Shown here piece by piece: positions 1 through 46,366 of a DNA stretch of 46,366 nucleotides (positions within the stretch are counted from its first letter, which is position 1; each line of letters opens with the position of its first letter). This stretch comes from Planctomycetota bacterium (GTDB lineage: Bacteria > Planctomycetota > UBA1135 > UBA2386). Location of the stretch: contig VGXW01000004.1 of NCBI GenBank assembly GCA_016873195.1, positions 1 through 46,366 on the forward strand. The letters run 5' to 3'. The translations under genes were made by a program, and so were the position numbers. The notes beneath the pieces are model-generated. The model made no database searches, was not told the origin of the DNA, and saw nothing but the letters and a program-made list of their open reading frames with translations.

Positions 1-24
1 CCAACGGCGCGTCTCGCCGAGCGC

Positions 25-1656
25 ATGGCCGAATCGCCTTCGTCCTTCCCGCAGGTCGACCTGCAGTTCGAACGGCAGACCGGATCGGGCCGCGAGGTGG
101 TGCGGCTGCCGTTCGTGGTCACCGTGCTCGCGGACCTCGCCGGAGCCGCCGCGCTGCAGCCGCTGGGAGAGCGCGGAGTGCTCGCGATCGCGGGACCGAC
201 GTGCGGCGGTGCACTCGCGCAGGTCCGACCCGCCCTCGTGCTCGAGGTCGAGGACCTGCTCGGCGGAACGGACGGTGGGTTCCGGGTCGAACTCGGCTTC
301 GGTTCGCTCGAGGACTTCGGTCCGGAGGCGGTCGCGCGCAGGGTGCCGGCACTCGGCGCGCTGCTCGCGCGCCGCGGCGAGTTCCTGCCGGACGTGAACC
401 GCGCGCCGGCCGCGGACCTGCTCGGCGACGTGCTGGCAGCGACCGACCGGCAACGCGGTGCTGCGCCGGGGGACGCGCGCGCCGAGGTCGATCGGGCCAT
501 TTCGCGGCAGCTCGACGCGGTGCTGCACGACCCGGCCTTCCAGGCGCTCGAGGCGTCGTGGCGCGGGCTGCGGCAGCTCGCGCTCGCGGCCGGCGGCAGC
601 GGGCGCGTGCTGGTCCGCGTGCTGCCGGTGCGGCGCGGCGAACTGCTCGCCGACGTGCGGTCCGGGCCCGCCGCGACGCAGCGGGCCCTGTGGCAGCTCG
701 TGCGCCCCGACCGCCACGGCGCCACGTCGCTGTTCGTCCTGGACTTCGCCTTCGGCCGCGGCGCCGAGGACGTCGAACTGCTGCGCGGCCTCGCGGACCT
801 CGCCGTGGCGGCGGGGGCGCCGCTCGTCGCCGGGGCCGCGCCGGAGCTGTGCGGCGTGCCGGGTTTCCCCGAACTCGGCGCGATGCGGCGGTTCGACGCG
901 GTGTTCGACAAGGAGCGGCCCGAGAACGCGCGCTGGACGACGTTCCGCGGCGAGGACCGGTCGCGCTGGACCGCGCTCGTGCTGCCGCGCTGGTGCGCGC
1001 GGCCGCCGCACCGGCCCGGCGACGCAGCGGACGGGGCGTTCGCGCACGCCGAGGTGGTGCTCGGGGCGGCCGACCGGCCGTGGGGCAACGGGGCGTGGTC
1101 GGTCGCGGCCTCGATCGCGCGCGCGGTCGCTCGCACCGGCTGGCTCGGCGACGGCGACCTGCGGGCGGCGGGCGGCGGCGGGACGGACGGGGACCTCGAG
1201 GTGGAACTCGATGCGGAGCGGGGGAGCCAACTGCAGCGCCACGGCCTGCTGGCGCTGCTGCCGCCCGGCGCCGCGGCGGCAGGCTTGCGCGCGAGCACCG
1301 TGCACCGGCCGAAGCAGTTCACCGACGAGGCGGCCACGGCGAGTGCGTTCCTGTCGGCGCAGCTCGCGCAGCAGATCGCGCTGTCGCGCCTCGGCCATCA
1401 CCTCGCGGCGATGCGCGCTGCGGGCGCCGGGGGCAGCGCGGCCGAGTGGCAGCAGCGGTTCTCGCAGTGGCTCGATCGCTACGTCGGCGACGACGGTGCG
1501 CCCGCCGCGGCGCGCGCAGGGCGGCCGCTGCGCGAAGCCTACGTCGAGGTCGAGCCGGACCCGCGTGCGCCCGGCCGGCTGCGCGTCGTGCTCGGCATCT
1601 GCACCGGTGCCGAACCCCATCCCGACGGGTTCGCGCAGCTGGTCTTCGAGGTCTGA
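25..1656 (+). CDS. TssB-TssC fusion-like type VI secretion sheath protein
   Basis: The protein (543 aa) looks like both contractile-sheath subunits of a type VI secretion system in one chain. Residues 29-40 (PFVVTVLADLAG) and 94-110 (SLEDFGPEAVARRVPAL) match the TssB core pattern. Residues 163-186 (LDAVLHDPAFQALEASWRGL) match the TssC pattern, followed by a WTTFRGEDRSR...LVLPR block and WGNGAWSVAA near residues 308-370 and a PLREAYVEVE segment near the C-terminus. TssB is usually about 170 aa and TssC about 490 aa, so both halves are compact. Sheath subunits assemble in the cytoplasm and contract to drive the Hcp tube. The ATG at 25 is plausible, but the frame is open to base 1, so an upstream start outside the window cannot be excluded. 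No other tss gene is visible here; partners would lie upstream. Confidence 0.7.
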   Translation: MAESPSSFPQVDLQFERQTGSGREVVRLPFVVTVLADLAGAAALQPLGERGVLAIAGPTCGGALAQVRPALVLEVEDLLGGTDGGFRVELGFGSLEDFGPEAVARRVPALGALLARRGEFLPDVNRAPAADLLGDVLAATDRQRGAAPGDARAEVDRAISRQLDAVLHDPAFQALEASWRGLRQLALAAGGSGRVLVRVLPVRRGELLADVRSGPAATQRALWQLVRPDRHGATSLFVLDFAFGRGAEDVELLRGLADLAVAAGAPLVAGAAPELCGVPGFPELGAMRRFDAVFDKERPENARWTTFRGEDRSRWTALVLPRWCARPPHRPGDAADGAFAHAEVVLGAADRPWGNGAWSVAASIARAVARTGWLGDGDLRAAGGGGTDGDLEVELDAERGSQLQRHGLLALLPPGAAAAGLRASTVHRPKQFTDEAATASAFLSAQLAQQIALSRLGHHLAAMRAAGAGGSAAEWQQRFSQWLDRYVGDDGAPAAARAGRPLREAYVEVEPDPRAPGRLRVVLGICTGAEPHPDGFAQLVFEV

Positions 1657-1727
1657 CGCGTCCGCGGTGCCGCGCGGCCGCCGGGCCCGCCCTTCCCTTC
1701 GCGGCGCCCGGGCGCGACGCTTGTGCA

Positions 1728-2159
1728 ATGAAGTCCGCACCCGACCACCACGACGCCGAGCTGATCCTGAGGATCTACGACCTGCGCCGCGAGGCCGTCA
1801 TGCGCGCCTCGCGCGACGCGATCAACAAGGACTACTGGCCGCGCAACGCCGAGGAGGCGACGCGCGTGCTGGCCCCCGAGCACCCGCTGAACGCGGCCTA
1901 CCGGCAGACCTCGTCCTACTGGGAGATGGTCTACGGCATGGCCAGGCACGGCGTCGTGCACTCGGAGTTCCTGCTCGAGAGCAACGGCGAGGGCTTGTTC
2001 CTGTTCGCGCGGGTCGAGCCGTACCTGGCGCAGATCCGCGAGCAGACGAGCCCGCGCGCGTTCCGCAACGCCGAGTGGCTCGCGAACTCGGGCGACCTCG
2101 CGCGCGCGATCATGGCGACGTTCCGCGAGCGCATGAAGAAGCGGTTCGGCGGCACGTAG
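1728..2159 (+). CDS. Conserved hypothetical protein (143 aa)
   Basis: A small soluble protein that starts at the ATG at 1728, 71 nt after the sheath gene. It begins with an acidic helix (AELILRIYDLRREAVMRASR) and continues with aromatic-rich segments (YWPRNAEE, SSYWEMVYGM, FLFARVEPYL). There is no signal peptide and no membrane segment. The composition and helix pattern resemble a widespread small hypothetical family (a DUF4760-like look), but I cannot name a function. Same strand as the sheath gene, so it may be its downstream partner, though the spacing does not prove an operon. Codon use matches its neighbours, so it is very probably a real gene. Confidence 0.65.
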   Translation: MKSAPDHHDAELILRIYDLRREAVMRASRDAINKDYWPRNAEEATRVLAPEHPLNAAYRQTSSYWEMVYGMARHGVVHSEFLLESNGEGLFLFARVEPYLAQIREQTSPRAFRNAEWLANSGDLARAIMATFRERMKKRFGGT

Positions 2160-2295
2160 CGGCGCGCCGGGCGGGCGCAACCGCCGCCGGGGTTGCCCGC
2201 GGCACTCGCGCCGCGTTCGCCCGGCCGGAACGGCGCTGGTGGCGCGGGTCCGCGGTTGCCGCGCGCGGCGCGGCGGGTAGCGTGGCTGCCCACCC

Positions 2296-2844
2296 ATGGC
2301 GGATTGGCTGACCAGACATTGCTCGGACGAGGTTCCGCCGGAGATCAGCGCGCGCGGGGCCGCCCTCTGCCACAGCAGGCGGGTGATGCTCCGGGAGCTC
2401 GGGGCGCATCGTGCCATGGCGGTCGTGCGCGGCACCATGGACTACACGGTGGTCGTCACGCAGCTCGACTCGCCGCACGCAGTGGTTTGCTCCTGCGAGT
2501 GCCAGTACTTCGCGGACCACTCGATCTGCAAGCACGTGTGGGCCGTACTGCTCACCATCGAGAGCGTGCGCGCGGGCCCTGCCGAGGCGGAGCAGTCCTG
2601 CGCCGATGCCGATGGTGCAGCGCACCCGGCGACGCTGCCGCGCCCGCGGTTCCGAACCGCCGAAACTCCCGAGTGTCCCTGCCAGGGGACGATCACCTTG
2701 GAGATCATCAACCTGGGGGACTACCCGATCGAACTGCACCCGTCGATGCCCATCTGCCAGTTGGTCGTCGAGGAGGTGCGAGGCGTGCCGTTCCGCAACG
2801 ACAGCCAGTTCCAGGGCCAGGTTCGAGCCGTCGGCGGCGGCTGA
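2296..2844 (+). CDS. SWIM zinc-finger protein fused to a dCTP deaminase-like C-terminal fragment
   Basis: The 182-aa protein has two unrelated parts. Residues about 1-90 look like the N-terminal SWIM module found in front of SNF2-type helicases, with the zinc ligands in CSCECQYFADHSICKH (CxC...CxH). Residues about 125-178 (GTITLEIINLGDYPIELHP... through SQFQGQ) resemble the last third of dCTP deaminase/dUTPase-fold proteins, including the LE position that carries the catalytic Glu in Dcd. The upstream Ser/Arg catalytic motif of Dcd is missing, so deaminase activity is not expected. This is probably a deletion-created chimera of two former defence-type genes, although it is an uninterrupted ORF and could be expressed. 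It lies at the left end of the degraded island and is co-directional with it. Confidence 0.6.
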   Translation: MADWLTRHCSDEVPPEISARGAALCHSRRVMLRELGAHRAMAVVRGTMDYTVVVTQLDSPHAVVCSCECQYFADHSICKHVWAVLLTIESVRAGPAEAEQSCADADGAAHPATLPRPRFRTAETPECPCQGTITLEIINLGDYPIELHPSMPICQLVVEEVRGVPFRNDSQFQGQVRAVGGG

Positions 2845-2940
2845 TCGGGGCGCGTGGCTGCGACACCCGAGGCTCGCAACCTCCTTGTTGTGGGCTACAG
2901 TCGGCAGTCCGGGCGGCACCGCCGCCTGCAAACTCGCACG

Positions 2941-2954
2941 GAAGGACTCCCTTG
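2941..2954 (+). promoter_or_regulatory. Ribosome binding site that decides a TTG start
   Basis: GAAGGA at 2941-2946 lies five bases upstream of the TTG at 2952. No ATG or GTG with a better site occurs nearby in this frame. The encoded N-terminus (ARPKK) is typical of the methyltransferase family, which supports the choice. Confidence 0.5.
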
Positions 2955-3473
2955 GCACGACCGAAGAAGAGCGCTCCGGCGGGCGGGCCGCAGCCCGCTG
3001 CCTGCCGTCGACCCGAGGCGTCGTCGCTGCTGCGGCCCGAGGTCGGCACGCAGGCGCAGTTCCCGAAGAAGAAGCTGCCGGTGGCCCAGGCCAGGTCCGA
3101 GGACGTCAGTAAGGTCGGCCGCGACCAGGAGACCAAGGACTGGTACCGTTTCGAACAACCCGGTCTCGACGTGTTCGACCCGGGCGAAGGCACGGCCGAC
3201 CACCGTGCCGCCTACGACGTGCCCTGCCGGATGCTCGACGCCGACTGCAACGGCCTCTGGTCCAAGGCGACGCAGGTCTTCCTCCCGCGCTCCGCCGCGT
3301 GGGACGACCTGCAGCGTGCCTCGAAGGGGCAGTACGACGACACCGTCCGGAGCCACCTCGCCGGCACCACGAGGACGTTGTTCCGCGACGGCGAGCACGG
3401 CCAGGTCGCGATCGAGGTCATCGACTGCGGCAACGAGCTGCTCGTCGTCGACGACGTGAAGGAGGCCAGGTGA
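2952..3473 (+). pseudogene. Type III-like DNA adenine methyltransferase remnant with internal deletion
   Basis: The reading frame from the TTG at 2952 encodes 173 aa. The first part (ARPKKSAP..., RPEVGTQAQFPKKK) matches the N-terminal start I remember for large type III-like Mod methyltransferases. The rest, from DWYRFEQPGLDVFD through HLAGTTRTLFRDGEHGQVAI to CGNELLVV, matches their extreme C-terminus. The SAM-binding and DPPY catalytic region, normally several hundred residues, is absent, and the ends are joined in frame, so this looks like a clean internal deletion rather than a frameshift decay. AAGGA at 2942-2946 supports the TTG start. It overlaps the ATPase start by 4 nt (GTGA), so its translation may now only serve to couple the next gene. 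It cannot methylate DNA as read. Confidence 0.6.
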
Positions 3474-5167
3474 TCGACAAGGTCACGATCCGGAACTGGA
3501 AGCGCTTCGAGCAGATCGAGTTCGACCTCGAACGCCGTCACATCGTCCTCGTCGGGCCGAACAACTGCGGCAAGACCACGGTCCTGCAAGCCATCGCCGC
3601 ATGGGGCTTCGCGCTGCGGCGCTGGCGCCAGACCAATCACGACCTGAACGAGCGGAACGGCTGGCAGAGGATCCCGATCACGCTCGAGCAGTTCGTGCCG
3701 GTCAGCGTCCGGTCGTTCGACCTGCTGTGGCGGGACCGGCAAGCGGGCAAGCCGATCGAGATCGAAGTGAGCTGCGGCACCAAGAGCGTCGGCATGGAGT
3801 TCGAGGCGGATCCCCAGAGCCCGTTCCAGATGTTCGTGCGTCCGACGCACGCCTCGAATGCGCCGTCGATCGAGTCGCTCACGTGCTCGACGTTGTTCGT
3901 TCCCGCGATGACCGGCATGTTGCTCGAAGAGCCGGTGCTCACGAAGCCCAAGATCGAACAGATGCTCGGCCGCAACCGTCCAGGTGAAGTGCTGCGGAAC
4001 CTCGTGGCGGACGTGGCTGGTGATCCCGAGGCGTGGCGTAGCCTCAAGGCCACGGTCGTCGACCTGTTCGGAATCGAGTTGCTCGACCCGGATGCGGCGG
4101 GTGCCGACATCGTCGCGGACTACCGGCAGATCGGCGGGAACGCGCGGTTCGATCTCGCGAGCGCAGGCAGCGGCTTCCAGCAGGTGGTCATGTTGCTGGC
4201 GTTCCTCGAACGGCAGCGCGGTTCGATCCTGCTGCTCGACGAGCCGGATGCCCACCTGCACGTGTTCCTGCAGGAGCGCATCGTGGAGGTCCTGCGCGAC
4301 GCCGCCACGCGTTCGGGTTCGCTGCTCGTCGCTGCGACGCACTCGGAGGTGATCCTGGATTCGGTGGACTACGACGAGATCTGCGTGCTGATGGAGAAGC
4401 CGCAGCGATTGGTCGACGACGCGGGCAAGGCGACGCTGAAGGACGCGCTCCGGGTCATCGACCACGAGGACCTCGCGAAGGCGCGTCTGGTGCCCGGCGT
4501 CCTCTACCTCGAGGACTACACGGATCTCGCGATCCTGCGCGAGTTCGCGCGTGTGCTCGGGCATCCGGCGGCGAACGTGCTCGGCCCGGCGGCGTACTGG
4601 CGCAAGGTCGTCGCGAGTCCGGGATCGAAGCGCCCCGGCATCTCCGCCCAGGATCACTTCGACGCTCTGCGGCTGGCGCGGCCCGGCTACCCGGGCTTCC
4701 AACTCGTCGACGGCGACTCGAAGGAGGAGGGGCCGCGCGACAAGACCTACGGCACTCCACCGAAGCGCCGGTGGCCTCGCTACGAGATCGAGAGCTACCT
4801 GGTGCAGCCCGAATCCCTCGAACGCTTCGTGCTGCGCCACGCCGATCTGGCGGCCGGGCTGGGTCATGTTCAGCGGATGCGTGACAAGATGGCCGAACTG
4901 CTCACGTCCCAGTTCGTCGCCGATCCGATGTCGACCACGGTTCCGGCGCAGGCGGTGCTCAAGGGAACGAAGGCGAGCACGGAGCTGCTGCCGCCGATCC
5001 TGGAGGCCGGCGGCCTGCCCGCCTTCCCGAAGAAGCGGTTCCACGAGCTCGCGGCGCAGATGATGCCCAGCGAGATCCACCAGGACGTGAGGGATGTTCT
5101 CGACGCGATCTGCACGGCGTTCGGTATCCCCCTGGCGTCGCCGGCTCCTGCCGGAGGTGCGCCGTGA
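3470..5167 (+). CDS. OLD-like AAA ATPase with C-terminal TOPRIM-like domain
   Basis: A 565-aa ABC/SMC-type ATPase of the kind found in OLD-family nucleases and type III-like restriction islands. Walker A is GPNNCGKTT (residues 29-37), Walker B is ILLLDEPDAHLH (about 252-263) and the switch histidine is in ATHSEVIL (about 288-295). The C-terminal third has a TOPRIM-like pattern: LYLEDYTDLAIL (about 345-356), LVDGD (about 412-416) and RYEIESYL. OLD-like proteins use ATP-driven dimerisation to control a nuclease and act in anti-phage defence; the exact role here is inferred. The start is the GTG at 3470, preceded by GGAGG at 3461-3465 and overlapping the methyltransferase remnant by 4 nt. The gene appears full length while both flanking partners are truncated. 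Confidence 0.75.
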   Translation: MIDKVTIRNWKRFEQIEFDLERRHIVLVGPNNCGKTTVLQAIAAWGFALRRWRQTNHDLNERNGWQRIPITLEQFVPVSVRSFDLLWRDRQAGKPIEIEVSCGTKSVGMEFEADPQSPFQMFVRPTHASNAPSIESLTCSTLFVPAMTGMLLEEPVLTKPKIEQMLGRNRPGEVLRNLVADVAGDPEAWRSLKATVVDLFGIELLDPDAAGADIVADYRQIGGNARFDLASAGSGFQQVVMLLAFLERQRGSILLLDEPDAHLHVFLQERIVEVLRDAATRSGSLLVAATHSEVILDSVDYDEICVLMEKPQRLVDDAGKATLKDALRVIDHEDLAKARLVPGVLYLEDYTDLAILREFARVLGHPAANVLGPAAYWRKVVASPGSKRPGISAQDHFDALRLARPGYPGFQLVDGDSKEEGPRDKTYGTPPKRRWPRYEIESYLVQPESLERFVLRHADLAAGLGHVQRMRDKMAELLTSQFVADPMSTTVPAQAVLKGTKASTELLPPILEAGGLPAFPKKRFHELAAQMMPSEIHQDVRDVLDAICTAFGIPLASPAPAGGAP

Positions 5168-5289
5168 CCGGGTTCGAGATCCCGACCGCGATCCTGGGCA
5201 GTGCGTACGCAGAACCGATGGAGCACGGGTGGCTGCTGCCCGACAAGCCAGCGGAGCGGCGAGACGGCCGCCGGCCGTCGACGCGGTAG
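5164..5289 (+). pseudogene. N-terminal stub of a type III restriction helicase-like gene
   Basis: A 41-codon frame starts with GTG at 5164, overlapping the ATPase stop by 4 nt, and ends with TAG at 5287-5289. It reads FEIPTAILGSAYAEPMEHGW and then DKPAERRDGRRPS. This resembles the N-terminal start of large DEAD/DEAH restriction subunits of type III-like systems (pattern: IP.AILNSPYEEP..HW...GRRP), which continue for roughly 900 or more residues. Here the frame stops right after the GRRP motif and runs into the convergent methyltransferase gene two bases later. I read it as the 5' stump of a deleted res gene. The call rests on one short stretch of similarity. Confidence 0.5.
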
Positions 5290-5290
5290 C

Positions 5291-6469
5291 TCACCGCCGC
5301 TCGAGCAGCGTCACCATCTCGACGTGCTCGGTGTGCGGGAACAGGTCGCACAGGCGCACGGCGGCGATCCGGTAGGCCGCGGCCAGCGCTCCGAGGTCGC
5401 GCGCGAGCGACTCGAGCGAGCACGACACGAGCAGCACGCGGGGCGGGGCGGCGGCGAGCACGGCCGCGGTGCCCGGTTCCTGCAGTCCCGCGCGCGGCGG
5501 ATCGGCGACCAGCAGGTCGCACGCGGGCAGCGGTGCACTGCCGAACGTCTGCTCGCGCACCTCGCCGCCGAGAAAGCCGTTCGCCTGCAGGTTGCAGCGC
5601 GCGTCCGCGCACGCGTCCGGCGAACTCTCGACCAGGGTCACGCGGGCGGCGCCGGCGCGCAGCAGCCGCAGGCCGAACGCGCCGATGCCGCCGTAGCCGT
5701 CGACGATGCACAGGCCCCGCACGTCGCCGAGCATCGCGAGCGCCGGCCGGAACAGGATCGCCTCGGCGTGGCGGTTGTGCTGGCAGAAGCTCGTGAACGA
5801 CACGCGCAGCGACAGGCCGGCGACCGCGTCGGTCTGGAAGGTCTGGCCGCGCAGCGGCAGCGGGGGCGGGCCCAGCAGCGCGTTGCCCGGGTCCGGGTTC
5901 ACGTTGAGCACGGCGCCGACGAGGCACAGCGCCCGGCCCTGGTCGTCGCAGAGCCCGCTCGCTGCCTGCCACAGCGCTTCGGCCATGGCCGGGCGTTCGG
6001 AGAAGTCGGCGCGGGTGACCACGAAGCCAGCGAGCAGTTCGTTGCTGCCCGGCATCACGCGGGCGCGGAAGGCGCGCACGAGGCCGCGGTGGGTCGTCTC
6101 GTCGTAGACGGGCAGGCGCAGCGCGCGCAGCAGCTCGCCGGCGCGCACGCCGAGTTCGGTCAGCGCGCGGTGCTGGATGCGGCAGTCGCGGATCGGCTCG
6201 ACGACGTGGCTGCCGGCGCGGTAGATGCCGAGCGTCGCCTGCCGCGCGTGAAGCTGCACGGGATACAGGATCGTCGTGCGGTCGTGGCGCGGGGTGCGCG
6301 GCGGCGGCGCGATCGCGACGTCGACCGCGCCGAGGAACGGCGCCAGCAGCGCGCGCGCGCGCTGCTGCTTCTGCAGCAGTTGCTCGCCGATCGGCACGTC
6401 GAGCCGGCTGCAGCCGCCGCAGCGGCCGAAGTGGGGACAGTGCAGCGGCGTGTCGACGGGCTCGGGCAA
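5291..6469 (-). CDS. RlmD/TrmA-family RNA (uracil-C5) methyltransferase
   Basis: This is a SAM-dependent RNA m5U methyltransferase (392 aa). Near the N-terminus CPHFGRCGGC is the cysteine cluster that holds the 4Fe-4S centre in this family. SFTSFCQHNRHAE is the substrate-loop Gln/Asn motif, VDGYGGIGAFGLRLL is the SAM site, LVADPPRAGL is the DPPR motif, and LLVSCSLESLARDL carries the nucleophilic Cys. There is no N-terminal TRAM domain, unlike E. coli RumA. I chose the TTG at 6469, which leaves the cluster close to the N-terminus; a GTG at 6544 would add 25 residues and run into the divergent gene's promoter. The target (23S rRNA or tRNA) is not decidable from sequence alone. It is convergent with the restriction-gene stub. 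Confidence 0.85.
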   Translation of the reverse strand: MPEPVDTPLHCPHFGRCGGCSRLDVPIGEQLLQKQQRARALLAPFLGAVDVAIAPPPRTPRHDRTTILYPVQLHARQATLGIYRAGSHVVEPIRDCRIQHRALTELGVRAGELLRALRLPVYDETTHRGLVRAFRARVMPGSNELLAGFVVTRADFSERPAMAEALWQAASGLCDDQGRALCLVGAVLNVNPDPGNALLGPPPLPLRGQTFQTDAVAGLSLRVSFTSFCQHNRHAEAILFRPALAMLGDVRGLCIVDGYGGIGAFGLRLLRAGAARVTLVESSPDACADARCNLQANGFLGGEVREQTFGSAPLPACDLLVADPPRAGLQEPGTAAVLAAAPPRVLLVSCSLESLARDLGALAAAYRIAAVRLCDLFPHTEHVEMVTLLERR

Positions 6470-6562
6470 GGCGGGGCATGCTACCGCGTTGTCGGCGCAG
6501 TCGTCGCTGTCGCCGCAGGTTGGTCGCGGACCTCTGCGGGGCACTTCGTTAGACTGCCGCCG

Positions 6563-7231
6563 GTGAGCGCCGCGCGACCCAGCTACGGCTCCGTGCCGAT
6601 CGACGAGTTCCTGATCGTGTTCGCGGCGCTCAGCGAGGGCGGCGGCCTCCACGCGCCCGGCCTGCGCGCGCTGCCGCTCGGCGTCGGCAAGGTCGCGGCG
6701 GCGGTGTCGCTGTCGGGCTGGCTCCGGCAGATGCCGGCGACGCGCGCGGTGCTGCTGTTCGGCGTGGCCGGCGCCTATCCCGACCGCCACCGCCAGGGCC
6801 AGGCGCCCGTGCGGCGCGGCGGCCTCTGCGTGGTCGGCAGCGACCGGTTCGGCGACGAGGGCGTCGAGACGCCGGCGGGCTTCCAGGACCTCGAGGCGCT
6901 GCAACTCGGCGACACGGGGCCGTTCCCCGCGAACCCGCGCATGAGCCGGGCCGCCGCCGAACGCCTCGGCGCGCCGATCGTGCGCGGCGTCACGGTCAGC
7001 ACCTGCAGCGGCACCGAGGCGGCGTCGAAACGCATGCAGCGGCGCAGCGGCGCCGACGTCGAGACGATGGAGGGGGCGGCGGTCGCGTGGGTGTGCCGGC
7101 AGGTCGAGGTGCCGCTGCTGCACGTGCGCGCGATCAGCAACTGGACCGGCGACCGCGCGCGCGGCGAGTGGGATCTGCCGGGCGCCATCGAGGCGGTGCA
7201 GGGCGCGGTGCGCAAGCTGTGGGGGACCTGA
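6563..7231 (+). CDS. mqnB: Futalosine hydrolase
   Basis: A 222-aa member of the MTA/SAH nucleosidase fold that removes the base from futalosine in the alternative menaquinone pathway. Visible features are the early phosphorylase-type strand (LPLGVGKVAAA), the glycine-rich LLFGVAGAYP turn, the VSTCSGTEA motif, VETMEGAAVAWVC with the substrate-binding Glu, and AISNWTGDR with a conserved Asn near the C-terminus. The FGDEGVETPAGFQ block is typical of MqnB rather than MTA nucleosidase. The start is the GTG at 6563. It is divergent from the RNA methyltransferase, and no other mqn gene lies nearby. It implies respiration with menaquinone made by the futalosine route. Confidence 0.85.
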   Translation: MSAARPSYGSVPIDEFLIVFAALSEGGGLHAPGLRALPLGVGKVAAAVSLSGWLRQMPATRAVLLFGVAGAYPDRHRQGQAPVRRGGLCVVGSDRFGDEGVETPAGFQDLEALQLGDTGPFPANPRMSRAAAERLGAPIVRGVTVSTCSGTEAASKRMQRRSGADVETMEGAAVAWVCRQVEVPLLHVRAISNWTGDRARGEWDLPGAIEAVQGAVRKLWGT

Positions 7232-7322
7232 GCGCGGCCGCGCCGCCCGCCAGGGAACGCCGCCGCGGCGGCGTGTGCGCGGCGCGCTCCGGACGCGTCG
7301 CCGCGGTGCGGCGTCCGGGAAC
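7232..7322. terminator. Hairpin-rich gap between convergent genes
   Basis: Two strong inverted repeats fill this space. One is a perfect 18-bp palindrome at 7257-7274 (ACGCCGCCGCGGCGGCGT). The other has arms CCGGACGC (7289-7296) and GCGTCCGG (7311-7318). No U-tract follows either, so a classical intrinsic terminator is not shown. The position between convergent stops at 7231 and 7323 suggests bidirectional termination. Confidence 0.45.
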
Positions 7323-7784
7323 TCAGAAGGCCAGCGAGGCGCGGTGCACGCCGTCCTTGGTCTCGCTCTCGAACCACAGGCGCGCACCCGCGGGCAGCGG
7401 ATCGGGCACCGGCACCGGCCCGTGCATGCTGCGGTCGCCCTCGTTCGCGAGGCGGGCCTTCATCGAGCCGACGCCCGACTCGATGCCGACCCAGACCCGC
7501 AGCGCGGCAGGGCGCTGCGTGCCCGCGGGGAACTCCACTTCGTAGTCGGCTTCCTTGCCGGGCACCGCGTCGCCGTGGCGCACGACCTGCACCGTGAGCG
7601 GCCCGATTGCGAGCGCGCCGAGCGCGTGCTGGGCGCCGTGGTCGGCGGCGGGCGCCGCCGGGGCCGGGGCCGGCTCGTCCTGGTGCACGGTGCCGTCGGC
7701 GTGCACGTGGCTGCCTTGGGGATGGTCGCCGCCGCCGCAGGCAGCGAGCAGCAGGGCGGGGATCAGGAGCGGGGAACAGCGCAT
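7323..7784 (-). CDS. Lipoprotein of the metal-efflux operon with a His-rich motif
   Basis: A 153-aa lipoprotein. The N-terminus MRCSPLLIPALLLAAC is a signal peptide with lipobox LAAC. It is followed by a His-rich stretch, SHVHADGTVHQDE, and an Ala/Pro linker. The C-terminal domain (residues about 55-153) is beta-rich, with no catalytic motif that I recognise. It is the last gene of the heavy-metal RND operon, 4 nt after the pump gene. The HxHADGTxH motif recurs at the C-terminus of the operon's membrane-fusion protein, so a periplasmic metal-binding or metal-handover role is a reasonable inference. No enzyme function is implied. Confidence 0.7.
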   Translation of the reverse strand: MRCSPLLIPALLLAACGGGDHPQGSHVHADGTVHQDEPAPAPAAPAADHGAQHALGALAIGPLTVQVVRHGDAVPGKEADYEVEFPAGTQRPAALRVWVGIESGVGSMKARLANEGDRSMHGPVPVPDPLPAGARLWFESETKDGVHRASLAF

Positions 7785-7788
7785 CGGT

Positions 7789-10700
7789 CTACTCCTCGGG
7801 GGTCGGTGCCACCGGCGCGGGCAGGCGCCGGCGGCGGAACAGCAGATGGAAGCCGGCCGGGACGACCAGCAGGTTCAGGAAGGTCGACGACAAGAGGCCG
7901 CCGAGCACGACGACCGACAGCGGCGCCAGGATCTCGCTGCCGGGCCTGCCGGCGGCCCAGACCAGCGGCACGAGGCCGAGCGCCGCGCACAGCGCGGTCA
8001 TCAGGATCGGCACGAGCCGTTCGCGCGAACCCGCGCGCACGGCCTCCTCGCACGAGCGGCCCTCGCGCATCAGGTCCAGGTAGTGGCGCACGAGCAGGAT
8101 GCCGTTGCGCGCGGCGATGCCGAACAGCGTCACGAACCCGACCATGCTCGCAATCGAGATCACCGGCGTCTGGTAGCGGCCGCCGCCGAGCCCGAACAGC
8201 GCCAGCGCGTTGCCGAGCAGGTGCGGCGACTCGACCAGGAAGATCGCGACGATGCCGCCGATCAGTGCCAGCGGCAGGTTGACCATCACGAGCCCGGCGG
8301 CGAGGAACGAGCCGAGCGCCTGGTAGAGCAGCATCAGCATCAACACCACGACCAGGGCACCCATCCACAGGATCGTGCGGCTCGCCGACTGCTGCGCCTC
8401 GAACTGGCCGCCGAACGTGACCGTGCAGCCGGTCGCGTGCACGAGCGGTTCGACCCGCTCGCGCACCGCGGCGACCAGCTGGCCCAGGTTGTAGCCCTCG
8501 GCGACGTTGCACGAGACGGTCGCCTTGCGGCGCGAATTCTCGCGCGCGATCAGGTTGCTGGTGCGCTCGAGGCCGATGTCGGCGACGTCCCGCAGCCGCA
8601 CCAGGGCACCGCCCGCGCCGCGCAGCAGCAGGCGCCGCACGTCGTCGACGGTGCGCCGTTCGTCGGGGTGCAGCCGCACGACGAGCGCGGTGCGGCGGAT
8701 GCCCTCGGCGACCTCGGCGACGGTCGCGCCCATCAGCGCGTGCTGCACCTGCGCTGCCGCGGCCGCCGGCGACAGCCCCGCGGCCGCGAGTTCGGCGGGC
8801 CGGTAGCGCACCGGCAGCGACGCGATCGTGACCTCGCGGTTCGCCGCGACGTCGCGCGTGCCCGGGATCCGCAGCAGTTCCGTCTCGATGCGCTTCGCCA
8901 GGTCGCGCAGCACGGCGAGGTCGTCGCCGCGCACGTCGACCGCCAGCGCCGCGGGCGTGCCGGACAGCACGTGGGAGACGCGGTGCTCGATCGGCTGGCC
9001 GACGTTGGTCGTGATGCCGGGCATGCTCGCGAGCACCGTGTCGATCGCCGCGCGCACCTCGTGCGGGTCGTGGTCGGGCAGGATCGCGACGTCGATCTCC
9101 GAGCTGCTGACCGGTTCGGCGTGTTCGTCGCGTTCGGCGCGGCCCGTGCGGCGCACGACCGAACGCACGCCCGGCAGCTCCGCGAGCCGGCGCTCGACGC
9201 CGGTCGCCATGCGGTCGCTCTCGGCGAGCGAGGTGCCGGGCGGCGCCATCAGCATCACCGTGAACGTGCCCTCGTGGAACTCGGGCAGGAAGCTGGTGCC
9301 GTAGGTGGCGGCGAGGCCGAGGCTGCCCGCGGTCGCGAGCGCGGTGCCGGCGAGCAGGGTCCGGCCGTGGCGCAGGGCCCACCGCAGGGCCGGCGCGTAG
9401 CCGCGTTGCAGCCAGCGCACGAGGAACCCCTCCCGCACTTCGCCGCGCGCGCCGACCCTGCGCAGCAGCAGCGAGCACAGGGCCGGGGTCACCGTGAGCG
9501 CCACCAGCAGCGAGGCCAGCGTCGACGTGATGTAGGCGATGCCGAGCGGCCGGAAGAACCGCCCCTCGAGCCCCTGCAGGAACAGGAGCGGCACGAACAC
9601 CATCACGATGATCACCGTCGCGAACACCATCGGGCTCCGGATCTGGTTGCTCGCGGCGAACACGACCTGCACGGTTCCCTGGCGCTGCCCGGGCGGCAGG
9701 GCGGCGTTCTCGCGCAGCCGGCGGAACACGTTCTCGACGTCGATGATCGCGTCGTCGACGAGGCCGCCGATCGCCCCCGCGAGTCCGCCGAGCGTCATCA
9801 CGTCGATCGACAGGCCGGCGGCCCACAGCACCAAGAGCGCCCCGGCGAGGCTCAGCGGCAGAGCGGTCAGCGTGATCGCCGTCGTGCGCACGTCGAGCAG
9901 GAACAGCACGAGCACGATCACGACGAACACCGCCGCGTCGCGCAGCACGCGCACGAGGTTGTCGAGCGACAGGCCGATGAAGTCCGACTGCCGCATCACG
10001 TGGCGGTTCAGCAGCAGGCCCTCGGGCATCGCCAGCTCGGCCTGGTCCAGCTTCTGGTCGATCGCCTCGGTCAGCAGCAGCGTGTTCGTGCCCGGCGCCT
10101 TCTGCACCGACAGCACCACGGTCGGGCGGCCGCGTTCGGTCGCGGTGCCGCGCTTTTGCGCCGGGCCGAGCCGCACCTCGGCGACCTGGCCGATCGTGAC
10201 GGGGTTGCCGTCGCGGTAGCGCACCACGGTGCCGGCGACGTCGGCGACCGAGCGCACGCGGCCCGTCTGGCGGATCGGCAGCTCGAGGCCGTTCACGTCG
10301 GCGAGGTAGCCGGCACCCGCGGTGCTGTGCGCCTGCTGCGCCGCGTCGATCACGTCCTCGAGCGACAGGTCGTGCAGCAGCAGTTGCTCCTGGTGCACGT
10401 CGACCTGGTACTCGGGCAGTTCGCCGCCGATCGCGACCACCTGCGCGACGCCGGGCACCGCGAGCAGCTGGTTGCGCAGGTCGAACTCCGCGTAGCTGCG
10501 CACGTCCATCGGCGACAGCGCGCCGTCGGGCGACGACAGCGACAGCAGCATGATCTCGCCGGTCAGCGACGTGATCGGCGTCAGTTCGGCGTGCGCGTTC
10601 GGCGGCAGCTGCTCGCGCACGCTCGCGAGCCGGTCGCCGACGAGCAGCCGTGCCCGGTGGATGTCCTGGCCCCAGCCGAACTCGACCCAGACGATCGACA

Positions 10701-10968
10701 GGCCGATCGAACTGGCGCTGCGCACGCGGCGCAGGCCCGACAGGCCGTTGACCGAGGATTCGATCGGGAACGTGACGTTCTGCTCGACCTCGTCGGCGGC
10801 GAGGCCGGGCGCCTCGGTCATCACGACGACCGTCGGCGCGTTGAGCTCGGGGAACACGTCGAGCGGCATGCGCGGGATCTGGAAGGCGGCGGCGGCGAGC
10901 AGCAGCAGCGCGGCGAGCAGCACGAACCCGGGGCGCGCGAGCGCGATGGCGATCAGGTGGCGGGACAT
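7789..10968 (-). CDS. Heavy-metal efflux RND inner-membrane pump (CzcA/CusA family)
   Basis: The inner-membrane proton antiporter of a tripartite metal-efflux complex, 1059 aa, the usual size. The N-terminal TM1 is followed by the family motif PLDVFPELNAPTVVV, and the two large periplasmic loops and twelve TM segments are in place. The TM4 proton-relay region reads LVDDAIIDVENVFRRL, with Asp and Glu residues of the HME type but not the classic CzcA wording (DGAVVMVEN), so the metal is uncertain. A second repeat carries the FGIAARNGILLVRHY motif near the C-terminus. The stop is TAG at 7789. The pump gene lies 10 nt downstream of the adaptor gene. Export of Zn/Co/Cd/Ni or Cu/Ag from periplasm or cytoplasm is the family role. 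Confidence 0.9.
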   Translation of the reverse strand: MSRHLIAIALARPGFVLLAALLLLAAAAFQIPRMPLDVFPELNAPTVVVMTEAPGLAADEVEQNVTFPIESSVNGLSGLRRVRSASSIGLSIVWVEFGWGQDIHRARLLVGDRLASVREQLPPNAHAELTPITSLTGEIMLLSLSSPDGALSPMDVRSYAEFDLRNQLLAVPGVAQVVAIGGELPEYQVDVHQEQLLLHDLSLEDVIDAAQQAHSTAGAGYLADVNGLELPIRQTGRVRSVADVAGTVVRYRDGNPVTIGQVAEVRLGPAQKRGTATERGRPTVVLSVQKAPGTNTLLLTEAIDQKLDQAELAMPEGLLLNRHVMRQSDFIGLSLDNLVRVLRDAAVFVVIVLVLFLLDVRTTAITLTALPLSLAGALLVLWAAGLSIDVMTLGGLAGAIGGLVDDAIIDVENVFRRLRENAALPPGQRQGTVQVVFAASNQIRSPMVFATVIIVMVFVPLLFLQGLEGRFFRPLGIAYITSTLASLLVALTVTPALCSLLLRRVGARGEVREGFLVRWLQRGYAPALRWALRHGRTLLAGTALATAGSLGLAATYGTSFLPEFHEGTFTVMLMAPPGTSLAESDRMATGVERRLAELPGVRSVVRRTGRAERDEHAEPVSSSEIDVAILPDHDPHEVRAAIDTVLASMPGITTNVGQPIEHRVSHVLSGTPAALAVDVRGDDLAVLRDLAKRIETELLRIPGTRDVAANREVTIASLPVRYRPAELAAAGLSPAAAAAQVQHALMGATVAEVAEGIRRTALVVRLHPDERRTVDDVRRLLLRGAGGALVRLRDVADIGLERTSNLIARENSRRKATVSCNVAEGYNLGQLVAAVRERVEPLVHATGCTVTFGGQFEAQQSASRTILWMGALVVVLMLMLLYQALGSFLAAGLVMVNLPLALIGGIVAIFLVESPHLLGNALALFGLGGGRYQTPVISIASMVGFVTLFGIAARNGILLVRHYLDLMREGRSCEEAVRAGSRERLVPILMTALCAALGLVPLVWAAGRPGSEILAPLSVVVLGGLLSSTFLNLLVVPAGFHLLFRRRRLPAPVAPTPEE

Positions 10969-10978
10969 CGTGCGTTCG

Positions 10979-12373
10979 CTAGTGCGGCTTGTCGTGGAAG
11001 GTGCCGTCGGCGTGGAAGTGGCCGGCGCGCTGCGTGGTGCCCGAACTCGCGAGCATCAGCTCGTAGGCGCCGGCCAGCACCACGGTGTCGCCGTCGACGA
11101 GCCCGCTCTTGACCTCGACCCAGCGGCCGTCGTCGACGCCGAGGTCGGCCTCGACGCGGATCACCCGATCGGGGTTCGCCGGGTCGCGGCGGAAGAACAC
11201 GGCGCGCAGCCCGTCGCGCATCACGGCGCCGCGCGGGATCGCCAGCTCGGCGGCGGCTCCGCCCGCGGTCTCGAACTCGAGGAACGCGGCGAAGCCGGGG
11301 CGGGCCCAGTCCGGTGCCTGCTCGACGGCGAGGAACAGGTCGAGCGTGCGCTGCGTCGGATCGGCCTCGGCGCCGAGCAGCAGCCTGCCCTCGACGGGCG
11401 TCCGGCCGTCGCCGGGGCTCGTGACCACGCGCGCTGGCTGGCCGGCGCGCACGCGCGCGAGGTCGCCCTGCGGGCACTTGGCGCGGAAGCGCACCCTCTC
11501 GAGGTCGACCACGGTGGTCACGAGGCCGCCGGTCTCGACCCAGGCGCCGCTGGCGACGGGCAGCTCGACGGCGAGCCCGGCGGCGGTCGCGCGCACGGCC
11601 AGCTGGTCGAGCTGCTGCCAGCGCGGCAGCGGCTGCGCGGTGCCTGGAACGTCCGCTGCGAGCTCCTCGGGCGTCGTGCCGGCGTGCGTGGCGGCGGCCG
11701 CGAGCATGAGCCGGAACCGCTGTTCGCCGGCGTCGCGCGTCGCCTCCAGCTCGGCGCGCTTCGCCGCCGTCTCGGCGTGGTGCTCGGCGGCCTCCGCGGC
11801 CTGCGCGCGCAACTGCGCGAGCTGCACGCGCGTCGCCGCGAGCTCGGTCGCCTGGCCGCCGACGCTCTGCCGGGTCGCCTCGAGGTTCTGCAGGCGTTCC
11901 TGCACCACGACCGCCGCCTCGCGCAGGCTCTGTTCGTGCGCGTGGTGCGCTTCGAGCAGCGGCTGCATCGTCGCGATGCGCGCCGCGGTGATCTGCAGCT
12001 CCGTGCGCAGCTCGCCGAGTTCGCGCTGCATGCGGCGCCACTCCGGCGAGTCGAGCGTGTAGAGCAGGTCGCCGGGCACCACGGGCTGCAGCGGCTGCAC
12101 GGCCACGTGCACGCGGCCGGCGATCGGCGTGCGGTGCTCGACGCGCGCCGCCGGCAGCAGCTCGAAGTGGCCCGGCAGCCGCAGCGTCACGGCGACGCGG
12201 CGGCGTTCGACCGGCACGAAGACGACGCCGAGGTTCTCGCGCACGGGTGCCGGCACGTCGATGCGGTCGGTCGCGGCCGCGGGCGCCGCGGCTCCCGCGG
12301 CGGGCGCGGACGGTGGCTCCGGCGCGCAGGCAGCGAGGCAGAGGGCGAGCGGGAACAGCGGGCGGGGTCTCAT
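10979..12373 (-). CDS. Periplasmic adaptor (membrane-fusion) subunit of the metal RND pump
   Basis: This 464-aa HlyD/CusB-type adaptor links pump and outer-membrane channel. It begins with a lipoprotein signal (MRPRPLFPLALCLAAC). A lipoyl/barrel-sandwich half (TPIAGRVHVAVQPLQPVVPGD) precedes a long alpha-hairpin (residues about 115-235, rich in Glu/Gln/Arg/Ala). The second lipoyl half and beta-barrel follow (VVDLERVRFRAKCPQGD...). The protein ends in HFHADGTFHDKPH, a His-rich tail that copies the motif of the operon's lipoprotein. CusB-like proteins pass metal to the pump, so the tail may be a metal sensor or donor site; that is inference. It overlaps the upstream outer-membrane gene by 4 nt, consistent with an operon. 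Confidence 0.85.
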   Translation of the reverse strand: MRPRPLFPLALCLAACAPEPPSAPAAGAAAPAAATDRIDVPAPVRENLGVVFVPVERRRVAVTLRLPGHFELLPAARVEHRTPIAGRVHVAVQPLQPVVPGDLLYTLDSPEWRRMQRELGELRTELQITAARIATMQPLLEAHHAHEQSLREAAVVVQERLQNLEATRQSVGGQATELAATRVQLAQLRAQAAEAAEHHAETAAKRAELEATRDAGEQRFRLMLAAAATHAGTTPEELAADVPGTAQPLPRWQQLDQLAVRATAAGLAVELPVASGAWVETGGLVTTVVDLERVRFRAKCPQGDLARVRAGQPARVVTSPGDGRTPVEGRLLLGAEADPTQRTLDLFLAVEQAPDWARPGFAAFLEFETAGGAAAELAIPRGAVMRDGLRAVFFRRDPANPDRVIRVEADLGVDDGRWVEVKSGLVDGDTVVLAGAYELMLASSGTTQRAGHFHADGTFHDKPH

Positions 12374-13770
12374 CGCGGGTCTCCGGAACGGGTCGGTGCG
12401 GGGCGGGCCGCCGGCGGCAGGAGCCCGTCGGGCCAGAACAGCGCTTCGGTGGCGGCGTGTGCCGCGGCGGCGGCGAGGCCGGCGTCGAGCGCCTGCAGGC
12501 GCGCGTCGTGGGTGCGCACGAGCGCGTCGAGGATCAGCAGCGTGTCGAGGTCACCGAGGGCCGCGAGGCGGCGGCCGTCCTCGAGCTGCTGCGCGGCGAG
12601 CGGCAGCAGTTCGCCGACCACCGCAGAGCGCCGTGCCTGCGTGGTGCGCTCGAGCAGTTCGGCGCGCGCGAGATCCTGCACGAGCTGCTCGTGGCCGCAG
12701 CGCAGGGCCTCGGCGGCGAGGTCGCGTTCGGCGCGGGCGCGCGCGCGCTCGGCCGCGTTGCGGTTCCACAGCGGCAGCGGCAGCGTGAACCCGAACGTGA
12801 GCCGCGGCTGTGCGTCCTCCTCGGCGAAGCCGGGCCGCAGCACGAGTTCGGGCCATTGGCGGCGGATCGCGAGCTCGAGGCGCCGTTCGGCGGTCGCGTG
12901 GGCGCAGCGCAGGCGCAGCAGGCGCGGGCTGTCGGCGAGCCGCTGCGCGCGCGGCAGGTCCGTGGCCGACCGGGCCGGCACGGCGAGGGCCGGCTGCAGC
13001 TCGACCGGGGCCGCGGGGTGCAGGCCGAGCAGGGCCCTGAGCTCGAGCTCGCCCGCCGCGAGGCCGGCCTCGGCGGCGGCGAGTTCGTGGCCGCGCGCGA
13101 GGCGTTCGAGCCGGAACGCGCGCGCCTGCATCTGCGTGAGCTCGTTGGCGGCGGCGAGCCGTTCGGCCATGCCCGCGAGTTCGTCGAGGGCTGCGCAGAG
13201 ATCGCGCAGCAGTTCGGTGCGCTGCCGGTCGGCGCTCCAGCGCAGCCACGCGGCGTCGAGGCGGTCGAGCACGGCGAGTTCGGCGAGCTGCGCCTCGGCG
13301 AGCGCTTCCTCGTGCTCGCCCGCGGCGGCGGCGCGCTGCAGCGCGAGCCGGCCGTCGAGCGGCAGCTGCAGGCCGAGCGACCCCGCGGCGAGCCAGGGGT
13401 GTTCGACCTGCTCGAGGATGCGCGCGATGTCGCCGTCGAGTTCGGGGTCGGCGGGGCGACCCGCGTGTTCGGCGGCGGCCGCGGCGACCACCGCACGCTG
13501 CCGTGCGAGCCGGCAGTCGGGGTGGAACCAGAGCGCGACGAGCTGCCCTTCGGCGAGCGAGAGGCCGTCGGCGAGGTCGAACGGAGCCCCGGCCGGCGCG
13601 GCGGCGCGGTCTGCCAGCAGCTCGCGCAGTGCCGCTGGGTCGGGCAGGCGCGCGGCGAACGCGGCGGCGTGCGCTGCCAGGTCGACGGGGGCGGGCGCGT
13701 AGGTCTCGCAACCGGCGGCGAGCAGGAACCCGAGCGTGAAGGCGGTGCGAAGCGGGCGGAACGTCGGCAT
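12370..13770 (-). CDS. TolC-like outer-membrane efflux protein of the metal RND operon
   Basis: This is the outer-membrane channel subunit (466 aa). The N-terminus MPTFRPLRTAFTLGFLLAAGC is a lipoprotein-type signal (lipobox AAGC), as in many CzcC-like channels. The rest is two repeats of long Ala/Leu/Glu/Arg helices with short beta segments, including LRPGFAEEDAQPRLTFGFTLPLPLWNRN, the beta-strand plus PLWNRN turn typical of CzcC family members. It precedes the adaptor with a 4-nt overlap. It is the first large gene of the operon, with the small Cys/His-rich gene 78 nt upstream on the same strand. Specificity cannot be read from this subunit. Confidence 0.85.
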   Translation of the reverse strand: MPTFRPLRTAFTLGFLLAAGCETYAPAPVDLAAHAAAFAARLPDPAALRELLADRAAAPAGAPFDLADGLSLAEGQLVALWFHPDCRLARQRAVVAAAAAEHAGRPADPELDGDIARILEQVEHPWLAAGSLGLQLPLDGRLALQRAAAAGEHEEALAEAQLAELAVLDRLDAAWLRWSADRQRTELLRDLCAALDELAGMAERLAAANELTQMQARAFRLERLARGHELAAAEAGLAAGELELRALLGLHPAAPVELQPALAVPARSATDLPRAQRLADSPRLLRLRCAHATAERRLELAIRRQWPELVLRPGFAEEDAQPRLTFGFTLPLPLWNRNAAERARARAERDLAAEALRCGHEQLVQDLARAELLERTTQARRSAVVGELLPLAAQQLEDGRRLAALGDLDTLLILDALVRTHDARLQALDAGLAAAAAHAATEALFWPDGLLPPAARPAPTRSGDPR

Positions 13771-13848
13771 GCGGGTCGGCGAGCGGGGACGACGGGGGCG
13801 TGAGACCGCGCGCGGAGTCCCGGCGCGGCACGACGGACCGTGCCCGCG

Positions 13849-14313
13849 CTAGCGCCGCAGGACCGTGCAGACGATGAGCTCGGAGTGCCGCTCTGGGCGC
13901 GGCGGGCCGGTCGCCGGCGGCCGCGCGTGCGGTTCGCGCGGCTCGGCGGGCGGTGCCGACGGCAGGGTCCACGCCGTGGCAGGCGGCGGTTCGGTCAGCG
14001 CTCGCGGCAATCCGTAGCGCGGTGCCGGCGCCAGTTCGATCGGGAACGTCGTGTGCGCGCAGCCGTGCTCGCGGCCGCCGTTCGCCGGTTGGCCGGGTTG
14101 GCCCGGCACGGGAGCGGCGGGCGGCGTCGTCGCCACCGCGGCGGCGCCGTGGTGCAGCGCGCAGCAATCCTCCGGCGCGTGCACGAACTCGAGCCGCGCG
14201 GGGCCGCAGCCGTGGCGGCACTGCACGAGGAAGCGCGGCAGGCCCAGCACGGTGAGGCACAGCACGAGCCAGACAGCGGCGCGGGTGGTGCGGTGGGCGG
14301 GGCGATTCGGCAC
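13849..14313 (-). CDS. Small membrane-anchored Cys/His-containing protein, head of the metal operon
   Basis: A protein of about 154 aa that I do not recognise by name. From the GTG at 14313 it begins with a short N-terminus and one hydrophobic segment ([18 protein letters not shown]). Next come [17 protein letters not shown] and [11 protein letters not shown], which give a cluster of Cys and His residues suited to metal binding. A Pro-rich region and the C-terminus [12 protein letters not shown] follow. An ATG at 14379 would lengthen it by 22 residues of low-complexity sequence, so I prefer the GTG. It is first in the heavy-metal efflux operon, 78 nt ahead of the channel gene. Similar small proteins (DUF2946-like) accompany metal-efflux genes elsewhere, and a metal sensor or chaperone role is a guess. 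Confidence 0.55.
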
Positions 14314-14462
14314 GGCGGTCGCAGGACTCTCGGCGCCGCTGGCTGGCCTGTCAAGCCGCGCCGCGGCTCGTACGCGCAACGCAGGCCGCGTTCGCGTGGA
14401 CCTTGCGCCCGTTCCCGTTCCGTCCTCCTCGTCCAGCCCGGCCCCGGAGTTCCCGTGCAGCG

Positions 14463-14702
14463 CCCTTCGCCGTCGGCGTGCCCGGTTTCCAGTTCATCCA
14501 GGATCCCGTTGCCTACGGCACGCGGACCCACCACGGCAACATGGACGTGTGGGACCACGCGATCGCCGACGATCTGCAGCAGGCGTCGGTCGTGATGGCG
14601 ACGTTCGTCTGGCCGATCGCGCAGCGCGACGCGATGCTGCCGCGGCGGCCGGCACCGCGCGATCGGACCGAGCGACGGCCCGGCGCCGCGGGCGGGCGCT
14701 GA
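14463..14702 (+). pseudogene. C-terminal remnant of an M28-type aminopeptidase
   Basis: An open frame contains [20 protein letters not shown] and then [20 protein letters not shown] through [18 protein letters not shown]. This is very close to the last 65 or so residues of secreted M28 zinc aminopeptidases, which end FQFIQDPLEY.TRTHHSNMD.YD...DLKQAA..MA.FVYHAA.RDE.LPR. The His of TRTHH is a zinc ligand in that family. All of the N-terminal catalytic part is missing, and the sequence upstream is the divergent metal-operon head, so this is a decay remnant. A frame extension to 14403 is low-complexity and probably not coding. Confidence 0.6.
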
Positions 14703-14738
14703 GTTGCGCCGGCCGTGGCGCGCGCGATGATGGGCCAC

Positions 14739-15344
14739 ATGCGGCGACCGTGGCTCGTACTCCTGCTGGCCTCGGGGCTCTGCGCGGCGTGCCGCGTCGC
14801 GGCCGTGGTGCCCGCACCGCTGCTCGGCCCGGCGCCGCAGTCGATCGCCGTCTGGCCGGCCGCGACCGCTGCCGGACCGCGCGCGCAGGAACTGCTCGAC
14901 GGTCTCGACCGTGCGGCGCGGACCCGCGGCTACCGCGTGCAGGCGGCCGCGGTGACCGAGCGGTTGCTCGCCGACGCCGCCGAGGTGGTGCCGCCGCCGT
15001 CGCTCGAGGATCTGCCCGGTCTCGGCCGGCTGCTCGACGTCGACGCGCTGCTCGCGCTCGAAGTGCGCGCCTTCGCGGCCGACGGCGAGCCGCTGCGCTC
15101 GTCGCGGTGGGACCTGCAGTGGCGGCTGTTGTCGACGCGCGGCCACGGCACGCTGTGGTCGTTCGACCACGCCGGCGCCTGGGCGCTGCTGCGCGACGAG
15201 GCGGATCCACAACGCCGCCTCGACGCCGAGCCCGAGGTCGTGCCGATCGGCGGCGACCGCGCGCGGCGCTTCCGCGGCGTGCCCGAACTGGCCGCGGACC
15301 TGCATCGGCTCGCGATGGACCACCTGCCCGCCCGTTCCCGATGA
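14739..15344 (+). CDS. Putative lipoprotein of unknown function
   Basis: A protein of about 201 aa with a lipoprotein-like start (MRRPWLVLLLASGLCAAC). Upstream in-frame ATGs at 14715 and 14730 exist, but the one at 14739 puts the signal peptide at the N-terminus. The mature part (PQSIAVWPA..., AQELLDGLDRAARTRGYRVQ, LLDVDALLALEVRAF) follows the alternating pattern of DUF799/GNA1162-like lipoproteins (a strand, then a helix, then 'GxDALLxxxV'). That link is weak and I give no function. It overlaps the downstream gene by 4 nt (ATGA), so the two are probably translated together. Confidence 0.6.
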   Translation: MRRPWLVLLLASGLCAACRVAAVVPAPLLGPAPQSIAVWPAATAAGPRAQELLDGLDRAARTRGYRVQAAAVTERLLADAAEVVPPPSLEDLPGLGRLLDVDALLALEVRAFAADGEPLRSSRWDLQWRLLSTRGHGTLWSFDHAGAWALLRDEADPQRRLDAEPEVVPIGGDRARRFRGVPELAADLHRLAMDHLPARSR

Positions 15345-15985
15345 ACCTGACCACCGTGGCCTACCCCGGCCTCGCGCTCGGCGCGCTGGCCGTCGAACTG
15401 CCCGAACCGCTCGACCGGCTGCCGAGCCCCGCGTGGCTCACGGAGTTGCTGCGCGGTGACGCCGAGGCGCCCGTGCGCGGCTCCGAGGCGCTGCGCACGG
15501 CGGTGCGCGACCTGCTGCGGCGGCACGGCTACCGGCCGACCGGCCGCGGCAAGCCGTCGTCGGAGTACCTGGTCGCCGCCCTCGCCGAGGGCCGGCTCGG
15601 TCCGATCAACGCCGTCGTCGACGCGGGCAACGTGGCGTCGCTGCATTCGGGGCTGCCGGTCAGCGTGGTCGACCTCGAGCGCTGCCTGCCGCCGCTCTGC
15701 ATCGACGTGCCGCCCGAGGGTTGCCGCTACGTGTTCAACCGGAGCGGACAGGAGATCGACGTCGGCGGTCTCGTGAGCCTCTGCGACGCGGGCGGACCGT
15801 GCGCGAACGCGGTCAAGGACGCGCAGCGCACGAAGACTTCGCCGGCGACGCGCTCCGCGCTCGCGGTCGTGTGGGGGTGCGAGGCGCCGGAGCCCCGGCA
15901 CACGGAGCGCACGACGGCGTGGTTGGCCGAACTCTGCGCGCGGCTCGGCGCGAAGGTCGTGCCGGTCGAGGTGCGGCCGCGGTGA
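15341..15985 (+). CDS. B3/B4 tRNA-binding domain protein (PheT-like editing domain)
   Basis: A 214-aa stand-alone protein with the B3/B4 fold otherwise found in phenylalanyl-tRNA synthetase beta. It shows RDLLRRHGYRPTGRGKPSSE, PINAVVDAGNVASLHSGLPV, and VYVFNRSGQEIDVGG-like (actually CRYVFNRSGQEIDVGGLVSL), the typical order of this family. These free-standing proteins are suspected of tRNA editing or of binding amino acids, but their substrate is unproven. The ATG at 15341 overlaps the lipoprotein stop (ATGA). It converges on the RdgC-like pair with only 19 nt between stops. Confidence 0.8.
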   Translation: MNLTTVAYPGLALGALAVELPEPLDRLPSPAWLTELLRGDAEAPVRGSEALRTAVRDLLRRHGYRPTGRGKPSSEYLVAALAEGRLGPINAVVDAGNVASLHSGLPVSVVDLERCLPPLCIDVPPEGCRYVFNRSGQEIDVGGLVSLCDAGGPCANAVKDAQRTKTSPATRSALAVVWGCEAPEPRHTERTTAWLAELCARLGAKVVPVEVRPR

Positions 15986-16004
15986 AGACCCGGCGGTCGC
16001 GCGC

Positions 16005-16523
16005 TCAACCCGCCATCCACCGGGCCTGCTGCTCGCCGGCCGTCTTCGCGTAGTCGGGCCGCAGCCGCTCGCGCAGGAACTGCGCGAAGAGCGCCTGCAC
16101 GATCTCGTGCAGCGCGAGCCAGTTCGCGGCGCGGTCGGCGGTGCGGTCCTGCTCCGACTCGACCTCCTCGGCGTCGTCGGGCAGCTTGACGCCGGTCATC
16201 GCCATCGTCGCGGCGTCGAAGGTGGCGCTCCACTGCCGCGGTCCCTCGGCGAGCAGCAGGCGCGCCTTCTTCAGGCGGCGGCCCTGGCGCAGCGACAACC
16301 GCGCCTCGGCCGTGCGGGTCGGCAGGCCGCGGCGCAGCGTCTGCTCCGTCTCGTCGTCGCTGGGCGCCGAGAAGCACAGGAAGTCGTCGAGCGCGAGCCC
16401 GACGACCCTCCCGCCCGACAGCGTGAACTCGCCGCCGCCGGTCTCCCAGCGGAACCAGAGCCAGGTCAGGAACTCCTCGCCGAGGAACCCGTGGCCGTCG
16501 CCGCCGTCCGCGCGGTTCGTCAC
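16005..16523 (-). CDS. RdgC-like C-terminal half, split recombination-associated protein
   Basis: A 172-aa protein with FLGEEFLTWLWFRWETGG near the N-terminus, followed by a beta-rich middle (RVVGLALDDFLCFSA, ARLSLRQGRRLKKARL, WSATFDAATMAMTGVKLP) and an amphipathic C-terminal helix rich in Leu and Arg. This FLxWLWF block is the second half of RdgC-type proteins, toroidal DNA-binding factors linked to recombination. The start is the GTG at 16523, which overlaps the upstream gene's stop by 4 nt (GTGA), so the two halves are likely made together at matched levels and form a heteromer. Its function in this organism is inferred only from the family. Confidence 0.6.
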   Translation of the reverse strand: MTNRADGGDGHGFLGEEFLTWLWFRWETGGGEFTLSGGRVVGLALDDFLCFSAPSDDETEQTLRRGLPTRTAEARLSLRQGRRLKKARLLLAEGPRQWSATFDAATMAMTGVKLPDDAEEVESEQDRTADRAANWLALHEIVQALFAQFLRERLRPDYAKTAGEQQARWMAG

Positions 16524-17194
16524 GCGTCCTCCTCGGTCGCGCGCACGGGCGCGCCGGCGCGGCGCCTGGCCGGCGGCGCGAACTCGCGCGCGCCGCCCTG
16601 CGGCCACCGCATCGGCTCGAGCCGCTCGAGCGCGGCGTTGGCCTCGGCGCCGAGCCGCGCGCGCTGCGCGCACGTGAACGGGCTCTCGCGTTCGAGCGGC
16701 ACCGCGAACGTCTCGAGGAACAGCTTGCCGAACGCTTCGCGCACCGCGCGGCCCGAGGCGAACAGCAACACGGTCTTCCGGTCGTGGAACAAGAGCGCGT
16801 CGACGAGGTTCACCGTGGGCAGCACGCGCGGCAGCAGCTTCTCGGTCAGATCGTCCTTGAGCTCGCGCCGCTCGCGCGCCGACAGCTTCCTGCCGCGCGC
16901 CTTCTCGGCCGCGTCGCGGTGGATCGCGAGCCACTTCTTCGGCAGCGTCTTCTTGTCGACGCGCATGCGCAGCCAGGTGCCGGCCCCGCCGTCGAGATCC
17001 TCGGCGGCGAAGCTGTCGCCGGTCGGGTCCTTCGGCGTCACCCAGCCGACCGAGACCTCCTCGGTCGCGGCGTGTTCGATCGTGCGGAAGCGCCGCTCTG
17101 CCAGGGCCTCGGCGAACGGCGCGCCGCCCGGATCCGGCAGCTTGCCCTGCCAGTAGAAGCCGGCGACGCCGCCGCTCCTGCGTATCGCTGCCAT
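16520..17194 (-). CDS. RdgC-like N-terminal half, split recombination-associated protein
   Basis: A 224-aa protein that matches the first part of RdgC: FAEALAERRFRTIE, then VSVGWVTPKDPTGD, LRMRVDKKTLPKKWL, a basic helix (KARGRKLSARERRELKDDLTEKLLPRVLP) and VDALLFHDRKTVLLFASG. The family protein in Proteobacteria is about 300 aa in one chain; here it is two genes sharing GTGA. RdgC forms a DNA-encircling ring and modulates RecA, and a similar role is possible. ATG start at 17194; 52 nt separate it from the PpiC-like gene upstream on the same strand. Confidence 0.6.
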   Translation of the reverse strand: MAAIRRSGGVAGFYWQGKLPDPGGAPFAEALAERRFRTIEHAATEEVSVGWVTPKDPTGDSFAAEDLDGGAGTWLRMRVDKKTLPKKWLAIHRDAAEKARGRKLSARERRELKDDLTEKLLPRVLPTVNLVDALLFHDRKTVLLFASGRAVREAFGKLFLETFAVPLERESPFTCAQRARLGAEANAALERLEPMRWPQGGAREFAPPARRRAGAPVRATEEDA

Positions 17195-17246
17195 GCCCCT
17201 CCCTCGGTGCTGTCGCTGTGGGAACCCGCGCCGGGCCGGCTCGCGG

Positions 17247-18521
17247 CTACTGCTTCTCGCCCTTCTTCTCGACTGGTCTGGTCGGCGCGTTCGGCGCGGC
17301 CGGCTTCACGGGTTGGCCGTCGAACGGCACGGGGGCGTCGTGGCCCTCCTGCTTGCGCATGTCGTCGAGGGCCTTCTGCAGCTCGGCGCGCTGCTTCTTC
17401 AGCTGTTCGACCTGGGCCTTGGCGTCTTCGGAGGTCTCGCTCGAGAGCCTGGCGATCGCGGCGTCGATCTGCTTCAGCGTGTCGAACACCGCCGAGATCT
17501 CGGAGTCGACGGCCTGGACCTGCGTGTGGATCGGGGCCGCCGGGGCCGGCTTGAACAGCATCGGCAGCAGGTCCATCACCCGCTGGTCGCGCACGACGAT
17601 CTCGACCTGGCCCTGCGATGCGGCGAGCTGGGCCTTCTGCACCGCGGCGGGGTCGGCTTGCCACTTCACCAGCACGGCGTGCGCCTTGACCTTGTCGAGG
17701 TCGGCCGTAGCGCCCTTCTCGATTCCGTCGACGACCAGGATCGCGAGGCCCATCGGCGTGGTCACCGGCGCGGTGGGTTCCCCGACCTTGGCCGCGAAGG
17801 CGAGTTTCTCGAGCGACAGGCCGAGGTAGGAACTGCGCGTGATCTCGATGCTGCCGTCCTCCTTGCCGCCCTGCACCGTGCCGAAGCTCCTGGCGAGTTC
17901 GGCGATCGGCTGGCCGCCCTGGAGCTGGCCCAGCACCGAGGCGGCCTGCGCCGCCGCCTGGTCGCCGGGGAACGCGGCGACCATCGACTCGGTGCGGACC
18001 AGGTCGAGCAACACGATCTGCGCGCGCAGCGCGTCGTCGCCCGAGTTCGGCACGGTGCCGAGGTAGGCGAACAGGTCGTCGTAGAGCCCCTGGCGGATCG
18101 GGCGGCCGTTGACGAGCAGCATCACGTCCGCCGGCTGGTTCTTCAGTTCCTCGGGTGTCATCAGGCGCGCCTCGCGCCGCGGCGGCGGCGCCGCGGGCGC
18201 CACGAAGCTGGTGCCCGCGTCGATCGACCGGAACGTCTGCCCGCGGCGGCCGAGCTTCTGCGCGAGCATCGACTTCGCGTCCTTCGCGCGCAGCTTCGCG
18301 TAGTCGATCTCCTGCTGCAGCCGCTCCTTCTCGCGCTGCAGGTCGCCGACCACGTCGACCGGCTTGGGGGCCGGCTTGTCGGGATCCTGCGCCGCGGGCG
18401 CGGGCGGCTGCTGCGGTGCGGCGGCCGGCGGCTTCTGCGCGGCCGCGTCGGGCTTCACCTCCTGGGCGGGGGCGGCGACGTGCAGGAACAGCAGGGAAGC
18501 CAGGGCGAGGCGGACGTCCAT
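17247..18521 (-). CDS. Secreted PpiC/parvulin-like protein with coiled-coil tail
   Basis: A 424-aa exported protein. MDVRLALASLLFLHVAAPAQ is a signal peptide that ends before EVKPDAAAQKPPAAAP, a Pro/Ala/Gln spacer. A helical linker (LQREKERLQQEIDYAKLRAK) leads to a parvulin-like region: RPIRQGLYDDLFAYL, then GGQPIAELARSFGTVQGGK and VGEPTAPVTTPMGLAILVVDGIE, which has the order seen in peptidyl-prolyl isomerases such as PpiC/SurA. A C-terminal coiled coil (TLKQIDAAIARLSSETSED... to KALDDMRKQEG) and a Pro/Lys tail finish it. I chose the ATG at 18521 because 25 residues upstream are low-complexity. Periplasmic folding help is inferred; the active-site residues were not checked. Confidence 0.6.
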   Translation of the reverse strand: MDVRLALASLLFLHVAAPAQEVKPDAAAQKPPAAAPQQPPAPAAQDPDKPAPKPVDVVGDLQREKERLQQEIDYAKLRAKDAKSMLAQKLGRRGQTFRSIDAGTSFVAPAAPPPRREARLMTPEELKNQPADVMLLVNGRPIRQGLYDDLFAYLGTVPNSGDDALRAQIVLLDLVRTESMVAAFPGDQAAAQAASVLGQLQGGQPIAELARSFGTVQGGKEDGSIEITRSSYLGLSLEKLAFAAKVGEPTAPVTTPMGLAILVVDGIEKGATADLDKVKAHAVLVKWQADPAAVQKAQLAASQGQVEIVVRDQRVMDLLPMLFKPAPAAPIHTQVQAVDSEISAVFDTLKQIDAAIARLSSETSEDAKAQVEQLKKQRAELQKALDDMRKQEGHDAPVPFDGQPVKPAAPNAPTRPVEKKGEKQ

Positions 18522-18756
18522 GGGATGGGTGGTGCGCGGTGGGCGCGGGTCGAGGTGGGGGAGAACTGCCGGCCGAGCATAGAACCGGGCCGGCACGGAA
18601 CGTGCAAGGCCCGGGGTCCCTCCGCGATTCGGCGCCGCGGGGGCTGGTCCCGGGGGCTGGGGCGTGCGCGAGCGGCAACGGCCGGAGTTCCCATCGGGCC
18701 CGGGGCCAGCCGAGCCGCCGCCGCGGCGCGCGCGCCGTTCCGGCCGGGCGGACCCG
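18522..18756. promoter_or_regulatory. Intergenic space upstream of the PpiC-like gene
   Basis: No coding frame is convincing here. On the minus strand the run TTCTATGCTCGG (around 18576-18587) offers a possible -10 element, TATGCT, for the PpiC-like gene. No clear -35 is seen. The remainder is GC-rich and holds no feature that I can support. Confidence 0.2.
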
Positions 18757-19596
18757 TCATCGCTGGCAACCCGAGCACCAGTAGGTGCTGCGCCCGCCGT
18801 CCACGGTGCGGCGCACGCGCGCGCCGCAGCGCGGGCAGGGCTGGCCCCGCCGTTCGTAGACGCAGAGTTCGCGCGCGAACGAACCCGCCTGCTCGGCGAC
18901 GCCGACGTAGTCGCGGACCGACGTGCCGCCGGCGGCGATCGCCGCGCGCAGCACGCTCTGCACGGCTGCGGCGAGCGCGTCGCACTGCGCGCGCGTGAGG
19001 CTGCCCGCGGCGCGGCGCGGGCGCACGGCGGCCCGCCAGCACGCTTCGCTCGCGTAGATGTTGCCGACGCCGGCGAGCACGCGCGCGTCCATCAGCAACT
19101 GCTTGATCGCGACCTTGCGCCCGCGCGTGCCGCGGTGCAGGAAGGCGCCGTCGAACCCCGGCTCGAGCGGCTCCGGACCGAGCCCGGCCAGCAGCCGGTG
19201 CGACGGCAGGTCGGCCGCCGCCGCCACGTCGAGCGCGCCGAAGCGGCGCGGATCGACGAAGCGCACCAGCCGGTCGCCGAAGTCCATGCGCCAGTGTTCG
19301 TGCGGGCGGCAACCCGGCCGGGGCGCGCGCGGCGCGATCGGCTCGACGAGCAGGCGCCCCGTCATGCCGAGGTGCACGATCGCCGCCGGCGCGTCCTTGC
19401 CGTCGAAGCAGAGCAGCAGGTACTTCGAGCGGCGTCCGACCGCCGTGCAGCGGCGGTCCACGAGGCCGCGCACGGCCCGGGCCGGGATCGGCCAGCGCAG
19501 GTCGGGCCGCCGCAGATCGACGGCCCGCACGCGCCGGCCCACGAGCAGCGGTTCGGCGGCGGCCCGCACGGTCTCGACTTCGGGCAGTTCGGGCAT
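18757..19596 (-). CDS. mutM: Formamidopyrimidine-DNA glycosylase
   Basis: Base-excision repair enzyme for 8-oxoguanine and FaPy lesions (279 aa). The N-terminus MPELPEVETV supplies the catalytic Pro and Glu. VHLGMTGRL follows the beta-hairpin that carries the Lys. The helix-two-turn-helix shows KQLLMDARVLAGVGNIYASE. The C-terminal zinc finger is CPRCGARVRRT...YWCSGCQ. A second in-frame ATG at 19683 would add 29 residues before MPELPE, but Pro2 must be N-terminal after Met removal, so 19596 is the start. It is divergent from the methylmalonyl-CoA epimerase gene, with a 92-nt shared gap. Confidence 0.95.
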   Translation of the reverse strand: MPELPEVETVRAAAEPLLVGRRVRAVDLRRPDLRWPIPARAVRGLVDRRCTAVGRRSKYLLLCFDGKDAPAAIVHLGMTGRLLVEPIAPRAPRPGCRPHEHWRMDFGDRLVRFVDPRRFGALDVAAAADLPSHRLLAGLGPEPLEPGFDGAFLHRGTRGRKVAIKQLLMDARVLAGVGNIYASEACWRAAVRPRRAAGSLTRAQCDALAAAVQSVLRAAIAAGGTSVRDYVGVAEQAGSFARELCVYERRGQPCPRCGARVRRTVDGGRSTYWCSGCQR

Positions 19597-19688
19597 GGCC
19601 ACGCGAGGATCGCGGGCAAGGTGCTGCCGCGCAACCTCCGGCCCGCTAGCATCCGCCGCCGCTGGCGCCGCCTCGCCTGGCAACGACC
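19597..19688. promoter_or_regulatory. Divergent promoter gap between mutM and the epimerase gene
   Basis: This short divergent space must hold start signals for both genes. On the plus strand GCTAGCAT (around 19646-19653) resembles a -10 element. No -35 match stands out. No repeat or operator-like palindrome is visible. Confidence 0.2.
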
Positions 19689-20106
19689 ATGGAACCCACC
19701 TCGCGCCCGCAGGGCCTGCACCACGTCGGCATCGCCGTCCGGTCCCTCCAGGAGGCGTTGCCGCGCTGGACCGACGGCCTCGGCCTCCTGCTGCACTCGA
19801 TCGACGAGGTGCCCACCGAGAAGGTCAGGGTCGCCGTGCTGCTGGCGGGCGAGACGCGGATCGAACTGCTCGAGCCCACGTCGCCGGACTCGCCGATCGC
19901 GAAGTTCCTGGACAAGCGCGGACCCGGCGTGCACCACCTCGCTTTCGCGGTCGACGACTGCGCGCGCGCGCTCGGCGAACTGGCGGCCGCCGGCGCGCCG
20001 GCGCTGGACCGGGCGCCGCGTCCCGGCGCCCACGGCTGCCGGGTCGGGTTCGTGCACCCGCGCTACCTGGACGGCGTGCTGACCGAACTCGTCGAGGATC
20101 CCCACC

Positions 20107-20114
<8 letters not shown>
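19689..20114 (+). CDS. mce: Methylmalonyl-CoA epimerase
   Basis: A 141-aa glyoxalase-fold (VOC) protein that interconverts the (R) and (S) forms of methylmalonyl-CoA. It carries [15 protein letters not shown] with a metal His, [20 protein letters not shown] with the conserved Glu/Leu block, [11 protein letters not shown] with the second His, and GVLTELVE with the last Glu ligand. Its partner is the carboxylase beta gene, which it overlaps by 8 nt (ATGAATGA). Together they imply propionyl-CoA catabolism towards succinyl-CoA. Methylmalonyl-CoA mutase is not in the window. Confidence 0.9.
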
Positions 20115-21759
<1,645 letters not shown>

Positions 21760-21770
21760 TCGAGCGGGGA

Positions 21771-21966
21771 CGGCGCCCGTTGCCCGATTCGCCCTGGACG
21801 TGTCGCCGCGTTGCGGCGTGCAGCGAGGTCCACGCCGCAGCGGCGCCCGTTGCCCGATTCGCCCTGGACGTGTCGCCGCGTTGCGGCGTGCAGCGAGGTC
21901 CACGCCGCAGCGGCGCCCGTTGCCCGATTCGCCCTGGACGTGTCGCCGCGTTGCGGCGTGCAGCGA
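21771..21966. repeat. 70-bp tandem repeat (2.8 copies) with hairpins between convergent genes
   Basis: Copies start at 21771, 21841 and 21911; the third is cut at 21966, just before the stop of the convergent gene at 21967. The copies are identical as read. Each full unit holds TGCGGCGTG, a 10-nt loop, and CACGCCGCA (21812-21820/21831-21839 and 21882-21890/21901-21909), a 9-bp perfect stem extendable with a wobble pair to about 12 bp. The third copy has only the left arm. Being between convergent genes it may act as a bidirectional terminator. No U-tract follows. It is not a CRISPR: there are no variable spacers. Confidence 0.9.
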
Positions 21967-23559
21967 TCAGAACTTCTCGACCCAGGCGCGCAGATCGCGG
22001 TCGAGTTCCTCGAAGTTGACGGTCGCGAACGCCTTGTCGACGGCCTCGGACAGGATCTGCTCGACCTTGGCGCGGTCCTCGAAGTCGATGATCCGGATGC
22101 CCGGGATGCCGGGGACCGGCTCGGGCTTGCCCGGGTCGCCTTCCTTCTCGCCCTTCTTCGCGCGGAACGCCTGCACGTTGTCGGCGAGGTAGGTGAAGTA
22201 GGTGTCGAGCGCCTGCTTGTGCTCCTTCTTCTTGCTGACGTTGCGCAGGTAGTAGATCAGCGCCCAGCCCTGCGAGTACTTGAGTCCGGCGTTGGTGTAG
22301 TACTCGCTCTGCGGCAGGCGCACGAGCGTGCGGCACGGGATCAGGTCGCGCTCGCCGCGCAGGTGATCCTTCAGGTAGTCGACGCGCCAGTCGAACGTGT
22401 TGAACTTGATGCTGGAGCCCGCGATCGCAATGCCCGCGAAGTAGTCGCCGTGGCCCTCGTTGAACCACGAGTGCGGCGACACGTCGCCGACCGCGAAGTG
22501 GATGTACTGGTGGAAGCCCTCGTGGAACATCACGGAGCGGCAGTAGCTCAGCGAGTTCATCTTCGTGACCTCCTCGAACTTCGTGAACAGCACGAGTTCG
22601 CCCGATTGCGGGCTGAAGTAGCCAGCCGAGCCGCCGGGGCCGCCGTACTGGTGGTACTCGGACTGCGTGTCGAGCACGCGCACCGGCGACAGCGGGATCT
22701 CCTTGTTCCTCGCCGGGAACATCTTCGTGTAGACCTTCTCGCGCACGGTCTCGAGTTCCTTGGCGAGACCCTCGACGAACGAGCGCTGCTTGCTGTTGCT
22801 GAGGATCACGTAGTACTTCGTGTCGATCGAGTACCAGCCCGGGGTGCCGGCGATGCTCGCCTTCAGCGCCGCGCGCTTCTCCTCGCCCTTGAGTTGGTTG
22901 GGGTCCTTCTTCGCCGCCGCGGCGACGTCGGGGTCGACGTTCTCGGTGACCAGGAACGTGCAGATGCTGGCGATGTAGATGTCGCGCCAGGTCTTGCGGT
23001 AGTTCTCCTCGAACGCCTCGTAGACCACGGCCCATTCGACGCCGAGGTTGCGGAAGTAGCCGACTGCGATCGCGTTGGCGCCCGCGCCGAACTCGATCAG
23101 TTCGCCGGGCACCTTGCTCTTCTTCAGCGGCTCGCGCGTCCAGCGCTTGTCGGCCCCGTCGTAGTTGCCGAGGATCCAGTCCTCGACGCTCTTGGGGTTC
23201 ATGCGCTTGTCCCATCCGGAGCGGCTGGTCGCCTCGCCGCCCCCGGAGCCCGCGCCGGCCGGCGTCTCGACCTTGGGCTGGATGCGGATCACGCGCATCT
23301 CGCAGAAGGAACCCGACTGGTAGGACTCGTAGTCGCCGCGCTGCCTGAACTCGTCCAGGTTGAGCTTCCAGCGCCCGACCGTGAGCCGCTCGTCGGCGTC
23401 GATCGCCATCGAGTTCCAGCCCTTGATGGTGCGGATCTGGTAGCCCCAGTCCTTGATCTTCTGCTCCTTGTCCAGTTCGACCTTCTTCTGGGCGAAGGCG
23501 GGGGTGACGGCCAGCAGCGCGCACGCGGCGGCCAACAGGCGGAACGGGAACGGGTTCAC
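21967..23559 (-). CDS. Secreted HExxH metallopeptidase-like protein (DUF1570-like)
   Basis: A 530-aa exported protein. The N-terminus PFPFRLLAAACALLAVTPAF ending in AQ is a signal peptide. The C-terminal half holds HEGFH (residues 346-350), an HExxH zinc site, and, 20 or so residues later, NEGHGDYFAG, which supplies the third ligand Glu in the gluzincin pattern. That matches the DUF1570-type peptidases common in Planctomycetota and relatives. Earlier regions are a beta-rich N-terminal domain and a Lys/Glu-rich linker. I chose the GTG at 23559, with AAGGGAGA (fwd 23569-23576 as its complement) as the ribosome site; longer upstream frames have no signal peptide. No substrate is evident. It lies between the carboxylase genes but on the opposite strand. 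Confidence 0.65.
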   Translation of the reverse strand: MNPFPFRLLAAACALLAVTPAFAQKKVELDKEQKIKDWGYQIRTIKGWNSMAIDADERLTVGRWKLNLDEFRQRGDYESYQSGSFCEMRVIRIQPKVETPAGAGSGGGEATSRSGWDKRMNPKSVEDWILGNYDGADKRWTREPLKKSKVPGELIEFGAGANAIAVGYFRNLGVEWAVVYEAFEENYRKTWRDIYIASICTFLVTENVDPDVAAAAKKDPNQLKGEEKRAALKASIAGTPGWYSIDTKYYVILSNSKQRSFVEGLAKELETVREKVYTKMFPARNKEIPLSPVRVLDTQSEYHQYGGPGGSAGYFSPQSGELVLFTKFEEVTKMNSLSYCRSVMFHEGFHQYIHFAVGDVSPHSWFNEGHGDYFAGIAIAGSSIKFNTFDWRVDYLKDHLRGERDLIPCRTLVRLPQSEYYTNAGLKYSQGWALIYYLRNVSKKKEHKQALDTYFTYLADNVQAFRAKKGEKEGDPGKPEPVPGIPGIRIIDFEDRAKVEQILSEAVDKAFATVNFEELDRDLRAWVEKF

Positions 23560-23786
23560 GGCGATGGTTCTCCCTTGCTGGGTCTGCCCCGAGTGGTTCG
23601 ACGGCCCACCAGAGCCACGAGAGGGCAGTCTACTGTGGACGAAGCAGACGGAGAAGAGTTCCCGCAAGGGGCGTTCCTGTACAGATTCTTCACGCCATGG
23701 GGGCGGACCCGGGGCCATGGCCGACGGCGTGGCCGGGAGCCGGAAGTGGTGCCCGGTCGGTTGCGCCGCTACCCTCCGCACCCGCC
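23560..23786. promoter_or_regulatory. Divergent promoter region between the HExxH gene and accC
   Basis: On the minus strand the sequence TAGACT (complement at about 23627-23632) could serve as a -10 for the peptidase gene, with AAGGGAGA as its ribosome site. On the plus strand TGTACAGATTCT around 23679-23690 is the most AT-rich stretch ahead of accC. Both are weak matches. No coding frame is supported here. Confidence 0.25.
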
Positions 23787-25286
23787 ATGCCGCCCTTCCG
23801 ACGCATCCTCGTGGCCAACCGGGGCGAGATCGCCCTGCGCGTGATCCGGACCGCCCAGGAGATGGGCATCGAGACCGTGGCCGTCTACTCCGACGCCGAC
23901 CGCACGGCGCTGCACGTCCGGCGGGCGTCGCGGGCGGTCCACCTGGGCGGCAACCGGCCGAGCGAGAGCTACCTCGACATCGGCAAGGTCGTCGACGCGG
24001 CGAAACGCAGCGGTTGCGACGCGCTGCACCCGGGCTACGGCTTCCTCAGCGAGAACGAGGACGCCGCCGCGGCGTGCCTCGCCGCCGGCATCGAGTTCCT
24101 CGGCCCGCCGCCCGCGGCGATCGCCGCCATGGGCGACAAGGTCGAGGCCCGCCGCATCGCGCAGGCAGCCGGCGTGCCGCTGGTGCCCGGCCTGCAGGAG
24201 GACGTCGACGAACCGCGCCTCGCCGCGGCCGCGCGCCAGGTCGGCTACCCCGTGATGCTGAAGGCCGCGGCCGGCGGCGGCGGCAAGGGCATCCGCATCG
24301 TGCGCGACGAGAAGGGGCTGCTCGAGGCGTTCCACCTGGCCCGCGCCGAGGCGAAGGGCGCGTTCGGCGACGACCGGGTCTACCTGGAGAAGTTCGTGAC
24401 GCGGCCGCGCCACGTCGAGATCCAGGTGATGGCCGACAAACACGGCGGCGTCGTCTTCTACGGCGAACGCGAGTGCTCGGTGCAGCGGCGCCACCAGAAG
24501 CTCGTCGAGGAGTCGCCGTGCGCGGCGCTGACGCCCGAACTGCGCGCGCAGATGGGCGCGGCCGCCTGCGACCTCGCGCGCGCGGTCGGCTACGTCGGCG
24601 CCGGCACGGTCGAGTTCCTGTTCTCGGGGGGGCGCTTCTACTTCCTCGAGATGAACACCCGCCTGCAGGTCGAGCACCCCGTGACCGAGATGCGGTTCGG
24701 CGTCGACCTCGTGCGCGAGCAGATCCGCGTCGGGGCCGGCGAGAAGCTGTCGCCGGTGCCCGAGCCGCGTGGCCACGCGATCGAGGTGCGCGTCAACGCC
24801 GAGGACCCCGAGACGTGGTTCCCGTCGCTCGGCCGGATCTCGCGCATCAGCCTGCCGGGCGGGCCCGGCGTGCGGCTCGACAGCGCCCTCTACCGTGGCC
24901 TCGAGGTCACGCCCTGGTACGACAGCATGCTCGGCAAGCTCGTCGTGCACGGCGCCGACCGCGAGCAGGCGATCGCCCGCTGCGTGCGCGCGTTGCGCGA
25001 ACTGCGCATCGTCGGCGTGGCGACCTCGTGCCCGGTGGCGCTGCGCGCGCTGCAGAGCGACGAGTTCCGCGGCGGCGACTACGACACCGGCATCCTCGAG
25101 CGCATCGATCGCAAGCCGCCGGCGTCGCGGCGCGAACTCGCGATGTTGGCTGCGGCGGCGGCGCGGTTCCTCGTCGCCGAGCAGGCGGGCGCCCGCGCGG
25201 CGGCGGCGGCCCACGGGACCGGCGAGGGTCCGCCGCGCTGGGCGCAACTGGGCCGCATCGAGCGGCAGCGGAGGTTCGTGCCGTGA
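23787..25286 (+). CDS. accC: Biotin carboxylase subunit of an acyl-CoA carboxylase
   Basis: This ATP-grasp enzyme carboxylates biotin on the carrier protein (499 aa). ILVANRGEIALRVIRTAQE starts the N-terminal domain. KAAAGGGGKGIR (159-170) is the glycine-rich ATP loop. EKFVTRPRHVEIQVMADK and MNTRLQVEHPVTEM (289-302) carry the biotin and bicarbonate residues. An in-frame ATG at 23697 exists, but the family starts at the MPPFRRILVANRGE form, so 23787 is used. The GTG of the carrier gene overlaps the stop (GTGA). With pccB 2 kb upstream it forms a propionyl/acetyl-CoA carboxylase complex, although the peptidase gene is inserted between them. Confidence 0.9.
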   Translation: MPPFRRILVANRGEIALRVIRTAQEMGIETVAVYSDADRTALHVRRASRAVHLGGNRPSESYLDIGKVVDAAKRSGCDALHPGYGFLSENEDAAAACLAAGIEFLGPPPAAIAAMGDKVEARRIAQAAGVPLVPGLQEDVDEPRLAAAARQVGYPVMLKAAAGGGGKGIRIVRDEKGLLEAFHLARAEAKGAFGDDRVYLEKFVTRPRHVEIQVMADKHGGVVFYGERECSVQRRHQKLVEESPCAALTPELRAQMGAAACDLARAVGYVGAGTVEFLFSGGRFYFLEMNTRLQVEHPVTEMRFGVDLVREQIRVGAGEKLSPVPEPRGHAIEVRVNAEDPETWFPSLGRISRISLPGGPGVRLDSALYRGLEVTPWYDSMLGKLVVHGADREQAIARCVRALRELRIVGVATSCPVALRALQSDEFRGGDYDTGILERIDRKPPASRRELAMLAAAAARFLVAEQAGARAAAAAHGTGEGPPRWAQLGRIERQRRFVP

Positions 25287-25783
25287 AGTACACGACCCGG
25301 TTCGGCGGCGAGCAGCGCGAGTTCACGATCGAGCGGCACGCCGAGGGGCTCGTCGCGCGCCGCGGCGACGTCCGGCACGCGCTCGACCTCGCCCTGGTCG
25401 GCGACGGCCAGACGTTCTCCCTGCTCGTCGACGGCCAGAGCTACGACGTCGTCGCCGAGGTGCAGGGCGAACAGGTGACCCTGCAGCTGCTCGGCGAGCG
25501 CTTCGTGGTGCACGTCGAGGACGAACGCGAGCACGCGGCGCACGCCGTCGCCGGGCACAAGCAGGGCGGCCGGCGCGAACTGCGCGCGGCGATGCCGGGC
25601 ATCGTCGTCGGCGTGAAGGCGGCCCCGGGCGACGCGGTGGCCGAGGGCCAGACCCTGGTCGTGCTCGAGGCGATGAAGATGCAGAACCCGCTCGCGGCCG
25701 AGGCGGCCGGCGTGGTCGTGCGGGTCCTGTGCAAGGTGGGCGAACCCGTGTCTGCCGGCGCGCTGCTGCTCGAGCTGGAGTGA
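25283..25783 (+). CDS. Biotin carboxyl carrier protein
   Basis: A 166-aa carrier. The C-terminal biotinyl domain contains EAMKMQNPL; Lys132 is the biotin site. The N-terminal part (residues 1-90) is a small beta-rich region seen in stand-alone carriers of propionyl-CoA carboxylases, with LLVDGQSYDVVAEVQGEQVT. It begins with GTG at 25283 and overlaps accC by 4 nt, so the two are made together. The stop falls only 10 nt from the convergent mutarotase stop. Confidence 0.85.
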   Translation: MKYTTRFGGEQREFTIERHAEGLVARRGDVRHALDLALVGDGQTFSLLVDGQSYDVVAEVQGEQVTLQLLGERFVVHVEDEREHAAHAVAGHKQGGRRELRAAMPGIVVGVKAAPGDAVAEGQTLVVLEAMKMQNPLAAEAAGVVVRVLCKVGEPVSAGALLLELE

Positions 25784-25793
25784 GCCGCGGGCT

Positions 25794-26789
25794 TCAGCGC
25801 GCCTCGAGCTCCAGCGCGAGTTCGTGCCGCTGTCCCGGCGCCAGTTCGACGCGGTGCTCGCGGACGTTCGCCGTCTCGATGCACAGGAACCGCTGCCAGT
25901 CGTCGGGCGCCAGCTGCGGCATCCGCGCGCACCGGTCCGCCCAGGGATTCCACACGATCGCCGACCGGGCGTTCCCGGCGCGCAGCACGACCGTGCGCGA
26001 CAGCGCCGGCGCGCGCAGTTCGATGCGGTCGCCGACCCCCTGGTAGATGCGGTCGGTCTCGGCGCGACAGCGGATCGGCTGCCGCACGTCCACGCCGGCG
26101 TCGGGTTCGCGCGCGTGTTCGCTCGGCACGAGGCCCTCGAGCCCGTGCACCGAGGCCGTGCGGACGTCGCCGACGGCGAAGTAGGTGTGCAGCGCCTGCT
26201 CGCAGGCGAACGCGCTCGGACCCCGGTTCTCCACTGCCAGCGCGATCCGCAGCGTGTCCCCCAGCGCGACCGCGCAGCGCAGCCGGAAGGGGTGCGGCCA
26301 CGACGCTCTCGTCGCCGCGTCGTCCGACATCTCGAGCACGACCGCGGGTCCCGGGCCGGCCGCGGCGAGCTGCCATGGCTGATTGCGCGCGAAGCCGTGC
26401 GCGGGCAGGTCGGGGTCGCTCGGGTGGTCGCCGAACCACGGGAACACGACCGGGATGCCGCCGCGCACGGGCCGGCCGGGGCGGTGCTCGGCGCGCGTGG
26501 CCGTCCACAGCACGTCGGCATCGCGGTGGCGCCACGACAGCACCTGGGCCCCGCACGTCGACACCAGCACTTCGTCGGTCCCGTGCCGGAGCCGCAGGGC
26601 CGGCCGGCCGCCCGGGTCCGCCGCGGGTTCGACGCCGGGCGACGGCGGCGCGGGGTTCCCCGCCGGCGCGGTCGCCCGCGCGCAGTCGGGGCAGATGCCG
26701 GCGCGGCCGGCCGCGGCGCTGCCGCGGGCCATCGCGCCGCCGTCAGGCCTGCCGCAGCGGGGACAGCGCGCAGGATCGACGTCGGTCAT
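25794..26789 (-). CDS. D-hexose-6-phosphate mutarotase-like protein with N-terminal zinc ribbon
   Basis: This 331-aa protein has an unusual N-terminus, RCPRCGRPDGGAM followed by GICPDCARA (two CxxC pairs), a zinc ribbon or rubredoxin-like knuckle. A Pro/Ala linker leads to an aldose 1-epimerase/YeaD-type domain: GIPVVFPWFGDHPSD, AHGFARNQPW and LHTYFAVGDVRTASVHGLEG with the catalytic His, plus a Glu-rich C-terminus (CIETANVREHRVEL). The enzyme family interconverts anomers of sugar phosphates. The ribbon is not part of the usual family and may mediate binding to a partner. ATG at 26789. Confidence 0.75.
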   Translation of the reverse strand: MTDVDPARCPRCGRPDGGAMARGSAAAGRAGICPDCARATAPAGNPAPPSPGVEPAADPGGRPALRLRHGTDEVLVSTCGAQVLSWRHRDADVLWTATRAEHRPGRPVRGGIPVVFPWFGDHPSDPDLPAHGFARNQPWQLAAAGPGPAVVLEMSDDAATRASWPHPFRLRCAVALGDTLRIALAVENRGPSAFACEQALHTYFAVGDVRTASVHGLEGLVPSEHAREPDAGVDVRQPIRCRAETDRIYQGVGDRIELRAPALSRTVVLRAGNARSAIVWNPWADRCARMPQLAPDDWQRFLCIETANVREHRVELAPGQRHELALELEAR

Positions 26790-26827
26790 GCGCGCAAGGT
26801 AGCGGCCGCACGTCCCGGCGGCTCCGG

Positions 26828-28090
26828 TCAGCTCTTCATCTGCTTCAGGCGCGCGATCGCGCCGAGCACGTTCTTGCCGCTCGTGCTGAGGGTGCCCGTC
26901 GCGTAGGCGGCGCCGGCCTTGCCGTCGGCGGGTCTGCTCGGCTGCGCGGCCTGGGCGCCCGGTGCCGGCGGCGGCGCTGCGGCTGTCGGCGCGTCGGACG
27001 CGGGTGCCGCCGCCGTCGCTGGTCGCGCCACGCCCTTCTGCACCGAAGCCTGGATCTGGGCCACGGCCGTGGCCACGCCCGACACCTCGCGCTGGATGTC
27101 GCGCACGGCGGATTCGATGCCGCCGAGGTTGCCTTCGCGCAGCCGCGACAGGCCTTCGGCGAGCCGCGCGGTGGTCTGGTCGACGTGCCGCTGCAGCTGC
27201 TCGGCGGCGCGCGCGATCGAGTCGCCGCGCAGCAGCGTCTGCACGTCGTCGCGCGCCTGCTGCGCCGCGTCCTCGAGCCGCAGCAGGCAGCGCCGGACCT
27301 CGCTGTCCTCGAGCCGCTGGGCGATCGCCTGCACCGCGACCTCGACGCGCGCGACCTGTTGCTGCAGCGGCTCCAGCGCACCGGCTGCGCCGGTGCGCCC
27401 GGCCAGCGCCGCGACGGCGGCGCCGAGCTCGGCGCCCTGCTCCGAGATCTCCATCAGGGGCTTGCCGTACATCTTGATCGCCTTCGTCAGGTTGTTGAGC
27501 TTGTCGTCCTGACGCTGCACGGCGATCAGCAGGTGCTGCAGTTCCTCGCCCTGAGGCGCTTCGGCCCTGCCGGGAGGCTGCGCCGTGGCCAGCGAGCTCA
27601 GGTGCTCGCGAAGTGCATCGGCGCCCGCGCCGGCCCGTTCTGCGTGCGCGTCGACGAGATCCTCGAGGCATGCCTGCCGCCGCCGTGTCGCGCCGACGCC
27701 GGCCAGCACCGCGCCGAGCACGACCAGATTGCCGGGAGTAGCACCCACACGCTCGGCCCAGGCGCTGGCGGCACCGTGCGGCGCCGCGCCGAGCGCAAGG
27801 CCGCCGAGCAGCACGGCGAACCCCGCGGCCGCCGTCGCCGCGCCGCGCCGCCTGCGCTGTGGCGCCGGCCGGTGGCGCTGGGCCGGCCGCCGCCCCGCGC
27901 GCGGTGGCGCCGCGGCATCGGCGGCGGGAGTGTCTGCACCCGGTTCCGCGCCAGGATCCGCGGGCGCCTCGGCAGGCTTGCCGGCAGGCACTTCGAGCCC
28001 GTCGGCCGGCGCGGCCGCTCCGGTCGTGCCGTCGTCCAGGAAGCTCGGCAGTCCCTGCTCGGGCTGCTCGGTCGTTGCCTCGTTCTTCAT
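26828..28090 (-). CDS. Membrane protein with long coiled-coil region, unknown function
   Basis: A 420-aa protein I cannot name. It starts with an acidic, Ala/Pro-rich region (residues about 1-95) and then a basic patch (RRPAQRHRPAPQRRRRG). Two short hydrophobic stretches (ATAAAGFAVLLGGLALGAA and NLVVLGAVLAGVGA) look like a membrane hairpin. The rest, from RQACLEDLVDAH to VSGVATAVAQIQASVQK, has long heptad-like helices (LQRHVDQTTARLAEGLSRL). It ends with an Ala/Pro linker and KNVLGAIARLKQMKS. The layout resembles a membrane-anchored scaffold. ATG at 28090. It is divergent from the PTS enzyme I gene, and 38 nt separates it from the mutarotase. Confidence 0.5.
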   Translation of the reverse strand: MKNEATTEQPEQGLPSFLDDGTTGAAAPADGLEVPAGKPAEAPADPGAEPGADTPAADAAAPPRAGRRPAQRHRPAPQRRRRGAATAAAGFAVLLGGLALGAAPHGAASAWAERVGATPGNLVVLGAVLAGVGATRRRQACLEDLVDAHAERAGAGADALREHLSSLATAQPPGRAEAPQGEELQHLLIAVQRQDDKLNNLTKAIKMYGKPLMEISEQGAELGAAVAALAGRTGAAGALEPLQQQVARVEVAVQAIAQRLEDSEVRRCLLRLEDAAQQARDDVQTLLRGDSIARAAEQLQRHVDQTTARLAEGLSRLREGNLGGIESAVRDIQREVSGVATAVAQIQASVQKGVARPATAAAPASDAPTAAAPPPAPGAQAAQPSRPADGKAGAAYATGTLSTSGKNVLGAIARLKQMKS

Positions 28091-28194
28091 CTTCGCGCGG
28101 TTGCTCCGGGGCGTCGATCGGCCAACGCGCGCCGCCAGGTGAAGCAGGCATGTTGCAAAGTACGCCACCGTCCCCGAAAACCCCGTGCTACCGG
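28091..28194. promoter_or_regulatory. Divergent gap ahead of the coiled-coil gene and enzyme I
   Basis: A 104-nt divergent space. A moderately AT-rich run (GTTGCAAAGTACGCC at 28152-28166, then CCCCGAAAACCCC) could hold the enzyme I promoter, but no consensus element is convincing. No palindrome is visible. Confidence 0.2.
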
Positions 28195-29964
28195 ATGGCC
28201 AAGAAACTCAAAGGCATCGCTGCGGCGCCCGGTGTCGCCATCGCGCCGGTCGTCCACTTCCACACGACTCTGGACCACATTCCGACCTACAAGGTCGGGC
28301 CCGGGTCGGTGGCGGCGGAGAAGCAGCGCCTCTCGCAGGCCGTGGCGGAGGTGGCGGCGGGCCTGCTCGCGCTGCAGAAGGAGCTGACCGACCAGATCGC
28401 TCGCCACGACGTGCGCATCTACGACGCGCAGCTGGCGATCCTGCACGATCCGACCTTCCGGCGCGACGTCGAGAACGAGATCGGCGCGCAGGGCGTCAAC
28501 CTCGAAGTGGCCCTGCAGCGCGTGATCGCCCGCTACGAGAGCGTGTTCGCGGCGATGGAGAGCACGGCGATGCGCGAGCGGGCCGCCGACGTGCGCGACG
28601 TCGGCCGGCAGCTGGTCGGCGCGCTGCTCGCCAAGGCGCGCACGAAGTACATCGCGAACGGCCAGGACTACCTGTTCGCCGCCGACGAGTTCCTGCCGAG
28701 CGACGCCGGCCTGCTCGACCGCAAGCACATCCGCGGCATCGTCACGGCGCACGGCGGCAAGTACTCGCACGGCGCGATCCTGGCGCGGTCGATGGGCATC
28801 CCGGCGGTGGTCGGCATCGAGGACGTGATGCTGGAGTCGACCACCGGCACCACCGCGATCCTCGACGGCGACGCCGGCGTGGTGATCCTCGAGCCGACCT
28901 GGGAGGACCTGAACCACTACGACCGCCTGCTGCGCGAGCGGCGTGGCCTCGAGAGCCGGCTGGCCGAGCTGCGGCTGCAGCCCCCGGTCACGACCGACGG
29001 CACGCAGGTGAGCCTGCAGGCGAACGTCGAGGGCGTGCAGGACCTGCAGGCGCTCGACATGGCCTCGATCGCGGGCATCGGCCTGTTCCGCACCGAGTTC
29101 GCGTTCATGGAGCGGCGGCAGTTCCCGACCGAGGACGAGCAGGTCGCGATGTACCGGCGCGCCATCGACAGCGCGCAGGGCAAGGTGGTGACCTTCCGCA
29201 CGCTCGACGTCGGCGGCGACAAGCCGCTCGGCTACTTCAGCATGCCCGAGGAACGCAATCCGGTGCTCGGCTGGCGCGGCATCCGGTTGTGCCTCGACTG
29301 GCCGGACATCCTGTACACGCAGATGCGCGCGATGCTGCGCGCGGCCGCCGGCGGGCGGGCCCGCATCATGCTGCCGATGATCACGAGCCGCAGCGAGGTG
29401 GTCCGCTGCCGCGAGGTGCTGCAGCAGCTCGTCGACGACCTCGCGGCCGCGGGCGTGCCGTACGACCCGAAGATCGGGCTCGGCGTGATGGTGGAGGTCC
29501 CGGTCGTCGTGGCCGTGCTCGACGACATCCTGCCGATCGTCGACTTCGTGTCGGTCGGCACCAACGACCTCGTGCAGTACCTGCTCGCGGTCGATCGCGA
29601 CAACCAGCGCGTCGCGAAGATGTACGACCCGTTCCACCCCGGCGTGCTGCGCGTGCTGCAGCAGATCGCCGGAGCCGCCGCGGCGGCGGGCAGGAGCGCG
29701 TCGATCTGCGGCGAGATCGCCGGGGACCATTGGTTCACCCCGCTGCTCGTCGGCCTGGGCTTCCGCGAGCTGTCGATGGCTCCCGTGTTCCTGCCGCGCG
29801 TCAAGCTGATGCTGCGCAGCTTCAGCGTCGACGAGTGCCGCGATCTCGCGGCGCGCGCGGTGGCGATGCAGTCGGCGGCGGCGGTGCGCCGGCTCGTGCA
29901 GGAGAAGATCCGCGTGCGGTGGGACCGGTTCGTCGGTGGATCGCACGAGGAGGCGCGGCCGTGA
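28195..29964 (+). CDS. ptsI: Phosphoenolpyruvate-protein phosphotransferase (PTS enzyme I)
   Basis: Enzyme I (589 aa) takes phosphate from PEP and passes it to HPr. The N-terminal half has GGKYSHGAILARSMGIP with the phospho-His (His192). The C-terminal PEP domain has GIGLFRTEFAFMER, the DVGGDKPLGYF motif, VSVGTNDLVQY and SICGEIAGD with the conserved Cys (505). No HPr, EII or HPr kinase gene is in the window, so it may work in a nitrogen-type or regulatory PTS. ATG at 28195. The stop overlaps the next gene's GTG by 4 nt. Confidence 0.9.
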   Translation: MAKKLKGIAAAPGVAIAPVVHFHTTLDHIPTYKVGPGSVAAEKQRLSQAVAEVAAGLLALQKELTDQIARHDVRIYDAQLAILHDPTFRRDVENEIGAQGVNLEVALQRVIARYESVFAAMESTAMRERAADVRDVGRQLVGALLAKARTKYIANGQDYLFAADEFLPSDAGLLDRKHIRGIVTAHGGKYSHGAILARSMGIPAVVGIEDVMLESTTGTTAILDGDAGVVILEPTWEDLNHYDRLLRERRGLESRLAELRLQPPVTTDGTQVSLQANVEGVQDLQALDMASIAGIGLFRTEFAFMERRQFPTEDEQVAMYRRAIDSAQGKVVTFRTLDVGGDKPLGYFSMPEERNPVLGWRGIRLCLDWPDILYTQMRAMLRAAAGGRARIMLPMITSRSEVVRCREVLQQLVDDLAAAGVPYDPKIGLGVMVEVPVVVAVLDDILPIVDFVSVGTNDLVQYLLAVDRDNQRVAKMYDPFHPGVLRVLQQIAGAAAAAGRSASICGEIAGDHWFTPLLVGLGFRELSMAPVFLPRVKLMLRSFSVDECRDLAARAVAMQSAAAVRRLVQEKIRVRWDRFVGGSHEEARP

Positions 29965-30722
29965 ACGGGCGACGGCTGCGGCGCGGCAACTGGTCCGTAC
30001 AGGAGCTCGAGCGCCTGCGCCACCTGCTGCCGCGGCGCGGCGTGCACGACACGGCGCTGCTGCTGCGGCGCTCGCCCGACAGCGTGTTCCGCAAGGCGAT
30101 GGACCTGCTGAAGGTCCCCGCGCGGCGCGGCGCCTGGACCACGAGCGACGACGCCCGGCTGCGCGACTCGTGGGGCGTCGTCGAACCGAGGCTGCTCGGC
30201 CCCATGCTCGGCAGGTCGTCGGTCGAGGTGGCGCGCCGCGCCGCGGAGTTGTGCGGCCAGTTGCGGGCCGGCCCGTGGACGCGCGACGAGCGACAGCAGC
30301 TGAAGGAACTCTACGGCACGCGCCGGGACGAGGATCTCGAGATCGCGCTGTTGCGTTCCCGCGCGGAGATCGCGGCGGTCGCCGCACAACTGTGCCTCGC
30401 CAAGGACAAACGCTTCGCGGCCGGCTACCAGCGGCCCGGCGGGGCGGCTCCCGAGGTGCGCGTCACGATGCCGCGCTGGACGCCGGCGGAGGTCGCGATG
30501 CTGCAGGGGCTGTACCCCGACCTCGACAACCTGACGGTGGCGCGCCGGCTGGGCAGGACCGTGACGGGCGTCGCGAACAAGGCCAACCAGCTCGGTCTCC
30601 GGAAGAGCCCGCGGCTGCTGGCCGACATCGGCCGGACCAACGTGGCCCACCGCTACGGCCACGCCGCGGCCGAGCGCGGGCCGGCCGGCGCGGGCGCCGC
30701 CGAGGCGGCGACCGAGGGGTAG
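29961..30722 (+). CDS. Four-repeat Myb/SANT-like DNA-binding protein
   Basis: A 253-aa basic protein built of four similar helical modules, each starting with a Trp: GNWSVQELERLRHLL, GAWTTSDDARLRDSWG, GPWTRDERQQLKELYG and PRWTPAEVAMLQGLYP. Each is followed by a helix-turn-helix that ends in a basic helix (RRSPDSVFRKAMDL, GRSSVEVARRAAEL, RSRAEIAAVAAQLC, GRTVTGVANKANQLGL). This spacing is that of Myb/SANT repeats or GcrA-like helix-turn-helix modules. DNA binding is inferred. The GTG at 29961 overlaps the enzyme I stop by 4 nt, so it is translationally coupled to ptsI and may be its regulator or a separate architectural protein. The C-terminal tail is Ala/Gly-rich. Confidence 0.65.
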   Translation: MNGRRLRRGNWSVQELERLRHLLPRRGVHDTALLLRRSPDSVFRKAMDLLKVPARRGAWTTSDDARLRDSWGVVEPRLLGPMLGRSSVEVARRAAELCGQLRAGPWTRDERQQLKELYGTRRDEDLEIALLRSRAEIAAVAAQLCLAKDKRFAAGYQRPGGAAPEVRVTMPRWTPAEVAMLQGLYPDLDNLTVARRLGRTVTGVANKANQLGLRKSPRLLADIGRTNVAHRYGHAAAERGPAGAGAAEAATEG

Positions 30723-30843
30723 CCGCCGCGCCGGTCCCCGCGGCGGGGAATTCTGCGCGACCGCTCAACCCGCAGCGGCCCCGCGGCCGATGGAGCCGGC
30801 GCGCGTGTCAGCGGAACGGGCGCGCGTCTCACCGAGGTACGCC

Positions 30844-31233
30844 ATGGAAATCGTCGGAAAGAAGAGCCAGGGCCTGTCGGTCACCGCGCTCAAGGAAGAC
30901 AAGACGGTCATCGTCTCGTTCAACGACCGGAGCCTGAACTTCTACGTGACCGACTCGCTGAAGGAGTCGTTGAAGGAGACGATCAACGGCAAGATCGAGG
31001 AGGGCTACCAGCACTTCGTGCTGAACCTCGACAACGTCAAGATCATCGACTCCTGCGGCGTGGGGCTGATCATCGTGGCCAACAACGTCACGTCGTGCCG
31101 CAACGCGAAGCTCTACCTGAGCAACATCAAGCCCTTCATCATCAAGATCTTCGAGATCATGCGGATCAGCAAGCACCTGTCGATCTTCGACAAGGAAGAC
31201 GACGCGCTGCAGGCGATCAAGAACGGCAAGTAG
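30844..31233 (+). CDS. STAS-domain protein, anti-sigma-factor antagonist type
   Basis: A 129-aa protein with the STAS fold pattern. KIIDSCGVGLIIVANN contains Ser70, the residue phosphorylated in SpoIIAA-type antagonists. The edge strands are KTVIVSFN and HFVLNLDNV, and the C-terminal helix is NGK. It is richer in Lys, Asn and Ile than its neighbours and its codon use is lower in GC. The role is partner switching with an anti-sigma kinase, but no such kinase or sigma factor is present nearby. ATG at 30844 with an upstream in-frame ATG at 30790 that adds a low-complexity stretch and is rejected. It heads a co-directional signalling cluster. Confidence 0.75.
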   Translation: MEIVGKKSQGLSVTALKEDKTVIVSFNDRSLNFYVTDSLKESLKETINGKIEEGYQHFVLNLDNVKIIDSCGVGLIIVANNVTSCRNAKLYLSNIKPFIIKIFEIMRISKHLSIFDKEDDALQAIKNGK

Positions 31234-31321
31234 TCCGGCGGGCGGGGCGCGACTCGAGGAGCTGCGCGGACGTGCGCCCGCTCCGGGGTCCGTCGCGACC
31301 TCCGACCGAGGCGACGAGACG

Positions 31322-32899
31322 ATGCCCACACTCCTGCACGCCCTGATCGTCGACCCCGACGCGGCGTCCGCGCAGCCCCTGATGGCCGCGCTGGCGTCGA
31401 CCGGGCGCACGGCGACTGCGGTGCCCTCGGCCGCCGCGATGCGGGCCGCCGTCGAACGGCAGGAGCCGGAGTCGGTCTGGGTCGCCGAGTCGCTGCCGGC
31501 CGCCGAGTGGTCCAAGGTGCAGCTGCTGGCCGGCCGCTGCGGGGCACCGCTCGTGCTCGCGGTCGCCGCCGCGGTGCCGGCGCCGGCCCACCTCGAGCGC
31601 GCGCTGCAGTGCGGCTGCGCCACCGTGCTGGGCGCCGGCGCGCCGGCGGAGCGCATCGAGGCGGCGTTCGCGCAGGTGCTCGCGCGGCGGCAGCACGCCG
31701 TGCGCGAGCGCGAGGAGCTGCGCCGGCTCAAGTTCCAGGCCGACGACCTCCGCCGCCGGTCGCTGCAACAGGCGGAGGCCTTCCACCGGGCCCAGGAGAC
31801 CTTCTTCCTCGATCTGTCCCGAATGATGACCATCATCACGAACATCATGGACGGCATCGTGTTCGTGGACCGCGGCGGCAACGTCACGCTCCTGAACCCG
31901 GTGGCCGAGGACCTGCTCGACACGAAGTCCTTCGTCGCGATCGGCAAGCCGCTCGGCGCCCTGCAGGGCCGGGCCGAACTGCTCGGCGCGCTGGTCGCCG
32001 ACCACGGGCGGCTCGAGACGCAGAAGGAGGTCGTGCAGACCGTCGAGATCCACCACAGCGAGCAGGACCTGCTCTACATCAAGTGCATCACGAGCCGCGT
32101 CGTCGACTACCGCGGCCAGCCCGCCGGCACGCTGTCGGTGTTGAAGGACGTGACGGCCGAGTTCAAGACCGACCAGCTGAAGAACCAGTACCTGTCGATC
32201 GTCGCCCACGAGCTGCGCACGCCGCTGACCGGCATCAAGACGTTCGCGACCATGATGGCGAAGGGCAGCCTCGGGCCGCTCGGCGACCGCCAGCAGCGCG
32301 TCTGCGAGTCGATCCGCGAGCAGTCGCTGCGGCTCGAGCACCAGATCGACAAGCTGGTCAACCTCGGCAACCTCGAATCGGCGGACTACGGCCGCGACCT
32401 CGAGGTGGTGCTGCTCGACGACTTCCTGGCGGGTCTGCTGCTGCCGTTCGAACAGCCGGCCCGCGACCGGCGCATCGAGCTGACGCTGGTGGCCGAGCCG
32501 GGCGACCACTGCCTGTACGCCGACCGGATCGACCTGCGGCGCGCGTGCCAGGCGCTGATCGAGAACGCGGTCAAGTTCACGGCGGACGGCGGCCACGTGC
32601 AGGTGCGCGTCGCGGCCACCCCCGACGGCGGCCTCGTGTTCGGCGTGTGCGACGACGGCATCGGCATCGACCCGCGCTACCACCGCCGCATCTTCGAGAA
32701 GTTCTTCCAGGTCGAGGATCCGCTGACCCGCCACCACGGTGGCGCCGGACTCGGCCTGTTCGTCGCCCGCGGCATCGTCGAGGCCCACGGCAGCCGCATC
32801 GAGGTCTTGAGCCAGCTGGGCCGCGGAGCCGATTTCTCCTTCGCACTGCCCGTGCATCCGCGGGTCGGTGCACCGTCGACCGCTGCAGCGCGTGCCTAG
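31322..32899 (+). CDS. Hybrid-like sensor histidine kinase with degenerate N-terminal receiver and PAS domain
   Basis: A 525-aa kinase without membrane segments. Residues 1-125 resemble a receiver domain (LHALIVDPDAASAQ) but the position of the phospho-Asp is replaced (WVAESLP), so it is probably a pseudo-receiver. Residues about 150-285 form a PAS-like sensor (TNIMDGIVFVDRGGNVTLLN). HisKA carries SIVAHELRTPLTG with His296. HATPase_c has ENAVKFTADGG, DDGIGID and GGAGLGLFVARGIVEAHG. It is followed 18 nt later by a response regulator. The natural signal is unknown; the enzyme is soluble and likely senses a cytosolic cue. Confidence 0.85.
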   Translation: MPTLLHALIVDPDAASAQPLMAALASTGRTATAVPSAAAMRAAVERQEPESVWVAESLPAAEWSKVQLLAGRCGAPLVLAVAAAVPAPAHLERALQCGCATVLGAGAPAERIEAAFAQVLARRQHAVREREELRRLKFQADDLRRRSLQQAEAFHRAQETFFLDLSRMMTIITNIMDGIVFVDRGGNVTLLNPVAEDLLDTKSFVAIGKPLGALQGRAELLGALVADHGRLETQKEVVQTVEIHHSEQDLLYIKCITSRVVDYRGQPAGTLSVLKDVTAEFKTDQLKNQYLSIVAHELRTPLTGIKTFATMMAKGSLGPLGDRQQRVCESIREQSLRLEHQIDKLVNLGNLESADYGRDLEVVLLDDFLAGLLLPFEQPARDRRIELTLVAEPGDHCLYADRIDLRRACQALIENAVKFTADGGHVQVRVAATPDGGLVFGVCDDGIGIDPRYHRRIFEKFFQVEDPLTRHHGGAGLGLFVARGIVEAHGSRIEVLSQLGRGADFSFALPVHPRVGAPSTAAARA

Positions 32900-32917
32900 C
32901 GCCGGAGAGCGCCACCC

Positions 32918-33292
32918 ATGGAACGAACCGTCCTGATCATCGAAGACGAGAAACTCATCATCGTCTCCACGCAGATGGTGCTGGAGGCCGCCGGCTTCCG
33001 CGTCGATTCCGCGACGAACGGCGAAGACGGGATCGCCAAGGCCCGGTCGCGGTCGCCGGACCTGATCCTGCTCGACATCATGATGCCGGGCATCGACGGC
33101 TGGGAGACGCTGACGCGGCTCAAGCGCGACCCGGCGACCGCCGGCATCCCGGTCGTGATCTTCACGGCGCGCGAGCACGCGCGCGGGCATCAGAAGAGCT
33201 CGGAGATGGGGGCGGTCGACTACTTCCGCAAGCCGTTCGAGCCCGACGAACTGATCGAACTGGTCGCGAAGCACGTCGGCCAGCGCGCCTGA
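32918..33292 (+). CDS. Single-domain response regulator
   Basis: A 124-aa CheY-like receiver. The phosphorylation Asp is D53 (LILLDIMMPG), the acidic pair is E9/D10 region (LIIEDEK), the Thr is in IFTAREH, and the Lys is in YFRKPFEP. There is no output domain. It follows the kinase gene by 18 nt and is expected to be its phosphate acceptor. The output could be by protein contact, for example with the STAS or HD-like neighbour, but this is inferred from position only. Confidence 0.9.
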   Translation: MERTVLIIEDEKLIIVSTQMVLEAAGFRVDSATNGEDGIAKARSRSPDLILLDIMMPGIDGWETLTRLKRDPATAGIPVVIFTAREHARGHQKSSEMGAVDYFRKPFEPDELIELVAKHVGQRA

Positions 33293-33312
33293 CCGGACGC
33301 GGCCGGCAGCGC

Positions 33313-34353
33313 ATGGGCGCCGACGCGAGGTACCGGGACTGCACGCAGGCGCTGTGGGCGCTGATCGGCGCCGCGCGCGATCCCGGGCGGATGCACCTCG
33401 ACGCGGCGGCCGCCGCGGCCGCGGCCGCCGTCGCCGCCGCGCGCGGCGCCGACAGCCACCTGCTGCTGCACGAACAGGACGGCGGCCTGCGCATGAACGG
33501 GCGCGAGCTGCAGCTCGACCTCGAGGTGTTCGGCGCGGCCCAGGGGCTCGCGGCGTTGTTCGCCGGATCGGCGGTCGGGGAACTGCTGTTCGACGCGGCG
33601 GCCGATGCCCGCTCGCTGGCCGCGTGGGCGCGCTGCTGGACCGGCCCCGGCGACCCCGTCGCCGGGCTCGACCGGTGCGGTGCCGTCGGCGTGCACGCGA
33701 GCCGCAGCACGGCCGGGGCCGGGCCGGCGCGGCGCGCGCACCTCCTGGACGTCGCCGGCGCCGACTCGCGGCTGCGCTCGGTGTTCCTGCAGCACCACCT
33801 GATCGCGGCGATCCCGGCGGACTGGATCGTGCCGGCGACGCTGGCCAAGGTCGTCGTGCAGGGGGTCGTCGACCGGCTGCTCGCGGTGCCCGGCGGCCTC
33901 GAGCCGCTGATGCTGCTGCAGCAGGACGAGCGCGCGCTGCTGCGCTGCCTGCGCGTCGCGGTGCTGGCCGTGGTGCTGGCGCGCGCCGCCGGCTGCGACG
34001 AGGACCGCCTGGCCGACCTCGGCGCCGCGGCGCTGCTGCACGACGTCGGCGCGGTGCTCGATCCGGCCCGGCCCGGTCCGGCCGGCCTCGCCTTCCTGCT
34101 CGAACGCGGCGGCGACGACTTCTGGCTGCGCAGCGCGATCGTGGCGCGCACCTGGTCCGAGGCCACCGGCGAGACCCTCGCCGAGGTCGGCGCGGGCGCG
34201 GGAGCCGCGCCGGCCCTGGTCCGCCTCGCGGTCGCGATCGAACGCGGCAGCGGGGCGGACGCGGCGGAGCGGCTCGCGGCGCTGCGCGGCGGCGGCTTCC
34301 CGCCCGAGTTCGTGGCGGTCGCCGAGGAGGCGTTCGCGGCGATGGCGGGCTGA
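33313..34353 (+). CDS. HD-like domain protein at the end of the signalling cluster
   Basis: A 346-aa protein. The N-terminal half is Ala-rich, with AWALIGAARDPGRMHLDAAAA and repeats of HLLLHEQDGG and MNGRELQLDLEVFGAAQ. The C-terminal half has ALLRCLRVAVLAVVLARAAG then LADLGAAALLHDVGAVLD, an HD motif, as in HD-GYP or HDOD-type domains; the GYP triad is not seen and the first His is missing, so phosphodiesterase activity is doubtful. ATG at 33313, 20 nt after the response regulator. It probably belongs to the same signalling operon. Confidence 0.55.
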   Translation: MGADARYRDCTQALWALIGAARDPGRMHLDAAAAAAAAAVAAARGADSHLLLHEQDGGLRMNGRELQLDLEVFGAAQGLAALFAGSAVGELLFDAAADARSLAAWARCWTGPGDPVAGLDRCGAVGVHASRSTAGAGPARRAHLLDVAGADSRLRSVFLQHHLIAAIPADWIVPATLAKVVVQGVVDRLLAVPGGLEPLMLLQQDERALLRCLRVAVLAVVLARAAGCDEDRLADLGAAALLHDVGAVLDPARPGPAGLAFLLERGGDDFWLRSAIVARTWSEATGETLAEVGAGAGAAPALVRLAVAIERGSGADAAERLAALRGGGFPPEFVAVAEEAFAAMAG

Positions 34354-34391
34354 GCCCGGCCCCGGGCCGGGATGCGGCGCGCCGGCGCCGG

Positions 34392-35654
34392 CTACTCGTG
34401 CCGCAGGGCCTCGACCGGGTCCATGTTCGCGGCGCGCCACGCCGGGTAGATGCCGAACACGACGCCGACCGCCGCCGAGATGCAGAACGCCAGCAGCACG
34501 TGGTAGGGCTCGACGATGGTGTTCTGCTTGAAGAAGTGCGTGATCGCCTGCGGCACGAGCATGCCGAGCCCCACGCCGACCAGGCCGCCGAGCGCCGACA
34601 GCACGCCGGCCTCGACGAGGAACTGCTGGACGATGTGCCGCTTCTTCGCGCCGAGCGCGCGCCGGATGCCGATCTCGCGCGTGCGTTCGGTGACCGTCGC
34701 GAGCATCACGTTCATGATGCCGATGCCGCCGACCAGCAGCGAGATGCTGGCGATGATCGCGAGCACGAGGTTGAACATCTGCCGCTGCCGCTCCTGCTCG
34801 CGCAGCAGTTCGAGCGGCACCGTGATCTCGATGTCGCCCTTGGGCCCGTGCACGGGCTGCAGCATGGTGCGCAGCACGTTGGCGCCCGGCTCGACCTCCT
34901 CGGGGCTCGGCAGCTTGACCTTGATCTCGTGCAGCTCGACGGCCTCCCAGCGGTTCGTCGACGGGTTGCGGATCGTGTCGCCGAAGCGCCGGCGCGAGCT
35001 CGACATCGGCACGAACGCGCACTCGTCGAGCGTGGTGCCGTTGGGGCCCGCGGCGCGGCCCTGGTACTCGAGCACGCCGACCACGGTGAAACGGTCCTCG
35101 ATGCCGACCATCACCGTCTGGCCGACCGGGTTCTCGAGCGGGAACAGGATCTTGCCGAGACTGGCGCCCAGCACGCAGACGTTCGCCTGCTTCTGCATGT
35201 CGAGCTCGGTCAGCCAGCGCCCCTCCTGCACCTTCATGTTGGTGACCGGCAGGAACGCCACCTCGGTGCCGACGATCACCGTGCTGCGCCAGTTCTCGCC
35301 GCGCATGACGCCGCGCTGGAACTCGCGCACGCGCACGACGGTCGACTGCGGCAGCAGGTTCTGGATGCGGTCGGCCTCGGGGTAGAACAGGCCGTAGCCG
35401 AGGATGCTCGTCATGCTCGACGACGAGGTCTGCTGCGTCTCCTCGGGCTTCACGCTGCGGATCAGCACGTTGGTGACGCCCATGTCGCGGAAGCGCTTCA
35501 ACGTCTCCTCGCCGGCACCCTCGCCGACGGCGAGCATCGCGATCACCGACGCGACGCCGAACAGGATGCCCGCGGTCGTCAGCGAACTGCGCAGCTTGTG
35601 CACCATCAGGCTCTTGAGCCCCAGGCGCACCACGCGCAGCATGTCGGCGATCAC
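34392..35654 (-). CDS. MacB-like ABC transporter permease (FtsX domain)
   Basis: The 420-aa membrane permease of a MacAB-TolC-type exporter. TM1 is LTTAGILFGVASVIAMLAVG and is followed by a periplasmic MacB_PCD region (GAGEETLKRFRDMGVTNVLI to about residue 270). Three C-terminal TM segments make an FtsX fold: LVLAIIASISLLVGGIGIMNVML, VLSALGGLVGVGLGML and the last segment before GIYPAWRAANMDPVEALRHE. REIGIRRALGAKKRHI is the coupling loop to the ATPase. The GTG at 35654 overlaps the ATPase gene stop by 4 nt; the ATG at 35642 is also possible. It exports lipids, peptides or antibiotics in the family; the substrate here is unknown. Confidence 0.85.
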   Translation of the reverse strand: MIADMLRVVRLGLKSLMVHKLRSSLTTAGILFGVASVIAMLAVGEGAGEETLKRFRDMGVTNVLIRSVKPEETQQTSSSSMTSILGYGLFYPEADRIQNLLPQSTVVRVREFQRGVMRGENWRSTVIVGTEVAFLPVTNMKVQEGRWLTELDMQKQANVCVLGASLGKILFPLENPVGQTVMVGIEDRFTVVGVLEYQGRAAGPNGTTLDECAFVPMSSSRRRFGDTIRNPSTNRWEAVELHEIKVKLPSPEEVEPGANVLRTMLQPVHGPKGDIEITVPLELLREQERQRQMFNLVLAIIASISLLVGGIGIMNVMLATVTERTREIGIRRALGAKKRHIVQQFLVEAGVLSALGGLVGVGLGMLVPQAITHFFKQNTIVEPYHVLLAFCISAAVGVVFGIYPAWRAANMDPVEALRHE

Positions 35655-36373
35655 TGCGCACCTCCGGCGGCGCGGTTGTCGATCCAGCTCTCGACCTGGC
35701 CGTCCTTGAGCCACAGTGTGTGGTCGGACCGCGCCGCGACGTTCGGGTTGTGCGTGACGACGACGATCGTGACGCCGTCCGGCCGCAGCGTGTCGAACAG
35801 GTCGAGGATCTCCTTCTCGGTGCTCGTGTCGAGGTTGCCGGTCGCCTCGTCGGCGAGCAGGAACAGCGGGTCGTTCATCAGCGCGCGCGCGATCGCTACG
35901 CGCTGCTGCTGGCCGCCGGACAGCTCGTTGGGCCGGTGCTCGAGGCGCCCGCCGAGGCCGACGCGTTCGGCCAGGTGCTCGGCCTTCTCGCGCGACTCCC
36001 GGCCGACGCGGCCCTGGTAGAACAGCGGCACCTCGAGGTTCTCGAGCACCGTCAGCTGCGGGATCAGGTTGAACGACTGGAAGATGAAGCCGATCTCGCG
36101 GCCGCGCACGTCGGACAGCGCGTTGTCGTCGAGCTGGCTGACGTCGCGGCCGCCGACGTGGTAGCGGCCCGCGGTCGGGCGGTCGAGGCAGCCGAGGATG
36201 TTCAGCATCGTGCTCTTGCCCGACCCCGAGCGGCCCATGATCGACAGGTAGTCGCCCTTCCTGACCTGCATCGAGACGCCGTCGAGCGCGCGCACGACGT
36301 TCTCGCCCATCACGTAGTGACGGTGCACGTCGACGAACTCGGCGATGACCGGGCGGTCGGTTGGCTGCTGCAT
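35651..36373 (-). CDS. MacB-type ABC transporter ATP-binding protein
   Basis: The 240-aa ATPase of the exporter. Walker A is GRSGSGKST, the Q-loop sits in FIFQSFNLIPQLTV, the signature motif is LSGGQQQR and Walker B with the catalytic Glu is LFLLADEATGNLD, followed by the switch His in VVVTHNPNV. The order and residues match the LolD/MacB class. ATG at 36373. It lies 14 nt after the adaptor gene and shares GTGA with the permease gene, so all belong to one operon. Confidence 0.9.
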   Translation of the reverse strand: MQQPTDRPVIAEFVDVHRHYVMGENVVRALDGVSMQVRKGDYLSIMGRSGSGKSTMLNILGCLDRPTAGRYHVGGRDVSQLDDNALSDVRGREIGFIFQSFNLIPQLTVLENLEVPLFYQGRVGRESREKAEHLAERVGLGGRLEHRPNELSGGQQQRVAIARALMNDPLFLLADEATGNLDTSTEKEILDLFDTLRPDGVTIVVVTHNPNVAARSDHTLWLKDGQVESWIDNRAAGGAQ

Positions 36374-36387
36374 GGTTCCTGTCCCGC

Positions 36388-38547
36388 TCAGTTGCCGCGT
36401 CCCGGCCGCCCGCCGCCGCCGGGGCCGCCACCGCCGTCGCCACGGCGCGGCCGGTCGCCGCCCTCGCCGCCCTGGCCGCGGTTGGGCATGGCGCTGCGCA
36501 GCAGCGCGCGCAGCTTGTCCTGGTGCGTCTGCGCGGTCTCGAGGTCGTTGGCCTCCAGCGCCTTCTTCAGGCTCCCGTAGGCCTCCTCCATCTCCTTGGC
36601 GACCTGCTCGCTGCCGCGGTCGCGCACGCCGTCGATCAGCATCTGTGTGCGGTCGAGCCGGCCCTTGTAGTCCTCGAGCTCCTCGGGCGTCATCTCGGCG
36701 AGTTTCTTGTTCATGGCCGCCATGCCGCCCTGGCCGGGTCCGCGGCGGCGCTGGCCGTCCTCGGCGCCCGGCGCGCCCGGTCCGTTGCCGGCCGCGGCCG
36801 CGGGCCTCTCGCCCTCCCTGAGCGGGGCGGGCGTCGGCGCGACCGGCTGCTCGAGCTTCGGCGCCTGCACGCCGGCCGGCATCGTCAGGTGCAGCAGGTC
36901 GCCCTCGGCGGTCCCCTGCAGGACCTCGACGCGCTCGGTGTTCTGGCGGCCGACCTGCACGGGCACCGGCACGGGGCCGCCCGCCGTCTGCTTCCAGACG
37001 TAGTTGACCGAACGGTCGCGGAACACCGCCTGCAGCGGCACCGGCAGCGTGCCCTGGATCGTGTCGACCATGATCGTGACGTTCGCCGCCATGCGCGAGC
37101 GCAGCCGGCCGTCGGGGTTGTCGCTGTCGAGCTCGACGATCGTCGTGTAGACCTTGCGGTCGCTGGTCATCCAGCCGCTGTTGCTGTCGGCGACCGGCGC
37201 CACGCTGGTGACGCGGCCCGTGAACGTCTCGCCCTGGAACGCCTCGACGACGACGAACGCGGGCTGGCCGCGCGCGACCTTGTCGACCTGCGCCTCCTGC
37301 ACCTTGACGAGGCAGCGCATCTTGGTCGTGTCGGGCAGGATGATCAGCTCCTGCCGCTCGCGGACCTGCACGCCCTCGCGCACGGCCTCGCCGCCGCCGC
37401 GGTTGCGGTCGATGCGCGCGTAGACGACGGTGCCCGGCGTCGGCGCCGTGATCACCGCGCTCTTGATCTGGCGGTCGAGGTTCTCGAGCCGCTCCTTGGC
37501 CAGCGTGAACTCGGCCTCGCGGCTGGCGAGGTCGCTGTCGGCCTTGGTGACCGACGCCTCGTTGCTGGCGACCACGCGCTCGAGCTCGAGCGCCGCGTTG
37601 TCGCGGTCGCGGCTGAGCTTCAGCAGTTCCTTGCCGAGCGTGTAGTTGATCAGCAGGTCGAGGTCGTTCCACGCGAGCCGGACCTTCGACATCTGCGACT
37701 CGAAGGCCAGCTTGTCCTTCTCGAGCTCGTTGCGCGTGATGAAGTTCTTCGCCGCGAGCCGCTCGCTGTGCCCGAACGTGTCCTCCTTGACCTTGAGGTC
37801 CGCCATCGACAGGCGGATCTGGTCGGCCTGCTGCAGGATCCGGTTCGCCATCTCGCCCATGTCGCGGTCGACGGCGGCCTCCTGCTCGAGCACCGCGCGC
37901 ACCTTGTCGACGAGCCGCGCGAAGCTGCGCGGGTCGACCTGCGCCACCTGGGAGCTGCGCGGCGGCGCTGAGCCGTGGTCGCCGTTCGGCGCGGCGGCGG
38001 GCGCCGGCTCGGCCGCCGGCTGCACCAGCGCCTGCAGGCGCAGCAGCATGTCGCTGTTGGAGCCGGCCCCGCTCTGGCTGCCCTTGGGCCGGCCGAGCAG
38101 CTTCTCGACCTCCATCCTGGCGATCTCGAGGTTCGACTCGGCGGTCTTGTGCTTCGTCGTGAGTTCCTTCTGCAGGATCTCCTTCTCCTTGGTCGCCTGC
38201 TTCAGCGCCGCGTCGGCCTTGGCGACCGAGATCGCCTGGTTGGCGCGCTTCTCGACGAGTTCGCTGACGTCGATCTCGACGAGTTTGTCGCCCTGCTTGA
38301 CCTGCGAGCCCTCGGGGATGATGTAGATGATCGTCGCCTGGCCCTCGACCTCGGAGCGCACGATCGTCTCGCGCAGCGCCTGCAGCTCGGCGTTCTCGCG
38401 CACGGTGATCGGCAGGTCGTCGCGCTTGACGCGGAACAGGGTCGGGTCCTGGGCGGTGTCCGGCGACGAGGAGCCGGCGCAGGCCGCGAGCGCGGCGACG
38501 GCGGCCAGGAGCGGCAGGCGGGATGGGGCGGCAGTCATGGGATTCAC
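36388..38547 (-). CDS. MacA-like periplasmic adaptor with long C-terminal extension
   Basis: A 719-aa membrane-fusion protein, about twice the usual size. It has a lipoprotein signal (LPLLAAVAALAAC), a lipoyl half (IIYIIPEGSQVKQGDKLVEIDV), a very long alpha-hairpin (residues about 85-370, with Lys/Glu heptads), then the second lipoyl half (ITAPTPGTVVYARIDR) and beta-barrel (CLVKVQEAQVDKVARGQPAF). From residue 590 onwards a Pro/Ala/Gly-rich segment leads to a helix-rich stretch (MTPEELEDYKGRLDRTQMLI) and a Gly/Arg/Asp tail. The extension is unusual in this family. Start: GTG at 38547 overlaps the channel gene's stop; an ATG at 38538 is also good. Confidence 0.75.
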   Translation of the reverse strand: MNPMTAAPSRLPLLAAVAALAACAGSSSPDTAQDPTLFRVKRDDLPITVRENAELQALRETIVRSEVEGQATIIYIIPEGSQVKQGDKLVEIDVSELVEKRANQAISVAKADAALKQATKEKEILQKELTTKHKTAESNLEIARMEVEKLLGRPKGSQSGAGSNSDMLLRLQALVQPAAEPAPAAAPNGDHGSAPPRSSQVAQVDPRSFARLVDKVRAVLEQEAAVDRDMGEMANRILQQADQIRLSMADLKVKEDTFGHSERLAAKNFITRNELEKDKLAFESQMSKVRLAWNDLDLLINYTLGKELLKLSRDRDNAALELERVVASNEASVTKADSDLASREAEFTLAKERLENLDRQIKSAVITAPTPGTVVYARIDRNRGGGEAVREGVQVRERQELIILPDTTKMRCLVKVQEAQVDKVARGQPAFVVVEAFQGETFTGRVTSVAPVADSNSGWMTSDRKVYTTIVELDSDNPDGRLRSRMAANVTIMVDTIQGTLPVPLQAVFRDRSVNYVWKQTAGGPVPVPVQVGRQNTERVEVLQGTAEGDLLHLTMPAGVQAPKLEQPVAPTPAPLREGERPAAAAGNGPGAPGAEDGQRRRGPGQGGMAAMNKKLAEMTPEELEDYKGRLDRTQMLIDGVRDRGSEQVAKEMEEAYGSLKKALEANDLETAQTHQDKLRALLRSAMPNRGQGGEGGDRPRRGDGGGGPGGGGRPGRGN

Positions 38548-40169
38548 TCGGTGGTGCGGGGCCGCGGCAGCGGCAGCGACCGGTCGAAGCGCAGGCCCGT
38601 GGGCTCGAGCACGATCGCCTCGAGGTCGTGCAGCAGCTGCAGCCGCGCGACGGCGAAGTCGACGATCGCGGCGGTCAGGTCGAGCTGGGCCTGCAGCAGG
38701 GCGTCCTGCGCGTCGAGCTTCTCGAGCGCCTGCACGCGGCCGGCGGCGTAGAGGTCGGTCGTCGCCTCGACGCGCTGCGCGGCGAGTTCGACGGCGACGG
38801 ACTGGATGCGGTAGCTGTCGATCGCGCTCTGGATGTCGCGCAGCGAGGTGCGCACGTCCGCGGCGAGCTGGTCCTCGCTCTGCTCGCGCGCGCGCAGGGC
38901 GACGTCGAAGCTGATCAGCGCGCTGCGGTAGGCGTTGCGTTCGACCAGCTTGTCGAGCGCGAGGTCGAGCTCGAAGCCGGCCGACCAGTTGACTCTCGAC
39001 CAGTCGAGGTTGAGGCCCTTGCCCGACTCGGCCGGCACGGCGAGCGCCGCCGTGAAGTCGAGCGACATGCGCAGCGCGTCCTCCGCGACGAGGATGCGGC
39101 GCCCGGCGTCCTCGACCTCGTCGACGATCGTGCGGTGGTCGTAGCGGCGGTCGAGCGCGAGCGCGATCGCCTGCGCCTCGTCGAGTTCGAGCGGCGCGAC
39201 GCCCTGCGCCGTGAGCCGGTCGAGTTCCTCGGGGTCGAGCTCGATGGTCGCGCTGACCGGCAGGCCGAGCTTGAGCTTGAAGCGGTCGAGCGACGCCTGC
39301 AGGCGGTTCGTCGCCGCGACGCGCTGGGCGCTCGCGGAGTACTCGCTCTGCTTGGCGCGGCCGAGGTCGGTGACGGTCTTGCGGCCGGCGACGTAGAGCT
39401 CCTCGATCTGTTCGCGCGAACTCTCGAGGCTCACGTAGTTGGCCTCGACGTTGGCGAGGTCGGCGATCTGCGCGACGACGTTCCAGTAGTCGGCGACGAT
39501 GCCGATCGCGAACTCGGCGCGGAAACGCTCGAAGCCGCGGACCGCGTAGACGACGTCGCGCTCGGCCTGCGTCAGCGGCTCGCGCACGATGCGCCGGCCG
39601 GCCCCGCGCAGCAGCGGCTGCGTCAGCGTCAGGTTCAGGATCGAGCTGCCGTCGAAGCTGCCGCCGTGCACGACCGAGCGCAGGAACGTGTTGACGAAGC
39701 TCGCGACGATGCGCGTGCCGGCGACCGTGTTCACCGAGCCCGACAGATCGTCGCCGAGCTGCACGTTCGCCGTCTCGTCGCTCTCGCCGCTCGCCTTGGC
39801 GCTGCCGCCGCCGCCGAACCGCAGCGCGAAGTCGTGCCGGCTGCGCGTCAGGCTCAGCGCCGCCAGGTAGAGCTGTTCCTTCTGGCGCTGGAAGTCGCGG
39901 CTGTTCTCGGCGGCGACGTCGAGCGCGTCGGCCAGCGACAGGCGCACGGCGGCGGCCGGCTGCGGCCGCTGCTGCAGCAGCCGGCTGCGCAGCGTGTCGA
40001 CCGGGCGCTCGAGCGGGAAGGTGCGGGCTTCGCCGACCACCGCGGCGGTCGTGCGGCCGAGGATCCCGTAGACCTGTTCGTCGGCGGATTCCTTGGAGGC
40101 CACGGGGGACCAGCAGCCGAGCAGCGCGCAGCTGGCGAACAGCAACGTGGAGCGGTGGGGGGCGGGCAA
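38544..40169 (-). CDS. TolC-family outer-membrane channel of the MacAB-type exporter
   Basis: A 541-aa channel subunit. The start TTG at 40169 gives LPAPHRSTLLFASCALLGC, a lipoprotein signal with lipobox LLGC. The mature protein contains two repeats of long helices with beta segments (LTLTQPLLRGAGRRIVREPL, ASLDRFKLKLGLP and later INWSAGFELDLALDKLVERN), the TolC/OEP pattern. It is the first gene of the four-gene operon with the adaptor, ATPase and permease. The lack of an ATG is common in this window. It may also be used by other pumps. Confidence 0.85.
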   Translation of the reverse strand: MPAPHRSTLLFASCALLGCWSPVASKESADEQVYGILGRTTAAVVGEARTFPLERPVDTLRSRLLQQRPQPAAAVRLSLADALDVAAENSRDFQRQKEQLYLAALSLTRSRHDFALRFGGGGSAKASGESDETANVQLGDDLSGSVNTVAGTRIVASFVNTFLRSVVHGGSFDGSSILNLTLTQPLLRGAGRRIVREPLTQAERDVVYAVRGFERFRAEFAIGIVADYWNVVAQIADLANVEANYVSLESSREQIEELYVAGRKTVTDLGRAKQSEYSASAQRVAATNRLQASLDRFKLKLGLPVSATIELDPEELDRLTAQGVAPLELDEAQAIALALDRRYDHRTIVDEVEDAGRRILVAEDALRMSLDFTAALAVPAESGKGLNLDWSRVNWSAGFELDLALDKLVERNAYRSALISFDVALRAREQSEDQLAADVRTSLRDIQSAIDSYRIQSVAVELAAQRVEATTDLYAAGRVQALEKLDAQDALLQAQLDLTAAIVDFAVARLQLLHDLEAIVLEPTGLRFDRSLPLPRPRTTE

Positions 40170-40321
40170 GCGCGTCGGAATGCGTGACCGGCCGGAGCCG
40201 GATGGACTGGGGAAGGAGGTAGTAGAGGCTGCCGGATGTTTTTTCTCCCCCGCAACGCGACTGTTACTACGATAGGACGCGTGGCGGTTCCTGGTTCGTG
40301 CGCCGCAGTTCCGGCGGGGGC
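40170..40321. promoter_or_regulatory. Divergent, AT-richer promoter region with inverted repeat
   Basis: This gap is visibly less GC-rich than the genes on either side. It includes TTTTTT around 40240-40245, and an inverted repeat, GTAGTA (about 40219-40224) and TACTAC (about 40265-40270), 40 nt apart. TACGAT near 40268 could be a -10 for coaB on the plus strand. The repeat may be an operator for the divergent exporter operon and coaB. No experiment or consensus supports this firmly. Confidence 0.3.
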
Positions 40322-40975
40322 ATGGTCTCCATCATGATCACCGCGGGCCCGACCCGCGAGCATCTCGACGACGTGCGGTTCCTGAGCAACGGCAGCTCGG
40401 GACGCATGGGGTGTGCCCTCGCCGCGGCCGCCGCCGCCGCAGGCCACCGCGTGACGCTCGTGCTCGGGCCCGTCGAGATCGCGCCGCCTTCCGGTGTCGC
40501 CGTACGCCCCGTGGTGTCGGCGCTCGAGATGATGGCGGCGGCCAGCGAGTGTTTCGGCTCGGCCGACGTGGCGATCGCGGCGGCCGCCGTCGCCGACTGG
40601 CGGCCGGCGGTCCGCGCCGTGGGCAAGCCGCCGCGCACGGGCGATCGCGTGCTGCTCGAGCTGGTACCGAATCCTGACATCGTCGCGTCGCTCGCCGCGG
40701 TGCGCGGCCGCCGGGTCGTCGTCGGGTTCGCGCTCGAGGCGACCGCCGCCGGCTTGCCCGCGGCGATCGCGCGCGGCCGGGAGAAACTGCGGCGCAAACA
40801 ACTCGACCTCGTCGTGGTCAACCTGCACGAGGCGGTCGGCAGCGCCAGCAGCGACGCGGTGCTGTGTTACGCCGACGGCCGCGAGGAGGCGCTCGGCCGG
40901 CGGGACAAGGACGCGGCGGCGGCGCGCATCGTCGCCGCCGCGGTGGGACTCCATCGGGAGAAGCAGGCACCGTGA
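40322..40975 (+). CDS. coaB: Stand-alone phosphopantothenoylcysteine synthetase (CoaB domain)
   Basis: A 217-aa CoaB protein, an enzyme of coenzyme A synthesis that joins 4'-phosphopantothenate and cysteine. GPTREHLDDVRFLSNGSSGRMG is the phosphopantothenate site, ADVAIAAAAVADWRP and LVPNPDIVASL are family blocks, and KLRRKQLDLVVVN holds the conserved Asn. Most bacteria fuse CoaB to CoaC; here the decarboxylase half is absent from the window. I chose ATG 40322; a GTG at 40298 adds eight residues. The stop overlaps the ftsK GTG by 4 nt. Confidence 0.85.
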   Translation: MVSIMITAGPTREHLDDVRFLSNGSSGRMGCALAAAAAAAGHRVTLVLGPVEIAPPSGVAVRPVVSALEMMAAASECFGSADVAIAAAAVADWRPAVRAVGKPPRTGDRVLLELVPNPDIVASLAAVRGRRVVVGFALEATAAGLPAAIARGREKLRRKQLDLVVVNLHEAVGSASSDAVLCYADGREEALGRRDKDAAAARIVAAAVGLHREKQAP

Positions 40976-43809
40976 GCAGATCCAGCGAGGCGAAGGCAGG
41001 TGAAGGCGCCCCGAAGAGGCGGGCGACGCGGTTCGTGGCGCTCGAGGACGTGCCGGCCCCCGGCATGTCGGAGCGCACGCGCGAGGTCGTCGCGCTGCTG
41101 CTGTGCGGGTTCGCGCTCTATGCGCTGCTGTGCCTCGGCACGTTCCGGCTCGCGGCGTTCGACGGCACGATCCCGAGCGGCGGCCTGCAGAACCTGGGCG
41201 GCGCCGTCGGCTACTACCTCGCCTGCGGCTTCGTGCGCGCGCTCGGCTACGCGGGCTGGGCCCCGTTCGTGCTGCTGTTCGGCGGCTCGATCGCGCTGTT
41301 GGTCGGCCGGCCCCTCGAGCGCGCGGTCGTCAAGGTGCTCGGGGCCACGGTGTTCGCGGCGATGCTCGCGATCCTGTTCGCCGGCGCGGACGGCCTCGCC
41401 GGTTTCGGCGAACTCACGCCCTACGGGGCCGGCGGCCGGTTCGGGGCCGTCGTGTCGCCGCGCCTCGACGCGGCGTTCGGCGCGTCGGGGCGGCTGTTGC
41501 TGGTCGGTTTCGGCTCGATCGTCGCGGTGCTGCTGGCGACGGAGTGGCTGTTCTCGGAGTTGCTGGCCCGCGCGTTCGGCCTGCTCGAGCGCGGCTGGCG
41601 CCGCGTGCGCGGCCTGCCGCAGCCGGCAGCGGCGGTGGCGCTCGCGGGCGCGAGCGACTGCGCGGTCGAGGCCCCGCGCGGCTCGGCGCAGACCGGCGAT
41701 GCGGACCGCGCGCAGGGGCCGACGGACGGACTGCGCGACTCCGGAACGGAAGAGGCCCCGCCGGAGGGCTCGAGCCGGGCCGCGCGGCGCGCGAACCGCC
41801 GCCGCGTCGAGAGTGCGGCCCCCGGTGCGGACGCGCCGGAACCCGCGGCGGCACCGGCACCGGAACCCGCACCGGAGCCCGCGGTGGCCCTGGCCCCGGC
41901 GATCCAGGCGCCTCGCGTCGAGGCGGCGTCGCCCGGCGTCCCGGCGAGCGCCGCTGCGGCCGAGCAGGCCGTCGGCGCGGAAGTCGCGGCAGCCGGTGCG
42001 CCGGCCGAACCGCCGCCCGCCCCGCCCCTCGTGCTGCGGCCCAGGCCGAGGCCGAAGCCGAAGGCGAGACAGCGCAGGCCCGGGCAGAACACGCTGCCGT
42101 TCGACGAGGCCTACCCGTACCCGCCGATCGAGCTGTTCCAGGAGGCCGTGCACACGGACCTCGGCGCCACGGCCGACGTGCTGGCGCGCGGCGGCCAGGC
42201 GATCGTGCAGAAGCTCGCGAACTTCGACATCGAGGCGAAGGTCGTGGCCGCCTCGGTCGGCCCCGCGGTGACCCAGTACGAACTGCGCGTCGCCGACTCG
42301 GTGCGCGTGCACAAGGTCGTCGGCTTCGAGTCCGATCTCGCCGCGGTGCTGAAGGCCGTGTCGGTGCGCGTCGTGGCGCCGATCCCCGGCAAGGACACGA
42401 TCGGCGTCGAGGTGCCGAACCCGCAGCGGCAGAAGGTCTACATGCGCGACCTGCTCGAGCAGTTCGGCCGCGCCGAGGACCTCGCGATCCCGCTGTTCCT
42501 CGGCAAGGACGTCGCCGGCAACCCGATCGTCGAGGACCTCGCGCGCATGCCGCACCTGTTGATCGCGGGCACCACGGGCTCCGGCAAGTCGGTGTGCATC
42601 AACACGATCCTGTCGTCGATCCTGATGTCGCGCACGCCGCAGCAGGTGAAGCTGATCCTGGTCGACCCGAAGATGGTCGAGCTGCAGGCCTACAAGCGCG
42701 TGCCGCACCTGTGCTGCGACGTCGTCACGAACATGAAGAAGGCGCCGGCGGTGCTGCAGTGGGCCGTCGACGAGATGGAGAACCGCTACGCGCTGCTGTC
42801 GGCCGCGGGCGTCAACCACGTCCGCAACTACAACCGGCTCGGCCAGCAGGAGCTCGAGAAGCGCATGCAGCGCGAGGTCGACCCGGACCGCGTGCAGCTG
42901 CCCTACATCGTGATCGTGATCGACGAGTTCGCCGACCTGATGAACGTCGCGCAGAACGAGGTCGAGGAGCTGATCCAGCGCCTCGCGCAGAAGTCGCGCG
43001 CGGTCGGCCAGCACGTGATCGTCGCCACGCAGCGGCCGAGCAGCGAGGTCATCACCGGCATCATCAAGGCGAACCTGCCGTGCCAGATCTCCTTCAAGGT
43101 CAGCCGCAAGATCGACTCGCGCGTGATCCTCGACGCCAACGGCGCCGAGAAGCTGCTCGGCTTCGGCGACATGCTCTACATGCCGCCGAGCGGCGGTGCC
43201 CTGCTGCGCGCGCAGGGCACGTTCGTCGCCGACGACGAGGTGGCGGCGGTCGTGCGCTATCTGGAGCAGCACGGCCAGCAGCCGGACTTCGACCCCGAAC
43301 TCGTGCAGAAGCAGTCGAGTTCGCGGCCGTCGATCGCCGACCGCGACGATCTCTACCGCGAGGCCGTCGAGGTCGTGCTCGGCCAGCAGCGCGGCTCGGC
43401 GACCCTGCTGCAGCGGGCGCTCGCGGTCGGCTACACGCGCGCCACGCGGCTGCTCGAGCTGATGGAGGCCGACGGCCTGGTCGGGCCGTTCGCCGGCTCG
43501 AGGTCGCGCGACGTGCTGCTGACGCTCGACGAGTGGAAGGCCCGCGAGGCGCAGATGGCGGAGGCGATGGAACAGCTCGAGGACGGCGCTGCGCAGACCG
43601 GGGACGAGCCCGGGGGCGAGCCCGGGGACGAGCCCGGGGACGAGGGCGCCGGGGCGGGCGCGGCACCGGCAGTGGACGGCGAGGTGGAACCGGACGCGCC
43701 GGTCCAGGACGACGAGCCCGCACCGGAACCTGATTCCGGGCGTGGGGCGGTCGGCGCGCAGGACGCGCTGCCCGGCGAAGGCGAGCCGGCCCCGGGGCGC
43801 GAATCGTGA
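40972..43809 (+). CDS. ftsK: DNA translocase FtsK
   Basis: A 945-aa chromosome-segregation motor. The N-terminal part (residues about 30-200) has four hydrophobic membrane segments. A long Ala/Pro/Glu linker runs to about residue 365. The alpha/beta motor follows with Walker A GTTGSGKSV (about 533-541), Walker B IVIVIDEFADLM and the RPSSEVITGIIKANLP motif. The gamma winged helix (about 791-840) reads DLYREAVEVVLGQQRGSATL and then RATRLLELMEADGL, keeping the Arg and Glu positions that read KOPS in FtsK. After gamma comes an acidic, Gly/Glu/Pro-rich tail of about 80 residues, which normal FtsK lacks. GTG start overlaps coaB (GTGA). Confidence 0.95.
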   Translation: MSRSSEAKAGEGAPKRRATRFVALEDVPAPGMSERTREVVALLLCGFALYALLCLGTFRLAAFDGTIPSGGLQNLGGAVGYYLACGFVRALGYAGWAPFVLLFGGSIALLVGRPLERAVVKVLGATVFAAMLAILFAGADGLAGFGELTPYGAGGRFGAVVSPRLDAAFGASGRLLLVGFGSIVAVLLATEWLFSELLARAFGLLERGWRRVRGLPQPAAAVALAGASDCAVEAPRGSAQTGDADRAQGPTDGLRDSGTEEAPPEGSSRAARRANRRRVESAAPGADAPEPAAAPAPEPAPEPAVALAPAIQAPRVEAASPGVPASAAAAEQAVGAEVAAAGAPAEPPPAPPLVLRPRPRPKPKARQRRPGQNTLPFDEAYPYPPIELFQEAVHTDLGATADVLARGGQAIVQKLANFDIEAKVVAASVGPAVTQYELRVADSVRVHKVVGFESDLAAVLKAVSVRVVAPIPGKDTIGVEVPNPQRQKVYMRDLLEQFGRAEDLAIPLFLGKDVAGNPIVEDLARMPHLLIAGTTGSGKSVCINTILSSILMSRTPQQVKLILVDPKMVELQAYKRVPHLCCDVVTNMKKAPAVLQWAVDEMENRYALLSAAGVNHVRNYNRLGQQELEKRMQREVDPDRVQLPYIVIVIDEFADLMNVAQNEVEELIQRLAQKSRAVGQHVIVATQRPSSEVITGIIKANLPCQISFKVSRKIDSRVILDANGAEKLLGFGDMLYMPPSGGALLRAQGTFVADDEVAAVVRYLEQHGQQPDFDPELVQKQSSSRPSIADRDDLYREAVEVVLGQQRGSATLLQRALAVGYTRATRLLELMEADGLVGPFAGSRSRDVLLTLDEWKAREAQMAEAMEQLEDGAAQTGDEPGGEPGDEPGDEGAGAGAAPAVDGEVEPDAPVQDDEPAPEPDSGRGAVGAQDALPGEGEPAPGRES
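43604..43645 (+). repeat. Short GAGCCCGGGGAC-like repeat in the ftsK tail
   Basis: A 12-bp unit (GACGAGCCCGGG, with small changes) occurs about four times in a row and encodes DEPGGEPGDEPGDE. It sits in the acidic extension after the gamma domain. It may expand or shrink by slippage. Confidence 0.6.
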
Positions 43810-43877
43810 CCGCGTGCGAGCACGCCGGCGGCTCGCGATCGGCCGCGCCGGTCCCCGCGGCACCTTGGTCCCGTCGC

Positions 43878-43906
43878 TTGTCGGGCGATCCGTGCACCAG
43901 TAGAAG
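43878..43906 (+). promoter_or_regulatory. Candidate promoter ahead of the FtsK paralog
   Basis: TTGTCG (43878-43883), a 17-nt spacer and TAGAAG (43901-43906) give a sigma70-like arrangement, four of six matches at the -10. It lies in the 157-nt gap between ftsK and its paralog, about 60 nt before the start codon, so the paralog may have its own promoter. A ribosome site GGAGG at 43955-43959 is well placed before the ATG at 43967. Confidence 0.3.
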
Positions 43907-43966
43907 TAGAACCGTGGTTCGTCCGGCAGGACCGGACGGGCAGCAGCAACGCCCGCGGAGGGGCGC

Positions 43967-45469
43967 ATGACCGTGAACTCGCTGGGCATTCCCGATGGAA
44001 CGGACCGACCGCCGCGCACCGTGGCCGACTGGCTGTGGGCGCTGCTGCCGATCGGCGTGTCGGTCTTCTGCCTGTCCGCGCTGCTCTACTACCACCTCTA
44101 CCACGACCAACTGTCCGTCGCGTCGGCCCTGCAGATCGCGGTCGCCGGCCTCTACCGGACGTTCGGCTTCGCTCCGTCGTTCGTGTTCTTCCTGCTGCTG
44201 CTGACGTGGAGCTCGATCTGGTTCGTCGCCGGCGCCGTCGAGCGCCCGGTCGGCCGCCTGCTGCGCCTGTTCGCGATGGCCGTGCTGCTCGGCGTGCTCA
44301 TGAACCTCGGCGACGGCGGCGTCACGCCGGCGTTCCACAAGGGGGAAGTCGGCGCGTGGTTCGCCGAGCGTCTGGTCGCGGCGTTCGGCTTCTACCCGAG
44401 CCTCGCGATCGTCTGCATCGTCACGTTCGGTTCCCTGCTGCTCGCCACGGACTTCTTCTTCGGCGAGGGTTTCGAGCGTCTGCGCGGCCGGGCGCCGGAG
44501 ACGGGCGTCGAGGCCGAGGTGGCCGACCACCTGAAAGGGCTCGCGGAGGTCCGCGCGCCGTCGCTGCCCGCGACGGCGCCGGCCGTCGGGCCGCCCGCCG
44601 CGGCCGCGGCGCCGATCGAGCCGGAGGCGACCGGCGAGGACGTCGACGTCCAGCCGGCGATCGGCGAGTTCGAACCGGTGGAGCCGGCGGTCTTCCGGCC
44701 GCGCCGGCGTTCCTACTACGAGCGACGGCAGGAGGGGGCCGGCCGTTCGGCGCCGAGCGCCGAGGACCCGTGGGTGCCCGCGGTGCCCGACGCGCAGGAG
44801 ATCGAGAACGCGGAGGCGGCGGTGTCCGAGGTCTGGGCCGCTGCGGGCGAGGCCCCGGCAGCGCCTGCCGCGCGCGGGCAGGACCCGGCAGAGACCCGCG
44901 CGGCCGCCGCGCCCGGTGCGGGCGCGGAGCCGGAAGCGGGCGAATCGCCCGAACCGGAGGGGACCGGCAGCACCGCATCGCCGGCCCACGCAGCGCTGTT
45001 CGGCGGCGCGGCCGCAGCCGACGCCGATGCCTTGCCTGCGGCAGCCCCCGCCAGCGGACCATGGTCCGCGCCCGAGGCAGTCTCGGGAACCGGCGGTGCC
45101 GGCGAAGCTGCCGGGGCACCGGTGGCCGGGTCCGCGGCAGCCAGCGAGCCGGTGGAACCCAGCGAGCCGGTGGAACCCGGCGAACCGATCGTGCCGATCC
45201 CTCGCCCCGAGCCGCCGGCCGCCGAGGGTCCTCGCGAGGTTCGCGAGTCGGCCCGCCAACAGAACCTGTTCGGTCGCGCGCTCGACGAGGGGCTGGTGCG
45301 CGAGGCCATCGACGTCGTGACGACCTGGCGCCGCGCGAGCGCCACGCTGCTGCAGCGCAAGCTCCGGATCGACTACGCGCTCGCTTGCCTGTTGCTCGCC
45401 GAACTCGGCGAACGCGGCATCGTCGAACTCGAGGCGGACGCGAGCCGAGGCCGTCTGGTCGAACCGTAG
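43967..45469 (+). CDS. Motor-less FtsK paralog: FtsK-type membrane domain plus gamma-like winged helix
   Basis: This 500-aa protein resembles FtsK with the ATPase removed. The N-terminal region has four membrane segments (about 26-46, 68-90, 96-115, 142-162). The segment GAWFAERLVAAFGFYPSLAI and then SLLLATDFFFGEGFERLRG parallels the same place in the adjacent FtsK (GAVVSPRLDAAFGASGRLLL, AVLLATEWLFSELLARAFG). An Ala/Pro/Glu-rich linker (about 190-430) follows, and no Walker A or B is present. Residues about 438-490 (LVREAIDVVTTWRRASATLL, LRIDYALACLLLAELGERGI) align with the FtsK gamma domain. In the recognition helix the Asn/Arg/Arg/Glu positions of FtsK have become Ala, Leu, Leu and Ala, so specific KOPS reading is unlikely. 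ATG at 43967 with GGAGG 8 nt upstream. I know of no such arrangement, but did not search. Confidence 0.75.
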   Translation: MTVNSLGIPDGTDRPPRTVADWLWALLPIGVSVFCLSALLYYHLYHDQLSVASALQIAVAGLYRTFGFAPSFVFFLLLLTWSSIWFVAGAVERPVGRLLRLFAMAVLLGVLMNLGDGGVTPAFHKGEVGAWFAERLVAAFGFYPSLAIVCIVTFGSLLLATDFFFGEGFERLRGRAPETGVEAEVADHLKGLAEVRAPSLPATAPAVGPPAAAAAPIEPEATGEDVDVQPAIGEFEPVEPAVFRPRRRSYYERRQEGAGRSAPSAEDPWVPAVPDAQEIENAEAAVSEVWAAAGEAPAAPAARGQDPAETRAAAAPGAGAEPEAGESPEPEGTGSTASPAHAALFGGAAAADADALPAAAPASGPWSAPEAVSGTGGAGEAAGAPVAGSAAASEPVEPSEPVEPGEPIVPIPRPEPPAAEGPREVRESARQQNLFGRALDEGLVREAIDVVTTWRRASATLLQRKLRIDYALACLLLAELGERGIVELEADASRGRLVEP

Positions 45470-45640
45470 CCGGCCCTGGGCGCGCGGTCCCCGCGCGACA
45501 ACTTCCCACACGTCCTTCCACAGAGCATCGTGCCGCCGCGCCGGGCGGGGCGGCGGGCTCGCGCAGCGGCGGCAGTTTCCGTCGACGGGCACCTTGCGCC
45601 GCGCTGCCGCGCGCTGCTATGGAAGCACCCCGGCGGTTCC

Positions 45641-46366
45641 ATGGGCGATATCACGAAGACCTTCGACGGGCGCGGCGTGCCGCAGAACCTCGAGGCCGAA
45701 CGTTCCGTGCTGGGGGCGTTGCTGCTGCACTGCGATGCGCTCGCCGACGTCGCCTTCCTGAAGCCCGACGACTTCTACCTGCCGCGCCACCAGATGATCT
45801 ACGGCGCGATCCTCGAGGCCTTCAACGGACGCCACGCGACCGATCCGATCGTCGTCGCCGAGCAGTTGTCGCGCGCGGGCAGGCTGCAGGACGCCGGCGG
45901 GCACGAGCAGCTGCTCGACCTCGTCGAGAGCGTCGTCACCGCGGCGGGCATCGTCTACCACGCCGAGATCGTGCGCGAGAAGTCCGTCACGCGGCGGCTG
46001 CTCGAGACGTGCCTCGACGTGGCGCGGCGCGCCTACGACAACGAACTCGACGCGAAGGACCTGCTCGACGAGGCGGAGCGGCAGATCTTCGAGATCTCGC
46101 GGCTCGACAAGTCCGGCGAGGCGGTCAGCATCGCGACCGTGCTGCAGTCGACCTTCGAGCGCATCGACCGGCTGCGCGAGCGCGACGGTCGACTGACCGG
46201 GCTCGGCACCGACTTCTACGACCTCGACGACCTCACGGGCGGCCTGCAGCCCGGGGAACTCGTGATCGTCGCGGCGCGGCCGTCGATGGGCAAGACGACC
46301 TTCGCGCTGAACCTGACCGAGCGGGTCGCGAGCCAGGGGGCCGCGGTGGCGTTCTTCTCGCTCCCC
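45641..46366 (+). CDS. dnaB: Replicative DNA helicase DnaB (5' part; runs off the window)
   Basis: The first 242 residues of DnaB are in the window and the gene continues past base 46366. GVPQNLEAERSVLGALLLHC begins the N-terminal domain, FYLPRHQMIYGAILEAFNGR and GGHEQLLDLVESVVTAAGIV are family blocks, and the RecA-like domain opens with LTGLGTDFYDLDDLTGGLQP and Walker A ARPSMGKTT (about 212-220). DnaB unwinds DNA at the fork. It is co-directional with ftsK and its paralog, 171 nt after the paralog stop. A different ATG at 45619 is out of frame. Confidence 0.95.
   Translation, partial: MGDITKTFDGRGVPQNLEAERSVLGALLLHCDALADVAFLKPDDFYLPRHQMIYGAILEAFNGRHATDPIVVAEQLSRAGRLQDAGGHEQLLDLVESVVTAAGIVYHAEIVREKSVTRRLLETCLDVARRAYDNELDAKDLLDEAERQIFEISRLDKSGEAVSIATVLQSTFERIDRLRERDGRLTGLGTDFYDLDDLTGGLQPGELVIVAARPSMGKTTFALNLTERVASQGAAVAFFSLP

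What the first reader, a model, noticed from the sequence alone, without database searches (positions are those of the whole stretch)
2296..5289. Eroded phage-defence island that has kept only one intact gene, an OLD-like ATPase
Four co-directional frames in 3 kb all look defence-related. Three are fragments: a SWIM module joined to a dCTP deaminase tail, a type III-like methyltransferase lacking its catalytic core, and a 41-codon stub of a restriction helicase. The only full-length one is the OLD-like ATPase. Coupled overlaps (GTGA) between methyltransferase remnant, ATPase and stub show that the original operon order was Mod, ATPase, Res. Loss of Mod and Res together with retention of the ATPase suggests that this gene has a use of its own, or that decay is very recent.
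Basis: partly seen in the sequence, partly recalled or inferred. Interest (0 to 1): 0.6.

Follow-up and report, generated by a model that had tools for sequence, protein, structure and literature searches.

The report
Methylase operon stripped to its middle gene
A three-gene bacterial defence operon (methylase, OLD-type ATPase-nuclease, restriction enzyme) has lost almost all of its two outer genes while the middle gene stayed whole, and unrelated bacteria show the same outcome with different break points, which suggests that the middle gene works on its own.

Summary
At 2952-5289 lies the wreck of a coupled operon Mod–OLD ATPase–BPTD_3080 Res. Mod (P0001) keeps its first ~44 and last ~110 residues, joined in frame; both catalytic motifs are gone. 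Res keeps codons 1-39. The OLD gene (3470-5167, 565 aa) and both 4-base overlaps are intact. About 40 relatives from many phyla hold the complete operon, which proves the inferred order.

New here: the same end state recurs. In L129, L100, L075, L082 and L067 (Beta- and Gammaproteobacteria, Gemmatimonadota) and in same-family L002, Mod and Res are reduced to stubs or lost, with different break points, around an intact OLD gene; L072 and L108 are part-way. The tree needs at least 5-7 separate collapses. Four of four Mod N::C fusions stay in frame, and the window's Mod remnant decays faster than its OLD gene. The OLD gene thus looks like a self-sufficient module, probably a backup abortive-infection effector, translated through a leftover Mod leader. 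Function is untested; my searches used the OLD gene as bait, and the window's loss is fairly recent.

The SWIM–dCTP deaminase frame is real but is a separate chimera of two remnants, not an operon member.

The parts
2296..2844 (+). 182-aa chimeric ORF: N-terminal SWIM module of a large SNF2-type helicase joined in frame to the last ~60 residues of a dCTP deaminase; a neighbouring remnant, not a member of the operon
   Evidence: SWIM PF04434 E=4e-7; residues 7-120 match the N-termini of ~1100-1225 aa proteins and 118-180 match the C-termini of ~200-230 aa dCTP deaminases (61%); no sampled genome has both in one frame; no counterpart in complete Mod-OLD-Res loci
2952..3473 (+). Mod remnant (173 aa): Mod residues 1-~44 (about 2952-3089) joined in frame to the last ~110 residues (about 3141-3470); DPPYG and DPTCGSGT motifs deleted
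   Evidence: two-part match to full-length Mod; Mod in complete loci is PF01555 / PADLOC MTase_III
3470..3473 (+). GTGA: Mod stop overlapping the ATPase start (4-base overlap), kept from the complete operon
   Evidence: sequence; the same -4 overlap in 34 of 49 loci with Mod
3470..5167 (+). intact OLD-type ABC ATPase-Toprim protein, 565 aa (Walker A GPNNCGKT, LLLDEPDAHLH, ATHSE; Toprim-like E348, D352, D414xD416, E439/E441)
   Evidence: AlphaFold2 pLDDT 92.1, pTM 0.87; best PDB match is the OLD nuclease 6P74
5164..5167 (+). GTGA: ATPase stop overlapping the Res start
   Evidence: sequence; -4 in 36 of 51 ATPase/Res junctions
5164..5289 (+). Res stub: first 39 residues of a BPTD_3080-family restriction protein, then 2 new codons and TAG
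   Evidence: Res of a complete locus scores 1019 bits against NF046055 (cut-off 800)
5291..6478 (-). TrmA/RlmD-type RNA methyltransferase gene whose 3' end abuts the Res stub and so marks the right border of the deletion
   Evidence: PF05958; coordinates

Best explanation
The window holds a stripped Mod-OLD-Res operon. SHOWN: relatives carry a three-gene, translationally overlapping operon of a type III-like methyltransferase, an OLD-type ABC ATPase-Toprim protein and a BPTD_3080-family helicase-nuclease. In the window Res is cut down to its first 39 codons, and about 750 residues of Mod are deleted in frame, leaving the Mod start, its last ~110 codons and the GTGA overlap into the OLD gene. 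The OLD gene is whole. The same kind of collapse occurred separately in other bacteria. INFERRED: the retained Mod start and tail act as a leader through which ribosomes reach the OLD start codon, so surviving deletions are in-frame ones. Res must go before or together with Mod, because Res without methylation would cut the host. The OLD protein is a self-regulated sensor-nuclease: its ABC ATPase domains hold the Toprim nuclease inactive until an infection cue appears, then it cleaves nucleic acid and aborts infection. Beside an active restriction system it would be a backup for phages that evade restriction, as proposed for OLD-ABC genes in BREX. Because it does not need Mod or Res to be restrained, it can outlive them, and lone OLD genes can arise this way.
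For: Complete operons: L049/L061, L050/L088, L051 and about 37 more; Res = NF046055 above cut-off. Recurrent stripping with different remnants: L129 Mod 1-67+836-893 and Res 1-31; L100 Mod N-terminus plus last few residues; L075 last 23 Mod residues and Res 5-40; L082 Mod 755-893 and Res 4-25; L067 no Mod and Res 1-99 (on a 5.7-Mb chromosome-level record); L002 last ~20 Mod residues. Parsimony needs 5 changes (strict set of 7 loci) or 7 (with L072, L108), the latter forced by starred branches. All four Mod N::C fusions (window, L129, L100, L108) are in frame ((1/3)^4 = 0.012) and keep the 4-base overlap. Within-locus decay: the window's Mod tail keeps 33/47 conserved columns (42 intact loci 0.878-1.0) against 119/139 for its OLD gene (Fisher p=0.028; p=0.009 counted since the L002 split); L082 8/47 lost against 4/139 (p=0.002). 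L087 and L090 have lost recognisable Mod and nearly all Res but keep 136/139 and 134/139 OLD columns. OLD dN/dS is 0.23 (L067-L071), 0.15-0.17 (L082, L075, L087 against L071) and 0.07 in a solitary pair (L118-L122). No other Mod or Res of this type was found in the window's genome. Fold.
Against: The loci were found with the OLD gene as bait, so its survival is partly built in. In the reverse check the Mod-Res loci without it (about a dozen) show no OLD remnant, but that sample is small. The window's OLD gene has itself drifted (0.856 of conserved columns; dN/dS 0.35 against L002), so some relaxation is possible. Several collapses are recent (L067's Res stub differs from L071 at dS 0.07), and there the intact OLD gene proves little. 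L002's Mod remnant is only ~20 residues. No profile for the OLD-type Toprim matched. TM-scores to solved OLD structures are low (0.31-0.38). Nothing about function, trigger or expression was measured.
Confidence: 0.68

Rival explanations
1. Plain decay. Mod and Res were lost and the middle gene has simply not been hit yet; it has no use of its own, and the recurrence reflects a search that could only find loci with an intact OLD gene.
For: All loci were recruited with the OLD protein. L067, L129 and L072 look recent (Res stub dS 0.07; L072 Mod tail 46/47 columns kept). The window's OLD gene shows elevated change.
Against: In the window and L082 the Mod remnant decays faster than the OLD gene, the reverse of intact loci (pooled 29/1974 against 209/5838 columns lost). 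L087 and L090 keep the OLD gene after all trace of Mod is gone. Fusions are 4/4 in frame. No decayed OLD gene was seen between intact Mod and Res.
Confidence: 0.22
2. A genuine compact system: the shortened Mod and Res peptides are retained as functional small proteins (leader, antitoxin or regulator) of the OLD protein.
For: Similar architecture (Mod N::C stub, OLD, Res stub) in the window and in the unrelated L129; mini-ORFs with plausible ribosome-binding sites and 4-base overlaps in window, L075, L100, L129.
Against: Retained parts differ in every locus (Mod 0 to ~155 aa, Res 0 to 99 aa) and the window stub has lost conserved residues (33/47 kept). No shared peptide core exists. L067, L087 and L090 have no Mod piece next to the OLD gene.
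Confidence: 0.06
3. Assembly artefact: collapsed or mis-joined metagenome reads produced the internal deletions.
For: The window is one contig of an 809-contig metagenome genome.
Against: Fusions are in frame, codon-position composition is that of coding DNA in every remnant, the Mod remnant has age-related substitutions, and the same state occurs in independent assemblies including a chromosome-level record (L067).
Confidence: 0.03

Closest known systems
OLD family nucleases, Class 1 (single genes: P2 Old, T. scotoductus OLD, E. coli YbjD)
   Same: One ORF with ABC ATPase and C-terminal Toprim-like domain, similar size; the best fold match is TsOLD 6P74. In the window it now stands as a single intact gene.
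   Different: Its close relatives sit inside Mod-Res operons, whereas Class 1 is described as single genes away from other defence genes (PMC10568477). Only the ATPase core matches existing profiles well.
BPTD_3080-family restriction systems (Mod + NF046055 helicase-nuclease)
   Same: Mod and Res remnants derive from it; complete relatives pass the NF046055 cut-off. Plasmids in M. avium and Agrobacterium carry Mod-Res without the OLD gene.
   Different: The window has no functional Mod or Res; about 40 relatives carry an extra OLD gene between them.
OLD-ABC auxiliary or 'backup suicidal effector' genes in BREX and BREX-related systems (PMC12839542)
   Same: An OLD-ABC gene embedded in a methylation-based defence operon; a distant relative of this ATPase lies between pglX and pglZ in a Nostoc BREX locus.
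   Different: There the core system is intact; here it has been stripped away repeatedly and the OLD gene persists.
PARIS (AriA/AriB) and Gabija (GajA/GajB)
   Same: OLD-type ATPase plus Toprim chemistry; AriA is the top PADLOC profile for the window protein (81 bits, ATPase part only).
   Different: No separate Toprim gene (AriB) and no UvrD-like helicase (GajB) next to it.
Type III m4C systems with an extra ATPase (PMC8259958)
   Same: A third, ATPase gene accompanies mod and res.
   Different: That one is an SF2 helicase-like gene 5' of mod, not an OLD protein between mod and res.

Membership tests
OLD family (ABC ATPase + Toprim) | ABC-type ATPase with Walker A, Walker B/D-loop and H-loop | tested here: met
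   AAA_21/AAA_15 above cut-off; GPNNCGKT, LLLDEPDAHLH and ATHSE invariant or nearly so in 76 sequences
OLD family (ABC ATPase + Toprim) | C-terminal Toprim domain with conserved acidic residues | tested here: inconclusive
   E348, D352, D414xD416, E439/E441 conserved; Foldseek aligns over OLD and GajA lengths, but profile PF20469 found nothing in the genome and TM-scores are 0.31-0.38
OLD Class 1 | single gene without partner defence genes | tested here: met
   true of the window today (no working Mod or Res there or found elsewhere in the genome); not true of its close relatives
BPTD_3080 restriction system | full-length Res passing NF046055 | tested here: not met
   only 39 residues remain; met in relatives
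BPTD_3080 restriction system | Mod with catalytic DPPY and DPxCGSGT motifs | tested here: not met
   both motifs deleted in P0001
PARIS | AriA next to a separate Toprim nuclease AriB | tested here: not met
   no such gene beside it
Gabija | GajA followed by UvrD-like GajB | tested here: not met
   next gene is the Res stub, then an RNA methyltransferase
OLD family | nuclease activity and anti-phage effect | not testable with these tools
   needs the bench

The most novel reading that the evidence does not exclude
Embedded OLD genes are repeatedly liberated from Mod-OLD-Res operons by in-frame deletion of the methylase and loss of the nuclease. This would be a general route by which solitary (Class 1) OLD genes arise, with the leftover Mod fragment serving as a translational leader.
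Probability: 0.4. Interest if true: 0.7.

Novelty: new variant of a known kind. Interest (0 to 1): 0.55.

Why it matters
OLD proteins are sorted into classes by their gene neighbourhood, and a standing question is whether single OLD genes defend on their own (PMC10568477, PMC13261556). Here the same gene lineage is seen embedded, half-stripped and alone, so the question can be asked of close pairs such as L067 (stripped) and L071 (complete). It also argues against a PrrC-like arrangement in which the embedded protein is kept safe only by its restriction partner.

Tried and rejected
(1) First genome-contig scan with the single protein found nothing; the alignment scan worked. (2) A2 against viral contigs found no relatives; A1 found 32, mostly distant; none in the phage collection. 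The family is not obviously phage-borne. (3) PARIS, Gabija, Septu and MADS were considered because of profile hits; all match mainly the ATPase core and partner genes are absent. (4) PF20469 OLD Toprim profile: no match in the genome. (5) Idea that the SWIM-dCTP ORF is a fourth operon gene: no counterpart in complete loci, two unrelated parents. (6) Conserved mini-gene system: remnants differ in each locus. (7) dN/dS for window against L002 gives 0.35 at dS 1.2; too diverged to date the deletion. (8) Mod or Res elsewhere in the genome acting in trans: none beyond generic methylase motifs, but the genome is 89% complete.

Full report
WHAT IS THERE. The window is a whole 46,366-base contig (G000:C4) of an 809-contig metagenome genome. 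Between a DUF4760 gene (1728-2159) and an RNA methyltransferase gene on the other strand (from 5291) lie four co-directional frames. The OLD ATPase runs 3470-5167 with a GTG start.

MOD REMNANT. P0001 (2952-3473) has no family hit by Pfam or NCBIfam profile, only a weak PADLOC MTase_III match to the last 97 positions of a 983-position model. Comparison with relatives resolves it: residues 3-47 match the N-terminus and 62-172 the C-terminus of Mod proteins of 900-974 aa in G156, G176 and G449. Everything between, including DPPYG and DPTCGSGT, is missing. The fusion is in frame and keeps the original start region.

RES STUB. 5164-5289 matches residues 1-39 of 1041-1131 aa proteins. The complete relative scores 1019 bits against NF046055, BPTD_3080 family restriction endonuclease (cut-off 800). 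After 39 residues the frame gains two codons and stops one base before the 3' end of the opposite gene.

COMPLETE OPERON. In L049, L050 and L051 the three genes are full length and adjacent or overlapping. A profile-guided scan gave 80 loci; 42 entries have at least 500 residues of both Mod and Res around the OLD gene (L049 and L050 are the same DNA as L061 and L088, so 40 distinct loci). They span Acidobacteria, Nitrospira, Gemmatimonadota, Proteobacteria and others. The Mod stop overlaps the OLD start by exactly four bases in 34 of 49, and the OLD stop overlaps the Res start likewise in 36 of 51. In most examined loci the operon is flanked by what look like ordinary housekeeping genes. Mod-Res loci without the OLD gene have either nothing in the slot or a different gene such as ORF6N.

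RECURRENCE. Several loci match the window's state. L129 (Betaproteobacteria): Mod 1-67 fused in frame to 836-893, OLD, Res 1-31. L100 (Betaproteobacteria): Mod N-terminus fused in frame to its last few residues, OLD, a few Res codons. L075 (Gemmatimonadota): last 23 Mod residues, OLD, Res 5-40. L082 (Gammaproteobacteria): Mod 755-893, OLD, Res 4-25. L067 (Gammaproteobacteria, chromosome-level record): no Mod, OLD, Res 1-99. L002 (same family as the window): last ~20 Mod residues, OLD, no Res. L072 and L108 are part-way (nonsense codon in Res; internal deletions). L087 and L090 have lost almost everything but the OLD gene. On an 87-protein tree the reduced label needs 7 changes with L072 and L108, all forced by starred branches, and 5 in the strict set. 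Window and L002 are sisters next to intact L049. Because the window still has a recognisable 110-residue Mod tail despite a path of 1.53 substitutions per site to L002, their losses were probably separate (inference).

SELECTION. Conserved columns were defined as those at least 90% identical in 42 intact loci. Intact loci lose 29/1974 in the Mod tail and 209/5838 in OLD; the window loses 14/47 and 20/139, L082 8/47 and 4/139. The relation is reversed in both, as expected if Mod is unconstrained and OLD is constrained. The window's private OLD changes are mostly conservative (E to D, L to V/I/M) and spare the catalytic residues. The window's OLD gene is nevertheless less conserved than most, so weak relaxation is not excluded. 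dN/dS is 0.23 for L067-L071, 0.15-0.17 for L082, L075 and L087 against L071, and 0.07 for a solitary pair, L118-L122.

EXPRESSION LOGIC. Four of four loci that keep both ends of Mod have in-frame fusions, and six loci with a Mod tail keep the 4-base overlap into OLD. If OLD is translated by coupling, out-of-frame deletions would silence it; this explains why Mod leaves a start and a tail. This step is inferred.

FUNCTION. The predicted structure (pLDDT 92.1, pTM 0.87) matches the OLD nuclease 6P74 first, then PtuA and GajA; sequence profiles agree on the ATPase part. Published work treats OLD-ABC genes in BREX loci as backup suicidal effectors with their own sensing (PMC12839542) and shows an isolated OLD gene with anti-phage effects (PMC13261556). 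I therefore think the window's protein is a self-contained sensor-nuclease that aborts infection. The trigger and substrate are unknown. Its survival without Mod and Res argues that they are not needed to keep it harmless.

SWIM-dCTP FRAME. P0002 joins the SWIM start of a large helicase to the last ~60 residues of a dCTP deaminase; no sampled genome has both in one frame, and complete operons lack it. It is a separate relic.

LIMITS. OLD was the bait, the reverse survey was small, the genome is 89% complete, and no function was measured.

Noticed in passing
L008 (own genome, C85:2068-3759): A second, solitary OLD gene of the same family (39% identity) sits between an M28-like peptidase gene and a PPK2-like gene; its Toprim motif reads VDRRE, lacking the second Asp.
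   Followed up: partly
L118, L122: In two Anaerolineae-related records the OLD gene lies between parA and parB (Pfam-confirmed in L118), with dN/dS 0.07 between the two copies.
   Followed up: partly
L115, L124, L130: A branch of this OLD family sits directly downstream of multiubiquitin/Prok-E2 and ThiF/JAB genes (Pfam-confirmed in L115), a prokaryotic ubiquitin-like operon.
   Followed up: partly
L013, L055, L056, L120, L137, L060: The same family is embedded in other methylation-based systems: next to HsdS (L013), DUF1156/DUF499 loci (L055, L056, L120, L137), and between pglX and pglZ of a BREX locus (L060).
   Followed up: partly
L089 and L129: An intact Mod-OLD-Res operon (L089) and a stripped one (L129), with OLD genes from different branches, lie at the same kind of site between aroC-like and leuC-like genes in Betaproteobacteria: a possible insertion hotspot.
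   Followed up: no
window 25-1656: A single 543-aa ORF matches VipA and VipB in tandem: a fused type VI secretion sheath protein.
   Followed up: no
L052 7329-7865: The slot between Mod and Res can hold an ORF6N-domain gene instead of the OLD gene; similar 0.5-0.8 kb gaps occur in L053, L054 and L028. The slot looks like a cargo site.
   Followed up: partly
L126 2756-4358: An OLD-like ATPase gene plus a DUF3226 gene (possible AriA/AriB-like pair) lies immediately upstream of this family's OLD gene.
   Followed up: no

Follow-up and report, generated by a model that had tools for sequence, protein, structure and literature searches.

A ptsI gene joined to a gene for a four-repeat protein

The window, by which we mean the whole analysed stretch of 46,366 nucleotides from a Planctomycetota bacterium (contig VGXW01000004.1), contains a gene for PTS Enzyme I (EI) that runs into a gene for a Myb/SANT-like protein on the same strand:

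28195-29964, forward strand: ptsI, PTS Enzyme I (589 aa); TIGR01417 match at 2.3e-156, catalytic residues present, placed by tree
29961-30722, forward strand: gene for a Myb/SANT-like protein of 253 aa with four repeats; begins with GTG and overlaps ptsI by 4 bp

The GTG start of the Myb-like gene at 29961 lies within the ptsI stop, and the resulting 4-bp GTGA overlap is as the preliminary description of this DNA had proposed. Within the window's family (f1), 28 of 33 loci share this overlap. In the other families, with start codons chosen by rule, the two genes overlap in just 2 of 41 loci and are separated by up to 928 bp. The Myb-like gene is the single match within its own genome, is matched in 144 of the 154 genomes of one Planctomycetota class and has dN/dS values of 0.19-0.36 in six pairs, indicating purifying selection; we therefore consider it a real gene. 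Removal of 23 loci (same-genome repeats, near-copies and L015, which is cut by a contig end) left 76 homologues, and 72 of these were aligned, leaving out L026 (odd length) and the extra copies L095, L097 and L099. The window protein is basic (pI 11.1), as are most of its homologues (median 10.7, lowest 5.5, n=72).

Repeat architecture and predicted fold of the Myb-like protein

Alignment and structure prediction divide the protein as follows:

29982-30110, forward strand: repeat 1 (residues about 8-50); AlphaFold2 helices 13-35 and 39-49; aligned by hhalign with repeats 2 and 4
30123-30257, forward strand: repeat 2 (residues about 55-99); AlphaFold2 helices 61-70, 76-83 and 87-98
30267-30398, forward strand: repeat 3 (residues about 103-146); AlphaFold2 helices 108-120, 123-130 and 134-143
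30468-30599, forward strand: repeat 4 (residues about 170-213), the best conserved and similar to the GcrA DNA-binding domain (DBD); VIA-align to 5yiu and PDB profile matches
30600-30674, forward strand: conserved C-terminal helix (residues about 214-238; consensus RLxxMGRxNVxxRY); alignment and AlphaFold2

The four Trp-led helical repeats read from the letters in the preliminary description were recovered by both approaches. The repeats are mutually homologous and align without gaps (hhalign, 98.5-98.9 % for pairs 1-2, 1-4, 2-3 and 3-4), and the AlphaFold2 model (mean pLDDT 91.9, pTM 0.73) contains four tri-helical units. Per-repeat alignments of 24 of the 72 homologues gave a mean column identity of 63 % for the repeat 4 stretch versus 50, 43 and 50 % for the others, with the first Trp invariant in repeats 1 and 4, present in at least 90 % of sequences in repeat 2 and less frequent in repeat 3. 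Strong conservation is also found outside the repeat cores, in an LCLAKDK stretch into which repeat 3 continues and in the C-terminal helix, which AlphaFold2 places at residues 217-238, shortly before the end of the chain.

The family profile matched c-Myb (1h88) at E 1.7e-6, with R1-R3 in register, and CEF1 at E 2.9e-4. Among the 72 homologues, PF00249 was matched at E <= 0.01 in 63 and PF13921 in 36, and PF07750 (GcrA) was matched in 9. The window protein alone scored 23.8 bits against PF00249, just under the curated cut-off of 24.4, and both PF00249 scores obtained lie below that cut-off. The ten best Foldseek matches were all SNAPc, Reb1 and spliceosome chains, which we take to be Myb-repeat proteins, with weak E-values (best 3.1e-3). 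The VIA-align list was headed by the GcrA DBD (5yiu), superposed on repeat 4 with a Z of 8.7 (rmsd 1.3, 47 residues), a value that can reflect a common arrangement. Comparison of each repeat with PDB profiles, along the lines that the preliminary description had suggested, likewise singled out repeat 4: its best PDB profile match was useful (9.6e-5) and its match to GcrA had an E of 0.021, while repeats 1 and 2 gave weak matches (about 0.003) and repeat 3 alone matched nothing convincing among the PDB profiles (best 0.12).

A classical Myb repeat has three regularly spaced Trp residues, and in the 24 aligned sequences only the first is widely kept. A Myb/SANT-type tandem tri-helical fold is thus supported for the 253-aa protein by the predicted model and the register of the c-Myb match, but its strict Myb status is borderline, as the sub-threshold PF00249 score indicates; the assignment to Myb-type repeats in the preliminary description holds to this extent. 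From the basic charge and the homology we infer that the four-repeat protein probably binds DNA.

SANT domains that do not bind DNA are known, and the repeats could instead be SANT-like protein-protein modules, making the protein an EI adaptor or inhibitor rather than a DNA-binding regulator. That the partner of the gene is an enzyme would fit such a role, as would the strong conservation of LCLAKDK and the C-terminal helix outside the repeat cores. However, the basic character of the protein (pI 11.1; median 10.7 of 72, lowest 5.5), its similarity to the GcrA DBD and the match to c-Myb across three repeats all speak for DNA binding, and we consider an adaptor or inhibitor quite improbable.

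Pairing with ptsI throughout the class

EI lies directly upstream of the Myb-like gene on the same strand in 139 of the 143 genomes with a listed gene position, a count that omits second gene pieces of G026 and G128, and also G107, whose fragment has no listed place. The pairing is thus a lasting one, in line with the regulatory link that the preliminary description had drawn from the overlap and had proposed to follow in relatives. Among the exceptions, the end of EI adjoins the Myb-like gene on the same contig in G038, partial EI matches are found on other contigs in G128 and G146, and G151 has no listed EI position. G107 has a fragment of the Myb-like gene and no EI match. The 10 class genomes without the Myb-like gene have weak EI matches only (2.9e-27 to 1.5e-83); since the two neighbours vanish together, their joint absence may reflect missing contigs.

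The other neighbours of the pair vary by family (Tex, DnaE, a class II tRNA synthetase, or a STAS-HK-RR set) while ptsI is constant. In the window, the pair is followed by three genes whose position is conserved in families f1 and f6:

30844-31233, forward strand: STAS-domain protein, the next neighbour (PF01740, 6.9e-14)
31322-32899, forward strand: PAS-type sensor histidine kinase
32918-33292, forward strand: receiver-only response regulator (PF00072, 4.2e-28)

Outside the class we searched with both a single sequence and a profile. Among 246 genomes drawn from across the phylum, the profile search returned 16 long matches, all from within the class, and 5 others that cover the repeat 4 region only; at most 10-11 candidates were scored per genome, so that absence elsewhere is not absolute. 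None of 24 out-of-class EI loci, these being the best-scoring ones fetched, had a Myb-like gene at a distance of up to about 1.5 kb, and all six in-class EI loci used as a positive control did. Six out-of-class EIs (G252, G235, G197, G169, G217 and G172) are 40-44 % identical to the window EI, comparable to the in-class EIs of family f8 (about 40 %), and all six lack an adjacent Myb-like gene, indicating that an EI of this kind works elsewhere without the Myb-like protein.

This last result favors a different explanation, that the four-repeat protein is an independent DNA-binding global or cell-cycle regulator, used much as GcrA is, whose link to ptsI reflects joint growth-linked expression without any reading of the PTS. 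A GcrA-DBD-like repeat 4 and PF07750 matches in 9 of 72 homologues are consistent with such a regulator, and a gene found in 144 of 154 class genomes is what would be expected of a core one. Nevertheless, plain co-expression would not demand that ptsI stay constant while the other neighbours vary, and the GcrA sigma-binding domain was not found in the window protein. We regard an independent regulator as rather unlikely, though as the stronger of the two alternative roles considered so far.

The gene may ultimately descend from a mobile element. All 72 homologues match PHROG 323 ('transcriptional regulator, D5-like') at E <= 0.01 (best 8.9e-45; window protein 1.4e-16), and similar multi-repeat proteins occur in plasmids. 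These matches would also fit a scenario in which a D5-like gene from a phage or plasmid inserted next to ptsI and has been retained passively. We rejected such a relic as highly improbable: the gene is class-wide and mostly single copy, its pairing is kept across families and it is under purifying selection. An origin in a mobile element could lie in the deep past.

The linked Enzyme I and the make-up of the PTS

The window EI scored 521.6 bits against TIGR01417 (cut-off 341.7) and has all six residues checked (H192, R299, R335, E434, D458 and C505), which we take, from their positions and roles in the E. coli enzyme, to be the catalytic His, the PEP-site residues and the general-acid Cys. In the EIs linked to a Myb-like gene, the His, the two Arg, the Glu and the Asp are present in 54 of 54 rows and the Cys in 53, the remaining row having a gap. 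In the second, unlinked EI (one per genome, G035 included), the general-acid Cys is present in none of 12 and the Asp in 4 of 12. Since these residues are kept in the one and the Cys is lost from the other, the linked EI is the canonical one where a second EI was examined. A tree of 41 linked and 12 unlinked rows, from which out-of-class EIs were left out, is split into these two sets by one branch with support of 100/100, and the window EI groups with the other linked EIs. G035, a class genome without the Myb-like gene, is included in this tree and carries only an EI of the unlinked type.

HPr and EIIA were each found in 36 of 36 genomes (the HPr match in G036 is weak, 1.6e-7), and an EIIC of the PF02378 type in none of the 36, although the same searches matched in 7 of 14 control genomes. 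Because HPr and EIIA are present throughout and this EIIC is absent, the PTS of these genomes looks regulatory, judged by gene content, and possibly does not move sugars. The HPr and EIIA of the window's genome have the expected His motifs. Their genes adjoin hpf and pilM/pilO/secretin genes, and in G050 rpoN is also near. According to an earlier account (PMC2405797), no PTS transporters were reported in Planctomycetes with a group R EI. EIs of group R are the kind that has been reported from Planctomycetes, and the account states that functional information on them was lacking as of 2008.

We considered direct phospho-His control of the Myb-like protein and disfavor it. Neither the window protein nor its 72 homologues have a PRD- or EIIB-type Pfam match, and no His is invariant or nearly invariant among the 72, which makes such control less likely than a signal through protein contact or expression.

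A candidate regulatory site upstream of ptsI

A bipartite sequence precedes ptsI in the window:

28152-28180, forward strand: GTTGCAA-N17-GAAAA, candidate operator or dedicated promoter, separated from the downstream ptsI start by 14 nt

The pattern GTTGCAW-N17-GAAAA is found before ptsI in all 34 f1 genomes, exactly in 30 and with one mismatch in four (G011, G012, G023 and G029), and the spacer is 17 nt in every one. In 30 of the 34 genomes, 9-15 nt separate the end of the site from the aligned ptsI start; in G003, G008, G011 and G012 the distance is 45-168 nt. When 20 whole genomes were scanned, the copy before ptsI was the sole exact match in 19; in G011 the single exact match lies elsewhere, and the reversed pattern matched once in the 20 genomes. 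As the pattern was derived from f1 loci, independent observations are limited to its uniqueness, the constancy of the spacer and its presence in genomes not used for the derivation. The best copies at 32 of 32 loci in other families have at least three mismatches, indicating that the site is not a class-wide operator. RNAalifold predicted no RNA structure at the upstream site (19 sites), and weaker copies in the window and at the HPr/EIIA locus were no more frequent than expected by chance.

From its sequence and position, the site may be an operator of the neighboring regulator or the promoter of the operon. The promoter reading concerns the site alone and is independent of the role of the protein: the two halves would be -35 and -10 elements 17 bp apart, recognized by an alternative sigma factor and giving a near-leaderless mRNA, and the site would be unrelated to the Myb-like protein. 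The 17-nt spacer in all 34 f1 genomes fits a promoter, as does the site's end 9-15 nt before the aligned start in 30 of them, and TTGCAA resembles the -35 hexamer consensus. On the other hand, GAAAAC is a poor -10 hexamer, the distance to the aligned start grows to 45-168 nt in four genomes, and a single exact copy in 19 of 20 genomes would be unusual for a promoter, though an exact pattern would miss degenerate ones. We put a promoter somewhat below an even chance.

Proposed mechanism

The reading we prefer, to which we give about an even chance, is that the four-repeat protein serves a regulatory PTS as its DNA-binding, gene-control arm, acting on the ptsI operon and responding to PTS state. 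The Myb-like gene would most likely be on the same transcript as the catalytically intact EI. Its product would bind DNA through the repeats, of which repeat 4 together with the C-terminal helix is the most constrained part, and would control at least its own ptsI operon by autoregulation. The activity or amount of the regulator would follow the PTS state via contact with one of the PTS proteins, EI foremost among the candidates, and the phosphorylation state could be signaled by such contact or by expression. The predicted fold, the repeat number, the class-wide pairing, the EI residues, the presence of HPr and EIIA, the absence of PF02378 and the conserved site before ptsI in f1 are all consistent with a DNA-binding arm of the PTS. 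Against it speak the confinement of the site to f1, the mostly non-overlapping genes of the other families, the lack of a conserved phospho-acceptor His or PTS-type domain, the out-of-class EIs of comparable identity that have no such neighbor, the weak Foldseek E-values, the poor PDB matches of repeat 3 and the PF00249 scores below the cut-off. A more specific version, in which the phosphorylation state of EI, set by the PEP/pyruvate ratio, causes EI to bind or release the Myb-like protein, which then acts via the 29-bp operator and on other genes, seems to us unlikely. If it were true, a whole bacterial class would couple its central carbon state to transcription via a Myb protein, which would replace PRD, Mlc or CRP-type regulators as the output of the PTS.

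What is new here is the fixation of a multi-repeat Myb-like gene beside a catalytically intact EI, as a core chromosomal neighbor throughout a class. A search of the full-text literature found no description of a ptsI/Myb-like pair, a weak negative since most subscription papers lie outside its coverage.

Comparison with known systems

The preliminary description considered four Myb-type repeats in tandem uncommon in a bacterium, a view that disregards D5-like proteins with multiple repeats encoded by phages and plasmids. The phage proteins of PHROG 323, a group named after D5 of phage T5, are, like the Myb-like protein, multi-repeat, Trp-led and helical, and a member from a Listeria phage aligned with the family at 96.8 % over 138 columns (hhalign). 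The single D5 sequence of T5, which its database record describes as DNA-binding and needed for DNA replication as well as late transcription, gave no significant alignment with the family profile (hhalign probability 1.8 %). A hypothetical protein with four Trp-led repeats from an Enterobacter plasmid (WP_223605364.1) aligned at 98.4 % across a stretch of 184 columns that begins in repeat 1 and reaches into repeat 4; its plasmid-borne gene lies between tssB and cas3, with no adjoining ptsI in that record. The four-repeat architecture is therefore not unprecedented and is known in mobile elements. Unlike the phage members, however, the gene described here is chromosomal, class-wide and located beside ptsI, so that an architecture otherwise met in this analysis in phages and plasmids appears as a core bacterial chromosomal gene.

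By its domain content, the Myb-like protein is neither a GcrA nor a PRD-type PTS regulator. GcrA of alphaproteobacteria combines a single DNA-binding domain with a C-terminal domain that interacts with sigma (PMC7403470). Its DBD superposes on repeat 4, but the window protein has four repeats, and Pfam searches did not find the sigma-binding C-terminal domain in it. With eukaryotic Myb-repeat proteins (c-Myb, CEF1/CDC5L, Reb1 and SNAPc) it has the fold and the tandem repeats in common, although only the first Trp of each repeat is well conserved here. Regulatory PTSs (group R EI and PTS-Ntr) comprise EI, HPr and EIIA without a PF02378 EIIC, as in these genomes, whose linked EI may be of group R; the account of group R EI in PMC2405797 names no Myb-like partner. 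A partner of the DNA-binding type, retained next to a catalytically intact EI while a whole class diverged, would offer a concrete and testable output.

Genes flanking the ptsI pair

The genes on either side of the pair formed by ptsI, which encodes Enzyme I (EI), and the Myb-like gene include:

26831-28168, (-) strand: divergent ORF upstream of ptsI
30844-31233: STAS protein downstream of the pair; next come a PAS histidine kinase gene and one for a receiver-only regulator

The STAS protein is unusually constant: its sequence identity was 73-96 % across the loci compared in the window's family (f1) and 75-79 % in family f6. The divergent ORF is also conserved in f1 and f6 loci, and a Pfam search with it returned zero matches at E <= 0.001. 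The class's ptsI pair was also found on two contigs from public MAGs (L034 and L044), whose titles name Ca. Kuenenia stuttgartiensis and Singulisphaera sp. GP187; these organism names look doubtful.

Other PTS genes and EIs outside the class

Further PTS genes lie apart from the pair:

L163 4286-6238 (G000:C148): second EI paralogue, with 11 further loci likewise
L164 1636-8356 (window's genome): EIIA and HPr genes, with hpf on one side and pilM/pilO/secretin genes on the other

The second paralogue lacks the general-acid Cys at all 12 loci and has the Asp at only four of the 12; it is perhaps a non-catalytic or regulatory EI. Outside the class, the EIs of six genomes (L208-L212, L214) share 40-44 % identity with the EI of the window, which makes them as near to it as some in-class EIs, and none has a Myb-like neighbor. 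This similarity could reflect either transfer or an older EI type.

Other Myb-like and multi-repeat proteins

Five genomes have a second Myb-like copy or piece at a site separate from the linked EI (G086, G089 and G072, at L095, L097 and L099, respectively; also G090 and G112). Such repeats, counted by eye, are also present in two plasmid proteins annotated as hypothetical:

L202 2162-3436: Sphingomonas, about six repeats
L203 2528-3160: Enterobacter, four repeats
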